DNA of 64,000 nt from an uncultured bacterium (GTDB lineage Bacteria; Bacteroidota; Bacteroidia; Bacteroidales; CAIXTV01), in contig CAIXTV010000124.1 in NCBI GenBank assembly GCA_903922465.1, forward strand, positions 1-64,000. Reading direction: 5' to 3'. Below the pieces are notes generated by a model. The model did not search any database, had not been told where the DNA came from, and worked only from the letters and a program-made list of their open reading frames with translations. Shown here one piece after another: positions 1-64,000 of this stretch. Within the stretch, counting starts at the first letter, position 1, and each line of letters starts with the position of its first letter. The position numbers and the translations under genes were made by a program.

Positions 1-287
1 ATCTGTTCCTGATTCGTACGTTTTTTTTCGCCATGCGTACAAATCTGTTCCTGATTCGTACGTTTTTTTTCGCCATGCGTACAAATCTGTTCGCGATGCG
101 TACGTTATTTTTCGCGGTGCGTACAAATCTGTTCGCGATGCGTATGTTTTTTTTCGCGGTGCGTACAAATCTGTTCGCGGTGCGTACGTTATTTTTCGCG
201 GTGCGTACAAATCTGTTCGCGATGCGTACGTTTTTTTTCGCGGTGCGTACAAATCTGTTTGCGGTGCGTACGTTTTTTTTCGCGAAT
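1..287. repeat. Tandem repeat array A: 42-bp higher-order unit made of two related 21-bp halves, ~6.8 copies, truncated by window edge
   Basis: Units begin at 1, 43, 85, 127, 169, 211, 253 (atctgttcgcgatgcgtacgttttttttcgcggtgcgtacaa); halves share gcg(a/g)tgcgtac and alternate aaatctgttc / gttttttttc tails. Confidence 0.97.
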
Positions 288-378
288 TTCATATTTTCAG
301 CGTATGTATAGGGTATGCGTAATAAAATATATCAATTAAGAAAAAAGAAATTTGATGGCGTAAAAAAGAAAGATTTGC

Positions 379-386
379 TAATTTTG
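379..386 (+). promoter_or_regulatory. Putative Bacteroidetes -7 element (TAATTTTG) for the aminotransferase gene
   Basis: Match to TAnnTTTG, 46 nt before ATG at 432; no well-spaced -33 element. Confidence 0.4.
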
Positions 387-431
387 CAGATAGAAGTATT
401 TCCCCATCTCAAAACAAAAAACATCAAATTC

Positions 432-1517
432 ATGATAGAATACGAAAATTTGAAAGCCCTCAACCAATCATTTTTCAAAGAATACAGCACCGAATTCGAA
501 ACAACCCTCAATTCGGGTTGGTATATATTGGGCGAAAGAGTTAAAACTTTCGAGGCGGAGTTTGCCAACTACATTAACTCTAATCATGTAACAGGAGTAG
601 CATCAGGCTTAGATGCCCTCACATTGGCGCTAAAAGCATTTGATTTTGATAAGAATTCGGAAGTAATTGTACCCTCTAACACCTATATTGCTACCATTTT
701 GTCGATACTCCATGCCGGATTAAAACCCGTTCTGGTAGAGCCCGATATAAGCACCTACAACATCAATCCATCTTTAATTGAAGCCAGCATAAGTCCTCTC
801 ACCAAAGCCATAATGGTGGTGCATTTATATGGAAAGCCCTGTTTTATGGAGCCCATCCTTGATATTTGCAAACAAAATAATTTAAAATTGATAGAAGATT
901 GTGCCCAGTCGCACGGGGCAACTTTCAGAGGTAAGACCACCGGAACCTTTGGCGATTTCGGGGCATTCAGTTTCTATCCAACCAAAAACCTTGGGGCTTT
1001 AGGTGATGCGGGCGCCATTGCAACACAGTCGGAATTGCTAAACGATAAAATTAAAACCCTTCGCAATTATGGCTCGAAAATAAAATATCACAACGATGTT
1101 GTTGGATACAATTCACGCCTCGACGAAATTCAGGCCGCTTTCCTTTCGGTTAAACTAAAATACCTCGATAAAATCACCGAACACAAACGCAAATTGGCCA
1201 ACATCTATCATGAAAATTTAAAATCAGACTTCATAAAACCCTTCAGGGATGCCGATTATGCCGATGTATTTCATATCTACAACATCCGCCATCCCAAGCG
1301 AAACGACTTGCAGAAATACCTTTTATCAAACGAAATTAAAACAGAAATACACTATCCCATATCTCCAAACTTGCAATTGGCACTCAAAGATGTCATCGAA
1401 ACAAAGCCCTACCCTATTTCCGAAGAAATACACTCCACCACCCTGAGTTTGCCAATTTCATATTGCCACACCGAAGATGATATCTATAGGGTGGTTGAAG
1501 TTTTAAACTTATTTTAA
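432..1517 (+). CDS. DegT/DnrJ/EryC1/StrS family PLP-dependent sugar aminotransferase
   Basis: ORF 315-1517; homology to family starts at [11 protein letters not shown] (432); motifs [42 protein letters not shown]. Confidence 0.93.
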
Positions 1518-1659
1518 TACCCAAATTTCAAATCTAAAATTCAAAAATTCCAATTAAGAAAAAATATTATTATCATGAATTCATGTTTCAAATTAGCCCT
1601 TTCTGCTCTGGAATTTATAATCAGAGGGCATTAACCCAACAAAATAACAACCCACCATC

Positions 1660-2454
1660 ATGGAAACCGGAGGATACAGACAGCAAAACATAAACAGCAG
1701 GAAAGACCCTAACAAACCTGTAGTTTCTATCATCACAGTGGTATACAACAGCGAGGCTTTGCTGGAAAAAACCATCCTAAGCCTGAGCCATCAAAGCTAC
1801 ACGAATATCGAATTTATTATTATCGATGGAGGCTCTAAAGACCGCACCCTCGAAATCATTAAAAGCCACAACCAATCCATTGCGTATTGGATAAGCGAAC
1901 CCGACAAAGGCTTATATTTTGCCATGAATAAAGGCATTGAAGCCGCCACAGGCGATTATATTTGGTTCATCAATTCGGGCGACGAAATATATCAGCCCCT
2001 AACCCTCGAAACAATTATTGCATCGTCAAACAACGAAGATGTTTTGTATGGCAATGCCATGATAATAGACGAAGACAGCCACGAAATTGGTTTGCGTCGC
2101 CTCCGTCCACCACTGCAACTAAACAAAAAAAGCATGCAAATGGGAATGATAGTTTGCCATCAGGCGATAATTGTAAAAAGACCTTTAGCCCCTCTGTATG
2201 AAACTAAATATAAATTAGCCGCCGATTATAATTGGGTGGTTTCCATACTATCGAAAACCACTTCAGTGTTCAACACCCACGAAATTCTGTGCAAATATAT
2301 GGACAATGGTTTCTCGAAGAACAACATCACCAAGGCAATAAAAGAAAGATTTGGAATTATGGTCAGAAATTTCGGTTTCCTGACCACAATTTTCAATCAT
2401 ATTGTTATCAGTATAAAATTCTTTCGCTTCCTATTTCTTAACCGAAGGTTTTAG
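1660..2454 (+). CDS. Glycosyltransferase family 2
   Basis: VSIITVVYNSEALLEKTILSLSHQSYTNIEFIIIDGGSKD, GT-A fold signature. Confidence 0.92.
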   Translation: METGGYRQQNINSRKDPNKPVVSIITVVYNSEALLEKTILSLSHQSYTNIEFIIIDGGSKDRTLEIIKSHNQSIAYWISEPDKGLYFAMNKGIEAATGDYIWFINSGDEIYQPLTLETIIASSNNEDVLYGNAMIIDEDSHEIGLRRLRPPLQLNKKSMQMGMIVCHQAIIVKRPLAPLYETKYKLAADYNWVVSILSKTTSVFNTHEILCKYMDNGFSKNNITKAIKERFGIMVRNFGFLTTIFNHIVISIKFFRFLFLNRRF

Positions 2455-4878
2455 ATACCTGAAAATAGAAAACCCAATAGCACCAAGGCTAATCAAAACC
2501 ATCAAAATCGAACTCATCAACGAAATTTTATCGCCAGTATAGAAAGATGTAGGCTCGAATTTATATTCAATAGTGTGAGTTCCGGCAGGAAGCACCATTC
2601 CTCTCAACACATAATTCACTCTGAAGTGTGGAGTAAGCTTTCCATCAACATAAGCATTCCACCCATTCTTATAATATATTTCAGAAAACACAGCCAACTG
2701 CTGACGATCGGCCTTTGACGAATAAACCAAATCATTAGGTTTGTAAGAAGTAAGCTGAATTGTTGATGTAGTGTCTTTTCCAGGAACAATTCCTTTAACT
2801 TCATCGGCAAAACGTTTATCAATAATAGCAGTTTTGGCGGGTTCGAAATTACTTAAAGCCGTCATTTCCGAATCAGCATTAGCCACCAATTTATATTCAT
2901 CAACAAACCATGCATTGCCAAGAGCAGCAACATTCCTTTGAACCATTTGCTCACCTTTTTCGCCCGGAACTATAAAATAGCGTGTGTTGAGCATATTAAA
3001 AACCTTCACATTATTTTTCGAAATCTGATTTTCGATTAACTCCTGATATCTGCGGAGTTTCGCTCCATGATAACCGCCTAAAGATTTATGATAATAAGAA
3101 GTCGAAGCATCATTAAAAGTGTTCACCGCGATGTTTAAAACACGATAGTCAGGGTCTTTATCCATTAAAATCATCTCGTCGGCCTGCGAAGGCTGAATTT
3201 CAGATGCCATTTTTCTTTTCGGAACAAAATCATCGTTGTTTAAATATCTTTTATCAACTGCCCACACATCAAAAGTGATCAATAAACCAAGGCCAATTAA
3301 AACATAAACATTTTTAAGCTTCTGAGCCATGAAAGCCCATATTAAACCTGCCGACAAAAGAATTAAAACAAGCGAACGCAAAGCATCCATTCTAAATATA
3401 GATTGTCTGTCGAGTACAATTGCAGACAAGAACCAATCAGGAAAACCTTGTTTCAGCATCGAAGGGTCCGAAGTCGCGGTGAAATCAAAAAACATAGTTG
3501 GCACCATGGCAAAAATCAAACATAATCCCCCAACTATACCAGCCGAATAACTTAATGCACGAAGCATTTCTTTCTTTTCAACTGAAGTAAAGAGTATTCT
3601 GTTTAATGCCAGCAAAGCCAAGGTTGGAATTGCAACACTTGCAATAACTAAAGCCATCGCCACGGTCCTGAATTTATTGTAAAAAGGAACATTGTAAAAC
3701 ATAAAATCATTGAAAGCATCGAAATTTTTCCCCCAAGCTAACAACAACGATAATATTGCAGCAGCCAATAGCCACCACTTTTCGGGTCCTTTAATCAAAA
3801 ATAAACCCATCACAAATAAGAAAATAATAATCGCCCCTGCATACACCGGACCAGAAGTAAAAGGTTGTTCGCCCCAATAAGTTTGAACCCCTTTCAACAT
3901 ATCTTTCACATTCGAAATACCATTTTTCTTTAATACCTGAGCGGTTTCAGAACCTTCAGATAATTCCTGATGAGAACTTCCTCCATTAAAATTCGGGATG
4001 AGTAAAGTAAATGATTCAGCTTTCCCATAACTCCACGCAAAAGCATAATCTTTATCCAATCCAGTCGATTGTTGTTGATTTCCCTTAGGCGTTAATTCCG
4101 ATTGGCCCCTAGTAGTTTCTTTACCATATTCAAATGTAGTCCATAATTCTCTAATGTTAGGTAAAACGGCAAGAATAACAGCAAAAAATAACACTAAGGA
4201 TGCTATGGCAAAATGTTTAATTTGTTTTTCTATTATAGCATAAATGAATTTCACTATCATCATTATCAAAATCATAAACATCAAATAATAAGTAATCTGA
4301 ACATGATTAAAATAGATCTCAATCCCAAGCATAAATGCTGTTAGGAGACCACCTAATAGATATTTTTTCTTAAAAGTCAAAAGTATACCGGCCAAAACGG
4401 GCGCCATAAAAGCTATAGCATATGCCTTATTAACATGGCCCGCTTCAATTATAATAAGATTGTAAGACCCGAAAGCAAAAGCTATCGCACCAATAAGGCA
4501 AATCCAAGGATTTATTCCAAGCACCAGAAGCAAAATATAAAACCCGATTAAATACAAGAAAACAGTATCAGCCGTATATAGCGGTAAATTTAAACGAAGA
4601 ACCGGCTCAGTGTATGCATATACGTTTTTAGAGGGAGGTGTGGCTCCTATCTGGTAAGTGGGCATTCCACCAAACATCGAATTCGTCCACAAAGTATATT
4701 CACCTGTTTTCTCGTGAAATGTTTGTGCTTCTTTTTGCATTCCTCCTGCATTCACAACATCCGATTGGCGAAGGGACTTCCCTTCCATAACAGGATAGAA
4801 ATACAACAGACTAATAGCAATAAAAATAATTATTGCTGCAACATGTGGAAGCATCTTTTTGAAATCAATTCTTTTCAT
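2431..4878 (-). CDS. YfhO family multi-spanning membrane protein
   Basis: 815 aa, many TM segments, SDVVNAGGMQKEAQ and C-terminal YKNGWNAYVDGKLTPHFRVNYVLRGMVLPAGTHTIEYKFEP typical of Bacteroidetes YfhO proteins. Confidence 0.85.
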   Translation of the reverse strand: MKRIDFKKMLPHVAAIIIFIAISLLYFYPVMEGKSLRQSDVVNAGGMQKEAQTFHEKTGEYTLWTNSMFGGMPTYQIGATPPSKNVYAYTEPVLRLNLPLYTADTVFLYLIGFYILLLVLGINPWICLIGAIAFAFGSYNLIIIEAGHVNKAYAIAFMAPVLAGILLTFKKKYLLGGLLTAFMLGIEIYFNHVQITYYLMFMILIMMIVKFIYAIIEKQIKHFAIASLVLFFAVILAVLPNIRELWTTFEYGKETTRGQSELTPKGNQQQSTGLDKDYAFAWSYGKAESFTLLIPNFNGGSSHQELSEGSETAQVLKKNGISNVKDMLKGVQTYWGEQPFTSGPVYAGAIIIFLFVMGLFLIKGPEKWWLLAAAILSLLLAWGKNFDAFNDFMFYNVPFYNKFRTVAMALVIASVAIPTLALLALNRILFTSVEKKEMLRALSYSAGIVGGLCLIFAMVPTMFFDFTATSDPSMLKQGFPDWFLSAIVLDRQSIFRMDALRSLVLILLSAGLIWAFMAQKLKNVYVLIGLGLLITFDVWAVDKRYLNNDDFVPKRKMASEIQPSQADEMILMDKDPDYRVLNIAVNTFNDASTSYYHKSLGGYHGAKLRRYQELIENQISKNNVKVFNMLNTRYFIVPGEKGEQMVQRNVAALGNAWFVDEYKLVANADSEMTALSNFEPAKTAIIDKRFADEVKGIVPGKDTTSTIQLTSYKPNDLVYSSKADRQQLAVFSEIYYKNGWNAYVDGKLTPHFRVNYVLRGMVLPAGTHTIEYKFEPTSFYTGDKISLMSSILMVLISLGAIGFSIFRYLKPSVKK

Positions 4879-5149
4879 AATAAATTGGGATTGTAAAGGT
4901 TTATTTTATGATACCTATAAAATATAAGGATATCATTGAAATTATAATAATCGTTTTTTGTTTGAATTTATTTGAATAATAATATCCGTTAGAAGAACGG
5001 CAAAAATAAAAGAATATTATATAGGAAAGCTGATTCTTTGAGGAAATAATATGAAATGGGAATTTAAAGATGCAATAAGAAACAATACCCCATATCAAAA
5101 CATTCATATTTTTAGCTTTGGAGCAAAAATACAAATTTAATTAAAATAA

Positions 5150-5181
5150 AAAAGAAGAAGATAATAATATCTTCTTCTTTT
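5150..5181. terminator. Perfect 14-bp hairpin downstream of rpmH
   Basis: AAAAGAAGAAGATA-ataa-TATCTTCTTCTTTT. Confidence 0.7.
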
Positions 5182-5201
5182 CTGTTATTTGGTTTGAATA
5201 T

Positions 5202-5360
5202 TTACTTTTTACCAGCCTGTTCGTCAGAAACAGTAAGCTTATGTCTGCCTTTTGCTCTACGAGCAGCAATTACTTTTCTGCCATTGGCAGTAGACATTCT
5301 TTTAGTAAAACCGTGTTTATTAGTCCTTTTTCGACGTGATGGTTGGAAAGTTCTTTTCAT
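5202..5360 (-). CDS. rpmH: 50S ribosomal protein L34
   Basis: 52-aa ORF missed by the >=60 aa track: [52 protein letters not shown]. Confidence 0.97.
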
Positions 5361-5380
5361 TTTATCTCTATTTTGAGGTG

Positions 5381-5388
5381 CAAAAATA
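5381..5388 (-). promoter_or_regulatory. Putative -7 element (TATTTTTG) of rpmH
   Basis: TAnnTTTG 20 nt upstream of the rpmH ATG; -33 not obvious. Confidence 0.4.
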
Positions 5389-5488
5389 TAAAATTATTGT
5401 ATTGAAATTGCATTTTTGTAAAATAATCCGTATTTCTTTTTATATTCCACACAGAAACAACATATTACAATTAAAAATAAAACATCTT

Positions 5489-6949
5489 TTATTTTACTGG
5501 AGCATTTTTAAGAGTTTGAACTAAGAAATCCCAGAACTTTTCAACGCTTGCAACATTCACTTTTTCATCAGGTGAGTGAGGAAAACGAATAGTTGGACCA
5601 AATGAAATCATATCCCAATTTGGATAAACCCCACCCAATAAACCACATTCCAATCCTGCGTGAATAGCGGCAATTTTAGGTTTTGTTCCAAATTGTTTTT
5701 CATAAGCAGCTAGCATTTCCTTTAGAATTGCAGAATCCATATTGGGTTTCCACCCTGGATATTGTCCATCCAAAACAATTTCTGCTCCTGCCAATGTATA
5801 AACAGCCACAAACATGTTTTCTAGGTCTTCCTTTGCTGAATCAACTGAACTGCGCAATAAACACTGAACCGTAATAGTTTTGTTCTGTGATTTAACAATA
5901 GCTAAATTCGTAGAAGTCTCAACCAAACCGATCATATCTTGACTATCACGCATAACACCGTTTGGAGTTGCATATATAGCATTCAATAAATCGCAGCCTG
6001 TTTTTTTGTCAATTAAAAATGCTGGAGCATCACAGCTTACTAATTCAACTGTTAAATCAGTTTCCACCCCTTTATATTCTTTGATAACAATCGCTGTAAA
6101 TTCAGAAACAAATTTCTTAAAAGCATCAGCATTTGATTTTGGAAGCGTAATAACTGCTGTCGATTCACGTGGAATTGCATTGCGAAGACTTCCTCCGTCA
6201 ATACTAGAAAGTCTTAAATCAAAATTCTTACATGAATACCATAAAATACGATTAAGGATTTTATTAGAATTTCCTCTTTCTAAAGCAATATCAACTCCAG
6301 AATGTCCACCTTTCAAACCTTTAACAGTTAATTGAAAAGCAACAGAGTCAGCAGGTACACTTTCTTCAGTATAAGTAAATTTAACATTAGCATTGGTTCC
6401 ACCGGCACATCCTACATATAACTCGCCTTCATCTTCTGAATCGAGATTCATCAAGATATCTCCTTTTAACACACCTGATTTTAAACCGAAAGCTCCTGTC
6501 ATGCCAGTTTCTTCGTCAATTGTAAACAAAGCTTCTATTAGACCATGAGTTAGGTCTTTCGATTCAAGAACTGCCATAGCAGCAGCAACACCAATTCCAT
6601 TGTCGGCACCTAAGGTGGTACCTTTTGCTTTCACCCATTCTCCATCAATCCAAGGGAGGATAGGATCGGTATCAAAATTGTGAGGAGTATCGTTGTTTTT
6701 TTGAGGAACCATGTCAAGATGGCCTTGTAATACAATTCCCTTACGGTTTTCCATACCAGGAGTTGCAGGTTTACGAATGATGACATTTCCGACTTCGTCG
6801 ATAATGGTTTCCAAATTTCGTTCTTTAGCCCAAGCTACAACGAATTCGGTTATTTTTTGTTCTTTTTTCGAGGGATGAGGAATTCCACAAATACTCTCGA
6901 AGTTGTTCCATAATGCGGTTGGTTTTAATCCGCCTAATATATTTCCCAT
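5489..6949 (-). CDS. pepD: Aminoacyl-histidine dipeptidase (PepD-like, M20 family)
   Basis: 486 aa; LQGHLDMVPQKN, GADNGIGVAAAMAVLE, IDEETGMTGAFGL, HAGLECGLL. Confidence 0.93.
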   Translation of the reverse strand: MGNILGGLKPTALWNNFESICGIPHPSKKEQKITEFVVAWAKERNLETIIDEVGNVIIRKPATPGMENRKGIVLQGHLDMVPQKNNDTPHNFDTDPILPWIDGEWVKAKGTTLGADNGIGVAAAMAVLESKDLTHGLIEALFTIDEETGMTGAFGLKSGVLKGDILMNLDSEDEGELYVGCAGGTNANVKFTYTEESVPADSVAFQLTVKGLKGGHSGVDIALERGNSNKILNRILWYSCKNFDLRLSSIDGGSLRNAIPRESTAVITLPKSNADAFKKFVSEFTAIVIKEYKGVETDLTVELVSCDAPAFLIDKKTGCDLLNAIYATPNGVMRDSQDMIGLVETSTNLAIVKSQNKTITVQCLLRSSVDSAKEDLENMFVAVYTLAGAEIVLDGQYPGWKPNMDSAILKEMLAAYEKQFGTKPKIAAIHAGLECGLLGGVYPNWDMISFGPTIRFPHSPDEKVNVASVEKFWDFLVQTLKNAPVK

Positions 6950-6956
6950 AATGATA

Positions 6957-7340
6957 TTATTTTTGTTTGTTTGAAAATTCTTTGAATGAAATGAGTTTGT
7001 TATTGTACAACAGAAAGATGAATTTACTCACTCTTTCCTCCACAGGCTGAATGCTTTCACCAAATTGTTGTATTAAGTCAATGCAAATAGTGTTAATATT
7101 CCGATTGCCATCAATTAATGTCCAAGCAGCAGAACCAAAGGAGTCGAGCTTTATTTTAATGTGTTTCGATTTGTTTCGAGGAAGGAGAAAAAACTGAAGA
7201 TTGGGATTCTTGAACTTTTGAATTAACACGTTTACCGTATTGTCTTCTAAAGTTTCATATTCGTACAGCCTGTAGGGCATCAGCTCTAAAGTGTTTGTAC
7301 TTCTAAGAATCTTCCTTCTTTGAAAAAAATTTACTCCCAT
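6957..7340 (-). CDS. PqqD-family small protein
   Basis: 127 aa; LDSFGSAAWTLIDGNRNINTICIDLIQQFGESIQPVEERVSKFIFLLYNNKLI resembles PqqD fold peptides. Confidence 0.7.
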   Translation of the reverse strand: MGVNFFQRRKILRSTNTLELMPYRLYEYETLEDNTVNVLIQKFKNPNLQFFLLPRNKSKHIKIKLDSFGSAAWTLIDGNRNINTICIDLIQQFGESIQPVEERVSKFIFLLYNNKLISFKEFSNKQK

Positions 7341-7405
7341 AATGATGTTGAAAGAGGTTGCTTGAAAAGAACCTTTTCAAACAACCTCATTAAAATTAAT
7401 TTTAT

Positions 7406-9472
7406 TTAGAAATTAGCTACAGGTGGAGCTGGTTCGTCAGGTCTTCCTGCATTTTTAATTGGCACATAAATGAGTACTAATGCAATAATAGTTAAAACAG
7501 CAATGCTGATTAAGAATGAAGGATCTTCAAAAATTACAGGAGTAGGAATATTCAAGAAATAGAATAACGCAAAAACCAAGCCCATAAGTGCCTCTCCTGC
7601 AATAAACCCAGATGCGAGCAGAACGCCAGTATTTTCAACTCTTGCGCATTGCCCTTCGTTATGTTTTTTCCTTTTATTGAACATTTCAACAGCACCTTTA
7701 ACTAAGCCGCCTAAGAAAATAGCGAAGGTTGTTTCAAGAGGTAAATACATACCAACACTCACCAGCATAGGGCTCTTTACCTGCATCAGAATAAATGCTA
7801 AACCCATTAACATACCAACGATAATCAAAGGCCAAGCCATTTGTCCGCCTACAATTCCTTTTGAAAGCATCGCCATTAAACTAGCCTGAGGAGCGGAGAG
7901 GTTTTTACTCCCGAATCCACCTTCATAACCCTCTTTAACTCCTTGAGCAATGTCGCCTTGATTAAGAATAATAAGGACTCCAAACATCACGCAACCAGCT
8001 AAAACAACACCAATGATGTCACCTATCTGCATTTTCCAAGGAGTCCCACCTAATAGATGCCCTGCTTTTAAATCCTGAAGCATTTCACCCGCAACAGCAG
8101 CGGAAACACAAACAATTGCAGCTACTCCAAGAACTGAAGCAACGCCTTCTTCTCCAGTAACTCCAAGTGCTACTAAAATTAATGCTGTTACAACTAAAGC
8201 AGTCAAAGTGAGTCCGCTAATTGGGTTGTTGCTTGAGCCCATGATTCCAACCAAATAACCAGAAACGGCTCCGAAGAAAAAGGCAAGAATGATGAGTATA
8301 GTTGCTGCAGCAAAAGCTACAATAAAACTAGTATTAAAAATAAAGAAAGTTATTAGGAAAGTTGATATTGCAACACCAATAATACCAGCAACAATCCACA
8401 TAAAGCTAATGTCACGTTCGGTTCTGTTATAAACTGCACCTGTCCCTCCGGCTGCTTTCTTAACATCGCCCACAGCACGTGCTATACCAGCACCTAAACT
8501 TTTGCGCATTTTGAATAAAGTGAAACCTGCTCCCATTAACATACCTCCAATTGCGATAGGGCGTACGATGAAGCGCCAGATTTGTGCCATTTGATAAGCT
8601 GGGTCGCTTACTTTTGTGGTAGCAGCTTGTAGGGTGAGAGAAGCATCCTTTGTCATTAAAAATGAAGCCCATGCATTCATATCTAAATAGGGGCCTATGA
8701 AATAATAAATAATAGGTGTTAACAAACCCCAAGCGATGATACCGCCACTGAAGTTTAGAGCACCTAATTTGGGTCCGATGATATACCCAACACCCATATA
8801 TGCAGGGCTAATTCCGGGGGAACTCAACAACAAACCTCCCTGACCACTAAAAATGGTTCCAGTAATGGTTTGTTTGGTGAAAATTACCACTTTTTCCCAT
8901 GAGGCGGCAAAGAATTTAAATTCGCCCAAAGTTTTAATAAGGGCACCACCTATCATAGCTCCAAATAAGAACTTTGAACCACCTCCACCAGATCTTCCGG
9001 CTTTGTGAATTTCAGCTGCTGCAACTGATTCAGGAAAAGGTAAATCGGCATCTTCTACCATTACTCTGCGGAGCAAGGCAACAAACATAATACCTAAAAT
9101 ACCACCTGAAATGAGGATGAGTGAGGAAGTTAAGTAATGACCCGGTGTATAGAATTCGGGCCAAACACCTGCGATAAAAAATGCAGGTAAGGTGAAAATT
9201 GCACCAGCGGCAACAGATTCGCCAATGGAACCTACTGTACGGGCAATGTTTTCTTCGAGTATCGAGCCTTTAAACACTTTGAGCAAGGCCATTCCGATTA
9301 CAGCAGCTGGGTATGTTGCAGCTATGGTCATACCGGCTTTTAAACCTAGATATGCATTGGCTGCTCCTAAAACTACCGACATGATGAGCCCTATTAATAC
9401 AGCTCTAAAGGTAAATTCAGCCATGTTGGTTTCGGCTGAGACAAAGGGCACGAATTTTTTTTGTTCTGACAT
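7406..9472 (-). CDS. OPT family oligopeptide transporter
   Basis: 688 aa polytopic; AANAYLGLKAGMTIAATYPAAVIGMALL, SSNNPISGLT. Confidence 0.92.
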   Translation of the reverse strand: MSEQKKFVPFVSAETNMAEFTFRAVLIGLIMSVVLGAANAYLGLKAGMTIAATYPAAVIGMALLKVFKGSILEENIARTVGSIGESVAAGAIFTLPAFFIAGVWPEFYTPGHYLTSSLILISGGILGIMFVALLRRVMVEDADLPFPESVAAAEIHKAGRSGGGGSKFLFGAMIGGALIKTLGEFKFFAASWEKVVIFTKQTITGTIFSGQGGLLLSSPGISPAYMGVGYIIGPKLGALNFSGGIIAWGLLTPIIYYFIGPYLDMNAWASFLMTKDASLTLQAATTKVSDPAYQMAQIWRFIVRPIAIGGMLMGAGFTLFKMRKSLGAGIARAVGDVKKAAGGTGAVYNRTERDISFMWIVAGIIGVAISTFLITFFIFNTSFIVAFAAATILIILAFFFGAVSGYLVGIMGSSNNPISGLTLTALVVTALILVALGVTGEEGVASVLGVAAIVCVSAAVAGEMLQDLKAGHLLGGTPWKMQIGDIIGVVLAGCVMFGVLIILNQGDIAQGVKEGYEGGFGSKNLSAPQASLMAMLSKGIVGGQMAWPLIIVGMLMGLAFILMQVKSPMLVSVGMYLPLETTFAIFLGGLVKGAVEMFNKRKKHNEGQCARVENTGVLLASGFIAGEALMGLVFALFYFLNIPTPVIFEDPSFLISIAVLTIIALVLIYVPIKNAGRPDEPAPPVANF

Positions 9473-9590
9473 AAATTTGATTTTAGTTAATGATTCTTTG
9501 GATATTTTCGGCTAATTACGGTATAAAACGTGAAATCTGCAAACATATTTTTTCAACAAGCAAAAGAAAATTGATTTAATGAAAAGAAAC

Positions 9591-10211
9591 TCAATAAAGA
9601 TATACCATTTTCTTTGTTTGGAAAAACTCTTCTTTAAAATAATCTGACAATGGATATAATGCGTATTTCAATGAAAGGGCATCAAGTTCATTTTCAAAAT
9701 CACCTCCTTTGAGATAAATGACACCATTGTTCATGAAATTGTATTTTGATCGACGTAGCAAGGGGCGGGTAAGTATTTCGAAGTCTGGAAGGTTTATAAC
9801 CGCACGGCTTACAATAAAATCATATTTTCCCGAAATATTTTCTACCCTGGCAGTCTTTGCAAGTACGTTTTTTAATCCCAAACGCGCAATGATATCATCG
9901 ACTACTCCTATTTTCTTCGCAATTGAATCGACCAAAGTGAATGAAACTTCAGGAAACACAATGGCTAAGGGCAAACCCGGCAGCCCCCCTCCTGTCCCAA
10001 CATCCAGTACCTTGGAAGCTTGGGGAAAAGTAAAGACTTTTGAAATAGAAAGCGAATGAACTATATGATGCAATTCCAGATTTTCAATGTCTTTGCGTGA
10101 AACCAGATTTATTTTCTGATTCCATTCTTCATACAACAGAATTAGCTGATGTAATTGTTCATATTGAACTGCAGTTAGTTCAGGGAAATAAGTTTGAATA
10201 TAATTGTTCAT
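9591..10211 (-). CDS. rsmG: 16S rRNA (guanine(527)-N(7))-methyltransferase RsmG
   Basis: LYEEWNQKINLVSRKDIENLELHHIVHSL, VLDVGTGGGLPGLPLAI, VSRAV; start chosen at MNNYIQTYFPEL. Confidence 0.93.
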   Translation of the reverse strand: MNNYIQTYFPELTAVQYEQLHQLILLYEEWNQKINLVSRKDIENLELHHIVHSLSISKVFTFPQASKVLDVGTGGGLPGLPLAIVFPEVSFTLVDSIAKKIGVVDDIIARLGLKNVLAKTARVENISGKYDFIVSRAVINLPDFEILTRPLLRRSKYNFMNNGVIYLKGGDFENELDALSLKYALYPLSDYFKEEFFQTKKMVYLY

Positions 10212-10482
10212 AGAAATATCTTCCAAAAGTAATAACAATTGATTGTGTAAAACTCATTTTGAAAGAAAAAATTTTAAATCAACTTCATTTTACCTTTGTA
10301 ATTGCAAAGACAAGCAAGTAAATAGATTGATTTTAGCGGATTAATTTCGAATTTTTATTTTTGAAAAGGTGCACGAAAGAGTGTTTTGTTCATTTAAACT
10401 CAAAAAACGCAATTTTATTTCCTTTATTCAAATAACATATGCTTGCTACTTCCTTTTTAATGATTTTAAACTTAGTTATCAA

Positions 10483-11487
10483 ATGAAAACACGAATCCTG
10501 ACCTTCTTCATAATACTCCTCCCCTATACTGTGGTTACTGCTTATGCTCAAAATTCGACTTATGATGAAATGGTGAATTCATATGTTCTGCTTTATAAAG
10601 ATATCGCCATCAGGAAAATGAATGATTACAAAATTCCAGCTAGTATATGTTTAGCACAAGGAATCATTGAATCGGGTTGTGGAAAAAGTGATTTGGCTAA
10701 GGAAGCTAACAATCATTTCGGTATTAAATGCCATAAAGATTGGACTGGAGACACTTTCATTAAGGATGATGATACCAAAAACGAGTGTTTCCGTAAGTAC
10801 AAGAAAGCTGAAGATTCTTTTAACGATCATTCGCTTTTCCTGACAAGTCGCGATCGTTATGCCTTTTTGTTTGATCTTAAAATTACCGATTATAAGTCTT
10901 GGGCACAGGGGCTTAAACAAGCCGGATATGCAACAAACCCAAAGTATGCTGAGACTCTGATTAATTTGATTGAAAAATACAAACTCAATGTTTATGACGA
11001 TATTTCACTTGCTCAATCTCTGAAAAAATCGGATGTTAAGAAGGAGAAATCTGCCAAAACCACTAAAAAAACAAAGCCCATTTCAATGGAAGTTGATATT
11101 GACGATTTTGAGTCGGTAAGCGTGGGTTTCAACAATAGGCGGGTATATGAAAACAATGGAGTGAAGTTTATCATAGCAAGAGAAAATGACAGTTTTTCAA
11201 AAATTGCCACCGATGTCGAAGCTAGTATTCAGTCATTAAGAACCTATAATGATTTTGACGCAAATCACAACTTGATCCCCGGCGAAATGTTATACATTGA
11301 AGCTAAAAAGAGAAACGGAAATTCAATTTATTATGTAGTGAAAGCGGGGGATAATCTGCATTCCATTTCGCAATATTTCGGAATAAAACTGAAACGTTTA
11401 TGCAAAATCAACAAAATTGTGGCCAAGGCTGAACTTAAAGAAGGGAAACACCTTTTGTTGCAAAAGAAATCGATTTTGGGGCTTTAG
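10483..11487 (+). CDS. Glucosaminidase-domain protein with C-terminal LysM repeats (secreted peptidoglycan hydrolase)
   Basis: Signal peptide MKTRILTFFIILLPYTVVTAYAQ; IPASICLAQGIIESGCGKSDLAKEANNHFGIKCH; YYVVKAGDNLHSISQYFGIKLKRLCKINK LysM. Confidence 0.9.
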   Translation: MKTRILTFFIILLPYTVVTAYAQNSTYDEMVNSYVLLYKDIAIRKMNDYKIPASICLAQGIIESGCGKSDLAKEANNHFGIKCHKDWTGDTFIKDDDTKNECFRKYKKAEDSFNDHSLFLTSRDRYAFLFDLKITDYKSWAQGLKQAGYATNPKYAETLINLIEKYKLNVYDDISLAQSLKKSDVKKEKSAKTTKKTKPISMEVDIDDFESVSVGFNNRRVYENNGVKFIIARENDSFSKIATDVEASIQSLRTYNDFDANHNLIPGEMLYIEAKKRNGNSIYYVVKAGDNLHSISQYFGIKLKRLCKINKIVAKAELKEGKHLLLQKKSILGL

Positions 11488-11780
11488 GCATTGCTAACCC
11501 AAATGTAAAAGCAAATGATAACAATACTCACACAAGCTAAAGCCCTTATTTTATTACTTTCACACTTGTTAAACAGGAGTATTTTGAAGCTTTTAAAGGA
11601 TAGTGCACTACCTGTATTTACCAATTGTTAAAGAAACAACGGATCACAAGCAAAACTTGGGGGAGTGATTTCAGGTGCAAAATGGGCGAAAAAAGGAGTG
11701 AAAATGACGGTTTTTGAAAAAAAGCAAATTTTTAAGGGTCTTAAAGTGTTGATTGAATGATTACAAAATCACACGAAGTC

Positions 11781-12116
11781 AATTTGAGTGTAGGTAGAAC
11801 AAATTTGAGCGTAAGAAGTACCAATTTGAGTGTAGGTAGAACAAATTTTAGTGTAAGAATTACCAATTTGAGTGTAGGTAGAACAAATTTTAATGTAAGA
11901 ATTACCAATTTGAGTATAGGTAGAACAAATTTTAGTGTAAGAAGTACCAATTTGAGTGTAGGTAGAACTAATTTTATTGTAAGGGGGATAAATTTGAGTG
12001 TGAGGGGAACAAATTAGATTGTAAGAAGAATCAATTGGATTGTAAGTATTTCCAATTTGACTTGCACTGTCATCAATTTGATTTGCATCGTTATCAATTT
12101 GATTGCAGGTATCTTT
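11781..12116. repeat. Tandem repeat array B: 21-bp unit (42-bp alternation), ~16 copies decaying toward the right end
   Basis: Units of 21 bp starting at 11781, 11802, 11823 ... 12096: aatttgagtgtaggtagaaca / aattttagtgtaagaattacc. Confidence 0.95.
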
Positions 12117-12510
12117 AATCGAGCTGTGACTTTCTTTAAACATATTTTGAGGAGAATATATTTTGGTTTTAGAATTGCTTAATAGATTTTGATTCTCGTT
12201 AAATTGACAAAGCGTATTATCAATAATGGTTCTTATATCAAGGAGAGGAGTTCTGCTATTATCAGCATTTGTTCTTGAAATTTTTTAATTGAACTTTTTT
12301 GCTTATAAATAGATAATGGGGTGAAAAAACAAAACAGCTTTTGAAAACCTGTTTTGCTTAAATTGAAAACACTTTGAAAGCTTTAACTCGAAAACTTAAT
12401 AATTTTGGGCTTTATATGGATAATTGAAAATTATCCTTTGTTCAATACCTAATTGCAAATTCGGCTTAGCTCCATCGCAATTTTTATATCTGTCGCTCAG
12501 TGAGGTCTGT

Positions 12511-12573
12511 TTAAAATCGGGGAACTTTGATTTAAAAACAGGGAACTTTGATTTAAAAACGGGGAGTTTCCGA
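12511..12573. repeat. Tandem repeat array C: 21-bp unit, 3 copies, followed by an inverted partial copy
   Basis: ttaaaatcggggaactttgat / ttaaaaacagggaactttgat / ttaaaaacggggagtttccga; inverted atcgaagttcccc at 12574-12586. Confidence 0.85.
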
Positions 12574-12616
12574 ATCGAAGTTCCCCCTTTTCAAGTGGAA
12601 CAAATTTAAATTATTA

Positions 12617-14017
12617 TTAAAGAAGCATTGTATCGAAAAGCGGGGGATCTTTCCTAATTTTCGCCTTATTGATATGATCTTTTCCGAAAACCAAATTAAT
12701 CCCAAAAACAACATTGAATTTGCGAGTATCGAGAGGCTTTATCAGTCCATAAACATTGTCAGCACAAATATATAGCTGAAAGGGACCTAAACTGGCATTC
12801 ATGCCCAGTCCGAAATTCGTGTATGTATGATTGTGAATTGAATAGGTAATCGCTACACCAAAGTTCTTACCAAAATTACGATTGTATGAAACCGTAAGCG
12901 AAGGTTTAAAGGTGTTCTTAATGAATTCGTTGCGCAGCATAATTCCAAACAAATCTTTAGTTGTTAAGTTATAAAAACCAGCCAAATAGAGCTTGGTATT
13001 AATACGTGATGTATAACTGCTATTTGTTTCAATAACATTGAAGGTATTGCCCAAACTGTCCAAAAAAGAGTTTAGATAATCATTCTGAAACTGACCGTTT
13101 CTAACCAAGGAGTCGATATCGAATCCTTCAAATGTAAAACTCGAATTTGGCTTTTCGCTTTTGAAAGTACGAGGATTTTCTTTCCATTTAATGTATCCGA
13201 ACAAATCAACAACACTTGCCGAAAAAGAGAATTTATCATTCAAACGATACTGCCCACCTAAATCGAAAGCCCAACCTTGATTTTTTCCATAGAATGAAGT
13301 GCTGAAAGTATCCATGTTGGGGTATGAAGTGTGTAATAATATGTCTGAAGTGCCTGTTAGTGCAAAAGAGGATTGTTCTGTAGTCAAGTTAACATCAGAT
13401 GTTTCGGTGTAGATGTTTGCAGCGCCGATTAAATATTTTACACGCACACCTGCCGAAATCTTATCATTGATTTTGCGGGCGAAACTCAGGCCAATATCAT
13501 GATAAAGTGTTGCATTAATAGCATTACCACCTAATTCGGCAGTTTGTCCTATAAACTGAGCATTGCCCTTCAGAATGAGTTTCATGAAATCGCTCGTATA
13601 GCTATATGTTGCAATGAAATGCTGGTTAAAACCCAACTGAACCCAATTCTTTTTCCCTATATGAAATCCAAACGAGAGAATTTCATCGTTAATTTCAAGA
13701 CTTAAAAGGTTCTTTTTCGAAAGTCCATCAATTACATTAGTTTGATCAATCACCAGCGAATCATCAGAACGCTTGTGAATCAAATCATGATAAGAAAATG
13801 CATTGTTTTCGAAACCCACATTCCACATCGAAAGCAAAGGAAAACCAACATAATATTTCACATTTGGAATAAACGAAGGATTCATATTCGACGACTGAGG
13901 TACATTTTGCATGAAATAGAGGGTGTAACTATCCTGTGAAAATGTTTTTGAATGCACTACAAACAATAAAAAGAGAATGCATGATTTTAGAGTGAACTTT
14001 GTAAATTTATGAGTCAT
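12617..14017 (-). CDS. DUF5723-like outer-membrane beta-barrel family protein
   Basis: Signal peptide; SYTLYFMQNVPQSSNMNPSFIPNVKYYVGFPLLSMWNVGFENNAFSYHDLI; PorP/SprF-like barrel strands. Confidence 0.75.
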   Translation of the reverse strand: MTHKFTKFTLKSCILFLLFVVHSKTFSQDSYTLYFMQNVPQSSNMNPSFIPNVKYYVGFPLLSMWNVGFENNAFSYHDLIHKRSDDSLVIDQTNVIDGLSKKNLLSLEINDEILSFGFHIGKKNWVQLGFNQHFIATYSYTSDFMKLILKGNAQFIGQTAELGGNAINATLYHDIGLSFARKINDKISAGVRVKYLIGAANIYTETSDVNLTTEQSSFALTGTSDILLHTSYPNMDTFSTSFYGKNQGWAFDLGGQYRLNDKFSFSASVVDLFGYIKWKENPRTFKSEKPNSSFTFEGFDIDSLVRNGQFQNDYLNSFLDSLGNTFNVIETNSSYTSRINTKLYLAGFYNLTTKDLFGIMLRNEFIKNTFKPSLTVSYNRNFGKNFGVAITYSIHNHTYTNFGLGMNASLGPFQLYICADNVYGLIKPLDTRKFNVVFGINLVFGKDHINKAKIRKDPPLFDTMLL

Positions 14018-14032
14018 GTATAGGTATTATTA

Positions 14033-15670
14033 TCAGTGAAAGTTAACTTTAAACTTTGCTTTTGCTCCAATTTTCAAATCAAGGGCATTATCCATATATA
14101 TTTTCACATCAGTGTTAGTATAGTTATACGACCATAATTCTCCTCTCAAAAATATATACTTAATCCCGTTAATGTTTTTCAATCTATCTCCTTCTAAGAG
14201 AATATCGGTAAGCTTGTAAGTTGGGGTTTGTACTTTTAAGTCAGGTGCAGGACCAATAATTCCGGCATACACCATTTGCTGATATGGATTCAGCAATGAA
14301 TCTTTCACCACATAAGCCGAATCAACAAAATATATTTGAATATGAGCATCAACTGGAAAACCATTAGTTGCATTCACTCTAAATAAAATCGACTCTAACT
14401 GGTCAATCCTATCGTATTTAAATTCAATTGTATCCTGATAAGAAAATCCTTTAATTTTTCCCCAAAGAGGAATTTCAATTTTGAGCTTAGTGCCAAAACG
14501 AGAAGTGTCGATTAAGAAATTCGAAACATTTGGATTTGCAGCCGGATTGGTGGTCCCCGTGACGTTATAGATAAATTTCCGAGGAGAAATGTTCATCACC
14601 TGATTGATGTTAGAGTTAGAAGAACTTAAAATATTGACATTTTCAATAGTCTGTCCAAATTGAAGAAGTGTTGGATATGGAACAATCAGTGGATTATAGA
14701 TAGTTGAACTTACATTTATCAAATACGGAGGATTAACACTTGAAGTTCCATACAACTCATTCACATTAAAATTGACTGGCATTCCAATCGAGTTCCATGT
14801 ATATAGTTTTGCTTTCATATCCACTAAATCGAAATAACTCGTATAGTTATTTTCAAATATTTCTATGTGAAAAGTGTCCTGAGCAGTGAAAGAAAGTTGT
14901 CCAAAATAGCCGAACATTTTCGAGAAATGCAAGGTATTCATTTGATTGGTTAAATTTAGGAAGTAAGGAGAATTGTTAGGATTGCCATCACCAGTATATT
15001 TAATTTTATACCGTATCTGAATTTCATTTTGAGCAGGGGCAACATTATTGGGCTTTAATGTATATCCAGTAATGTCAAAAGATTCAGAAATTGGAACAGG
15101 AATAGTTCCCACATAATGAATCAGTTTTGTGAAAATCTGTCCGTTTTGCTTGAGATTAAGAATAGATATTTCAATATCACAATTATGATTGATGTTTGAA
15201 CTCAAATTAACGTCAAAACTACCATTTTTAAACGCAATGGAATCAATTCGCTGATCCGCTGTTGTAGAACTAAAGTTATAATTCATGGTAAAACTAATCG
15301 AATCACTCACACCCAAAGGAAGATCGAGGAGATTGACATTATTCTGAGCTAAATTAAAGTCTTGTTGAGGCAATACAATCATTTCTTCAGCCCTCTTTGA
15401 CCAAAGCTCACTCGATTGAAAAACAAGAGTAATAAAACCGTTTGTTGGGTCGGTTTGAATTATCGAAGTACTGTCGTTTACCATCTTATCAATAGTAAGA
15501 TGAGAATTTATTAAAGAAGAAGCCCACTCCTGCTCCAGCTCATTGTCGGCCAGGCGATTAAAATCAAAATCTTCTTTCTTTACACAAGAATAGAATAAGG
15601 CTAAAGAGAGTATAAACCCAATTATAAGCCTTATTTCTTTAAATGAAAAATGCTTAATGTTTCGTTTCAT
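14033..15670 (-). CDS. Hypothetical lipoprotein/secreted protein
   Basis: MKRNIKHFSFKEIRLIIGFILSLALFYSCVKKEDF lipobox-like cysteine; downstream partner is a DUF5723-like barrel. Confidence 0.75.
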   Translation of the reverse strand: MKRNIKHFSFKEIRLIIGFILSLALFYSCVKKEDFDFNRLADNELEQEWASSLINSHLTIDKMVNDSTSIIQTDPTNGFITLVFQSSELWSKRAEEMIVLPQQDFNLAQNNVNLLDLPLGVSDSISFTMNYNFSSTTADQRIDSIAFKNGSFDVNLSSNINHNCDIEISILNLKQNGQIFTKLIHYVGTIPVPISESFDITGYTLKPNNVAPAQNEIQIRYKIKYTGDGNPNNSPYFLNLTNQMNTLHFSKMFGYFGQLSFTAQDTFHIEIFENNYTSYFDLVDMKAKLYTWNSIGMPVNFNVNELYGTSSVNPPYLINVSSTIYNPLIVPYPTLLQFGQTIENVNILSSSNSNINQVMNISPRKFIYNVTGTTNPAANPNVSNFLIDTSRFGTKLKIEIPLWGKIKGFSYQDTIEFKYDRIDQLESILFRVNATNGFPVDAHIQIYFVDSAYVVKDSLLNPYQQMVYAGIIGPAPDLKVQTPTYKLTDILLEGDRLKNINGIKYIFLRGELWSYNYTNTDVKIYMDNALDLKIGAKAKFKVNFH

Positions 15671-15857
15671 AGCTATAAGAATATATAGTTCAAATATACA
15701 CTTATTCTCCAACAGCGTGTTAAATTAATTTGTTAAAAAAAATCTGGAGGATAGAATCAACTTACTACAAAATCATCAAACTACTGAATACTAATACAAT
15801 GAACTACAATTCATGAGAATAATTATTATTGTTTTTTATTTTAAAAGAAACACTTTC

Positions 15858-16712
15858 TCACATCCATTTGACTTCAATGGTCTTTGTATATTGAATTTCT
15901 TTCTCATAAATGAATTTTGGAAACCCAAATACAGAAACAGCATAAACCGAATATCCTTTTTTAACCTTTAATCGTTTTTCCAAGGTCTTATGTGCATATT
16001 GTGCATAGCCGATAATGCAGCTGCCAATGCCTATTGATTCAGCATACAGCATCATATATTGCTGTGCAATGATACAATCATCTTTCGACTGCTGGGCTCG
16101 TTTTGGAGCAATTACACAAACCACTAGAGGTGCGCCTCTAAATATGGGATATTCCTTCTTTGTAAATTCAGCATTCATTTGGGCTAATGCATTTAGCAAG
16201 AACTTAAGGTTAAGACTTAGCTTTCTACTGAAGACACTTATTAATCCTATTGTAATAGGGTTAATTATGAATTTCAATGAATTAAATTTCCGTAAAATAG
16301 CTTTTTCCAATTCAATGATTTTCTTTTCATCACGAATAATGATGTATTCTCTTTTTCTTTTATTTGAAGAACTGGGAGATTTCTCAGCATAATGTATGAA
16401 ATTTTCCAAAACATCCTTTTCAATTGCATCTTTTTTGAAATGACGAACCGAGCGCTTCCCTATTAAAAGCTTTTCAATTTCAGTATGTTGTTCTTCATTC
16501 TGAAGAATCTTAAATGCGTTAAGTTTCCCCTGAGTAGCACTAATGGCATTTTCGGGACATATTGCTGCACAATGCCCGCATGAGCAACACATCAATGGGT
16601 TTATTTGGACTAAGGAAGTGTCTAGAATTCCAAGAGTATTACTTCCACAAATCTGGATGCATTTCCTGCAAAGGCTGCATTTTAACTGGTCTATAATTAT
16701 GTTATTGATCAA
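15858..16712 (-). CDS. Nitroreductase-family protein with N-terminal 4Fe-4S ferredoxin domain
   Basis: CSLCRKCIQICG...CCSCGHCAAICPENAI then RRSVRHF-like KRSVRHFKKDAIEKDVLENFI. Confidence 0.88.
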   Translation of the reverse strand: MINNIIIDQLKCSLCRKCIQICGSNTLGILDTSLVQINPLMCCSCGHCAAICPENAISATQGKLNAFKILQNEEQHTEIEKLLIGKRSVRHFKKDAIEKDVLENFIHYAEKSPSSSNKRKREYIIIRDEKKIIELEKAILRKFNSLKFIINPITIGLISVFSRKLSLNLKFLLNALAQMNAEFTKKEYPIFRGAPLVVCVIAPKRAQQSKDDCIIAQQYMMLYAESIGIGSCIIGYAQYAHKTLEKRLKVKKGYSVYAVSVFGFPKFIYEKEIQYTKTIEVKWM

Positions 16713-16717
16713 TGCTT

Positions 16718-18697
16718 TTATTGCCCCTCTGTTTTTTTCTCAAAAACAAGTACTACCTTATTGAAGTTTGCAGAAGCATTTGCCACACGTCGATAATCTT
16801 CAAACTCACTCACAGCATACTCATATTCCTTATAATATTCCAAAATTGAAATGGTCACGATATTGTTTTCCAGTTTGTAATCAGAAACAAAAGACATGGT
16901 GGAGTCGTTGTTTTTTCTGATATAATTCTCAATAAGTTTCAATTGATCTAGGTTAGAAACTTTGTATCCAGTGGGGATGTTGAAAACAATGTTTCTGATA
17001 TATCCATGGTTATAAGGAAACTCAAGAGGGAGTTTACGCTCTTCTTTCTTATAAAGTTCCATCTGTGGTCCTATCAGCATTCCTGCCTTAAACAGAAACT
17101 TAGTGCCGGCTTTTTCAAAAAAATAGTCCGATTTAAGTTTCGCTTTTGTAATTAAAGGTTTTTGTCCAAGAAAATTTCCTTCATTGTTTTCAAAAGTCAA
17201 TTCAACAATAGTTCCCTCTTTATCAATACTTTTTATGATTGATTCAGAAAAATCCTTTAATTTATCTTCCTCTTTTATAAAACTGAAGTAAGGCTGATAA
17301 TTGGCGGCAGTGTATCCTGCCATTTCTCGGGAAATATCCAATTTGGTATCGTTGAAGTCTGTGTTAATATCAACTTTAATTCTTAGTATATCCATACTTT
17401 CATCGTATTTTGCTCCCTTAATGAATTTTATTTTCCCGAGTCCTGTGCTATAATCTCCCATCGAAACAGTCTTGATAAATAACCCATAATTGTTAATATT
17501 GCTATTATCAGGAAAGCCAAGCCTGGTGAAATTATCATTAGGAGAAAGATACTTTTTGATTTTAGGGAAATATAGCAGATATTTATCAAGAAACGAATAG
17601 CATTCGAAGTCCATATCAAATTTAGTATCGAAACGATCTGAGGTAATTACAATTTCTGTTTCAATATCAAGGGCTTTGAAAAGGTTTGCAAATAGCTTCA
17701 CTGCTCCAAATTCATTATATGCTTTGTTTGCAACAACTTTCGAGATTAACGATTTGTCAGGTTCCAAAGATTCATGATAAATAAAATTTGTTTTCAAATA
17801 ATTCTCTATCAATCTAATTTTAGCCTCTTCGCTATTTGCATCCAGTTTAACATCTTTAATCAAACTTTTAATTGACTTTAAATCTTTTGACTCAAGTTCA
17901 TTATATATCCGATCATAAATACTAGAAGCAATTGGGCCATATGAATATATATCTTTCTTTCCAGTTGCTGAATTAAAATTAAGTTTTACAGCATACTTCA
18001 TTAAATTTGCTTTTAAGGCAGCACCTTCTTCATCCTTTAAACGAGGTATATTTTCTTTTTTAATTACCCATACATTATTTGCTTTTTCATTTGTATCCAA
18101 AATAGCTTCAGGACATCCATTATAACTTTTAAATTTAAATCCCAGATTTGTAGGAGTTATATATTTTGATTCTGAATATAAGATGGGAATACCAGATTGA
18201 ATTATATTAATACTCCCTTTTAGAGATGGTTGTTGTTTAATGCAATACATATACTCTATTTCGCAACCTTCTTCAATTCCTTCAAAAGCAAAATAATGGT
18301 ATTTTGTTTCAGACTCCTGATCAAAAGCTTCTTTAATTTCGTCTTTTTTCAATTCCTTGATGGTACCATCATTTTTAATTACCCTAGCTTTTTCAAAGGC
18401 TGTTTTATCATCATTATACAAAGGAATATATACCTTGTTATTGCTTTCAATACCAACATGAGTAATAAGTTTTAATCTTTTATGAGTAATTTTATATTCT
18501 GTCAAAACATCATTCTCATAAACATACTCATAGAAATTCTTAACGAAAATCACTACAGAATTATTCGATGTATCCGAATCAGTTTTTGTCAGTTTTGGGT
18601 TCTCTTCCCATCTATACGATTTGTAGTTTTCAAGGGGGGATTGAGCATTTAGGCTTGTAACAATTACAAAGGTTAATAATAAGAATTTGTTTTTCAT
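16718..18697 (-). CDS. DUF3857 domain-containing secreted protein
   Basis: 659 aa with signal peptide; YEYVYENDVLTEYKITHKRLKLITHVGIE, EIEYMYCIKQQPSLKGS. Confidence 0.82.
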   Translation of the reverse strand: MKNKFLLLTFVIVTSLNAQSPLENYKSYRWEENPKLTKTDSDTSNNSVVIFVKNFYEYVYENDVLTEYKITHKRLKLITHVGIESNNKVYIPLYNDDKTAFEKARVIKNDGTIKELKKDEIKEAFDQESETKYHYFAFEGIEEGCEIEYMYCIKQQPSLKGSINIIQSGIPILYSESKYITPTNLGFKFKSYNGCPEAILDTNEKANNVWVIKKENIPRLKDEEGAALKANLMKYAVKLNFNSATGKKDIYSYGPIASSIYDRIYNELESKDLKSIKSLIKDVKLDANSEEAKIRLIENYLKTNFIYHESLEPDKSLISKVVANKAYNEFGAVKLFANLFKALDIETEIVITSDRFDTKFDMDFECYSFLDKYLLYFPKIKKYLSPNDNFTRLGFPDNSNINNYGLFIKTVSMGDYSTGLGKIKFIKGAKYDESMDILRIKVDINTDFNDTKLDISREMAGYTAANYQPYFSFIKEEDKLKDFSESIIKSIDKEGTIVELTFENNEGNFLGQKPLITKAKLKSDYFFEKAGTKFLFKAGMLIGPQMELYKKEERKLPLEFPYNHGYIRNIVFNIPTGYKVSNLDQLKLIENYIRKNNDSTMSFVSDYKLENNIVTISILEYYKEYEYAVSEFEDYRRVANASANFNKVVLVFEKKTEGQ

Positions 18698-20639
18698 ATT
18701 TTCTTTTTTAATACAATTACTTCTTTAAAATCAGAACGCATTTGTTTGAGCATTTTATTCCATAAATCAAAAAACTCATGCTTTAGCAACAAGGTATCTT
18801 CATTTGATGTAAAACAATAAAATATTTGATTTCCTTTCATTTCATAACTAATTTCATAAAAGAAATTCACACCTTCAAACCTTGTGTTCTTTGGCAAATT
18901 AACTATTTCGTATCCTACAGGCAAAGTAAAAACATAATTTATATTTAACGAAGATTTGAAATAAAATTCATAGTCAAGTTTTCTGTCTTCCTTGAATAAC
19001 TCAAAATCTTTATAAGGCTGTGCCAAATTTAAATTTACATAAATTTCATTATCATTAAACTTTACATAATCAGGAACATGGAACTTATATTTTATTTGAA
19101 TACTACTATCAGAAGAATTAACCTTATAATCATCAAGAATGTACTTATTGTTTCCAACTTCCAAATACGATTTCATGAATTTGGTTTTATCATCAGCGTC
19201 TTTAACTCTTTCAATTGCTTGCTTCATATCTGAATAATAATAACCATTAAGAAGAATACTCCCTTTGCCAACAATTTCACCCTGTTCGATAGTGAGACTT
19301 ACTGAATCAGAATGAACACTTCTATCAGCAGGCACAACAGGGACTTTTTGTATTTCATAAGTTTCATTATTCAACCTAATTAATGCTTCTTTCCCCTGTA
19401 TAAATGAATTGGGAAGACCAAGAGGTATATATGAATTTGTTGCATCAAGGAAATAATATTTCCCTTTATCAATATACGTTGCAATCATATGGTTGTCAAC
19501 TATAGACGTGGGGATTTCATTGTATGAATAGGGTAAATCCCTTGTACCTATCCAAGTGTAGCAAGCTTTAACTTTAGCGATATCGAGTAATTCGATTATA
19601 ATCGTTGCCATGTCCTTACAATCTCCGTATCTTTTTTCGAAAATCAGAAAGGGACTCCGTGGAATAAACCCGCCCAACCCATATTCATTTGCGACATATT
19701 TTATGTTATTTTGAACCCAACGATATACTGCTGCCACTTTTTGAGAATCGCTCTTACAATCAACAATTAAAGCTTGAACAATTGAAATCATTTCTTCAGT
19801 GTGCTTATGGTCAAGCTCAGAAACATTCTCGTTATACCATTTGAATAAATCATCAACATTCCGGAGTACTTCAACTTCCCTCTCTTTTAATTTATAGGAT
19901 TTAATGTAAGGAATAATTTGAGGTAAATAACATAGATAATTTGGTGAACGAGTTTCATTTTTATAGCTTGGAATATTTTTTGCTTTCCATGAATATATTA
20001 ATCTCCCTCCTTTCTCCAATTTACTAAAATCGAGTTGTAAAGAATCCATATTAAAAAACTTGATATCAAATTCAACATTCTTATCTGTATTAATTATGAA
20101 TTCAAAATTATCGACTGGGTAATATTTTTTCACGATAGCAAATGGGAAAAACCGTGGTTCTTTAATATCAAGAGTATATTTTAATTTTGTGATTGCCCCT
20201 TGTCGAAGAGAAGGATAAAAAAAAGAAGTTTCAAATAAATCCTGATAAAAGACATCATTATCAAGAACCTCCTTGGTCTTAAATTCTTTCACCTTACATT
20301 CTTTAAATTTATCATTATTCGGTAAAAGAGTGCTAGCTTCAATATCTTTAATCTTGATATAATGTGAAGATTGAATACTCCCTTCAGAAAAAGCGCCTGC
20401 TTTAAAATTATTGTAATAAATTTCTTCAAATTTTGTTTCCTCAATTTTTAAACCTGATTTTTCAATATCAACTAAAATCTCAGTTTTTAAATTAAGATAA
20501 ACTATGTCATTGTTTTTAAACTTAGTCCCATAATTATTGAAATCAGAAACATTTTGTGAAAAAGCGATACTTGCAAAACTTAAGCAAATGAAAAGAAATT
20601 TTATTTTTGTTTTGATGATGTGTTTTTTTTAGAATTCAT
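18694..20639 (-). pseudogene. DUF3857/transglutaminase-like secreted protein; N-terminus out of frame by 1 nt (A8 run at 20623-20630)
   Basis: ORF 18694-20292 (GTG) extends upstream in the same frame without stop for ~110 codons to a signal peptide (KKHIIKTKIKFLFICLSFASIAFSQ) but has no ATG/GTG/TTG there; ATG at 20639 joins if one A is added to the A8 run. Transglutaminase core RYGDCKDMATIIIELL present. Confidence 0.75.
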
Positions 20640-20679
20640 ATTCCAGGAAAAAGTTTGCATTTCGATTAAGATTGATTTA

Positions 20680-23600
20680 TTACTTTTCGCTAATCCCTAC
20701 TAACTCATCATCATAATACATTAGAACTATAACTTGTTTTCCAGTCTTATCATATTTAATGCATTTCCCATGTTGATTGTCGTAAAGAAAACTGGTTGTT
20801 TCTTTTAATTTACCTTCAGGGTAATACTTCTCCTGAACTCCATTTAAATCTCCAAAATAATAATTTCTTTTTTCTTTAATTTTTCCATTCGCAAAATAAA
20901 AAACATCTTCACCCGAAACATCATCATCAATATATATTAATTTTTCAAACAATTGACCTGTTGAGTAATAGCGAGTATATTCGCCTTGATATAAACCTTT
21001 ATTTAAACTGAATTGACGGGCCAATTTCCCATTTTTAAAATATATCTTCACATCACCTGTTTCATTAGTAATTTCAAGGGTTTTCTCACTACCATTAGCT
21101 TCGAAATAGGTGTAAGATATCAAATGATCATAAAGATATTGGCGTTTATGTTCTAACAATCCGTCAGGCCCGTAATAGAATGAAGTTCCTTCTAGTACAT
21201 CGTCGATATATACTTTTTCATTTTCAATTTTACCATCTTCAAAATAATGCACATCTTTTCCATTTCGCTGTCCATTTTGATAATCTATAGTTCTTGATAA
21301 TTTTCCATCTTCAGTATAGTATTCCCATTTCCCAATTTTATCACCATGCTGGTAACTGCCATTAGTATTTAATTTCCCATTCCAATAATACCATTTCCAA
21401 TTACCATTTTTATATCCATTATAATATTGCCCTTTTACATCAACCTTGCCATTTGGGAAATAGTAGGTATAATCACCTTCAAAAACATTATACTTCAGAC
21501 TTATCTCTGATTTCACAGGTCCCCCTTTATAAAAATGATAAACTCTCTTTCCTGAAGCATTTGAATAATTTATACTATCTACAACTACTCCAGTTGTGTC
21601 AAAATTTGCTGAATTTAGTAATGTCCCTTTATAGAAAGACTCTGTTTCTTTTATTTTCCCGTTTATTGAATAAAATTTCTGAATACCATTATACTCTCCA
21701 TCTATAAAATATTTTTCATTCGCAATTGATTTATCAGGGTTGTAGCGGACCCAATTGCCTTCTTCTTTGTCGTTTTTATAATTACCATGCTCAAGAATAT
21801 TTCCATTTTTAAAATTCTCAATATAATAGCCTTCTAAAACATCTTTTTTGTATTTGATGATTTTTTTAAGTTTCCCATTAGGAAAATATCGAGTTGTTTC
21901 ATTTTCCGCTTTTCCATCTTTATAATTTGAAACGGCCTGAAGATTTCCATTGTCATCATAGAATTTCCATTCACCTTGTTTATCTTCTTTTCCATATTTC
22001 CCCATACTTCGTCTATTCCCATTAGAATAAAAGCCTTCGAAATCAAAACTCCCGCTTTTTTTCTTATCCTGTTTAATAATTTCTCCATTTTTATTTAGAT
22101 ACTTATAACCAATAATCTCTCCTCTTTTGTACTCCATTTCGCAATAAAGTTTTCCGTCTGTATCGTATTCTTTTCGAATTCCATTTAGCTTTCCGCTTTC
22201 ATCAAAATCGGAAGTTACAGAAATTGCACCATTCGAATGATACTGAATATTGTTTCCAATGGCTTTATCATTTAAGTATTTAAGTGAATCCGAAGTTTTT
22301 CCATTCTCATAATAGGAAATATAATCCCCTTGCAATAAACCTTTAACGTAATTTGATTTTAATGAAATCTTTCCATCACGATAATAATAAGTTTCCTGCC
22401 CATTCTTATCTCCTTCGAAATAATTTTTCTCACTTTTAAGCTCCCCACTATTATAAAAAGTCTTAAGTGCACCTTCTAACTTCCCATTTTTATAATTTCC
22501 TTTTAATAAAATCTGTCCATTGGAATAATATTCTTCGTAATTCCCTTCTCGTTTTGTGTCTTTAAAAGAGATTAGTTTGTCTTTTGCCCCATCGTTAGTG
22601 TAGGCAATAGCTTCCCCTTCAATTTTTTCATTTCTGTAAGGTATGTGTGTCTCGATAATGCCAATAAAGGAATATGAATCATCAGAAACAACCATTCCTT
22701 CTACATAGGATTCTTTTGATTTCAAATTACCATTTTCATAATACCATAGCCATTCGCCTTCTTTTTTTCCTTCTGCATTCCAACTACCACTAGCTTTAAT
22801 CCTACCATTTGGATGATATAGCTCAGTGTAGCCAACGAAATGAGTTTTTGCTTTGTTTAAATTACCGATTGAACTTATAGCATATCTTTTATTGGCTCTG
22901 AAAACATCTACTTTTTGTATTTTTCCATTAAATTCCATTTCATATTCGCGATGTTCATTATCCCAGGTATCTCTTATCCAATCAGTAAATGCTGTAAGCT
23001 TTGTTTTATTTTTTTCGACAATATCTTTATGTTTTTCATTTGAGCTAGCAATTAGCAGATAATTCGCGAATAAATCAAATTTATCGTTTTTGAGTAATTG
23101 CTTATAAAAGGGAACATACATTTTATACCAGAAACCTTTGTTCTCAGGTTTTTCCGGAAGTTTATCAAAAAGCAAATAGTCTTGCTTCACAAAAGGAATT
23201 TCCAATTTCGATTTAACTTTGTACTTTTTGTTTAAAGCAACATAATTTTGAATCAGCATATCTATGTCCGAAAAATCATCTCCATCAGTAAAATCAACAC
23301 CCTTCGATTTTACACTTTCCAGATACTTTGTCGAAGCCATTTCATTAATAAACACCAAAGCATTATTGGCATTAGCAGAAGTAGGTGCCAATAAAACATA
23401 AGTACTGAAGGCTAACATGGCAAGGGAAGTCTTGCCTTCATTCATAGCAAGTATTCCAAGGGCATAATGAGTTGCTGGGTGAAAAGGATTTAATTCAGCT
23501 GATTTTTTATAGTAATCGAAAGCCTCTTTGTCTTTACCTAATTTCATTAAAGGGTAAGCTTTATTATAATACAGCACATTAAATTTCGGAAAAAGTTTAA

Positions 23601-23973
23601 TGCCATCATCATATAGTTTTATTGCTTCTTCATACTTCTCGATATTGTCTAAGCTACTCCCCAAATTGCCAAAAAGTTCTGGACTTAAATATAAATTCAT
23701 GTTCAGTGCTTTTCTCCCTACTTCTATCCCCTTCTCATATTGCTTCAGTTGATAATAAGCCAAAACTTCTTCCACAAGAGCTGCATAATATGCTGTATCG
23801 CTTTCGGGAATTTTCATATACTCTTTTAAAGCATCTTCATATTTTTCTGCTTCATAAAAGCTTAAGCCTTTCTGAATTACTTTCTCTGCATTAATGATTT
23901 CAGGTTTATCCTGACTAATAGACATTTTGCTTACTAAGCAAAAAAGAATGAAAAATAAATATTTGGTTTTCAT
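20680..23973 (-). CDS. Large TPR plus MORN_2/YwqK-type repeat protein
   Basis: 1097 aa; N-terminal TPRs (YNKAYPLMKLGKDKEAFDYYKKSAELNP) then many YYxNGKLxxxxxYxNGxxxG repeats. Confidence 0.85.
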   Translation of the reverse strand: MKTKYLFFILFCLVSKMSISQDKPEIINAEKVIQKGLSFYEAEKYEDALKEYMKIPESDTAYYAALVEEVLAYYQLKQYEKGIEVGRKALNMNLYLSPELFGNLGSSLDNIEKYEEAIKLYDDGIKLFPKFNVLYYNKAYPLMKLGKDKEAFDYYKKSAELNPFHPATHYALGILAMNEGKTSLAMLAFSTYVLLAPTSANANNALVFINEMASTKYLESVKSKGVDFTDGDDFSDIDMLIQNYVALNKKYKVKSKLEIPFVKQDYLLFDKLPEKPENKGFWYKMYVPFYKQLLKNDKFDLFANYLLIASSNEKHKDIVEKNKTKLTAFTDWIRDTWDNEHREYEMEFNGKIQKVDVFRANKRYAISSIGNLNKAKTHFVGYTELYHPNGRIKASGSWNAEGKKEGEWLWYYENGNLKSKESYVEGMVVSDDSYSFIGIIETHIPYRNEKIEGEAIAYTNDGAKDKLISFKDTKREGNYEEYYSNGQILLKGNYKNGKLEGALKTFYNSGELKSEKNYFEGDKNGQETYYYRDGKISLKSNYVKGLLQGDYISYYENGKTSDSLKYLNDKAIGNNIQYHSNGAISVTSDFDESGKLNGIRKEYDTDGKLYCEMEYKRGEIIGYKYLNKNGEIIKQDKKKSGSFDFEGFYSNGNRRSMGKYGKEDKQGEWKFYDDNGNLQAVSNYKDGKAENETTRYFPNGKLKKIIKYKKDVLEGYYIENFKNGNILEHGNYKNDKEEGNWVRYNPDKSIANEKYFIDGEYNGIQKFYSINGKIKETESFYKGTLLNSANFDTTGVVVDSINYSNASGKRVYHFYKGGPVKSEISLKYNVFEGDYTYYFPNGKVDVKGQYYNGYKNGNWKWYYWNGKLNTNGSYQHGDKIGKWEYYTEDGKLSRTIDYQNGQRNGKDVHYFEDGKIENEKVYIDDVLEGTSFYYGPDGLLEHKRQYLYDHLISYTYFEANGSEKTLEITNETGDVKIYFKNGKLARQFSLNKGLYQGEYTRYYSTGQLFEKLIYIDDDVSGEDVFYFANGKIKEKRNYYFGDLNGVQEKYYPEGKLKETTSFLYDNQHGKCIKYDKTGKQVIVLMYYDDELVGISEK

Positions 23974-24404
23974 AAATTCGATTATTAATTCTTATAGAGT
24001 GAGTTTTTGGGTTAGAAAAGATGAAATATTGTATAGCATAAATAGGCTTAAAAAAACTATTAATTGAGCATTCATTGATGTAATATCATTTTAATGAAAC
24101 AATTTGATTGAGGCATCTTAATTATGATTATTTGCCAAAAATAAAAAAAAATCAAAATCAAACTCTTTTAATTTTAAAATCAATTATTTTGAGTAATACT
24201 TGCAAGGTTTGAAATGCTAATATTCATCAATGATACAAAGAAATTCGCTGCTATTTATAAATTGAACTAAAGACAACTATTTCCGATACTTTTAAAACTG
24301 ATTTAGTCCATAATAATAAAATAATGCATAGAGCTTATCTTATGAAAGTCCACCAAATGGATTTGCAGTGAAAACAATCATCAATTCTTTAAAAGGAAAC
24401 ATTT

Positions 24405-25040
24405 TTACCGAATAAAGCTTGTAACTTCTTTTTGTTCAATTTGGGGTGCTTTAGCAATAGTATTGGCGGCATCTTTCATTCTTAAAAGCCAAGCCATGTT
24501 TTTCCCTAAAACCCTCATGATTTGCAAGCCTTCAACATCCTGCAATGCTTCGCCGGGGCTTCTTCCATGGATTACATTCCAATAGTTGGACGAGGCAATT
24601 ATCATTTCTGAATACATCAGGTAATGGTTTAAATTATCAAAGGTTATTGAACCTCCCGTGCGTCGAACCGCAACCACTGCTGCTCCAACCTTATGCCGAA
24701 ACAAGTTCCCATTGGACGTTGAAACATAAAACAAACGATCTAAAAAACATTTCATAGCACCAGCAATCCCTGAATAATAAACGGGTGAACCTAAAACTAT
24801 CCCATCGGCTTGTTTTATTTGTTGTATCCACATATTAAGATCATCTGACTTTATGCTGCATTTTTCATCTCGATGAGTTGAACAAATCCCACATGCCTTA
24901 CATCCATGAATTGCTTTGTGTCCAATGTGGAGAATCTCAAATTCAATGCCTTCAGCTTTAAGTTCATTTCCAACAATATTTAAAGCGTGATAGGTATTCC
25001 CCTCATTTTTAGGACTTCCGTTTATTGCGATTACTTTCAT
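24405..25040 (-). CDS. NAD(P)H-dependent FMN reductase / iron-sulfur flavoprotein family
   Basis: MKVIAINGSPKNEGNTYHAL, CKACGIC, ADGIVLGSPVYYSGIAGAMKCFLDR. Confidence 0.9.
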   Translation of the reverse strand: MKVIAINGSPKNEGNTYHALNIVGNELKAEGIEFEILHIGHKAIHGCKACGICSTHRDEKCSIKSDDLNMWIQQIKQADGIVLGSPVYYSGIAGAMKCFLDRLFYVSTSNGNLFRHKVGAAVVAVRRTGGSITFDNLNHYLMYSEMIIASSNYWNVIHGRSPGEALQDVEGLQIMRVLGKNMAWLLRMKDAANTIAKAPQIEQKEVTSFIR

Positions 25041-25344
25041 ATGTCATTAATTTTTGACTACAATTATAAGATAAATTCGGATTGATTAAGCTAAATTTTT
25101 CTTTTCTTGATTTCAGCGAAGGATTAATGGCATTTTAAAAAATCAAAAACAAATATTCCATGAACAAGTATTATAAATTAATTGCCAAAATGTATTCAAA
25201 TTGCCAACAAGATACTCTTGGTTAAGACAGGCTTAATTCAAAACATTAGGTATTTGGCTTGCTATTGATTTGCTTATTTCAACCTTTTTCAAAGACTATA
25301 TCAGGACTCTAAATTCAAAGGCGTATCAATTCATTTAAACAGAA

Positions 25345-25386
25345 AGTCCCAGACTCCTCAATATTTATAGATTGGAGCCTGGGACT
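25345..25386. terminator. Putative intrinsic terminator
   Basis: agtcccagactcctcaat ... attggagcctgggact imperfect stem. Confidence 0.6.
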
Positions 25387-25420
25387 AGGTATATTATTCC
25401 TTATATTTACAAAAGAATTA

Positions 25421-26506
25421 TCACTTATAGGTAGGATAATCGGTATACCCTTTTTCGTCGAAAGAGTAAAATAAATCCATTTTGAGGTCGGAAGATAAAG
25501 CCCAATTATGTTCAAAACGATCTACTAAATCAGGATTATTAATAAATGGGCGACCAAAGGCAACAAGGTCACCTAATCCATTTTCGAGATCGTTTTCGGC
25601 TCTTTCCAAATCATAATTACCCGAAAGTATAATGGCGTTTTTAAAGTTATTCCTAATTAATTTCTTCATTGCCAACGGCACTTCTGGAGAGCCCATGGCT
25701 GAATGATCTACAATATGAATATAAGCTAAACCCAATTTGTTTATTTGTTCAGAAAGGTAAGTGTAAGTAGCATCAATTTCAGGATAGATGGGCATATCGC
25801 TGGCAACTCCATATGGAGACAAACGAATGCCTGTATTTTCTTTTCCAATAGCTTCGGCAACAGCTGAAGCTACTTCAAGTACAAAGCGGCATCTGTTTTC
25901 GATATTTCCTCCATAACTATCCGTACGAACATTACTAATAGGTGAAAGGAATTGTTCGAGCAAATAACCATTAGCAGAATGTAGTTCAACACCATCAAAG
26001 CCTGCTTCCATTGCATTTTTTGCTGCAATAACAAACTCTTTTTTGGTTAGCATTAGTTCGGCAAGTATCATTTCTTTAGGAATTGGAAAATCCTGCATTT
26101 GTTTGGTATCTGTCCACATCTGACCCGAAGCTTTAACCGCTGAAGGGGCAAGTATTTCAGAGAATTCTGGCATATTAAGTTTATGACTAATTCTGCCGGT
26201 GTGCATAAGCTGAACATAAATTTTGGCTCCCTTTTCGTGCACTGCAGTGGTAATGAGTTTCCATCCTGCAACTTGATCTTTCGAAAATAAACCCGGAATT
26301 CGTGCATATCCCAAACCATTTGGTGATGGTGAAACGCCTTCGCTTATTATTAATCCTGCACCCGAACGTTGTTCGTAATATTCAGCCATTAGTTCGTTTG
26401 GAACATTTCCTATTGCCCTACACCTTGTCATTGGAGCCATCACAATATGATTTTTCAATTCAACATTACCTACTCTTGTTGGAGTAAATATCTTATATTC
26501 ATTCAT
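25421..26506 (-). CDS. Old yellow enzyme family alkene reductase
   Basis: IFTPTRVGNVELKNHIVMAPMTRCRA, DGVELHSANGYLLEQFLSPISNVRTDSYGGNIENR. Confidence 0.94.
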   Translation of the reverse strand: MNEYKIFTPTRVGNVELKNHIVMAPMTRCRAIGNVPNELMAEYYEQRSGAGLIISEGVSPSPNGLGYARIPGLFSKDQVAGWKLITTAVHEKGAKIYVQLMHTGRISHKLNMPEFSEILAPSAVKASGQMWTDTKQMQDFPIPKEMILAELMLTKKEFVIAAKNAMEAGFDGVELHSANGYLLEQFLSPISNVRTDSYGGNIENRCRFVLEVASAVAEAIGKENTGIRLSPYGVASDMPIYPEIDATYTYLSEQINKLGLAYIHIVDHSAMGSPEVPLAMKKLIRNNFKNAIILSGNYDLERAENDLENGLGDLVAFGRPFINNPDLVDRFEHNWALSSDLKMDLFYSFDEKGYTDYPTYK

Positions 26507-26594
26507 ATGATAAAATTAATTAGTTTGTTTTAAAAAGTAAACAATAAACAAGGTGAAAGGTTTAACTCCAAGCAACATTCTTTTATGTAAGTGA

Positions 26595-26638
26595 ATAAAT
26601 CGAAAAAACCTGACGGGTTTTACAAACCCATCAGGTTT
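26595..26638. terminator. Hairpin downstream of the TonB receptor / upstream of OYE gene
   Basis: aaacctgacggg ttttacaaa cccatcaggttt with flanking A/T tract. Confidence 0.5.
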
Positions 26639-26747
26639 AAATTCATACCTCTGCATTATTTATTTTCCAACTAATAATAGAGCATTCTTTAATTTAGCCT
26701 ATGACTAAAAAGCCACAGTTTAAGTTTCATAAACTTAATCGCAATAG

Positions 26748-28898
26748 TTAAAATCTGATTTTAAGGTTAGCAAACACCTCTCTTCCGGGGCCCGGTTGGT
26801 AGGAATTACCATCAGGATCGGGTTCGGTGAATGCCATAAAGGTTTTGTTAGTCAGATTGCGAACATAAAGACTACATTCGACATTCAAATCTTCTAATTT
26901 CCATTCGTAGGAAAGGCGGGCATGATACAGATTAAATCCTTTTTCCCAATTCTGGTAAATGGAGGGATTCATTTCGCCACTATAGGCTTTAGCATCGGTG
27001 TAAATGGCCCATTTCGACTGATATTCAGTGCCAAGGCTTAACTTAAATCCCTTACAAAAGGAATACACAACTTCGGCATACAATTGGTGTTTTGGGGAAT
27101 TTGGCAACCATTGACCTTTTGCTGGAGGGTTGGTTAAAACATAGGCTGTGTCGAGATAGACAGGGTCGATGCTGGCTGTAGTGTATTTATAATCGGCAAA
27201 AGTGTAGGCCAATTGGAAGCTAAAATTCTTACATATTTTGTATGAAACAAAAAGTTCCACCCCATTTCGCTGGCTGTTGCCTGCATTGCCATAAAACACC
27301 TCCTGATTTCCCCTACCCAATTGTTTAAAACGGAAGAAATCGTTTTCGGTATTCATAAGAAATCCGGTGAGTTCGTAATAGAGTTTATCACTAAAGAATC
27401 CACGTAAACCAAATTCGATGCTGGTGGAAGTTGCAGGCAGCAAATGGGTGTTAAAACCGCTATAACCTACAGGATTACTGGCAAGTTCTTCGGTTGATGG
27501 GGGCACAAATCCCTGACTATAATTAGCAAAGAGTGTGGCGGCAGCACAAAACGAATAGCTTGCCCCAATGTGGGCCGAAGTTTTGGTGAAATCTTTCGAA
27601 GTCTTTGCAGTGTCGGAGGCCATCATCTTGTCGGTGAGCTCATTTTTCATCTGATCGTAGCGCAAACTTGCCATCACATTCAAATGCGAAATTTCGAGTT
27701 TATAAAGGGCGAAAACCCCCATACTACTTTGAGCAATAGTTTGATTAGCAAGCAGATTATTGCTCACAAGATTGGTTTCATCCGTACTTTCAATACGGTT
27801 GGGGTTGCTAAGACTTTGCAATTTATGCATGTCGATGTCTTGCCATTTTAAGTCGGCACCAAGGCTGATATGATTCTTAAACTTTTCCTTGCCCAAATGA
27901 AGATTGTACTGTACACTTGCTCCAGGAGCAACTACAGTGCGGTATTCAGCACATTTATTGCTTGTTTCTTTGTAGTTCCAACTTCGATAAAACCCACTCA
28001 ATTGAACATCATTTTTATCGTTAAACTGATAGCTAGCCAGCAATGCAAAGGTGTTGCGGCTGGTTTTCTGATATTCATTAAAAGGGCATGCATCGGGGTT
28101 GGCTTGAGAGAGATCGCTGAATTGGCCCAAATTCAATCCTTCAGGGTTTTGATGAAAATAGTTCAGCAACGACATTATCTGGGTCACTTTCAGCTTCTTT
28201 GTAGGGTGGAGATTAATCTTTTCGTAGAGTTTATCGCCCCAAAATGCCTGATGGGCACGATATCCATCGCCGGATGTGTGTGAATAGGTCAGGCGATAGT
28301 CGAGGTTTTTAAGGCTTCCATCGAACTGAACCAAAGATTTTGAAAAGGCATGAGTGCCTATGGTTTGGCTTATTTCGCCTCCTAGTGTTTTTGGACCTCC
28401 ATCGTTGGTGGTGATATTAACCAAGCCTGCCGAACCGCTTCCTCCGTACAAACTTCCAATGGGTCCGCGCAATACTTCAACATTATTGATGCTTCCCCAT
28501 TCGACATCATACAAATCGGGGGCAAAACCTGAGGGGTCATTTACAGGGATGCCATCAATCATCACACCGATTCCACGAAGGCCACGCTCTGTTAATATTC
28601 CCTGACCACGAATTGACATGTGAACCCTCTCGCCATTATGCTGATTATCGATGCGAACACCAGGCACCAAACGTAAGGCTTCTTCGGCAGCAACGGCTTT
28701 AGGCATGCTCGAAAGCATATCGGAATTCACCAAAGAAACTGAGCCCGGATTATTCTTTAACATTATGGGCAAACGATTGGTAGTGATGATTACCTCATTT
28801 AATTTTACAGACTTAATTGAATCGGTTTTTTGGTTCTGAGCAAACAAAAAAACGCTTGTGCACATCATTAGTAGCATTAAAAATACTTTTATTTTCAT
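26748..28898 (-). CDS. TonB-dependent outer-membrane receptor
   Basis: Signal peptide; plug domain EALRLVPGVRIDNQHNGERVHMSIRGQG, EVLRGPIGSLYGGSGSAGLVN; C-terminal aromatic LKIRF. Confidence 0.93.
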   Translation of the reverse strand: MKIKVFLMLLMMCTSVFLFAQNQKTDSIKSVKLNEVIITTNRLPIMLKNNPGSVSLVNSDMLSSMPKAVAAEEALRLVPGVRIDNQHNGERVHMSIRGQGILTERGLRGIGVMIDGIPVNDPSGFAPDLYDVEWGSINNVEVLRGPIGSLYGGSGSAGLVNITTNDGGPKTLGGEISQTIGTHAFSKSLVQFDGSLKNLDYRLTYSHTSGDGYRAHQAFWGDKLYEKINLHPTKKLKVTQIMSLLNYFHQNPEGLNLGQFSDLSQANPDACPFNEYQKTSRNTFALLASYQFNDKNDVQLSGFYRSWNYKETSNKCAEYRTVVAPGASVQYNLHLGKEKFKNHISLGADLKWQDIDMHKLQSLSNPNRIESTDETNLVSNNLLANQTIAQSSMGVFALYKLEISHLNVMASLRYDQMKNELTDKMMASDTAKTSKDFTKTSAHIGASYSFCAAATLFANYSQGFVPPSTEELASNPVGYSGFNTHLLPATSTSIEFGLRGFFSDKLYYELTGFLMNTENDFFRFKQLGRGNQEVFYGNAGNSQRNGVELFVSYKICKNFSFQLAYTFADYKYTTASIDPVYLDTAYVLTNPPAKGQWLPNSPKHQLYAEVVYSFCKGFKLSLGTEYQSKWAIYTDAKAYSGEMNPSIYQNWEKGFNLYHARLSYEWKLEDLNVECSLYVRNLTNKTFMAFTEPDPDGNSYQPGPGREVFANLKIRF

Positions 28899-29344
28899 AT
28901 GGTTTAAAATTATAATTTATTAATTTGCACTCCTCGATACTGAAGATTGGTAGTTTTCGGCGGAAGTGCCTTATTTTGTGTATATAAGTAAAGCTTACCC
29001 GAACCATACTTTGAAGTAGAAGTTAAGCAATAAAAAGCTTCAATAGATGCTTTTTAATCACTGTATTTCATACATTTAAAGTTATTCGTAAAAAGTTTTA
29101 CTTTAATAACTGATTTTGTTTTTCCATCCTTAAGTCAATACTAACAGAAAAGCAGAGCTATGCGAGTGTGCTTAGCCACAACTATGCATTCATCATCATC
29201 ATCCTTAAATATAATATCTTTATAACTTTTGTGATGTGCTGAAATTCTATAGTTTATATTTATAAACCAAAAACCTTCAATTGTAAGATACGATAAAAGG
29301 AAGATGAATAAAATGGATTAATTATCGAGCCTAAGAGGATGAAA

Positions 29345-29848
29345 TCAGGTGTTTCGGGGAGGAGGTGAATGAATTTCGGGGAAAGCCGATTCGTAAAAGA
29401 TATGCAGACCTGCGTATGTAATATCACTTGCAGTAAGTTTTTGCTGAAAGGAAAATGTTTGGGCAGTATATAAATTATTGAGGTGAGTCTTATTCGTTTT
29501 TTCGTTTTTCTTCTTGCTATTAGTCTTGCTAAAACGATTGATAAGTTGCTGTTCTTTACTATCTTTAAGACAGTAATATTGAAGTGCTTTATTAACTATT
29601 TTCACTTTCACTACGTCGTACATTTCGCCCTTATAGCGAAACTCTTTTCCTGCTTCTACCCACCTAAGACTGGTTTTATCGCTTTGCGAAACGACAATCA
29701 GACTAAGGTCTTTTTCATCCAAACCTTTAATTATTTCGTTTCTGATTTCGTTTTTAAGCTGATGTTGTTTGATGGTAAACCATAGGTAATATCCCCCAAT
29801 ATTAAATAGAAGGACAACTAAAAGCACCGACGAAATGATTCTTTTCAT
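29345..29848 (-). CDS. Small hypothetical protein with one TM segment and SPPPRNT C-terminus
   Basis: Start chosen at MKRIISSVLLVVLLFNIGGYYLWF; upstream of and co-directional with the TonB receptor. Confidence 0.6.
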   Translation of the reverse strand: MKRIISSVLLVVLLFNIGGYYLWFTIKQHQLKNEIRNEIIKGLDEKDLSLIVVSQSDKTSLRWVEAGKEFRYKGEMYDVVKVKIVNKALQYYCLKDSKEQQLINRFSKTNSKKKNEKTNKTHLNNLYTAQTFSFQQKLTASDITYAGLHIFYESAFPEIHSPPPRNT

Positions 29849-30109
29849 TAAACTTAGGTCTACATTTACAGGCAATCGTAAGGTTGAAACTTTAAAAATA
29901 AATCTGCCACAAACATACAACAAATTAACTGATGCGAAGTATAAATTCATGATTTTTTTTCGGATGGTCATCCTTCCTATCTAAGACTCATAAAAACTGT
30001 GGTTATTGGCCAAACAACGGCTTTAAATCTTTGTAAAACAAGAAGATGCAAAAAAACTATTTAAGTCTGAATTATGGCTAAAATGACCGGGGAAAGGAGA
30101 TTCTTGTGT

Positions 30110-30340
30110 AACCTTATAAGGTTATAGTAAAACCTGATAAGGATAGTGTTAAACCTGATAAGGATAGTGTTAAACCTGATAAGGATAGTGTTAAACCTGA
30201 TAAGGATAGTGTTAAACCTGATAAGGATAGTGTTAAACCTGATAAGGAAAGTGTTAAACCTGATAAGGAAAGTGTTAAACCTGATAAGGTTATAGTAAAA
30301 CCTGATAAGGAAAGTGTTAAACCTGATCAGGAAAATGCTA
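30110..30340. repeat. Tandem repeat array D: 21-bp unit, 11 copies
   Basis: aacctgataaggatagtgtta at 30131, 30152 ... 30320; first unit aaccttataaggttatagtaa. Confidence 0.97.
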
Positions 30341-30519
30341 AATCTGCCTTCCTAAAGGCTTAAAGCCTTAATTATATATATTTTAGTCCTTTATTCGATA
30401 GGGGTTATAATAGCTGAAATTGCAGTAACGACATCTTAATGCGGCAAATCTATGCGCGATTTATTAAGCCTAATCAAAACAAATTAGTGTATAATGAGAA
30501 TTCGAGCTTTCGTTTTCAT

Positions 30520-31761
30520 TTATTTAAAAAAGGGCATCAATAACAATGCGGCAGATAGGACAATTAAGATAGCAATTGCGCTCCAACCTATGATATTGTT
30601 AAAGGGTTTGTTGACGTATTTGCCCATGATTTTCTTGTTGTTCACCAGCAATATCATACAAATGAGCACCACAGGCAACAAGAGACCATTTATCACTTGC
30701 GACCATAAAGAAATGAAAATCAAAGGGGCATTTGGCAACAAAATAATGAGAGCCCCCACTATTAAAATGCCAGTGTATAAGATGTAAAATTCTTTAGCCT
30801 CGTCCCACTTTTTGTCGATACCAGCTTCAAATCCGAAAGCTTCGCAAACGTAGAAGGCTGTGGCTAAGGGCAAAATAGTTGCAGAGAAAATGGCAGCAAT
30901 AAAAAGTCCGAAAGCAAACAATTGCGAGGCGAAAGCCCCTGCTAAAGGCTTGAGTGCCATGGCCGCATCTTTTGCTTCGTTAATCTGCACCCCATTCACA
31001 TGCAAAGTTGAACCGCAAGCCACCATAATGAAAAACGCCACCACCACCGTAGCCACACATCCCACTAAAATATCGATGAGGGAATACTTATAATTCTTCA
31101 TCTTCAGGCCCTTTTCAATCACTGAGGATTGCATATAGAACTGCATCCATGGGGCAATAGTGGTCCCAATAATCCCAATTACCATGGCCAAACTTTGTGA
31201 ATTAAATTCCATTTCAGGGTGAATAACAGCATGACCTATTTCGTCCCAATGTGGTTTCCCCATAATGGCCGAAACCACATACATCAACAGCGAAATACTG
31301 AATAATAGGAAGATACGCTCCGCTATCTTATAGGTCCCCTTCACCACCAACACCCAAATGAGCACGCCTACTATGGGCACCGAGACATATTTGCTCACCC
31401 CGAAAACTTCCATACTGCCAGCAATACCGGCAAATTCTGTGGTGGTATTGCCGATATCAGCAATCAGCAAACCAATGAAAATGAAAAAAGTAACTTTAAC
31501 TCCTGCGTTCTCGCGTATCAAATCGGCCAAACCTTTGCCTGTAACAATGCCCATCCGAGCATTCATTTCCTGAATCACTACCAGCACAATAAAGGATGGG
31601 ATGAGAGTCCAAATAAGATTATATCCATACACAGCACCCGCCACCGAATAGGTAGTAATGCCACCGGCATCATTGTCAACGCTTCCCGTGATGATACCCG
31701 GACCTAAGATGGCCAGAAATATTCCCAGCTTTTTGAAAAACGACCTGCGTCTTTTAAACAT
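30520..31761 (-). CDS. NRAMP-family divalent metal (Mn2+/Fe2+) transporter
   Basis: GPGIITGSVDNDAGGITTYSVAGA (DPG-like motif as DNDAGG), IIGTTIAPWMQFYMQSS. Confidence 0.92.
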   Translation of the reverse strand: MFKRRRSFFKKLGIFLAILGPGIITGSVDNDAGGITTYSVAGAVYGYNLIWTLIPSFIVLVVIQEMNARMGIVTGKGLADLIRENAGVKVTFFIFIGLLIADIGNTTTEFAGIAGSMEVFGVSKYVSVPIVGVLIWVLVVKGTYKIAERIFLLFSISLLMYVVSAIMGKPHWDEIGHAVIHPEMEFNSQSLAMVIGIIGTTIAPWMQFYMQSSVIEKGLKMKNYKYSLIDILVGCVATVVVAFFIMVACGSTLHVNGVQINEAKDAAMALKPLAGAFASQLFAFGLFIAAIFSATILPLATAFYVCEAFGFEAGIDKKWDEAKEFYILYTGILIVGALIILLPNAPLIFISLWSQVINGLLLPVVLICMILLVNNKKIMGKYVNKPFNNIIGWSAIAILIVLSAALLLMPFFK

Positions 31762-31770
31762 GATTGAACC

Positions 31771-33042
31771 CTATGCCTTATTTGTTCGGCCCTTATCCAT
31801 TAAATCGTCGAAAACATCATCAATCACCACCATGCCCTGTAAAACTTCATCCTTGTCCACCACCGGAATAGCAAGCATATTATATTTCGAAATCAACTCA
31901 GCAATTTCATCAATCTTCTGATAATCGTATAAATACACAAGCGCTGGTTTCATTATTTGATGAATGATGGTTTCGGGAGGCGAAATCACCAAATCTCTCA
32001 ACGAAAAAGTGGCTACGAGTTCTTCGTTCTCATTGGTAACGAAAAGGTTATATAAAGTCTCAGCTTCTGGTTTTTCAGTTCTCAAAATAGCGTAAACATC
32101 CTCCACACTTGCATTTTCTCTGAACGAAAGCACTTCTGCCGACATTATGCTTCCCACCACATGGTCGGGGTATACAAGCAATTCGCGGACTTCCTGCGAA
32201 GTATCCTTTTCCATCTCGTTCAGCAAGAGTTCAACTTTCTCGTCTTCCAATTCATCGAGAATATCAGCCACTTCGTCGGCAGGCATCTTATCTAAAACAT
32301 CAGCTGCTTTTTCAATAGTAAGGCTTTCGATAATCTGAATCTGGGTTTCCACTTCGAGTTCTTCGAGCACATCAGCCGCTTTTTCTTCGTCAAGCGATAA
32401 AAACACCTCCGCACTGGCTTTTTTACCCATCTCCTCGATGATATCGGCCAAATCGGAAGGATGAAGCGTCTGTAACTTCGAATAGGTCTTAGAAAGCTTT
32501 ATATTGAGGTTAGAAAAATCGATAGCTTCAACATCTTCCCATAATATAAACTTAGCTGGCAGGCTCAACCTGAAAATGGCTAACATCCATTTGACTGGGG
32601 ACGCAATTCCAATCCGCCTTATCAAACCTTCTATGCCGATATCAACGGCAATAGCATAAGTGCCATTCGCTACCGAAACCAAACGTACATCGTTCACCCT
32701 GACCAGTTTTCGACCATTTAAATCAACAATTTGTTTATCGAGAACGTTTTCGACTAAATAAAGGTTATCACTGATAAAATCGGGAGACAATTCAATTCGT
32801 TTATGACAGATAATCTTTAACTTTTCATCTATCTTTTCAACAGTGAAGCCATCAAAGGAATAATAAATAATCTTTTTCTTGTTAGAAATTTTAATTCCGT
32901 TCACGAATGGCCTCTCAGAAGTGTGAAGCAAAGAATCGGAATCGACAAGAATGTCTTTTATAATTCCAATATAAATCCCATTCTTATCGAATGCTTTTTT
33001 GCCGATTATCCGGCTTAAATAAAATGTGGTGAATGTTGTCAT
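31771..33042 (-). CDS. MgtE N-terminal/CBS domain protein, partner of the NRAMP transporter
   Basis: PRC-barrel-like N-term, LQTLHPSDLADIIEEMGKKASAEVFLSLDEEKAADVLEELE, paired CBS domains; start ATG 33042 after AAGGAGG. Confidence 0.88.
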   Translation of the reverse strand: MTTFTTFYLSRIIGKKAFDKNGIYIGIIKDILVDSDSLLHTSERPFVNGIKISNKKKIIYYSFDGFTVEKIDEKLKIICHKRIELSPDFISDNLYLVENVLDKQIVDLNGRKLVRVNDVRLVSVANGTYAIAVDIGIEGLIRRIGIASPVKWMLAIFRLSLPAKFILWEDVEAIDFSNLNIKLSKTYSKLQTLHPSDLADIIEEMGKKASAEVFLSLDEEKAADVLEELEVETQIQIIESLTIEKAADVLDKMPADEVADILDELEDEKVELLLNEMEKDTSQEVRELLVYPDHVVGSIMSAEVLSFRENASVEDVYAILRTEKPEAETLYNLFVTNENEELVATFSLRDLVISPPETIIHQIMKPALVYLYDYQKIDEIAELISKYNMLAIPVVDKDEVLQGMVVIDDVFDDLMDKGRTNKA

Positions 33043-33048
33043 TAGCAC

Positions 33049-33168
33049 CTCCTTGTTTTATGTTTTACAGTAGGAGCCAACAATTCCGAATGACGAGCCT
33101 ACTATATTAGGTTAATAATTAATTTTCTCGCAGGTCCTTCGTCCATTTTTGTAGTTATATGTATTTAC
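33049..33168 (-). promoter_or_regulatory. Candidate structured 5' leader of the mgtE-like/nramp operon
   Basis: ~120-nt leader downstream of a -7 element, contains AGTAGG...CCTACT stem (33069-33103) and alternative GACGA/TCGTC pairing. Confidence 0.3.
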
Positions 33169-33172
33169 AGCG

Positions 33173-33200
33173 CAAAAGTAGGTATATATTCAATTCAAAA
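33173..33200 (-). promoter_or_regulatory. Putative Bacteroidetes promoter (TTTTG ... TACTTTTG)
   Basis: -7 TACTTTTG at 33173-33180, TTTTG at 33196-33200 (15-nt spacing, slightly short). Confidence 0.45.
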
Positions 33201-33324
33201 AAGAAAATTATAGACTAATAGTTTTAAAAAAACTTAATAGAGAGGAAATCAGAAAAAAAGCAGACCAGGATTACACAGTAAAAGACTCTAAAACAGACTA
33301 AAAACACCAAACACTCAAAATACT

Positions 33325-34236
33325 TTAAGCTTCCTTAATTATGTTACGCAAAGCAGATTCAAGCTGAGGAAAGCGAAATCTAAAACCTGTTTTGATGATT
33401 TTTTCGGACGACACCCTGCTTCCCTTTAACAACATCTCCGACATTCTTCCAAATAATAGTTTCAGTAAAAATGATGGAATATTAGGAAAAACAAAAGGTT
33501 TATGAAGTACAGAAGCCAATGTTTTGGTGAATTCTCTATTGGTTTTATGCTCAGGAGCAACGGCATTGTATGCTCCACTCATTTGCTCATCCTCAATGGC
33601 TTTGATATAAATCTCACATAAATCATCAATGTGAATCCAGGGCATAAATTGTTTTCCACTACCCAAAGCCGAAGAAATACCAAATTTAACCGGAGTCTTC
33701 ATTTTTTCTAACGCTCCGCCATTTCTTGTTAGCACCACCCCTGTCCTAATTTTCACAGTTCTGATTCCAATTTCCTCAAAGCGATTTGCAGCCTCCTCCC
33801 ATTTGCGGCAAGTTTCTCCTAAAAAATCGCTGGCAGCAACATCTGTTTCCAAATAAACATGATCAGTAGTTATTGCTCCATAATAGCCTATGGCAGAAGC
33901 CGAAATAAATGCTTTTGGTTTATGACTGCTCCCTTTTACCTTATCAAAAAGCAACTTTACAGATGCAACCCTACTATCGATAATAACTTGCTGCCTTTTT
34001 GTGGTCCACCTCTCTCCCCCTATGTTTTCACCAGCAAGATGAATGATAAAGTCAGCTGTTTCGACAGCTTCATTCTCCATTTCTTGAGCATCTACGTTCC
34101 ATTTGTAAACCGAATAAGCTGCTTCCAGATCATTTGTCCTGCTCAAAATGTTAACCTTATAACCTTTTGCCCGCAACATAGCACAAAGCTGAGTTCCTAT
34201 AAGCCCCCTGCCACCACTAATTAGTATTGTTGTCAT
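33325..34236 (-). CDS. TIGR01777-family NAD-dependent epimerase/dehydratase-like protein
   Basis: ILISGGRGLIGTQLCAMLRAKGYKVNILSR, FIHLAGENIGGERWTTKRQQVIIDSRV. Confidence 0.93.
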   Translation of the reverse strand: MTTILISGGRGLIGTQLCAMLRAKGYKVNILSRTNDLEAAYSVYKWNVDAQEMENEAVETADFIIHLAGENIGGERWTTKRQQVIIDSRVASVKLLFDKVKGSSHKPKAFISASAIGYYGAITTDHVYLETDVAASDFLGETCRKWEEAANRFEEIGIRTVKIRTGVVLTRNGGALEKMKTPVKFGISSALGSGKQFMPWIHIDDLCEIYIKAIEDEQMSGAYNAVAPEHKTNREFTKTLASVLHKPFVFPNIPSFLLKLLFGRMSEMLLKGSRVSSEKIIKTGFRFRFPQLESALRNIIKEA

Positions 34237-34380
34237 GTGAATATTTTAAACGAATATCGAAATAATATTCTTCAAATGTAAAACTATTAATTTGATTTAG
34301 ATTAAAATAAGCTTTAAGTAACACCCCTTCAAGCTATTGCTAAACAAATCAATGTTATTTAAAACTTGCTGAAAATTCAG

Positions 34381-36318
34381 TTAATCAGTAATTCGGGTCA
34401 ACCTGCATTCACCACTCGGATTAATAACCAATGGCACAGTTTCGGTAATCACATTACTGGTATCCAATCCGTAAGCTTTCATTTCAGTGATTCCAATCTT
34501 TTTAAGCACATCATAGCTATCCATGATAAACTGATTGAAAGGTTTGAAATCATAATCGAATCCTTGCACTCTGTCAGTAAGAACAAACCTAAAATCTCCA
34601 GTTACAGCATACTTTCGTAAGGATGGATAGCGTGATGTGATATCAACTTCACTGTTGCTAACTAAAGTCTCGATAACTTTTCTGAAATATAGATAGATTT
34701 TAGTAGGCACCTTAAACCCAATTCTAAAGTCAATCCTAATAAACGAACCTGGAATTAAAGGAGTTATTTTGTAGGTTAAAGTGTGAGGATCATCAACAAC
34801 ATCAACATGAATCAACCAGTATACGTCTGCTCTTTTAGGTTGTTTGTTAAATATAGAATACATCACCTTCGATTCTACTTCATGTATTGAATTGGCATGA
34901 GTAAAGTACACGAGATTGGTGGCATATTTCGCAATGCTTTCATCCTTTTTCACATCGTTTATCATCGAGAAATATTTATCGATAAAGACAAATTCGGTTA
35001 GCCTATTTTTGATTTTTCTTCCTTTAAACCAAACGTACATGATATAAGAAATAAAGCCTGCAATTAATATTGTAACCCAACCTCCATGAATAAACTTAAA
35101 CAAATTGGCAATAAAAAACGAGACCTCTATTATGAGGTAACAACCAAGGAAAATAAATATATAAATGTTTGACTTCCGTTTAATGTAAAAATAAAAACTC
35201 ATCAACAGTGTAGTCATCAGCATGGTAATTGTAATTGCCAAGCCATAAGCCGCCTCCATATTGGTAGACTTTTGAAAGAATAAAATAATAGCTACACACC
35301 CTGCAAACAAGAACTTGTTAATACTGGGAATGTACATTTGTCCTTTATTCAAAGTGGGATGACTGATTTGGACACGAGGCCAGAAATTCAATAAAATTGC
35401 CTCATTAATTATGGTGTAAGACCCTGATATCAAGGCCTGACTTGCAATAATAGCAGCAAGGGTAGCGATAAGAATTCCAGGGAGCAGAAACCATTCGGGC
35501 ATGATTGAAAAGAAAGGATTGGCATCAATGGCAATGCCTGGATGTAGGAGCAACCATGCCCCCTGCCCAAGATAATTGAGGATTAGGGTTATTTTCACAT
35601 AAATCCATGATACTCTAATATTTTTAATTCCGCAATGTCCAAGGTCCGAATACAAAGCTTCAGCCCCGGTTGTACAAAGGAATACTGCTCCTAACAATAA
35701 AAACCCTCCTTGATGATTGGAAAGCAGTGCATAAGCATAATAAGGATTGAAGGCTTTAAGTATAACAGGGTTTTGCAATATCTGCGAAAACCCAAGCACA
35801 CCTAGCATCATGAACCATAAAAACATTACAGGGCCAAAAAATTTCCCAATAAAGTTAGTGCCATATTGCTGTATAAAAAATATAGCAAAGATGATAAACA
35901 AGGCTATAGGAACAACTGGGACATCAGAATTAAATAAAGCAAGACCTTCAATAGCAGAAACAACTGTAATTGCAGGAGTAATGATTCCATCAGCGAGCAA
36001 GGCAGCTCCACCAATAATAGCCAAAATAAATGCCCATTTTACATGCCGCCTGATTAAGGCATATAAAGCAAGTATCCCACCTTCTCCCTTGTTATCAGCC
36101 CTGAGGGTAATTATTACGTATTTAATTGTGGTTTGCAGCGTTAAAGTCCAAATGATACAGGAAATCCCTCCTACTATCACAAGTTCCTTCGCCCCTCCAG
36201 AGAAGTTAAGTATGGCTCGTAAAACATATAATGGTGAGGTTCCTATATCTCCAAAAACTATTCCAAGAGTAATGATTACCCCCCAAGTACTAAGTTTAGA
36301 AATGTTTGTGCTTTTCAT
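34381..36318 (-). CDS. kup: KUP-family potassium transporter
   Basis: GIVFGDIGTSPLYVLRAIL, ALLADGIITPAITVVSAIEGL, CTTGAEALYSDLGHCG. Confidence 0.95.
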   Translation of the reverse strand: MKSTNISKLSTWGVIITLGIVFGDIGTSPLYVLRAILNFSGGAKELVIVGGISCIIWTLTLQTTIKYVIITLRADNKGEGGILALYALIRRHVKWAFILAIIGGAALLADGIITPAITVVSAIEGLALFNSDVPVVPIALFIIFAIFFIQQYGTNFIGKFFGPVMFLWFMMLGVLGFSQILQNPVILKAFNPYYAYALLSNHQGGFLLLGAVFLCTTGAEALYSDLGHCGIKNIRVSWIYVKITLILNYLGQGAWLLLHPGIAIDANPFFSIMPEWFLLPGILIATLAAIIASQALISGSYTIINEAILLNFWPRVQISHPTLNKGQMYIPSINKFLFAGCVAIILFFQKSTNMEAAYGLAITITMLMTTLLMSFYFYIKRKSNIYIFIFLGCYLIIEVSFFIANLFKFIHGGWVTILIAGFISYIMYVWFKGRKIKNRLTEFVFIDKYFSMINDVKKDESIAKYATNLVYFTHANSIHEVESKVMYSIFNKQPKRADVYWLIHVDVVDDPHTLTYKITPLIPGSFIRIDFRIGFKVPTKIYLYFRKVIETLVSNSEVDITSRYPSLRKYAVTGDFRFVLTDRVQGFDYDFKPFNQFIMDSYDVLKKIGITEMKAYGLDTSNVITETVPLVINPSGECRLTRITD

Positions 36319-36535
36319 TATGGCAAAATTTCGGCAAATGTATATATAAAAACATCAGATAAATTTAATTGTTCTTTTTCTTTGAGTTTAATTAATGTAA
36401 ATTTGCATCGAACTTTAAATAGCTTGATTCGAATTCACTTTTTTATATTAACATAAGATGCATTGCAGCAACATTTCACTGAAAAAATAAACAAATGTAA
36501 TAATCGATTGTTAATGCTACCAACTAATAAATTTT

Positions 36536-38584
36536 ATGGAAACAGAACAAACACCTAGTATCAAAAATACAGCAAAAGAAATTCTTCAAAATTGGTATTA
36601 TCTGATGGTGTTGGGGCGGAAGCTTGACGAGAAGGCCCCAAATTACTTAAAACAAGCTTTAGGCTGGTCATATCACGCGCCATATGCTGGTCATGATGGG
36701 ATACAGTTGGCAATTGGGCTGCATTTTGTTAAAAACCAGGACCACCTGTTTCCATATTATCGTGATATGTTAACAGTGCTATCTGCCGGGCTCACGGCTG
36801 AGGAAATTATTCTCAACGGAATTTCTAAGGCTACCGATGTATCGAGTGGTGGTAGGCATATGTCGAATCATTTTTCTAAACCCGAATGGAATATTCATAA
36901 TGTTTCTTCTTCTACGGGCAATCACACCTTGCATGCGGTGGGAGTGGCAAGAGGTATTAAACTTTATGGAAACTCTACCTCTGTTGCTATTAGTTCGCAG
37001 GGTGAATCATCAACATCTGAAGGTTATGTTTATGAAGCTATCAATGGAGCTAGCAACGAGAAGCTCCCAGTGATATTTGTTTTTCAGGATAATGGATACG
37101 GGATTTCTGTTCCAAAGAGCGATCAGACTGCCAATCGAAAGGCTGCTGATAATTTCGCGGGCTTCAAAAATCTGCGTATCTTCTATTGTGACGGAAAGGA
37201 TGTTTTCAATTCGATGAATACATTGACTGAAGCAAAAGAATGGGTTTTAAAGAATCAACTTCCTGCTATTATTCATGCCTCTTGTGTTCGTATGGGCTCT
37301 CATTCAAACTCCGACCGTCATGAGCTATATCGTGATGAAGCAGAGCTGGATTGCACCAGAGCAGCAGATCCTTTGTATCGCTTTCGCAAACAGCTTATTG
37401 CTAATAAGCGATTCAAGGAGGATGAACTGAAGGCGATTGAAGACCAAGCCCAGCAGGCTGTTGTGGAAGCCCACAGACGCGCAATTGCCGCGCCCAATCC
37501 TACGCCAGAATCTATTTATCAGTACGTTTATGCGCCAGAATATCGATCTAAATTGTATCCTGATGGAATTCATTCGTTGGATACTGGTAAGAAATCAAAA
37601 TTTATTCAGGCATTAAACGAAACTCTTAAAGCTGAATTCCGATTTAATCAGAACACATTTTTATGGGGCCAAGATATAGCCAACAAAGATAAAGGCGGAA
37701 TATTCAATGTTTCGAAGGGAATGCAACAAGAATTTGGCAAAGGCAGAGTGTTTAATGCTCCTATAGCTGAAGATTTTATCGTTGGTACGGCGAATGGAAT
37801 GAGCCGTTATAACTCTGACATCAGAATTGTGATAGAAGGAGCCGAATTTGCTGATTATTTCTGGCCTGCAATGGAACAGTATGTTGAAATGAGCCACGAA
37901 TATTGGCGAACCAATGGGAAGTTTTCCCCAAATATAACCATCCGCCTCGCATCGGGGGGATATATTGGTGGAGGCTTATATCATTCTCAGTCACCCGAGG
38001 GTTCCCTTGCAACTTTCCCGGGAATGCGGGTCGTTTATCCATCCTTTGCTGATGACGCAGCAGGTTTACTAAGGACTTCCATGCGTTCGCAGGGGCCAAC
38101 GCTATTTCTTGAGCCTAAATCTCTTTATAATTCTCCCGATGCCGAAACTTTTATTCCTGAAGACTTTGAAGTCCCTTTTGGAAAGGCACGCATTCGGAGA
38201 GGCGGCAGCGATTTGAGTATTATTACCTATGGGAATACCACTCATTTGTCGTTGAAAGCTGCTGCATTGATTAAAAGTGAATTGAACAAGGAAGTTGAAG
38301 TGCTCGATTTGCGCTCATTGCTTCCTTTAGATAGAGATGCTATCCTCAAATCGGTTCAGAAGACTGGGAAAGCGCTGATTGTGCATGAAGACAAGATATT
38401 TGGTGGTTTTGGCGGAGAGCTGGCTGCCATAGTCGCTGAGGAGGCTTTTCAGTGGCTTGACGCTCCTGTGAGAAGAGTGGGGTCGACTTTTACTGCCGTA
38501 GGTTTTAATCCGATTCTAGAGAAAGCCATCCTGCCCGACATGCAAAGGATTTATAACGCAGCCAAAGAACTTCTGGAGTATTAA
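36536..38584 (+). CDS. Fused alpha/beta E1 component of a 2-oxo acid dehydrogenase complex (branched-chain type)
   Basis: 682 aa; alpha-like N-half (GRHMSNHFS, QGESSTSEGYVYEAINGAS) and transketolase-like beta C-half (FNAPIAEDFIVGTANGM). Confidence 0.92.
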   Translation: METEQTPSIKNTAKEILQNWYYLMVLGRKLDEKAPNYLKQALGWSYHAPYAGHDGIQLAIGLHFVKNQDHLFPYYRDMLTVLSAGLTAEEIILNGISKATDVSSGGRHMSNHFSKPEWNIHNVSSSTGNHTLHAVGVARGIKLYGNSTSVAISSQGESSTSEGYVYEAINGASNEKLPVIFVFQDNGYGISVPKSDQTANRKAADNFAGFKNLRIFYCDGKDVFNSMNTLTEAKEWVLKNQLPAIIHASCVRMGSHSNSDRHELYRDEAELDCTRAADPLYRFRKQLIANKRFKEDELKAIEDQAQQAVVEAHRRAIAAPNPTPESIYQYVYAPEYRSKLYPDGIHSLDTGKKSKFIQALNETLKAEFRFNQNTFLWGQDIANKDKGGIFNVSKGMQQEFGKGRVFNAPIAEDFIVGTANGMSRYNSDIRIVIEGAEFADYFWPAMEQYVEMSHEYWRTNGKFSPNITIRLASGGYIGGGLYHSQSPEGSLATFPGMRVVYPSFADDAAGLLRTSMRSQGPTLFLEPKSLYNSPDAETFIPEDFEVPFGKARIRRGGSDLSIITYGNTTHLSLKAAALIKSELNKEVEVLDLRSLLPLDRDAILKSVQKTGKALIVHEDKIFGGFGGELAAIVAEEAFQWLDAPVRRVGSTFTAVGFNPILEKAILPDMQRIYNAAKELLEY

Positions 38585-38654
38585 GAAAAGGCTGATTTCG
38601 ACTCTAGCCAATGCCAAAATGACATCGGCCTTGAACGAAATCAATGGGTGATTT

Positions 38655-38885
38655 CTAGCTTTTACACAAGAAACTTATCATCACAATCAAGAGGATGAAG
38701 GCTAAAACTGGCAAATAAGAATAAGGATTTGCGAAGTTGACAGTCCAGCCCATCCATTCTATCCTTTTGGGTGGTAATATTCGCTTATCGAGCTTATTGT
38801 AGTAAAACAATCCCCATTTCCAATTGGCGGGATCGTCGTGCCATTGCTTACGCATTTCTTTTGTTGGCTTTTCAATTGATTTCAT
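38655..38885 (-). CDS. Small DUF5808-like protein
   Basis: WKWGLFYYNKLDKRILPPKRIEWMGWTVNFANPYSYL then TM. Confidence 0.75.
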   Translation of the reverse strand: MKSIEKPTKEMRKQWHDDPANWKWGLFYYNKLDKRILPPKRIEWMGWTVNFANPYSYLPVLAFILLIVMISFLCKS

Positions 38886-38955
38886 ATTATTTTTTATTGG
38901 GTTTTATTTTATTCATAACAAGAATGAGCTAGACTTGTGCCAGGGCAATAAAAAA

Positions 38956-39051
38956 GCCCACAAGCGGCAGCAAGCACTCAACATTAACCCCTTATGCTGA
39001 AAAAAGACTTGCCTGCTACCGGTTGTGGGCCGCCGGATATTGATTTCCGGC
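38956..39051 (-). terminator. Long GC-rich inverted repeat plus second hairpin downstream of the 39066-39806 gene
   Basis: Arms 38956-38975 gcccacaagcggcagcaagc / 39011-39030 gcctgctaccggttgtgggc, minus-strand T6 tract follows; second stem 39032-39051 GCCGGA..TCCGGC. Confidence 0.65.
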
Positions 39052-39065
39052 ATCTCAAACTCCAC

Positions 39066-39806
39066 TTAACTTATAAAGTTGCTGAATGGTCCCGTTTGTG
39101 GGCCATTCAAGTTGGGATGATTTATATTTATCCAATGAACATAATATTTTACGTTTTTGCCACAATTTTCTTCTCCGAAATCGAGTTCAAATTTGGCTTT
39201 AGTTTTAATAATTTTAGTAGTCCCGTCATCAGCGCTTTTAAGCTGTTTTGGATCTGTTCCTTCGGCAGGAACTGCGTCGATACGATAGGATATTTCCACT
39301 CCAGTGCAGTTTTCGGGTTTGCTTGGGCGTGAAGCATCCTCAGCAGAGCGACAAGCCATATCCAATCTTCCACCACCTAGTGGTATTACCGTGGGAAAAC
39401 ATTGTTGTGAAATAGGAGTAGTTGGGATATGATGAGTAGTAACTGGCTCAGCAATATTCAGAACTATTCTGTCCTGAGAAGTAATATTTGGGTTTGCAGC
39501 AATAATATCGAGAAGGGGACGGAAGAATACTCCGAAGGCCTTCATGAAGTTAACAACGTTAGTACTTGATAATTTGTTTTTAGTTTCGGACTTAATATGT
39601 ATTTCATAAATCCCGGGATTTGCATCATCCCCTGATCGCCAAGCCAATCGACGTGCATTGAGATCTTCTAGATTTCCGATAGTTAGGCCTAGGGTTATCC
39701 CTCTCTTGATAACGCTCCCTGATGGGCAGCCATTTAAATGGTTATCAACATTCCAAATATAGATGTCGAAATTGGGTTGACTGTCTGGCAGTCTTGAATT
39801 TGTCAT
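39066..39806 (-). CDS. Hypothetical protein, possibly Fn3-like C-terminal domain
   Basis: 246-aa ORF between an upstream repeat ORF and a strong terminator; C-term KYYVHWININHPNLNGPQTGPFSNFIS. Confidence 0.75.
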   Translation of the reverse strand: MTNSRLPDSQPNFDIYIWNVDNHLNGCPSGSVIKRGITLGLTIGNLEDLNARRLAWRSGDDANPGIYEIHIKSETKNKLSSTNVVNFMKAFGVFFRPLLDIIAANPNITSQDRIVLNIAEPVTTHHIPTTPISQQCFPTVIPLGGGRLDMACRSAEDASRPSKPENCTGVEISYRIDAVPAEGTDPKQLKSADDGTTKIIKTKAKFELDFGEENCGKNVKYYVHWININHPNLNGPQTGPFSNFIS

Positions 39807-39883
39807 AATGAAAAATTTAATTGATAAATTAATATGGTTTTTTGATTTAAAAATGTTGTTTTTTGAGCATTAATTGATTTGGT

Positions 39884-40321
39884 TTAATTGATTGAAAATT
39901 CAAATTGGTTAATAGTAAATTGATTTGTAATATGGTTTAAATTAAATTGAGTGTTATTGGGTTTAAAATGATGAAATCTTGAATCGGATCCTAAGCTTCC
40001 CGCTTCAAAGCGACTACTTCCCGCTTCAAAGCGATTACTTCCCGCTTCAAAGCGACTAACTCCCGCTTCAAAGCGACTAACTCCCGCTTCAAAGCGACTG
40101 ACTCCCGCTTCAAAGCGACTGACTCCCGCTTCAAAGCGACTGACTCCCGCTTCGAAGCGGGTAGTCCGAAATTCAAAATGAGAATTCGTATAATTGAATA
40201 AGTAATTTGAAAATTCTAAAAATTGTTGGTTGATTTCAGGGCAATATTCTAGCCGCTGGTAGTTGCTATCAGAAACAAGGGAGCAGTTTGCTCTATTTTG
40301 CATCATAAAAAAAGATAACAT
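39884..40321 (-). CDS. Repeat ORF: non-repeat N-terminus, ~8 heptapeptides (SRFEAGV), Asn-rich C-terminus
   Basis: 145-aa ORF preceded by a well-spaced promoter (TTG-19-TAATTTTG). Confidence 0.55.
   Translation of the reverse strand: MLSFFMMQNRANCSLVSDSNYQRLEYCPEINQQFLEFSNYLFNYTNSHFEFRTTRFEAGVSRFEAGVSRFEAGVSRFEAGVSRFEAGVSRFEAGSNRFEAGSSRFEAGSLGSDSRFHHFKPNNTQFNLNHITNQFTINQFEFSIN
39996..40163. repeat. Tandem repeat array E: 21-bp unit, 8 copies
   Basis: (c/a)ttcccgcttcaaagcgact(a/g); units start 39996, 40017 ... 40143. Confidence 0.97.
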
Positions 40322-40341
40322 GTAGTTAATCGTTAACGTCG

Positions 40342-40371
40342 CAAAATTAACCTAAAAAATTGAATTGTCAA
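40342..40371 (-). promoter_or_regulatory. Bacteroidetes-type promoter TTGACA-N-TAATTTTG for the repeat ORF
   Basis: TTG at 40369-40371, TAATTTTG at 40342-40349, 19-nt spacing; ATG at 40321. Confidence 0.65.
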
Positions 40372-40596
40372 GCCTTTTCAGAAAATAAATTCAAATTGTT
40401 AATAACTTTTTTCTAGCCCCTATGCCCATATTTCACAAATGCCTGATTATATGATCAATAAACAGATGGTGTTTTCTTATTAAAATTGCATTTTATTTTG
40501 CTATTGTGATGATTTTCGAAGTCACTAAGCAAAAAGCGGGAAAAAAAGTGAGGAAATCACAAGTTTGCAAATCAAAAAAACAGGGGAAAAGACACA

Positions 40597-40942
40597 AATT
40601 CTACTGTGTAAATTCCAAATTCCAAGCTCCAAATTCAAAATCCCAAGAGATTGGAGCAAATTTGAATGTTTATAGCACTCTATATATTAATGTAGATTTA
40701 TGGAGATGTACATACAGCTTCTTCCCCTTCAGCCTAAAAGCCTTCAGCTTAACAGCCTTTACAACCCAAATGAATGTAAGACCCTAATTCTACTGTGTAA
40801 ATTCCAAATTCCAAGCTCCAAATTCAAAATTCCAAGAGATTGGAGCAAATTTGAATGTTTATAGCACTCTATATATTAATGTAGATTTACGGAGATGTAC
40901 ATACAGCTTCTTCCCCTTCAGCCTAAAAGCCTTCAGCCTAAC
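40597..40942. repeat. Direct duplication: two 157-bp copies (40597-40753 and 40786-40942)
   Basis: aattctactgtgtaaattccaaattccaagctcc...ccttcag(c/t)ctaac; about 3 mismatches by eye. Confidence 0.95.
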
Positions 40943-40945
40943 CCC

Positions 40946-43138
40946 CTAATTAATAAAAAGGAGCTCGCGATACTTGGGAAGAGGCCACAAAACGTCGTCG
41001 ACCATCAGCTCAAGGCTATCGGTGTGGCTGCGAATCTTATCGAAGTAAGGCAATACGGTCGTGCAATACAAGCGGGCATTCTCCATGGTGTCGGCCACAC
41101 GGTTAGCCACTTTGCGAGCTTCAATCATATCGTTCACAAGATATCGGATCTGCGTTATATGCTCAGAGATGTCTTTGATGTTCTGTATCTGCACAACTGC
41201 GTAGTCGTTGTGGTTTTCGTTTGGCAAAATACTCTGCAGGCCTTTAACGTTCTCAATCAATATATTCTGATAACGAATGGCTACGGGCAAAATATGGTTT
41301 ATGGCCAAATCGCCAATGGTGCGCGATTCGATTTGTATTTTCTTTGAATAATTCTCGAGCTTTATCTCCATGCGAGCCTCCAACTCACGATGCGACAGCA
41401 CATTCGCCGCTTCGTACATCTTCACCACCTCTTTGTCGACAAACACTTTCAATGCATCGGGCGTCGACGAAATATTGGACAGTCCCCTCCTATTTGCTTC
41501 CTCAAGCCATTCCTGACTGTAGTTATTGCCATCGAATCTGACTTTTTTGGTCGACACTATATACTTCCTCAACATCTTTGAGATGGCATCTTCCTTGGTG
41601 TTGTTCCGCGAAATCAGCTTTTCGAATTCCACCTTAAAATCGGCCAATTGGCTACCCAGCATCGTAACGAGGGCAATCATAGGTGCGGCCGAATTTGCCG
41701 AGGAGCCCACTGCACGAAACTCGAATTTGTTTCCGGTGAAAGCGAATGGAGAAGTGCGGTTGCGGTCGGTGTTGTCGAGCAATATCTCCGGAATGTGCGA
41801 AATATCAAGACTAAAATGCTTGCGAGTGGATTTATTTCCCAAAATCGACTCTTTACTTTTCTCAATTGCATTTAAGATATGGGTGAGCTGCTCTCCAATA
41901 AACACCGACATTATGGCGGGAGGAGCTTCGTTGCCGCCCAATCGCAAATCGTTGCTAGCAGAAGCAATAGAAGCCCTAAGCAAATCATTCTTAGTGTTTA
42001 CGGCTTCGATGATGTTCAGGAAAAAGGTGAGAAACTTCAAATTCGATTCGGGCGTTTTTCCAGGCGAAAGGAGGTTGTCGCCTTTGTCAGTCATCAACGA
42101 AAAATTGTTATGCTTGCCCGAACCATTAATCCCCGAATAGGGCTTTTCGTGAAGCAAAACCCTGAAATGATGCCTGCGAGCTATCTTGCTCATCAAATCC
42201 ATCAACAAAACATTATGGTCGATAGCCAAATTAATTTCCTCGAACAAAGGAGCGCATTCGAACTGATTAGGAGCCACTTCGTTGTGGCGCGTCCTCAACG
42301 GAATGCCCAACAACCATGCATTATACTCCACATCTTTCATATAATTTACTACCCGTTCGGGAATACTTCCGAAATAATTGTCCTCTAACTGTTGGTCTTT
42401 AGCAGAGGCATGTCCAAAAAGAGTTCGGCCCGTTAGGCTTAAGTCGGGACGAGCGTGAAATAAGGCTTCGTCAATCAGAAAATACTCTTGTTCGATGCCC
42501 AGGGTGGCTTTAACCCATTTCACATCGGCATCGAAGAGTTGGGCTACTTCGGTAGCCGTTGTATCAAGAAAATGGAGAGCCTTGAGCAGAGGCGCCTTAT
42601 AATCAAGAGCTTCACCGGTGTAAGAAACAAATATCGTAGGGATGCACAAGGTTTTCTCAATGATAAAGGCCGGGGAAGTTGGATCCCACGCCGTGTAACC
42701 ACGTGCCTCAAAAGTATTCCGTATGCCCCCGCTCGGAAAGCTCGAAGCATCGGGTTCCTGCTGAATCAAACTGCTGCCGTCGAAAAACTCCACAGCTTTG
42801 CCATCACCGTCAAGCGTAAAGAAAGAGTCATGTTTCTCGGCCGAGCTGCCTGTAAGCGGCTGAAACCAATGGGTGTAATGAGTGGCCCCCTTCGACATGG
42901 CCCACGATTTCATAGCCGAAGCTATCTCATCGGCACTCTTGCGGTCAATCTTTTCGGCTTTCTCTATTGCATTCAAAACCTTGCGATGAGCCTCAGTACT
43001 TATGAATTGCTGCATACTCTCCCTGTTAAAGGTCATATCTCCGAAAATTGCAGAAACTTTTTCAAACGTGGGCGAAGGAAGCGAACTCCCATTGCGATTG
43101 GTAGCAATCTCTATTGCTTTAATACGGCTGTTTTCCAT
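40946..43138 (-). CDS. glnN: Glutamine synthetase type III
   Basis: 730 aa; HEKPYSGINGSGKHNNFSL, SRKSADE..., RNRTSPFAFTGNKFEFRAVGSSANSAAPM. Confidence 0.94.
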   Translation of the reverse strand: MENSRIKAIEIATNRNGSSLPSPTFEKVSAIFGDMTFNRESMQQFISTEAHRKVLNAIEKAEKIDRKSADEIASAMKSWAMSKGATHYTHWFQPLTGSSAEKHDSFFTLDGDGKAVEFFDGSSLIQQEPDASSFPSGGIRNTFEARGYTAWDPTSPAFIIEKTLCIPTIFVSYTGEALDYKAPLLKALHFLDTTATEVAQLFDADVKWVKATLGIEQEYFLIDEALFHARPDLSLTGRTLFGHASAKDQQLEDNYFGSIPERVVNYMKDVEYNAWLLGIPLRTRHNEVAPNQFECAPLFEEINLAIDHNVLLMDLMSKIARRHHFRVLLHEKPYSGINGSGKHNNFSLMTDKGDNLLSPGKTPESNLKFLTFFLNIIEAVNTKNDLLRASIASASNDLRLGGNEAPPAIMSVFIGEQLTHILNAIEKSKESILGNKSTRKHFSLDISHIPEILLDNTDRNRTSPFAFTGNKFEFRAVGSSANSAAPMIALVTMLGSQLADFKVEFEKLISRNNTKEDAISKMLRKYIVSTKKVRFDGNNYSQEWLEEANRRGLSNISSTPDALKVFVDKEVVKMYEAANVLSHRELEARMEIKLENYSKKIQIESRTIGDLAINHILPVAIRYQNILIENVKGLQSILPNENHNDYAVVQIQNIKDISEHITQIRYLVNDMIEARKVANRVADTMENARLYCTTVLPYFDKIRSHTDSLELMVDDVLWPLPKYRELLFIN

Positions 43139-43456
43139 TTATAGTTGAATTAAAGTGAACAAAAATAATATAAATTTCGATAGAAACGCAGATGTAAGTG
43201 TCTCCTCCCCTATCAAAATGCTATAATAATTCAACAAAACATCCCCCAAAAGGTTTATCCCGACATGACAAATCATCTAAATTCATCACAAAGTTTAGTT
43301 GCTGAAAACATAAGCAGGGCTGATAAAATGCATCATTCTGAGCCTCTATCAAGACCTTCTGATTTGAGCAATATGATTTGTTAAGAAAAATTAATGTTTT
43401 TTCTTAAAACGTCAAGCCGAAATTTCTCTATTTTTGCTCACCAAAAAATTAGTCTC

Positions 43457-45340
43457 ATGAAAAAACTGATCGTAACCCTCTTTTGCTGTTTTAATTTGTT
43501 CGTTTCTGCAAATGCTCAAACCAACATCCCAAGTATAACGTTTCTCCAGAAGGCTCCATTGTTAGATGGTGTTTTAGACAAGGACCTATCTGATTTAGCC
43601 GCGAGGGAGTTTGCCAAAGTTGATAAATCGGATAAGAGCAATCCCGACATAAAAGCCTCCTATCGGCTGGCCTATACTTGCGATTTCTTATATGTATATG
43701 TTGAAATTGAAACCGATCAGGTGAGCATGCGCGACCTCGGTTATCAGAATGGGGATGGCATTTCTCTTTTGTTGGCTAACCCAAAGGGCGATAAAGTTAG
43801 TAGCGACGAATTCAACATTCTTGGATTTTCACCCCAAGTGAAACCCGAAAGATTGTGGCAAAAGCAAGTCATTATATATAAAGATAATGACTTTGTGCTA
43901 AACCCTCTGCGCAATCCCAGCTTCGCCACCAAAGTATCGAACGGTAAGACAGGCTACGAGATACTCCTCCCTTGGAAAGAAATTCATCCTTATCATCCTT
44001 GGCTGATGAAGCAAATTGGAATGAATTTGTGCTTCATCAAAGGGATAGGCGACAAGCAAGCAAATGAATATTATATGATGTTCGATAAAAACATTCTTTC
44101 CGAACAGAGCAAGCACGCCTTTGCTACTGTAACCTTCCAAACCCCAACATTGAAAGACGACTTTCAATGGTTTGCTTCTCTTACTCAAAACAACGCTTCT
44201 AAACAAGACACCGTATATCTGCAAATTGCAGGGCTTTCGTCCAAGAAAGATTCTGATGATGTCTCTGTTTTCATACATTATGGTGAAGGCGAAAGAGCCA
44301 CTGCCCGATTGATTGACTTAACCCTCAACCCCGAGTTGAGCAAACAACAATTTCCTATCCGCACACAGGAATTGCCACCAGCAGGCTATCTTGTTAAATG
44401 GGCAGGAAACCGTTATTCTATGAGCGGGGAAAATGGGATAACCATCATGCCTCAATCCGATTTCTTTAGAATTTCGATGCAAATAGACAAGTTAAAACCT
44501 AAACTGGCTGAAGGCAGCGTCACCACACTTCGCTATCATTTGAAAAACCTCGCCGATTCGAAAAGGCAGCTAAAGAAATACGAAACCGCTGCCTATTTCC
44601 GATTAAATTACACCTACTTTATCGAGTTACTGGATGCCGCTATGAAAGGAAAGGATGTGATTGCCGACAAACAGGGCATACAACGACGTGCTTTCACATC
44701 GTCTATCGACTCAACACTTCAACCCTATAGTGTTAAGACTCCAAATGGGTTCAACCGTAAAAATACTTATCCTCTCTTAGTGTATCTTCACAATAGTGGT
44801 GAAGATGATAGAAATGTTCTGAAGACAGCTAATCGCAGCAATGGAAGCTATATTGAGATAGCACCATTTGCACGGGGTACTGAGAACTGCTATGTAATCG
44901 ATAGCGCCCAGACAGATATTGCAGAGGCCATTGCTGATGTCAAAGCAAATTACCCTATCGATTCAACAGGCATAGTGTTGAGTGGATTTTCGATGGGTGG
45001 ATATGGGGTGTTTCGCACCTATATGGAAAACCCAAAACAATTTAAAGCTCTAGCTGTTTTTTCTTTCAATCCAAATTTGGCTAATAAATATTTCGGAAAA
45101 GGCTATCCCGATTTCACCGACCCACAAAACTTAAAGATATTCAAAGGGATACCTATATTTATTTATCACGAAAAAAGCAATGCCAATTATCCTTATTCCT
45201 CCATTCTCGAATTAGTTGAGAAACTAAAGAAAGCAGGAGCCAAAGTGGAACTTTTTTCAGATGAAAAGGTTCAGGGCGATTTGAATCAGTATATCAATGG
45301 GAAATATTTGGACTGGTTAGATAGAATCAACACCAAATAA
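43457..45340 (+). CDS. Secreted protein with CBM9-like N-terminal region and alpha/beta hydrolase (esterase-like) C-terminal domain
   Basis: Signal peptide MKKLIVTLFCCFNLFVSANAQ; LLDGVLDKDLSDLAAREFAKVDKSD; VLSGFSMGGYGVFRTYMENP nucleophile elbow. Confidence 0.8.
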   Translation: MKKLIVTLFCCFNLFVSANAQTNIPSITFLQKAPLLDGVLDKDLSDLAAREFAKVDKSDKSNPDIKASYRLAYTCDFLYVYVEIETDQVSMRDLGYQNGDGISLLLANPKGDKVSSDEFNILGFSPQVKPERLWQKQVIIYKDNDFVLNPLRNPSFATKVSNGKTGYEILLPWKEIHPYHPWLMKQIGMNLCFIKGIGDKQANEYYMMFDKNILSEQSKHAFATVTFQTPTLKDDFQWFASLTQNNASKQDTVYLQIAGLSSKKDSDDVSVFIHYGEGERATARLIDLTLNPELSKQQFPIRTQELPPAGYLVKWAGNRYSMSGENGITIMPQSDFFRISMQIDKLKPKLAEGSVTTLRYHLKNLADSKRQLKKYETAAYFRLNYTYFIELLDAAMKGKDVIADKQGIQRRAFTSSIDSTLQPYSVKTPNGFNRKNTYPLLVYLHNSGEDDRNVLKTANRSNGSYIEIAPFARGTENCYVIDSAQTDIAEAIADVKANYPIDSTGIVLSGFSMGGYGVFRTYMENPKQFKALAVFSFNPNLANKYFGKGYPDFTDPQNLKIFKGIPIFIYHEKSNANYPYSSILELVEKLKKAGAKVELFSDEKVQGDLNQYINGKYLDWLDRINTK

Positions 45341-45386
45341 TATGAGGTAAATATCAGGTTTAACAGCATAATGCCAATGGCTACCG

Positions 45387-45415
45387 TTTGAAGTTTGAAT
45401 TTTCCACTATCTTTG
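45387..45415 (+). promoter_or_regulatory. Bacteroidetes-type promoter TTTG-17-TATCTTTG for the DedA gene
   Basis: TTTG 45387-45390, TATCTTTG 45408-45415, ATG 45432. Confidence 0.65.
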
Positions 45416-45431
45416 CCGCAAATTTATCTGA

Positions 45432-46085
45432 ATGATTGAATACATCAAAATCCTTATTGACTTTATAATACATATCGATAGGCATTTGTTTGAAATAGTT
45501 AGTAATTATCAAACATGGACTTACCTTATACTTTTCCTAATTGTCTTTTGTGAAACAGGCTTGGTTGTTACCCCTTTTTTACCAGGTGATTCGCTCCTGT
45601 TTGCTGCTGGTTCTATTGCAGCAATGGAAGGAGAACCACTCAACGTTTTCTTTTTGATATTTGTATTGATGACTGCAACTTTCCTTGGTGATAACTCTAA
45701 CTACTTCTTTGGAAAGTTTTTAGGAAAGAAAGTATATGAGAAAGATTATCGTTTAATCAAGCGAAAGTACCTTGACAAAACACATAGCTTTTACGAAAAG
45801 CATGGTGGTAAAACTATCATTATAGCCCGATTCATGCCAATCATTCGTACATTTGCTCCTTTTGTAGCGGGTGTAGGAAGCATGACCTATTTACGTTTTC
45901 TAAGTTTCAGTGTTATTGGTAATATTTTATGGGTAAATATCTTTATTTGGTTTGGGTATCTGTTTGGAGGCACTGAGATTGTTAAAAAGAATTTCAGTTT
46001 AGTTATAGTATTGATTATTTTTATTTCAATTCTCCCCCCAATTATAGGAGTCATTAAACATAAATATTTCAGCAAAACAACTTGA
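45432..46085 (+). CDS. DedA family membrane protein
   Basis: FCETGLVVTPFLPGDSLLFAAGSIAA, FLGDNSNYFFGK, RFMPIIRTFAPFVAGVG. Confidence 0.94.
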   Translation: MIEYIKILIDFIIHIDRHLFEIVSNYQTWTYLILFLIVFCETGLVVTPFLPGDSLLFAAGSIAAMEGEPLNVFFLIFVLMTATFLGDNSNYFFGKFLGKKVYEKDYRLIKRKYLDKTHSFYEKHGGKTIIIARFMPIIRTFAPFVAGVGSMTYLRFLSFSVIGNILWVNIFIWFGYLFGGTEIVKKNFSLVIVLIIFISILPPIIGVIKHKYFSKTT

Positions 46086-46110
46086 TTCTCTTTATTCATC
46101 CTACAAAAAA

Positions 46111-46140
46111 TTGCATGCATGATATAATTTCATATCTTTG
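46111..46140 (+). promoter_or_regulatory. Bacteroidetes-type promoter TTG-19-TATCTTTG for thrS
   Basis: TTG 46111-46113, TATCTTTG 46133-46140. Confidence 0.6.
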
Positions 46141-46153
46141 CACCTCTTTTTAA

Positions 46154-48097
46154 ATGCAAATGATTAATATTACCCTACCCGATAATTCAGTTAGGCAATA
46201 CGAAAGCGGAATCACCGCTTTGGAGATTGCCCGCACTATTAGTGAAGGACTTGCACGAAATGTGTTAGCAGCAAAAATTGATAATATTGTCTGCGATGCA
46301 ACTCTACCTATAAATTCAGATTCAAGTTTGCAGTTGCTCACTTGGGATAGTGAAGAAGGAAAATCAGCTTTATGGCATTCTTCTGCACACTTAATGGCTG
46401 AGGCAGTTGAAGCAATTTACCCTGGAGCTAAATTTGGCATTGGTCCTGATATTGAAAACGGATTTTATTACGACATTGACCTTGGCGAAAAAGTTATATC
46501 AAGTGATGATTTCAAAGCAATTGAAGATAAAATGCTTGAAATAGCTCGTAACAAAAATCAATATATTCGCAAAGTTGTGAGCAAAGATGATGCGATAAAA
46601 TATTTCAAAGAAAAAGATGATCCATATAAACTAGAATTAATAAATGACTTGACCGATGGTCAGATTACATTTTATCATTCTGGAAATTTCACTGATTTAT
46701 GTCGTGGGCCACACATTCCTGACACAGGTTTTATAAAAGCTGTTAAGGTTATGAGTGTTGCCGGTGCATATTGGAGAGGTGATGAAAAACGCAAACAACT
46801 TACTCGTTTATATGGCATTTCATTCCCAAAACAAAAGGAACTTACTGATTATTTAATCTTATTAGAAGAAGCAAAAAAACGCGATCATCGTAAACTAGGA
46901 AAAGAACTTGAATTGTTTACTTTTTCTCAAAAAGTTGGTCAGGGTCTCCCTCTTTGGTTACCTCGTGGTGCTCAATTACGTGAAAAGCTAGAACAATTTC
47001 TTAAAAAAGTTCAGCGCGAAGCAGGATACGTTCCTGTTATAACACCACATATCGGCAATAAAGAACTTTATGTAACTTCAGGTCATTATGAAAAATATGG
47101 ACAGGATTCATTTCGTCCAATTACTACCCCAGTTGAAGGAGAAGAATTTTTCTTAAAGCCAATGAATTGCCCTCATCATTGCGAGATTTACGCACACAAA
47201 CCCCATTCATATAAAGAACTTCCACTGCGTTTAGCTGAGTTTGGAACAGTATATCGTTATGAACAAAGCGGTGAACTTCATGGTCTTACCCGAGTTAGAG
47301 GATTCACTCAAGATGATGCACATATATTTTGCCGTCCTGATCAAGTTAAAGATGAGTTCATCAAAGTTATTGATATCATTCTTTACATATTTAAAGCCCT
47401 TGATTTTAAAGATTTCGTAACACAAATATCTTTACGTGATCCTAATAATAAAGAAAAATATATTGGCAGTGATGAAAACTGGGAAAAGTCACAGCAAGCA
47501 ATTTTAGAGGCTGCTCAAGAAAAAGAGCTCAAAACAATAATTGTTGAAGGAGAAGCTGCATTTTATGGCCCTAAAATGGATTTCATGGTTAGGGATGCTA
47601 TTGGCAGAAAGTGGCAATTAGGAACTATTCAGGTTGATTATAACTTACCTGAACGTTTTGAACTTGAGTATACTGGAAGTGATAATCTTAAACACAGACC
47701 TGTAATGATACATAGAGCTCCTTTTGGATCTATGGAAAGATTTGTTGCGGTTTTAATTGAACATTGCGCCGGAAACTTCCCTTTATGGCTAACTCCTGAT
47801 CAAGCAATTATATTACCCATCAGTGAGAAATATCAGATTTATGCAGAAAAACTTTTACAGTTATTAAATATTTCCGAAATTCGCACCCAAATTGATGACA
47901 GGAGTGAGAAAATTGGAAAGAAAATTCGTGATGCTGAATTAAAGAAGATTCCTTACATGTTGATTGTTGGGGAAAATGAAGAAAAAGAAAATATGGTTTC
48001 TGTTCGTAAGCATACTCAGGGCGATATTGGGACAATGAGTGTTGTAGAATTTGTGGCACACATTGAGAACGAGATTAAACAAATGACACAATTTTGA
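46154..48097 (+). CDS. thrS: Threonyl-tRNA synthetase
   Basis: TGS domain, [34 protein letters not shown] 46154 or 46160. Confidence 0.97.
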
Positions 48098-48133
48098 TTA
48101 ATAAACATAATATTCACATTTAGAAAAGGAGAC

Positions 48134-48721
48134 ATTATAGCAACTAAATTCCCTTATAGGCCGAAAAGTAATAATTCGACCGGTAATTACAGAGGAGCTG
48201 CACGAAAAAAAGAAGAGCTTCACAAGATTAATCACTTAATTACTACGCCAATGGTTCGATTGGTAGGTGAAAACTTAGAACCCGGCATTTTCAATCTTCG
48301 GGATGCAATGGCATTAGCTACAAGTCTTGAGTTGGACTTAGTTGAAATCTCACCCACTGCTAACCCGCCAGTTTGCAAAATTATTGATTATAAAAAATTC
48401 CTTTATGAGCTTAAAAAGAAGCAAAAAGAAATTAAAGCTAAAACAGCTAAGGTTACTTTAAAGGAAATTAGGCTAGGGCCCAATATTGATGACCATGATT
48501 TCAACTTTAAACTAAATCATGCCATGAAGTTTTTAAAAGACGGGGATAAAGTTAAAGTGGATGTGTTTTTTAAAGGAAGGTCTATTGTGTATAAAGAACA
48601 GGGAGAAATTGTTCTGTTGAAATTCGCGCAGGAATTAGCTGATTATGGCAAACCTGAGCACCTACCAAAATTGGAAGGGAAGCGAATGATAATGATTATG
48701 ACTCCTGTGAAAAAGAAATAA
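48134..48721 (+). CDS. infC: Translation initiation factor IF-3, non-canonical start (ATT 48134 or ATA 48137)
   Basis: [62 protein letters not shown]; frame is open back to the thrS stop with no ATG/GTG/TTG before 48251. Confidence 0.93.
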
Positions 48722-48750
48722 ATTTTTGAATTAATATAAACTACAGAAAG

Positions 48751-48945
48751 ATGCCAAAGATGAAGTCGAAATCCAGTGCTAAAAAACGGTTTGTACTAAC
48801 CGGTACTGGTAAAATTAAAAGAAAGCATGCCTACAAAAGTCACATCTTGACCAAAAAGACAACTAAGCAAAAACGTAATCTTACGTATATAGCAATAGTT
48901 GACAAAGCAGATGCGAGAAATGTTAGACAAATGCTTCAAAGTTAA
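48751..48945 (+). CDS. rpmI: 50S ribosomal protein L35
   Basis: [44 protein letters not shown]. Confidence 0.97.
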
Positions 48946-49019
48946 ATTATTATTAACCATTACTTTTAGCCAAAAGTGTCCTTTAAATTAGGACCGCTAA
49001 AGTAAAAAAACAATGAATT

Positions 49020-49364
49020 ATGCCAAGATCAGTAAATTCAGTCGCGTCGAAAGCGCGTAGAAAAAAAGTCCTTAATCAAACCAAAGGTTATTTTGGACGC
49101 AAAAAGAACGTTTATACCGTTGCTAAAAATCAGTTAGAAAAAGGTTTGGGTTATGCATATCGCGACCGTAAAGCCAAAAAACGCTCCTTCCGTAGCTTAT
49201 GGATAGTGAGAATCAATGCAGGTGTTAGAGAATATGGAATGTCATATTCTGTTTTCATGGATAAGTTGATTAAAAATAACATACAAATTAATCGCAAAGT
49301 TCTTGCCGACCTTGCTTTAAATAAGCCAGATGCTTTTAAAGCAATTGTTGACCAAGTAAAATAA
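49020..49364 (+). CDS. rplT: 50S ribosomal protein L20
   Basis: [66 protein letters not shown]. Confidence 0.97.
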
Positions 49365-49402
49365 AAAAGAAGAGGCTGTCGGTGACAGCCTCTTCTTTTT
49401 TT
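49364..49402 (+). terminator. Intrinsic terminator after rplT
   Basis: AGAAGAGGCTGTC-ggt-GACAGCCTCTTCT followed by T-run. Confidence 0.88.
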
Positions 49403-49416
49403 ATAGCGTTTTAAAT

Positions 49417-50196
49417 TTATTTAGATGCTGATACAACAGCGTAGTCTTCGATAACTACGCTGTTGTTTATTTTTACGCTTGCTTTTATTTCCGAATGCTT
49501 TCCAATTACAGCATTGTAGCCAATTTGAACAAATTTGTCGATTTTCGCACCCTGCCCTATTATTGTATTTCCGATAGTACCTCTGTCAATGCAGGTATTA
49601 GCACCTATATCAACATTATCTTCTATTATAACTCCTCCAATGAAGGGTCGTGATTCTAATTCTCCTTCGTAATTCCTTATATTGCAAAAACCTTCAGAAC
49701 CTATTACAACCCCAGCCTGAATTTTAACGTCTTCTCCAATTATAGTGTTATCATGGATATAGCAATTCCCCTGTATGATGCTTCCTTTGCCAATACTGCA
49801 TTTACCAATATATGAATTAGGGCCTATTGATACTTCAATTTGGATAGACGCTTTTTTATGAATTACTGCTGATTCATGAACTCCTTTTTTTGGCCGTTCT
49901 AATAACAGCGCACTAATGACTCTAAGAAATTCGTTTCGCGGATTTTCTGTTAATATAACGCATTTCGAATTCAGATTCAAATTATCTAGGCTAAGAATGT
50001 CATCAGTTATTATTATTGAGGCCAGGGATGACCTTATCAACTCATCTCTGAGCTTATTTCCAGGTTCGATGCAGATTACTGAGTTTTCATCAGCATCTTC
50101 AATAGGCTTTGCATAGCGAAAGCTGGCATTTTTATTTCCAATTACATCTGAATATTTTATTATTCGGAGTATGTCGAGTAAAACATAAGATTTCAT
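49417..50196 (-). CDS. LpxD-like left-handed beta-helix acyltransferase (short)
   Basis: Hexapeptide repeats: SIGPNSYIGKCSIGKGSIIQGNCYIHDNTIIGEDVKIQAGVVIGSEGF, DNVDIGANTCIDRGTIGNTIIGQGAKIDKFVQIGYN. Confidence 0.8.
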   Translation of the reverse strand: MKSYVLLDILRIIKYSDVIGNKNASFRYAKPIEDADENSVICIEPGNKLRDELIRSSLASIIITDDILSLDNLNLNSKCVILTENPRNEFLRVISALLLERPKKGVHESAVIHKKASIQIEVSIGPNSYIGKCSIGKGSIIQGNCYIHDNTIIGEDVKIQAGVVIGSEGFCNIRNYEGELESRPFIGGVIIEDNVDIGANTCIDRGTIGNTIIGQGAKIDKFVQIGYNAVIGKHSEIKASVKINNSVVIEDYAVVSASK

Positions 50197-50364
50197 CCTT
50201 TAATTTTATTTTATTATTACTTAGGGCGGTAAAATTATGAAATATTTCGGGATTTGGTAATGAATTTATCCCCGTATTTATATTTAATTGAATTCGTGAA
50301 AACTAAAGAGGCTACCCTATTAAGATAGCCTCGAAAGTGTTGTGCATTCCCTTAGAATAAAATC

Positions 50365-50646
50365 TTAATTTTCAGAATCTACATTTGATTTCTGATCTTT
50401 TTCTTCGATTGGTTTTGCTTCGAACACCCTAAGTTCTCTGTCGTAAAATGTTGCACCATTTAGTTCACTCATTGCTTGTTGCGCCTGTGCATCATCGGGC
50501 ATTTCTACAAATCCAAAACCTTTGCTACGACCGGTGTTGCGGTCTTTGATGATTTTTGCGGATGTTACTTCGCCATAACCTTCGAAAATCTGTTGTAAAT
50601 CGGCTACAGTGGCTTTAAAATTAAGATTGCTAACAAAAATGTTCAT
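50365..50646 (-). CDS. RNA-binding protein with single RRM
   Basis: MNIFVSNLNFKATVADLQQIFEGYGEVTSAKIIKDRNTGRSKGFGFVEM. Confidence 0.95.
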   Translation of the reverse strand: MNIFVSNLNFKATVADLQQIFEGYGEVTSAKIIKDRNTGRSKGFGFVEMPDDAQAQQAMSELNGATFYDRELRVFEAKPIEEKDQKSNVDSEN

Positions 50647-50854
50647 AGTGGAAAAAAAATTAATTAATTAAAATGTTTTTGTTTCTCATCAGTAAAATGC
50701 GGCATTAGTTTGGGTTATTGGCATTTTATCTGACTCAAAAGTTTCGAACAAAAATATAAAAAAAACAACATGAAACTTATTATTTCGAAAGTTCTTCAAT
50801 AATAATTTCCTGAGAGTAAGCTTTATGGGTTAAAATTGATTTTCTTCTTTATTT

Positions 50855-52366
50855 TCATTTCAGTACTTTCACAACAATTAGCGCTGTGTCTAACTCCAAT
50901 TGAATAAAATAAATTCCTGATTTTAAATTAGTTACATCATAAGAAGCATTTGATTCATATTTCCATTGAGAGATAAGTTTTCCGGAAGGTTCTATCATTC
51001 GAATTGTTTTAATATTTTCTGTTGACTTTGCTCCAAACACCAAAACTTGATTATTCACAATAGAAACCTTAATATTTGAGGGGTTATTTTCATCAATTCC
51101 TACATTTGTAGTAGTAAAAGTAACTTCGTTTCCATAAACAGTGCCCATTATGTTGGTTGCGTAGGCTCTAACGTAATAAGCCGTGCTTGCACTTAATCCT
51201 GTTAGGTTGCTAAAGAACGACCCTATACCTGTTCCATTCGATGTATAAGTATTTGAAGTAGTTGGACTTGGCAAAGTATTCCAACATACCCCTCTTGCTG
51301 TTACGGGATAGCCTCCATCGAAATACACTTCTCCTCCACAAACTGCTGAATTTATTCCAACAGAACTGGCCTGATTCGTAATTACGGTTGGAAGGGTGTC
51401 ATTTGGAGGTGTAAATTCCCATAAGTCTTTTATGGGTGAGCTTGCCGATGATTGATATCCTGTGCTAATATAACCTCTGTTGCCAATTGCCCATGAAACT
51501 GCATAGAAGCGATCGTTTTTATCGAAACAATTCCTGAGTTGCCATGCATTGCTCAATGGATTATATGACCATATATCACCTACTCCTATATATGTTGAAT
51601 CATATCCTGCACCCACGAAGCCTATATTATTGACAGCCAAACCTACGCTTGCGCAACGTTTTCCTCCTCCAAAATCGGCCTTTTGTGTCCATGAATTTGT
51701 TGCTGGATTATATTCCCATAAATCTTTATAAAATATAATTATAACACCATCGTTGCTACTAAACCCATTTGCTACATATCCTTTCCCATTTATCGCAAAA
51801 GTGGATGCACCACAACGTGCAGCACCAGGGAAAGCTGCGATAGACGTCCATGTATTTGCCACAGGATCGAAACGATAAAAGTCGTTCAGATAGCCTGTAT
51901 TGCTTTGCTGTCCTAATCCCACATAAGCGTAGTTACCTATGACAAATGCACTATGGTTTGACCTCGAAACGGGGATGTTTGCCTTTTGTGTCCAGGTGTT
52001 GGAAACGGAAGAGTATTCCCAAGTGTCGCTCAGCACGGGTGAACTTCCTCCGGCAGACACATATCCGTTGGTGCCAATAGAGAAGCCTACCGATTTAGAG
52101 CGACCTGTTGAGGGAAAGTTTGCTTTTTGTGTCCAAACATTGTTCAATTGGTCCCATTGACGGAAGTCGATTTGGTCGGAAACGCCGTTGTGGCCGCTTC
52201 CGATGTATCCATAATTACCGATTGAGAAACCAAAAGCTTCGTAGCGGTTCGAAAAGAAATCGGCTTTCTGAGCCCAAATGAGTTGAGCCGACGCATCTAT
52301 GGTGATTGCCAAAAGCCAAATAAAGATTACGTGTTTAATTGTTTTCATTGCTGTATATTTTTTCAT
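50855..52366 (-). CDS. Kelch-repeat secreted protein with C-terminal T9SS-type sorting domain
   Basis: Repeated NTWTQKANFP...GNYAYVGLG; C-term SYDVTNLKSGIYFIQLELDTALIVVKVLK. Confidence 0.88.
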   Translation of the reverse strand: MKKYTAMKTIKHVIFIWLLAITIDASAQLIWAQKADFFSNRYEAFGFSIGNYGYIGSGHNGVSDQIDFRQWDQLNNVWTQKANFPSTGRSKSVGFSIGTNGYVSAGGSSPVLSDTWEYSSVSNTWTQKANIPVSRSNHSAFVIGNYAYVGLGQQSNTGYLNDFYRFDPVANTWTSIAAFPGAARCGASTFAINGKGYVANGFSSNDGVIIIFYKDLWEYNPATNSWTQKADFGGGKRCASVGLAVNNIGFVGAGYDSTYIGVGDIWSYNPLSNAWQLRNCFDKNDRFYAVSWAIGNRGYISTGYQSSASSPIKDLWEFTPPNDTLPTVITNQASSVGINSAVCGGEVYFDGGYPVTARGVCWNTLPSPTTSNTYTSNGTGIGSFFSNLTGLSASTAYYVRAYATNIMGTVYGNEVTFTTTNVGIDENNPSNIKVSIVNNQVLVFGAKSTENIKTIRMIEPSGKLISQWKYESNASYDVTNLKSGIYFIQLELDTALIVVKVLK

Positions 52367-52381
52367 GATTAATTAATTTTC

Positions 52382-53566
52382 TTATTTCATCAACTTCACA
52401 ACTTTGTTTCCTGAGTTCATCTCAATTTGAACTAAATAAATTCCTGATGAAAATTGCGACACATCATAAACAGCACCTTCTTCATATTTCCATTGTTTAA
52501 TTTGTTTTCCGGAAGGTTCAACAAGGCGAATATTTTTAATGATATCGCTTGATTTTATTCCAAAAACATGAAGCTGATTGTTTATAATGCTCACATTGAC
52601 TTCCGAATTGTGGCTCTCAGTAATGGCAACATCGAAGGGTACGAATTCCCATAAATCGTTCAACAAGACAGAGGTTGAATAATAGCCCGTTCCGATATAA
52701 CCTTTGTTGCCTATGCTAAATGATGCGGCAGCCCAGCGCATAAATGCGTCGGGGGTGTTCATGAGTTGCCACGAATTGGTGGATGGAGTGTATTGCCAAA
52801 GGTCGCTAAAATAGGTAGTGGTCGAATTTAGCCCTGTGCCAGCATATCCCCTATTCCCAACGGTCAAACCTACTCCATACCAACGGGGGCCACCGGCGAA
52901 ATCAGCCTTTTGTGTCCAAGTATTGGCAATAGGATCATATTCCCAGAAATCGCCATAATATATAGGAGTTCCAGTATTGCTGTAACCACATCCAACATAG
53001 CCTTTCCCATTAATGGCAAAGGAGAAAGCTCCACAACGCACCCCTCCCGGAAAGCTAGCTACGCTTGTCCAAGTATTGGTTTGTGGGTCGTAGCGATAAA
53101 AATCGCTTAAATAGCTTGAAACCGAAACCTGACCTAAACCAACATAAGCATAATTACCAATTACAAAAGAAGATGCACTTGCTCGGCTTGAGCCGGGAAA
53201 TTGAGCAATGGCCGACCAGGTGTTTGCAGTGGTGTCATATTTCCAGAAGTCATTTAAGACGGAACTGTAGTAGCCTAATCCAACATAAACATAAGCATTG
53301 ATAGAAAAAGCCGTTGCTTTATCTCTTGCCGTTGCTAGACTTTGTTTTTGAGTCCAACTGTCAGTAACAACATTATATTGCCGAAAATCGGACTGTTGCG
53401 AAGTGCTATATCCTGTTCCGATATATCCACAATTTCCCAGCGAGACTCCAAAATCCTCATAGCGTCCCGAAGAAAAGTTTGCTTTTTGTGTCCATGTTAG
53501 TTGTGCTGATACACTAAAGGCCAGTGACAACAGCAAGAAAATTGAAAAGTGTTTAATTGCTTTCAT
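52382..53566 (-). CDS. Kelch-repeat secreted protein with T9SS-type sorting domain (paralog of 50855-52366)
   Basis: NTWTSVASFPGGVRCGAFSFAINGKGYVGCGY; C-term VYDVSQFSSGIYLVQIEMNSGNKVVKLMK. Confidence 0.88.
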   Translation of the reverse strand: MKAIKHFSIFLLLSLAFSVSAQLTWTQKANFSSGRYEDFGVSLGNCGYIGTGYSTSQQSDFRQYNVVTDSWTQKQSLATARDKATAFSINAYVYVGLGYYSSVLNDFWKYDTTANTWSAIAQFPGSSRASASSFVIGNYAYVGLGQVSVSSYLSDFYRYDPQTNTWTSVASFPGGVRCGAFSFAINGKGYVGCGYSNTGTPIYYGDFWEYDPIANTWTQKADFAGGPRWYGVGLTVGNRGYAGTGLNSTTTYFSDLWQYTPSTNSWQLMNTPDAFMRWAAASFSIGNKGYIGTGYYSTSVLLNDLWEFVPFDVAITESHNSEVNVSIINNQLHVFGIKSSDIIKNIRLVEPSGKQIKQWKYEEGAVYDVSQFSSGIYLVQIEMNSGNKVVKLMK

Positions 53567-53672
53567 GATATTTTTTTTGTCAAAATTAAATATTATTTCT
53601 GAATTTAAAGGGGGTTGGGAGATATTTTTTTGTTGCTGTAAAAATATTTTTTCGTGTAATCAATATAAATCG

Positions 53673-53702
53673 TTGTAAGTATAATAATATTGCTTAACTT
53701 TG
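53673..53702 (+). promoter_or_regulatory. Bacteroidetes-type promoter TTG-19-TAACTTTG for the repeat ORF at 53720
   Basis: TTG 53673-53675, TAACTTTG 53695-53702, ATG 53720. Confidence 0.65.
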
Positions 53703-53719
53703 TAGCATCGTAATTAATT

Positions 53720-54355
53720 ATGAGTGGATGTAATTCCATATTAAAGAAATTGCCCTCTAGAATTGGCTGTTTTGATGATGATAGCCTGAAAATCTCAAGA
53801 GGTGAACCTGAAAATATTCGGGAAGGGGAATCAATTATCCATTCTTATCTTCCATCTTCTTTTAAAAAATCATTTCAGAAATCAACACAAATTGTATCTC
53901 GTCATGGAGAGACCATTTTCATTACATATTGCCCCTTTGTTTTAAAACATAAGTCCAATGCAGAACTGCGGCACTTCACCGAAGGACTGCGGTGCCTTAA
54001 TGTAGGACTGCGGTGCCTTAATGCAGAACTGCGGCGCTTCACCGAAAGACTGCGGCGCTTCACCGAAGGACTGCGGCAATTCACCGAAGGACTGCGGCAA
54101 TTCACCGAAAGACTGCGGCAATTCACCGAAGGACTGCGGCAATTCACCGAAAGACTGCGGCGCCTTAATGCAGCCACACTATTTTTGAATTCTTTCTTGA
54201 TGAGTAACAATAACACAGCATCAAAGAATAATACATTTTATAATAGCCATAATTACTATCCATACAATTCCTATCAGAGCGATCCAAAAACCAAACCACT
54301 GTTTTTGAGGAATAATGCTGAGAATAATTATTGCAATTCATTGCTTATAGATTAA
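53720..54355 (+). CDS. Repeat ORF: non-repeat N-terminus, ~10 heptapeptides (LRQFTEG/LRRFTER), Asn-rich C-terminus
   Basis: 211-aa ORF with good promoter; SNNNTASKNNTFYNSHNYYPYNSY tail. Confidence 0.6.
   Translation: MSGCNSILKKLPSRIGCFDDDSLKISRGEPENIREGESIIHSYLPSSFKKSFQKSTQIVSRHGETIFITYCPFVLKHKSNAELRHFTEGLRCLNVGLRCLNAELRRFTERLRRFTEGLRQFTEGLRQFTERLRQFTEGLRQFTERLRRLNAATLFLNSFLMSNNNTASKNNTFYNSHNYYPYNSYQSDPKTKPLFLRNNAENNYCNSLLID
53963..54172. repeat. Tandem repeat array F: 21-bp unit, 10 copies
   Basis: (g/a)gactgcggcaattcaccgaa with variant units ggactgcggtgccttaatgta. Confidence 0.97.
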
Positions 54356-54424
54356 GCCTGTTGTTTGTAAAAATGAATTAAAACCCGAGTGAACAGATAA
54401 TAATTAACCAAAACCTTTAATATT

Positions 54425-55087
54425 ATGGCACAACATAAAGAACCACATATTAAAAAAGCAAGCACAAGGAGCAAAGTTTCAGATAATGAAGCTATGTTAT
54501 TATCAGCAGGGGGCAAACTTGCTGATGATACGAATCCTTCTATTGTAGCCCTGTCAGCAGGCTTAATAGCCGCCGGTGAAGCGATAGGCACATCCATAGT
54601 GAATCAGAAAACTAAACACGATGAAGCCTTAGTCTCTACCGACCAAGTTAAACAGGACAACAAGGATGGATGCGATGCTTATAATGCTGCGGCTAAAAAG
54701 GTAGAAGAGGTCTATCCTGGAAACACTTCCAAGTGGGCAGATTTAGGCTTCTCTTCAACTCTAGCCGTAGTCCCCGATCAGACGCCTCCTGACAAAGTGG
54801 AGAATTGCAAAATGTTTCAAAGTGAATACGCAAAACAATGCGAAGTTCGCTATGATCCTACTGCTAGGGCTTTAAGCTACATAATTAAGATTACTAAAGA
54901 TGCTCCTTTGGATGCTTCGAAGTATATTATAATAGAAGAACCAACAACTTCTTTTACATCTGCTTCAGTAAGAATTGTTATTCCTGATGCCTATCTAAAT
55001 GTTCCCATTTGGATAAAAGTTACCGCGAGTAACGGTGCAGGTAAAGGGCCGTCATCTGAACCATTCGGCGGAAGAATCATACAGTAG
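54425..55087 (+). CDS. Hypothetical protein, possible Fn3-like C-terminal domain
   Basis: 220-aa ORF 70 bp downstream of the repeat ORF, terminator follows; C-term VPIWIKVTASNGAGKGPSSEPFGGRIIQ. Confidence 0.78.
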   Translation: MAQHKEPHIKKASTRSKVSDNEAMLLSAGGKLADDTNPSIVALSAGLIAAGEAIGTSIVNQKTKHDEALVSTDQVKQDNKDGCDAYNAAAKKVEEVYPGNTSKWADLGFSSTLAVVPDQTPPDKVENCKMFQSEYAKQCEVRYDPTARALSYIIKITKDAPLDASKYIIIEEPTTSFTSASVRIVIPDAYLNVPIWIKVTASNGAGKGPSSEPFGGRIIQ

Positions 55088-55136
55088 GGCTCGATTCTTT
55101 TGCTTTATTTCGACGTTTTTCTGCTGAATAATTTTT

Positions 55137-55173
55137 GAAAGTGCAACGTTTGCCCGGTTGCACTTTCTGTTTT
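55137..55173 (+). terminator. Intrinsic terminator
   Basis: Perfect 11-bp stem GAAAGTGCAAC ... GTTGCACTTTC then tgtttta. Confidence 0.85.
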
Positions 55174-55417
55174 ATATGACATTGGCATTCGAATCTATTT
55201 CAAAGCACTTTATGGGTTAAATTAGCTAGAAGAAAAGCATGAGAGAGAAAGGACTAGATATCATGTTTGGCGTTTTGGCGATTTGGCAATTTAGTGATTT
55301 TGGCTATTAGAAAGGGAAAGACTCAAGACCCAAGGGGGAAAATAGCATAATGTAAACAATATTTAGCTATTCAGTTTTTATTATATTTGCCGAAAAATTA
55401 TCCTTAATTGCAAGCAC

Positions 55418-55957
55418 ATGACCTTAGACCAAAAACTAGAAAGCATCGACAGTCTCTTCACTATGAACAAGCACAACATAAACGGACCTGCTGATTTCAA
55501 AGCCCTTATTGAACAATTCAACTTCGACATAAACGATGTGGAAAGCCATCTCCTCTACCCTAGCGACCTGCCTTACGGACGCAAATGTGCCTTCCGCTCC
55601 GATAATTTTGAAGTGATAGTGATGAATTGGAAACCCGAACAATCAAGCAATATACACAATCATGGCGCTTCGTTCGGATGCGTTTATTCGGTATCGGGCA
55701 AAGCCAACAATGTGTTGTATAACGACAATCTTGAACAAATTGACAGCATCGAACTTATTAATAACACCATTGCCGAAGTTCCAAAAGGCATTTTTCATGT
55801 TATAGAAAACCCTCATGACGATTATGCCGTTTCGGTGCATTTCTACTCCCCACCCATGTGTGGCATGAAGGTGATAGATGCTAACGACAAAACCAAAAGC
55901 TATTACGTGAAAAACGAGTGCGGTGCTTGGGACCCTCAGCTAGAAGAAATGATGTAG
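55418..55957 (+). CDS. Cysteine dioxygenase family protein
   Basis: WKPEQSSNIHNHGASFGCVYSVSG cupin metal motif, HVIENPHDDYAVSVHFYSPPM. Confidence 0.9.
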   Translation: MTLDQKLESIDSLFTMNKHNINGPADFKALIEQFNFDINDVESHLLYPSDLPYGRKCAFRSDNFEVIVMNWKPEQSSNIHNHGASFGCVYSVSGKANNVLYNDNLEQIDSIELINNTIAEVPKGIFHVIENPHDDYAVSVHFYSPPMCGMKVIDANDKTKSYYVKNECGAWDPQLEEMM

Positions 55958-56033
55958 TGTTTTTTAAAATTGAAAGGATGCGACAGAAATAATTCGTTCA
56001 GAATTAGGGTCTGCAAGTCTTAAATTGTGTTCT

Positions 56034-57128
56034 CTACAGAAACTTTTCCATTAAAATCGCACAAATTCGTTTTGCTGTCATACCATCCCACAATTCGGGG
56101 ATGCTGCCCGATTTTATTTTCCCACCGAAAACCTCCATCACGGCTGTTTTAACTTCTTGCATATTGGTGCCAATAAGCTGATTGGTCCCCAAAGTAACTG
56201 TCACGGGCCGCTCCGTATTGTTGCGAACCGTAATGCATTGCTTTTGCAAGAAAGTGGTTTCTTCCTGAATGCCGCCGCTATCGGTCACAACAAGTTCAGA
56301 GTTTTTTGCCAAACACATGAAGTCGGTATAACCCAAAGGATCGCAAACGATGATGTTGTTATGCAAACTTTCATCAAGATTAAAAGCCTTTAGGTGGTTG
56401 CGCGTTCGCGGATGTATGGGAAAAACTACCGTTCGCATCGCTGCAATATCGTTCAGGAAATCAACAATTTCGAGCAGCGATTCTTTATCATCAACATTGC
56501 TGGGCCTATGCATGGTCACCAGCACATATTTGTCGGCTGTTAACTTAAATTCATTTAGTATGTTTGATGCATTAATTTTTGGAAGGTAAGCCACCAAACT
56601 ATCTATCATAACATTGCCTACATATGATATTTTTGCATCAGAAACGCCTTCATGTTTGAGATTTAGCAATCCGGCAGGTTCGCTTACAAACAAGTGGTCG
56701 GCAAGAGCATCGGTGAGCAAACGGTTCACTTCTTCAGGCATTTCACGATCGAAACTTCTTAGTCCTGCTTCCACATGCACTATCTTAATGCCAAGCCTCG
56801 AAGCCACCAAGCCACAGGCAATAGTTGAATTGACATCGCCCACCACAATAATTAAATCGGGTTTTTCTTGTTTCAGAATATTCTCAAAAGCCAGCATGAT
56901 GTTGGCAATTTGCTCGATTTGCGAACCCGAACTTATGCCAAGATAAAATGCAGGTTGGGGCATTTCCAATTCATCGAAAAACACTTTCGACATTGCTTTA
57001 TCGTAATGCTGACCTGTGTGGCAAATTAAATGCTGCACCAAGTCGCTGTAAGCTGCAAAGGCTTTATGTATCGGAGCAACCTTCATGAAATTAGGACGAG
57101 CTCCTACAACTGAAATTACTTTTTTCAT
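56034..57128 (-). CDS. wecB: UDP-N-acetylglucosamine 2-epimerase (non-hydrolysing)
   Basis: SVVGARPNFMKVAPIHKAF, HVEAGLRSFDREMPEEVNRLLTDALADHLF, VVTDSGGIQEE. Confidence 0.94.
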   Translation of the reverse strand: MKKVISVVGARPNFMKVAPIHKAFAAYSDLVQHLICHTGQHYDKAMSKVFFDELEMPQPAFYLGISSGSQIEQIANIMLAFENILKQEKPDLIIVVGDVNSTIACGLVASRLGIKIVHVEAGLRSFDREMPEEVNRLLTDALADHLFVSEPAGLLNLKHEGVSDAKISYVGNVMIDSLVAYLPKINASNILNEFKLTADKYVLVTMHRPSNVDDKESLLEIVDFLNDIAAMRTVVFPIHPRTRNHLKAFNLDESLHNNIIVCDPLGYTDFMCLAKNSELVVTDSGGIQEETTFLQKQCITVRNNTERPVTVTLGTNQLIGTNMQEVKTAVMEVFGGKIKSGSIPELWDGMTAKRICAILMEKFL

Positions 57129-57152
57129 ATTCTTTTTTTATGCTAAATTATG

Positions 57153-58340
57153 TTAGATGCTATCGATGTAGTCGAGCAAACGATGGTTTGCAATGGCTTC
57201 CCAACTATAGATAGTCTTAATTTTTCCAATGCCAACTGCACCCATTTGTGCTCTGAGCGTTGCATCTTTCAGAAGAAGTATTTTATTTGCCAAATCGATA
57301 TGATTGTTTTCTTCATAAAGAAATCCATTGCCATCAATACGATCGGTCACTTTCACCTTGTTGCTTACAATGGTAGGCAATCCCGAAGCCATAGCATCCA
57401 GCTGACTTGTAGACTCCTGTTTGGGCCAAACACCAATGTCAGCCACTCTATAGAAAGGTGGCAGCTTGTCGACCTTCACAAAAGAGTGAATTTTGCATCC
57501 TTTCATGCTCGAAATGGCGGCTAAGTTTTCGTCGGTGCCACTCCCAACAAACAAAGCCTTAAATTTCGTCTCCCCTGAATTTTGCAAATGATCAACGGCT
57601 TGAGCCAGACAAAGAGGATTTTTATCTTCAGTAAACCTTCCGGTATACACACAAACAATATCATCCATTTCGAAACCAAGGGCTACTCTTAGTTGCCCCC
57701 TCTCTTCTTTCAGTGTTTCATTATATGGAAAAAACAAATCGGCATCAACTCCTAACGATTGCATTTTAATCTTTTGAATAGGAATCTTGAAATGATCCAT
57801 CGAAATATCCAAAACATCCTTAGCAATGGGATAATGTATTACGGTCATTTCATTAATTAACTTCAAATTACGATGAACACGATTAACGTATTCTTCAATC
57901 TTCACCGACCAATCATTGCTATTAAAAACAGATGCATGCACATGACTTTCGGTGAAAAAACTCACTCCATTTTCTTTGCAAAACTGAGCTGCGTTATAAG
58001 TATTCCTCGATGTCACTTCAAAAGTTTGAATGATGTCGGGCTTAAGTTTCATAAGATAATCGTAAAGCCCAGTAATGATGGGAGTATTCCCAATTAATGG
58101 TTTGCTAAACGGCAAACGGTGAAAAGTAAAACCATCAACCATTTTAACGCCTTCATCAAGAATGTTCTTCCCAATAAATGGTTCATAGGTTTTCTTATAG
58201 TCTTTCGAATTATAATACACCTGAGCAGTTGAAGTCACTAAATGCACTTCATGCCCCAATTTCGCAAAAGCCTTTGGTAGAAAGTTTTCGGCATAGCCCA
58301 TGTTCTCAGAAAACCATGAACTTATAAAGATTAATCTCAT
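57153..58340 (-). CDS. Glycosyltransferase family 4/group 1
   Basis: GRFTEDKNPLCLAQAVDHL, WPKQESTSQLDAMASGLPTIVSN. Confidence 0.9.
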   Translation of the reverse strand: MRLIFISSWFSENMGYAENFLPKAFAKLGHEVHLVTSTAQVYYNSKDYKKTYEPFIGKNILDEGVKMVDGFTFHRLPFSKPLIGNTPIITGLYDYLMKLKPDIIQTFEVTSRNTYNAAQFCKENGVSFFTESHVHASVFNSNDWSVKIEEYVNRVHRNLKLINEMTVIHYPIAKDVLDISMDHFKIPIQKIKMQSLGVDADLFFPYNETLKEERGQLRVALGFEMDDIVCVYTGRFTEDKNPLCLAQAVDHLQNSGETKFKALFVGSGTDENLAAISSMKGCKIHSFVKVDKLPPFYRVADIGVWPKQESTSQLDAMASGLPTIVSNKVKVTDRIDGNGFLYEENNHIDLANKILLLKDATLRAQMGAVGIGKIKTIYSWEAIANHRLLDYIDSI

Positions 58341-58359
58341 CTGCTTTTTGTTTTGATTA

Positions 58360-59037
58360 TTACAGCAATCGTATCAGTGCCAGATTGGTCATTCCTTTTT
58401 CGATGAGCAAAAATTCAGCATTCATTTGCTTGCAACTTTCCTCAACGAAAGCCTTCCAGCTTTCAGGGCTCCAGAAATTAATATGAATCTCAGAAGTATC
58501 GCGTCTTCCGTTAGGCACCGAAAGTATCAAACTTCCTTTCCCGCCTTTAAGCAAAGAAATAAGATTGCTTAATGCTTGCGCGGGATATAATAAATGCTCA
58601 AGCACTTCGGTGCAAATAACAACATCGAATTGATGTAAGAGATTTTCGGGAACATTATAAATGTCGCATGATAAAAAAGCAGCCTCAGGAATCGTTTTTC
58701 GGGCAACCACAAGCGCTTGTTCCGAAAAATCGGAACCTGTTATTTTTAATTTGGGATGATGTTTTTGAATTTCACTTAACAAATGCCCTGTTCCACAACC
58801 AATATCAATTACTGAATTTGCATTTTCAAGAATCGAACTTTGATTTATCTTCTCCACCATTTCAGCATAAAAAGCAATTCTGACAGGCTCGATGTAACTT
58901 TTCAGAAAGCGTTCGTTATTAAAAAGAGCGTTCCAACTATCAAGTGAGTTGGAAGCAAGGGGGTCGTCGGTAAACTCAGCAAGTCCAACCCAGCCCAATT
59001 TCTTTCTAATGTTGGTTTTAAATTCCTTAAATGTCAT
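58360..59037 (-). CDS. Class I SAM-dependent methyltransferase
   Basis: SVIDIGCGTGHLLSEIQKHHP, DVVICTEVLEHLLYPAQALSNL. Confidence 0.9.
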   Translation of the reverse strand: MTFKEFKTNIRKKLGWVGLAEFTDDPLASNSLDSWNALFNNERFLKSYIEPVRIAFYAEMVEKINQSSILENANSVIDIGCGTGHLLSEIQKHHPKLKITGSDFSEQALVVARKTIPEAAFLSCDIYNVPENLLHQFDVVICTEVLEHLLYPAQALSNLISLLKGGKGSLILSVPNGRRDTSEIHINFWSPESWKAFVEESCKQMNAEFLLIEKGMTNLALIRLL

Positions 59038-59111
59038 AATAATACTAATAAGTTCAAACTTATATTAAGTCGCATTTCAAAAACAAGATCGATGTTATGT
59101 ATAGTTAAATA

Positions 59112-59993
59112 TTAAAATGAAGAGCCAAAAACATTAACTAAAGGAGCAGAGGAAATTCTTTCTCTAACAAAATCCAAATCTCTCAGATAAATGGTGTTAT
59201 CAGTTCCAATTCCTTTTATTTCAACTAATTTTCTATGAAAAGGATCGTAGCTATAAGAAGTAAAACCTTCTTCCAATATCCTTTCATGAATTTTGTGTTC
59301 GTCAAAACCAAAGTCATTAGAAAGCCCATTCAATTCAATGATAATTCCTTTGAGCGAAGGCTTTTTTAATGTATTAAAAGCACCTTTAATCACCATGGTT
59401 TCGTATCCCTCCACGTCTATTTTGATTAATGAGGGATTAATTCCTATTAATGTATTGTCTAAAGTATCCACCGGGACCTCAATACACGATTCTGAAGTTT
59501 CATTAGCAGACAACACATGATTCACAGCCCCAAGTTTGCTTGTAAACGAAAGAGAACCCACTGTATCTGCTATACCAATGTTCATCAAAGTTGCATTATG
59601 CTGTAAATTATTAATTTCGATGTTTTCCTTTAAATAATTGAAGGTAGAAGGAACAGGTTCGTAAGCAATTGTTTTAGCTCCGATGTGGCCCGAAGCCAAT
59701 AAACTGTAGACACCAACATTAGCCCCGACATCAACAAATACATCATCCTTACGAAGAAAATGAAGCAGAAAGCCCATTTCAACGAAATCGAACAAACCGG
59801 TGTAATATTGAAGCTCAGCAGAAGAAAAACCTTTCTTTATGATTAGTTTTGTGCTGCCAATATAATTATACTCTAAGTTTTTGGTTTCAAATTTATTAAT
59901 CAAACCCCATTTAAAAAACCGAAAAAGTGTTTTCAGCTTATGTTTTGATGAAAGCGGCCGTGATAAAATTGTTTGTATAGTGGAGAATTTCAT
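59112..59993 (-). CDS. FkbM family methyltransferase
   Basis: DVFVDVGANVGVYSLLASGHIGAKTIAYEPVPSTFNYLKENIEINNL, LIKIDVEGYE. Confidence 0.92.
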   Translation of the reverse strand: MKFSTIQTILSRPLSSKHKLKTLFRFFKWGLINKFETKNLEYNYIGSTKLIIKKGFSSAELQYYTGLFDFVEMGFLLHFLRKDDVFVDVGANVGVYSLLASGHIGAKTIAYEPVPSTFNYLKENIEINNLQHNATLMNIGIADTVGSLSFTSKLGAVNHVLSANETSESCIEVPVDTLDNTLIGINPSLIKIDVEGYETMVIKGAFNTLKKPSLKGIIIELNGLSNDFGFDEHKIHERILEEGFTSYSYDPFHRKLVEIKGIGTDNTIYLRDLDFVRERISSAPLVNVFGSSF

Positions 59994-60076
59994 GAAAGGA
60001 TTTAATTATTGGGCAAAATTACAAATTTATTTCAGTTGAGGGTTGAATTATCAAGAGACTTCCTTATCAACTACTC

Positions 60077-61591
60077 TTATTTTCTTTTATTAAATATATT
60101 CAACTTTGCAAAAGCGCCTTTCTTAAGGGATGATTTAATTAAATCGTTCATTTCCGGAGAAACCTTAAAAATAAATATCGTGCCGCCGAACAATATTATT
60201 GAAACGCTTACCCTAACAATACCATCAAGAAAAGGATTATTTATATGAAAGAAAAAGTAATTAGCTGTTAAGGTAAGTAGAAATACAGCTACAATCTTCA
60301 GCATATTAAAAGAAAAGGGTTGCGATTTTAGTTTCCACCAAATAAAGAAAGTCAGGCAGGCATTATACATAAAAATCGAAATAGCTGTTGCAATGGCAGT
60401 CCCGTTTATGCCATACAGGGGAATGAGCCAAATATTCGTGGCAATAGTAAGCCCTGAAAGGAAAAAGATAAAGAAAAGCATATAATAATAATATCGCGAT
60501 AGCATTAAAATAGTAGCATTAAAACCGGTTGCAACATCAAATAGCTTGCTTATGCCGATAAATAGTATCACATATTTCCCCTGCGCATATATATCGCCAT
60601 TGGGAATAATCCGAAAAATATCATCCACTCCTACCCATAACACAATAAATATCAAACAACCTATAAGCAGCTGATTAAGACAAACCCTTTTATACATTCC
60701 ATTTATATTACCCCATTCATTTTTGTTCATTGCTTCCGAAACAATTGGATATGTGATAGCAAGAATTGAACGTGCGGGAATTTCAATAATATTAGCCATG
60801 AAATAAGCAACACTATACACAGCAGTAGCTTTTAGCCCTATGGATGCCGAAACCATAAAAGTGTCAATTTTAGCAACCACACTTGTCCCAATTGAAGCTA
60901 TTATAACAAAAAGTGAGTATTTAATCATCTGACGCTTCAACTCAGGGGTGATGAATTTGAAATCAGGCTTCAGAAAAACAGGACTAATCTTAAATATATA
61001 AATCACATTAAGCAATAAAGCGAAACCATAAATGGCAATGAAAAGTCCTACAAACAAATTCATACTTATGAATCCAAAATAAAACATCACAAACAAAACA
61101 ATGGTAAGTACCCTTACAATTACTTCTCTTATGATTTTAGGAACAACAATACGCAAAAGTATTGCAGCATAGTTCTCAAAAACAATCATGTAAACCATGA
61201 AAAAAGCAAAAGGGATGACCCAATAAAAGTAATCTACAAACTGCGGTGATTTCTCAGAGAAGTAATTGGAAAGCTGAGGCTGAAGCAAAATATATAACAA
61301 TCCAAAAACAATAAATCCAATTATTGGAATAATAATAAGATAAAAGAAAAACCCATGATTCCTTTGATCTTCTGTTTTAAATTGAGGGAAAAACTTTAAT
61401 GAAGAACTCGACAAGCCTAATTGTGCGAAAACAGCCACCAAACTAGCAGCTTCAAATAAGACGCGAGTAAGACCAAATTGCTCAGGAGTAAGAAAATAGG
61501 TTACAATAAATGCAGTAGTGAGAAAACCCAAAAAAGCTCCCACATAGGTGACTACCGATCCCTTAATACTCTGCCTGATAACAATACCCAT
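60077..61591 (-). CDS. Oligosaccharide flippase (Wzx/MATE-like)
   Basis: 504 aa polytopic; YFLTPEQFGLTRVLFEAASLVAVFAQLGLSSSSLKFFPQF. Confidence 0.88.
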   Translation of the reverse strand: MGIVIRQSIKGSVVTYVGAFLGFLTTAFIVTYFLTPEQFGLTRVLFEAASLVAVFAQLGLSSSSLKFFPQFKTEDQRNHGFFFYLIIIPIIGFIVFGLLYILLQPQLSNYFSEKSPQFVDYFYWVIPFAFFMVYMIVFENYAAILLRIVVPKIIREVIVRVLTIVLFVMFYFGFISMNLFVGLFIAIYGFALLLNVIYIFKISPVFLKPDFKFITPELKRQMIKYSLFVIIASIGTSVVAKIDTFMVSASIGLKATAVYSVAYFMANIIEIPARSILAITYPIVSEAMNKNEWGNINGMYKRVCLNQLLIGCLIFIVLWVGVDDIFRIIPNGDIYAQGKYVILFIGISKLFDVATGFNATILMLSRYYYYMLFFIFFLSGLTIATNIWLIPLYGINGTAIATAISIFMYNACLTFFIWWKLKSQPFSFNMLKIVAVFLLTLTANYFFFHINNPFLDGIVRVSVSIILFGGTIFIFKVSPEMNDLIKSSLKKGAFAKLNIFNKRK

Positions 61592-61662
61592 AATTAATAC
61601 TAATAGCGAATGAAACTGAAAAAAATTATACTAATTCAAAACTTTAACCTCTAACTACATTA

Positions 61663-63702
<2,040 letters not shown>

Positions 63703-63768
63703 TTATATGAAAAATATCTTCAAAACTAACTAATAAAAACAAATATACAAGAGGATGCAAGAAAACTC

Positions 63769-64000
63769 TTATCTGAGATTAATTTCAACATCCTTATTTC
63801 TAAAAACATAAATACTTTGATTGCGATTAATTGGATTTAAAATAAATAGCAATTGATCAATAAACCCGGGAACAAACCTAGCCTCATAAGTCAAATGAGG
63901 CAAAATTGTTTTCATTCTTCCCAGACGGTGTGCTAAATTATTATCTTCATAAAAGAAAACAAAAGCAGGTTGTTTTTCAGCAGGAAAAGGATTAACGCAA
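63769..64000 (-). CDS. Partial ORF, C-terminus of hypothetical protein (runs off window)
   Basis: VNPFPAEKQPAFVFFYEDNNLAHRLGRMKTILPHLTYEARFVPGFIDQLLFILNPINRNQSIYVFRNKDVEINLR*. Confidence 0.65.
   Translation of the reverse strand, partial: CVNPFPAEKQPAFVFFYEDNNLAHRLGRMKTILPHLTYEARFVPGFIDQLLFILNPINRNQSIYVFRNKDVEINLR

Follow-up and report, generated by a model that had tools for sequence, protein, structure and literature searches.

Type III toxin-antitoxin systems (ToxIN, TenpIN, CptIN) combine a few longer tandem repeat units, which form RNA pseudoknots, with a ribonuclease-type toxin. In Porphyromonas gingivalis, the BrickBuilt minisatellite/MITE is built from a 23-nt unit with predicted stem-loops and occurs in many genomic copies; all its copies use one repeat sequence, its leader and tail are conserved, and a MITE origin has been proposed for it (PMC4596501). 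The locus analysed here likewise contains a tandem array of a short unit, lying between a promoter and a protein gene within a 64-kb stretch of DNA (the window), which is contig C124 of the assembly searched, a 5.02-Mb draft of 312 contigs.

An earlier note on the window had described two modules, E and F, of the same architecture with different repeats, and had listed for module F a promoter, an ORF with about ten heptapeptide repeats, a gene for a 220-aa protein 70 bp further on, and a terminator. All of these parts were confirmed in the sequence (Table 1), with an ORF of 211 aa, a 21-bp repeat unit and a gap of 69 bp before the partner gene, as was the shared architecture, the parts of module E lying on the minus strand throughout. 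In module F, the start codon (ATG 53720) is located 17 nt past the end of TAACTTTG (53702), and in a lag scan of the array lag 21 stands well over unrelated lags. Translated, the array reads LR(Q/R/C/H)(F/L)(T/N)(E/A/V)(G/R/E) and is followed by an Asn-rich tail. The terminator stem is formed by AAAGTGCAAC and GTTGCACTTT (55138-55166), with CTGTTTT directly after it; it is missing from the automatic scan because the scan takes loops of 8 nt or less. Two neighbouring, similar Kelch-like secreted proteins are encoded at 50855-53566, ahead of module F and in the opposite orientation, and a 189-bp tandem duplication with 96% match is found upstream of module E (40589-40942). Two more 21-bp arrays in the window, 11780-12107 and 30110-30346, have ordinary genes around them and no recognised partner.

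Table 1. Positions of the parts of modules E and F and of the array at the contig end, in window coordinates
Feature	Position	Strand	Properties and basis
Promoter of module F, Bacteroidota-type	53673..53702	+	TTG-N19-TAACTTTG; sequence and pattern scan
Leader ORF F, 211 aa	53720..54355	+	contains the heptapeptide-encoding array; ORF reading
21-bp tandem array of module F	53965..54161	+	9.4 copies, 86% matches (TRF)
Partner F, 220 aa	54425..55087	+	predicted N-terminal helices and C-terminal FN3; no signal peptide by eye
Intrinsic terminator of module F	55138..55173	+	perfect 10-bp stem, 9-nt loop, T-rich tail
Promoter of module E	40342..40371	-	TTG-N19-TAATTTTG; sequence and pattern scan
Leader ORF E, 145 aa	39884..40321	-	ORF reading
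21-bp array of module E	39998..40159	-	7.8 copies; palindromic unit CGCTTTGAAGCG
Partner E, 246 aa	39066..39806	-	family without Pfam or NCBIfam model
Array at the end of contig C124	1..284	-	same repeat as L222:1-365 at the start of contig C244 (by eye)

Partner genes and arrays in this and other genomes

A search of the genome for further units of promoter, repeat ORF and partner, which the earlier note had suggested, returned many more. The genome contains 22 partner genes, which fall into four families (E, F, third and fourth) unrelated to one another. Nearly all of these genes adjoin an array of ~21-bp period, which lies 5' of the partner in the E, F and third families and 3' throughout the fourth, in four of four members. 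E itself and its six paralogues make up the E-type genes; a clear array with lags of 21, 42 or 63 is present upstream of five of them (E, L004, L006, L007, L009), and the upstream array is degenerate in the other two (L005, L008). Searching the genome with an F profile identified eight F-type genes: F itself and L214 have 21-bp arrays upstream, L215 and L219 have 42/21-bp arrays, L216 and L218 have 20-bp arrays, L217 has its 21-bp array not upstream but at a distance of 365 bp downstream, and L002 sits at a contig end. The ninth match to the profile, L220, was not counted as F-type, as the protein is secreted and its FN3 domain is unrelated. Upstream arrays in the third family (L069/L221, L222, L223) are strong in two cases and weak in one (L223); members of the fourth family (L052/L224, L225, L226, L227), of ~255 aa, have a strong 21-bp array 50-150 bp past the stop codon in four of four cases and upstream in none of four. 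Because the third and fourth families were first noticed through adjacent arrays, only their further members constitute independent tests, and these carried the array in two of two cases for the third family (one weak) and three of three for the fourth. The third-family partner on contig C244 (L222) has an upstream array with the same repeat as the array at positions 1-284 of the window; given this common repeat, positions 1-284 are probably the other half of the L222 array, and the assembly probably breaks at arrays (the C124 and C244 ends).

To quantify the linkage, we used a genome sample in which a lag segment had to reach a score of 10. Of the partners, 8 of 10 had an array of 21-, 42- or 63-bp period within 700 bp upstream; of the remaining genes with 150 aa or more, 18 of 468 did. 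Fisher's test gives p=1e-9, a value that is somewhat optimistic because three of the ten partners, L067, L069 and L052, had first been noticed through their arrays, L052 being scored as a miss. The bulk of this p-value comes from the E family, whose members were identified solely by protein similarity. The existence of the module and its recurrence are close to certain.

A first contig scan with E as the query found no relatives; a later E profile matched 14 of 394 genomes of the order, often with several copies per genome. Among ~24 assessable E-type loci elsewhere, the best lag of all those tested (12-70) was 21, 42 or 63 in 19. The array ends 59-254 bp ahead of the E-type partner in 13 loci of other genomes; in six loci from two families, among them loci of the one-contig genome G588, it is 1.05-1.45 kb away, beyond a divergent gene that ends in a LuxR-like helix-turn-helix (L012, L169, L170, L172, L173, L184), and in two families of the order the array starts ~12-90 bp past the stop codon of this gene. 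F-type genes with upstream arrays were found in G776, G698, G185 and Breznakibacter, as well as in G313 and G250, which belong to further classes of the phylum, with no upstream array at L140 and L143. Breznakibacter xylanolyticus DSM 6779 (G029), a relative listed in the same order as the window and placing it in the Bacteroidota, has a partner with a degenerate array; as a culture-collection strain, it opens the module to tests. The same layout surrounds E- and F-type relatives from other families of Bacteroidota, and the earlier suggestion that the repeated layout reflects a recurring system rather than chance is supported by the additional units in this genome and in other families of the phylum. 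In many Bacteroidota genomes, the layout is one of about ten repeats close to 21 bases, with a sequence specific to each site, beside a fibronectin-like or helical protein. A literature search returned no published description of such modules, which is weak evidence as the search was narrow and relied on strict phrase matching.

Partner proteins, leader ORFs and array sequence

The partner proteins are 200-260 aa long, have a helical N-terminus and no evident signal peptide (E and F, by eye) and, in the F family, an FN3 C-terminus. In the AlphaFold2 model of partner F, residues 121-220 form seven strands with block mean pLDDT values of 70-90, and the N-terminal helices are of low confidence. 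In Foldseek, FN3 domains were the top PDB matches (a neogenin FN3 domain, E 2.7e-7, for the C-terminal half), and three F relatives match Pfam fn3 (PF00041, 3.6e-8), so that, by its predicted fold and the Pfam matches of its relatives, partner F carries a C-terminal FN3 domain. An FN3-like tail had been proposed for both partners; it is confirmed for F only, while among eight members of the E family none matches fn3 and the single-sequence model of E is uninformative (mean pLDDT 31). The absence of clear homology between the two partners was borne out: BLASTP returned nothing, hhalign gave a probability of 6.5% over 43 C-terminal columns, and homology over the whole protein was rejected. Scans of family libraries covered the E and F families; Pfam, NCBIfam and PADLOC contained no credible match to either protein itself, fn3 being found only in F relatives, and partner E had no match in Pfam, NCBIfam, PHROGs, PADLOC or, by sequence, the PDB. 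Partner F matched nothing in phage records and partner E nothing in plasmid records. The E-type proteins are a family without any annotation.

A sense-strand ORF of 107-217 aa spans the array and reaches well beyond it in ~17 modules from several families, antisense equivalents being far fewer. In E, F, L006, L167, L168 and G776, a consensus promoter precedes the start of this leader ORF by 17-52 nt, and in many E-type modules a long sense-strand leader has this distance from a promoter and ends at most 150 nt from the partner. Codon scores of the non-array leader codons are -0.20 to 0.00 bits, compared with +0.10 +/- 0.075 for genes and -0.02 to 0.17 for partners, and are no better than in other frames. 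Differences between the copies of array F comprise 0 synonymous and 17 non-synonymous changes, with no synonymous excess, and one position of the heptad keeps an aromatic or hydrophobic residue even where the copies are degenerate. Outside the array, leader ORFs show no homology except between E and L004, which share the repeat itself. At L139, L171, L067/L214 and Breznakibacter, the array occupies its usual place with no spanning sense ORF, and the 20-bp period of L216 and L218 cannot encode heptapeptides. The repeat ORF, which the earlier note had taken as a defining part of the module, fails as a general rule, since there are modules with no spanning ORF, with a 20-bp period or with a downstream array. 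A repeat protein as the general product is weakened by the absent ORFs, the 20-bp arrays and codon usage; the leader is kept open, its amino-acid sequence probably not being the selected property. Based on the weak coding signal, the missing ORFs and the 20-bp arrays, we read the array as a nucleic-acid element and not as a repeat protein, DNA being its probable form.

Across 855 kb of this genome there are 59 tandem arrays of 70 bp or more, and the period is 21 or 42 bp in 38 of them (~44 per Mb), a class with a median length of 227 bp. Most are intergenic, between ordinary or housekeeping genes, and roughly 30 of the 38 have no recognised partner alongside, indicating that an array can exist without one. 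The densest genome seen was G588, a single contig (L193-L197), with 11 arrays of 21, 41 or 42 bp per 100 kb (~110 per Mb); the count per 100 kb was four in G545, two in G713, one in G313 and none in G185, which has a partner with its array and no other array in 100 kb. Four genomes with no partner hits (G006, G008, G022, G030; ~187 kb in total) contained no arrays, and G012, also with no partner hit, contained one. That array density tracks partner presence across genomes is suggested by these counts, not established.

The array sequence is free, and its period and position are conserved. The partners Y1 and Y2 (62% identical) and F16 and F18 (67% identical) have arrays with no detectable similarity, F16 and F18 both carrying the rare 20-bp period; array similarity persists only in E/L004 and weakly in L006/L007, and co-divergence of array and partner sequence was dropped as a candidate. 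Between the orthologues L169 and L170, array identity is 95-98% and indels are absent, compared with an identity of 79-93% in the gene-proximal spacer. Copy number was compared in two orthologous pairs of two species (L169/L170 and L180/L181), and no array indel was found; no clear mobile-cassette boundaries were seen in orthologue pairs. Inverted-repeat units were significant at p<=0.05 in column permutations in 16 of 31 module arrays and 10 of 32 unassigned arrays, with covariation between copies, and in 1 of 21 arrays of a further set. The palindromic unit, strong in the first 63 arrays, failed in the next 21, and this lack of repetition leaves a tendency rather than a universal rule. Mismatches on the sense strand show no G-T excess (G-T 60 vs A-C 79), which disfavours sense-strand RNA hairpins, and an Rfam search of the module returned nothing credible.

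Possible functions of the array

Two turns of B-DNA amount to 21.0 bp, and the match of the ~21-bp period to this length points to a DNA-level, spacing-dependent role. The best explanation, which we favour tentatively from the sequence comparisons, is that the array acts at the level of nucleic acid, most likely as DNA, and that spacing rather than sequence matters. The units, identical and often palindromic, would then all lie on the same face of the helix, and this scaffold could be used for cooperative assembly by the linked protein or by a regulator of its gene. In modules transcribed through the array, a stop-free leader would let ribosomes, entering near the promoter, continue as far as the partner start, preventing premature termination and possibly allowing translational coupling, and the heptapeptides would be a by-product. 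The long promoter-proximal sense leader ORFs count against this explanation, as a purely DNA-level role needs none; so do the palindrome excess that failed to recur in the further set, the many arrays with no recognised partner and genome G185, with its single partner-linked array in 100 kb. The same ORFs are an argument for a two-protein system, in which a heptapeptide-repeat protein does the work, the downstream protein serves it as chaperone, anchor or binding partner, and diversifying selection varies the arrays. Leaders of this length, often just past a promoter and just short of the partner, the recurring aromatic or hydrophobic heptad position and the mostly non-synonymous copy differences would fit such a system; we nevertheless consider it unlikely, given the modules with no spanning ORF, the 20-bp periods, the downstream arrays of the fourth family, codon usage that is not gene-like and leaders that are non-homologous outside the array except in E/L004.

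The arrays could also be functionless by-products of a lineage-wide mutational process, such as slippage or hairpin-templated copying yielding palindromic minisatellites of ~21 bp, that are tolerated beside certain genes. Their high and mostly intergenic density, here and in G588, and their unrestricted sequence are in line with this origin, and quasi-palindrome correction alone could yield both the inverted repeats and the covariation. It accounts poorly for the strong family-specific linkage, with four partner families, a fixed side and phylum-wide occurrence, and for an array that is more conserved than the adjacent spacer, with no indels between two species (L169/L170), and we hold it to be as doubtful as the two-protein system. 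An array expressed as repeat RNA and bound by the partner, in the manner of type III toxin-antitoxin systems, would explain the order of promoter, array and protein gene in E, F and many other modules and the steady array length of about 200-230 bp; it is improbable in view of the missing sense-strand G-U preference and Rfam match, the FN3 rather than ribonuclease fold of F and the downstream array of the fourth family. Variable repeats located in frame between promoter and gene might act as a phase-variation switch for the partner gene, which appears most improbable, because copy number is unchanged between the orthologues of two species and an in-frame change of 21 bp cannot switch the reading frame.

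Returning to the spacing-based explanation, we propose, with still more reserve, that these loci represent an undescribed class of cis-linked nucleic acid and protein, in which the spacing of the repeats, two helical turns, would be conserved instead of their sequence and would serve as a ruler or scaffold for several unrelated families of small helical or FN3 proteins across Bacteroidota. The dispersed module, of which the locus analysed here is one copy, consists of a gene for a protein of 200-260 aa and a cis-linked array of ~10 units of ~21 bp. With ~20 copies in one genome, a phylum-wide distribution, a fixed geometry and a free sequence, such a module is missed by ordinary homology searches. 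If the spacing is functional, the arrays offer a clean, testable case of sequence-independent recognition of a repeat period; if their origin is mutational, they reveal a strongly length-specific repeat-generating process in bacteria.

Comparison with described systems

Like BrickBuilt, the arrays occur in Bacteroidota as intergenic tandem repeats of a short unit, with many copies per genome. They differ in that each array has its own sequence, that the unit measures ~21 bp, and that some of the arrays are linked to defined protein families. In the 200-bp flanks of 39 arrays there is almost nothing in common except contig-end duplicates and a few related pairs, with no common leader or tail and no terminal inverted repeats; the essentially unshared flanks argue against a MITE, and a BrickBuilt-type element with shared flanks was rejected. 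With FN3-domain proteins (PF00041), the F partner shares the predicted fold of its C-terminal half, to which it adds a helical N-terminal half and no evident signal peptide. The ToxN/AbiQ ribonuclease fold was not recovered, F being predicted as FN3 and neither E nor F having a credible match in Pfam, NCBIfam or PADLOC. Compared with type III toxin-antitoxin systems, the module has ~10 units of 21 bp, an FN3 protein in the case of F, and an array that is sometimes downstream: it lies upstream under its own promoter in E, F and others, and on the opposite side in the fourth family. What modules such as E and F have in common with those systems is the succession of a promoter, a tandem repeat array and a gene for a protein of ~200 codons.
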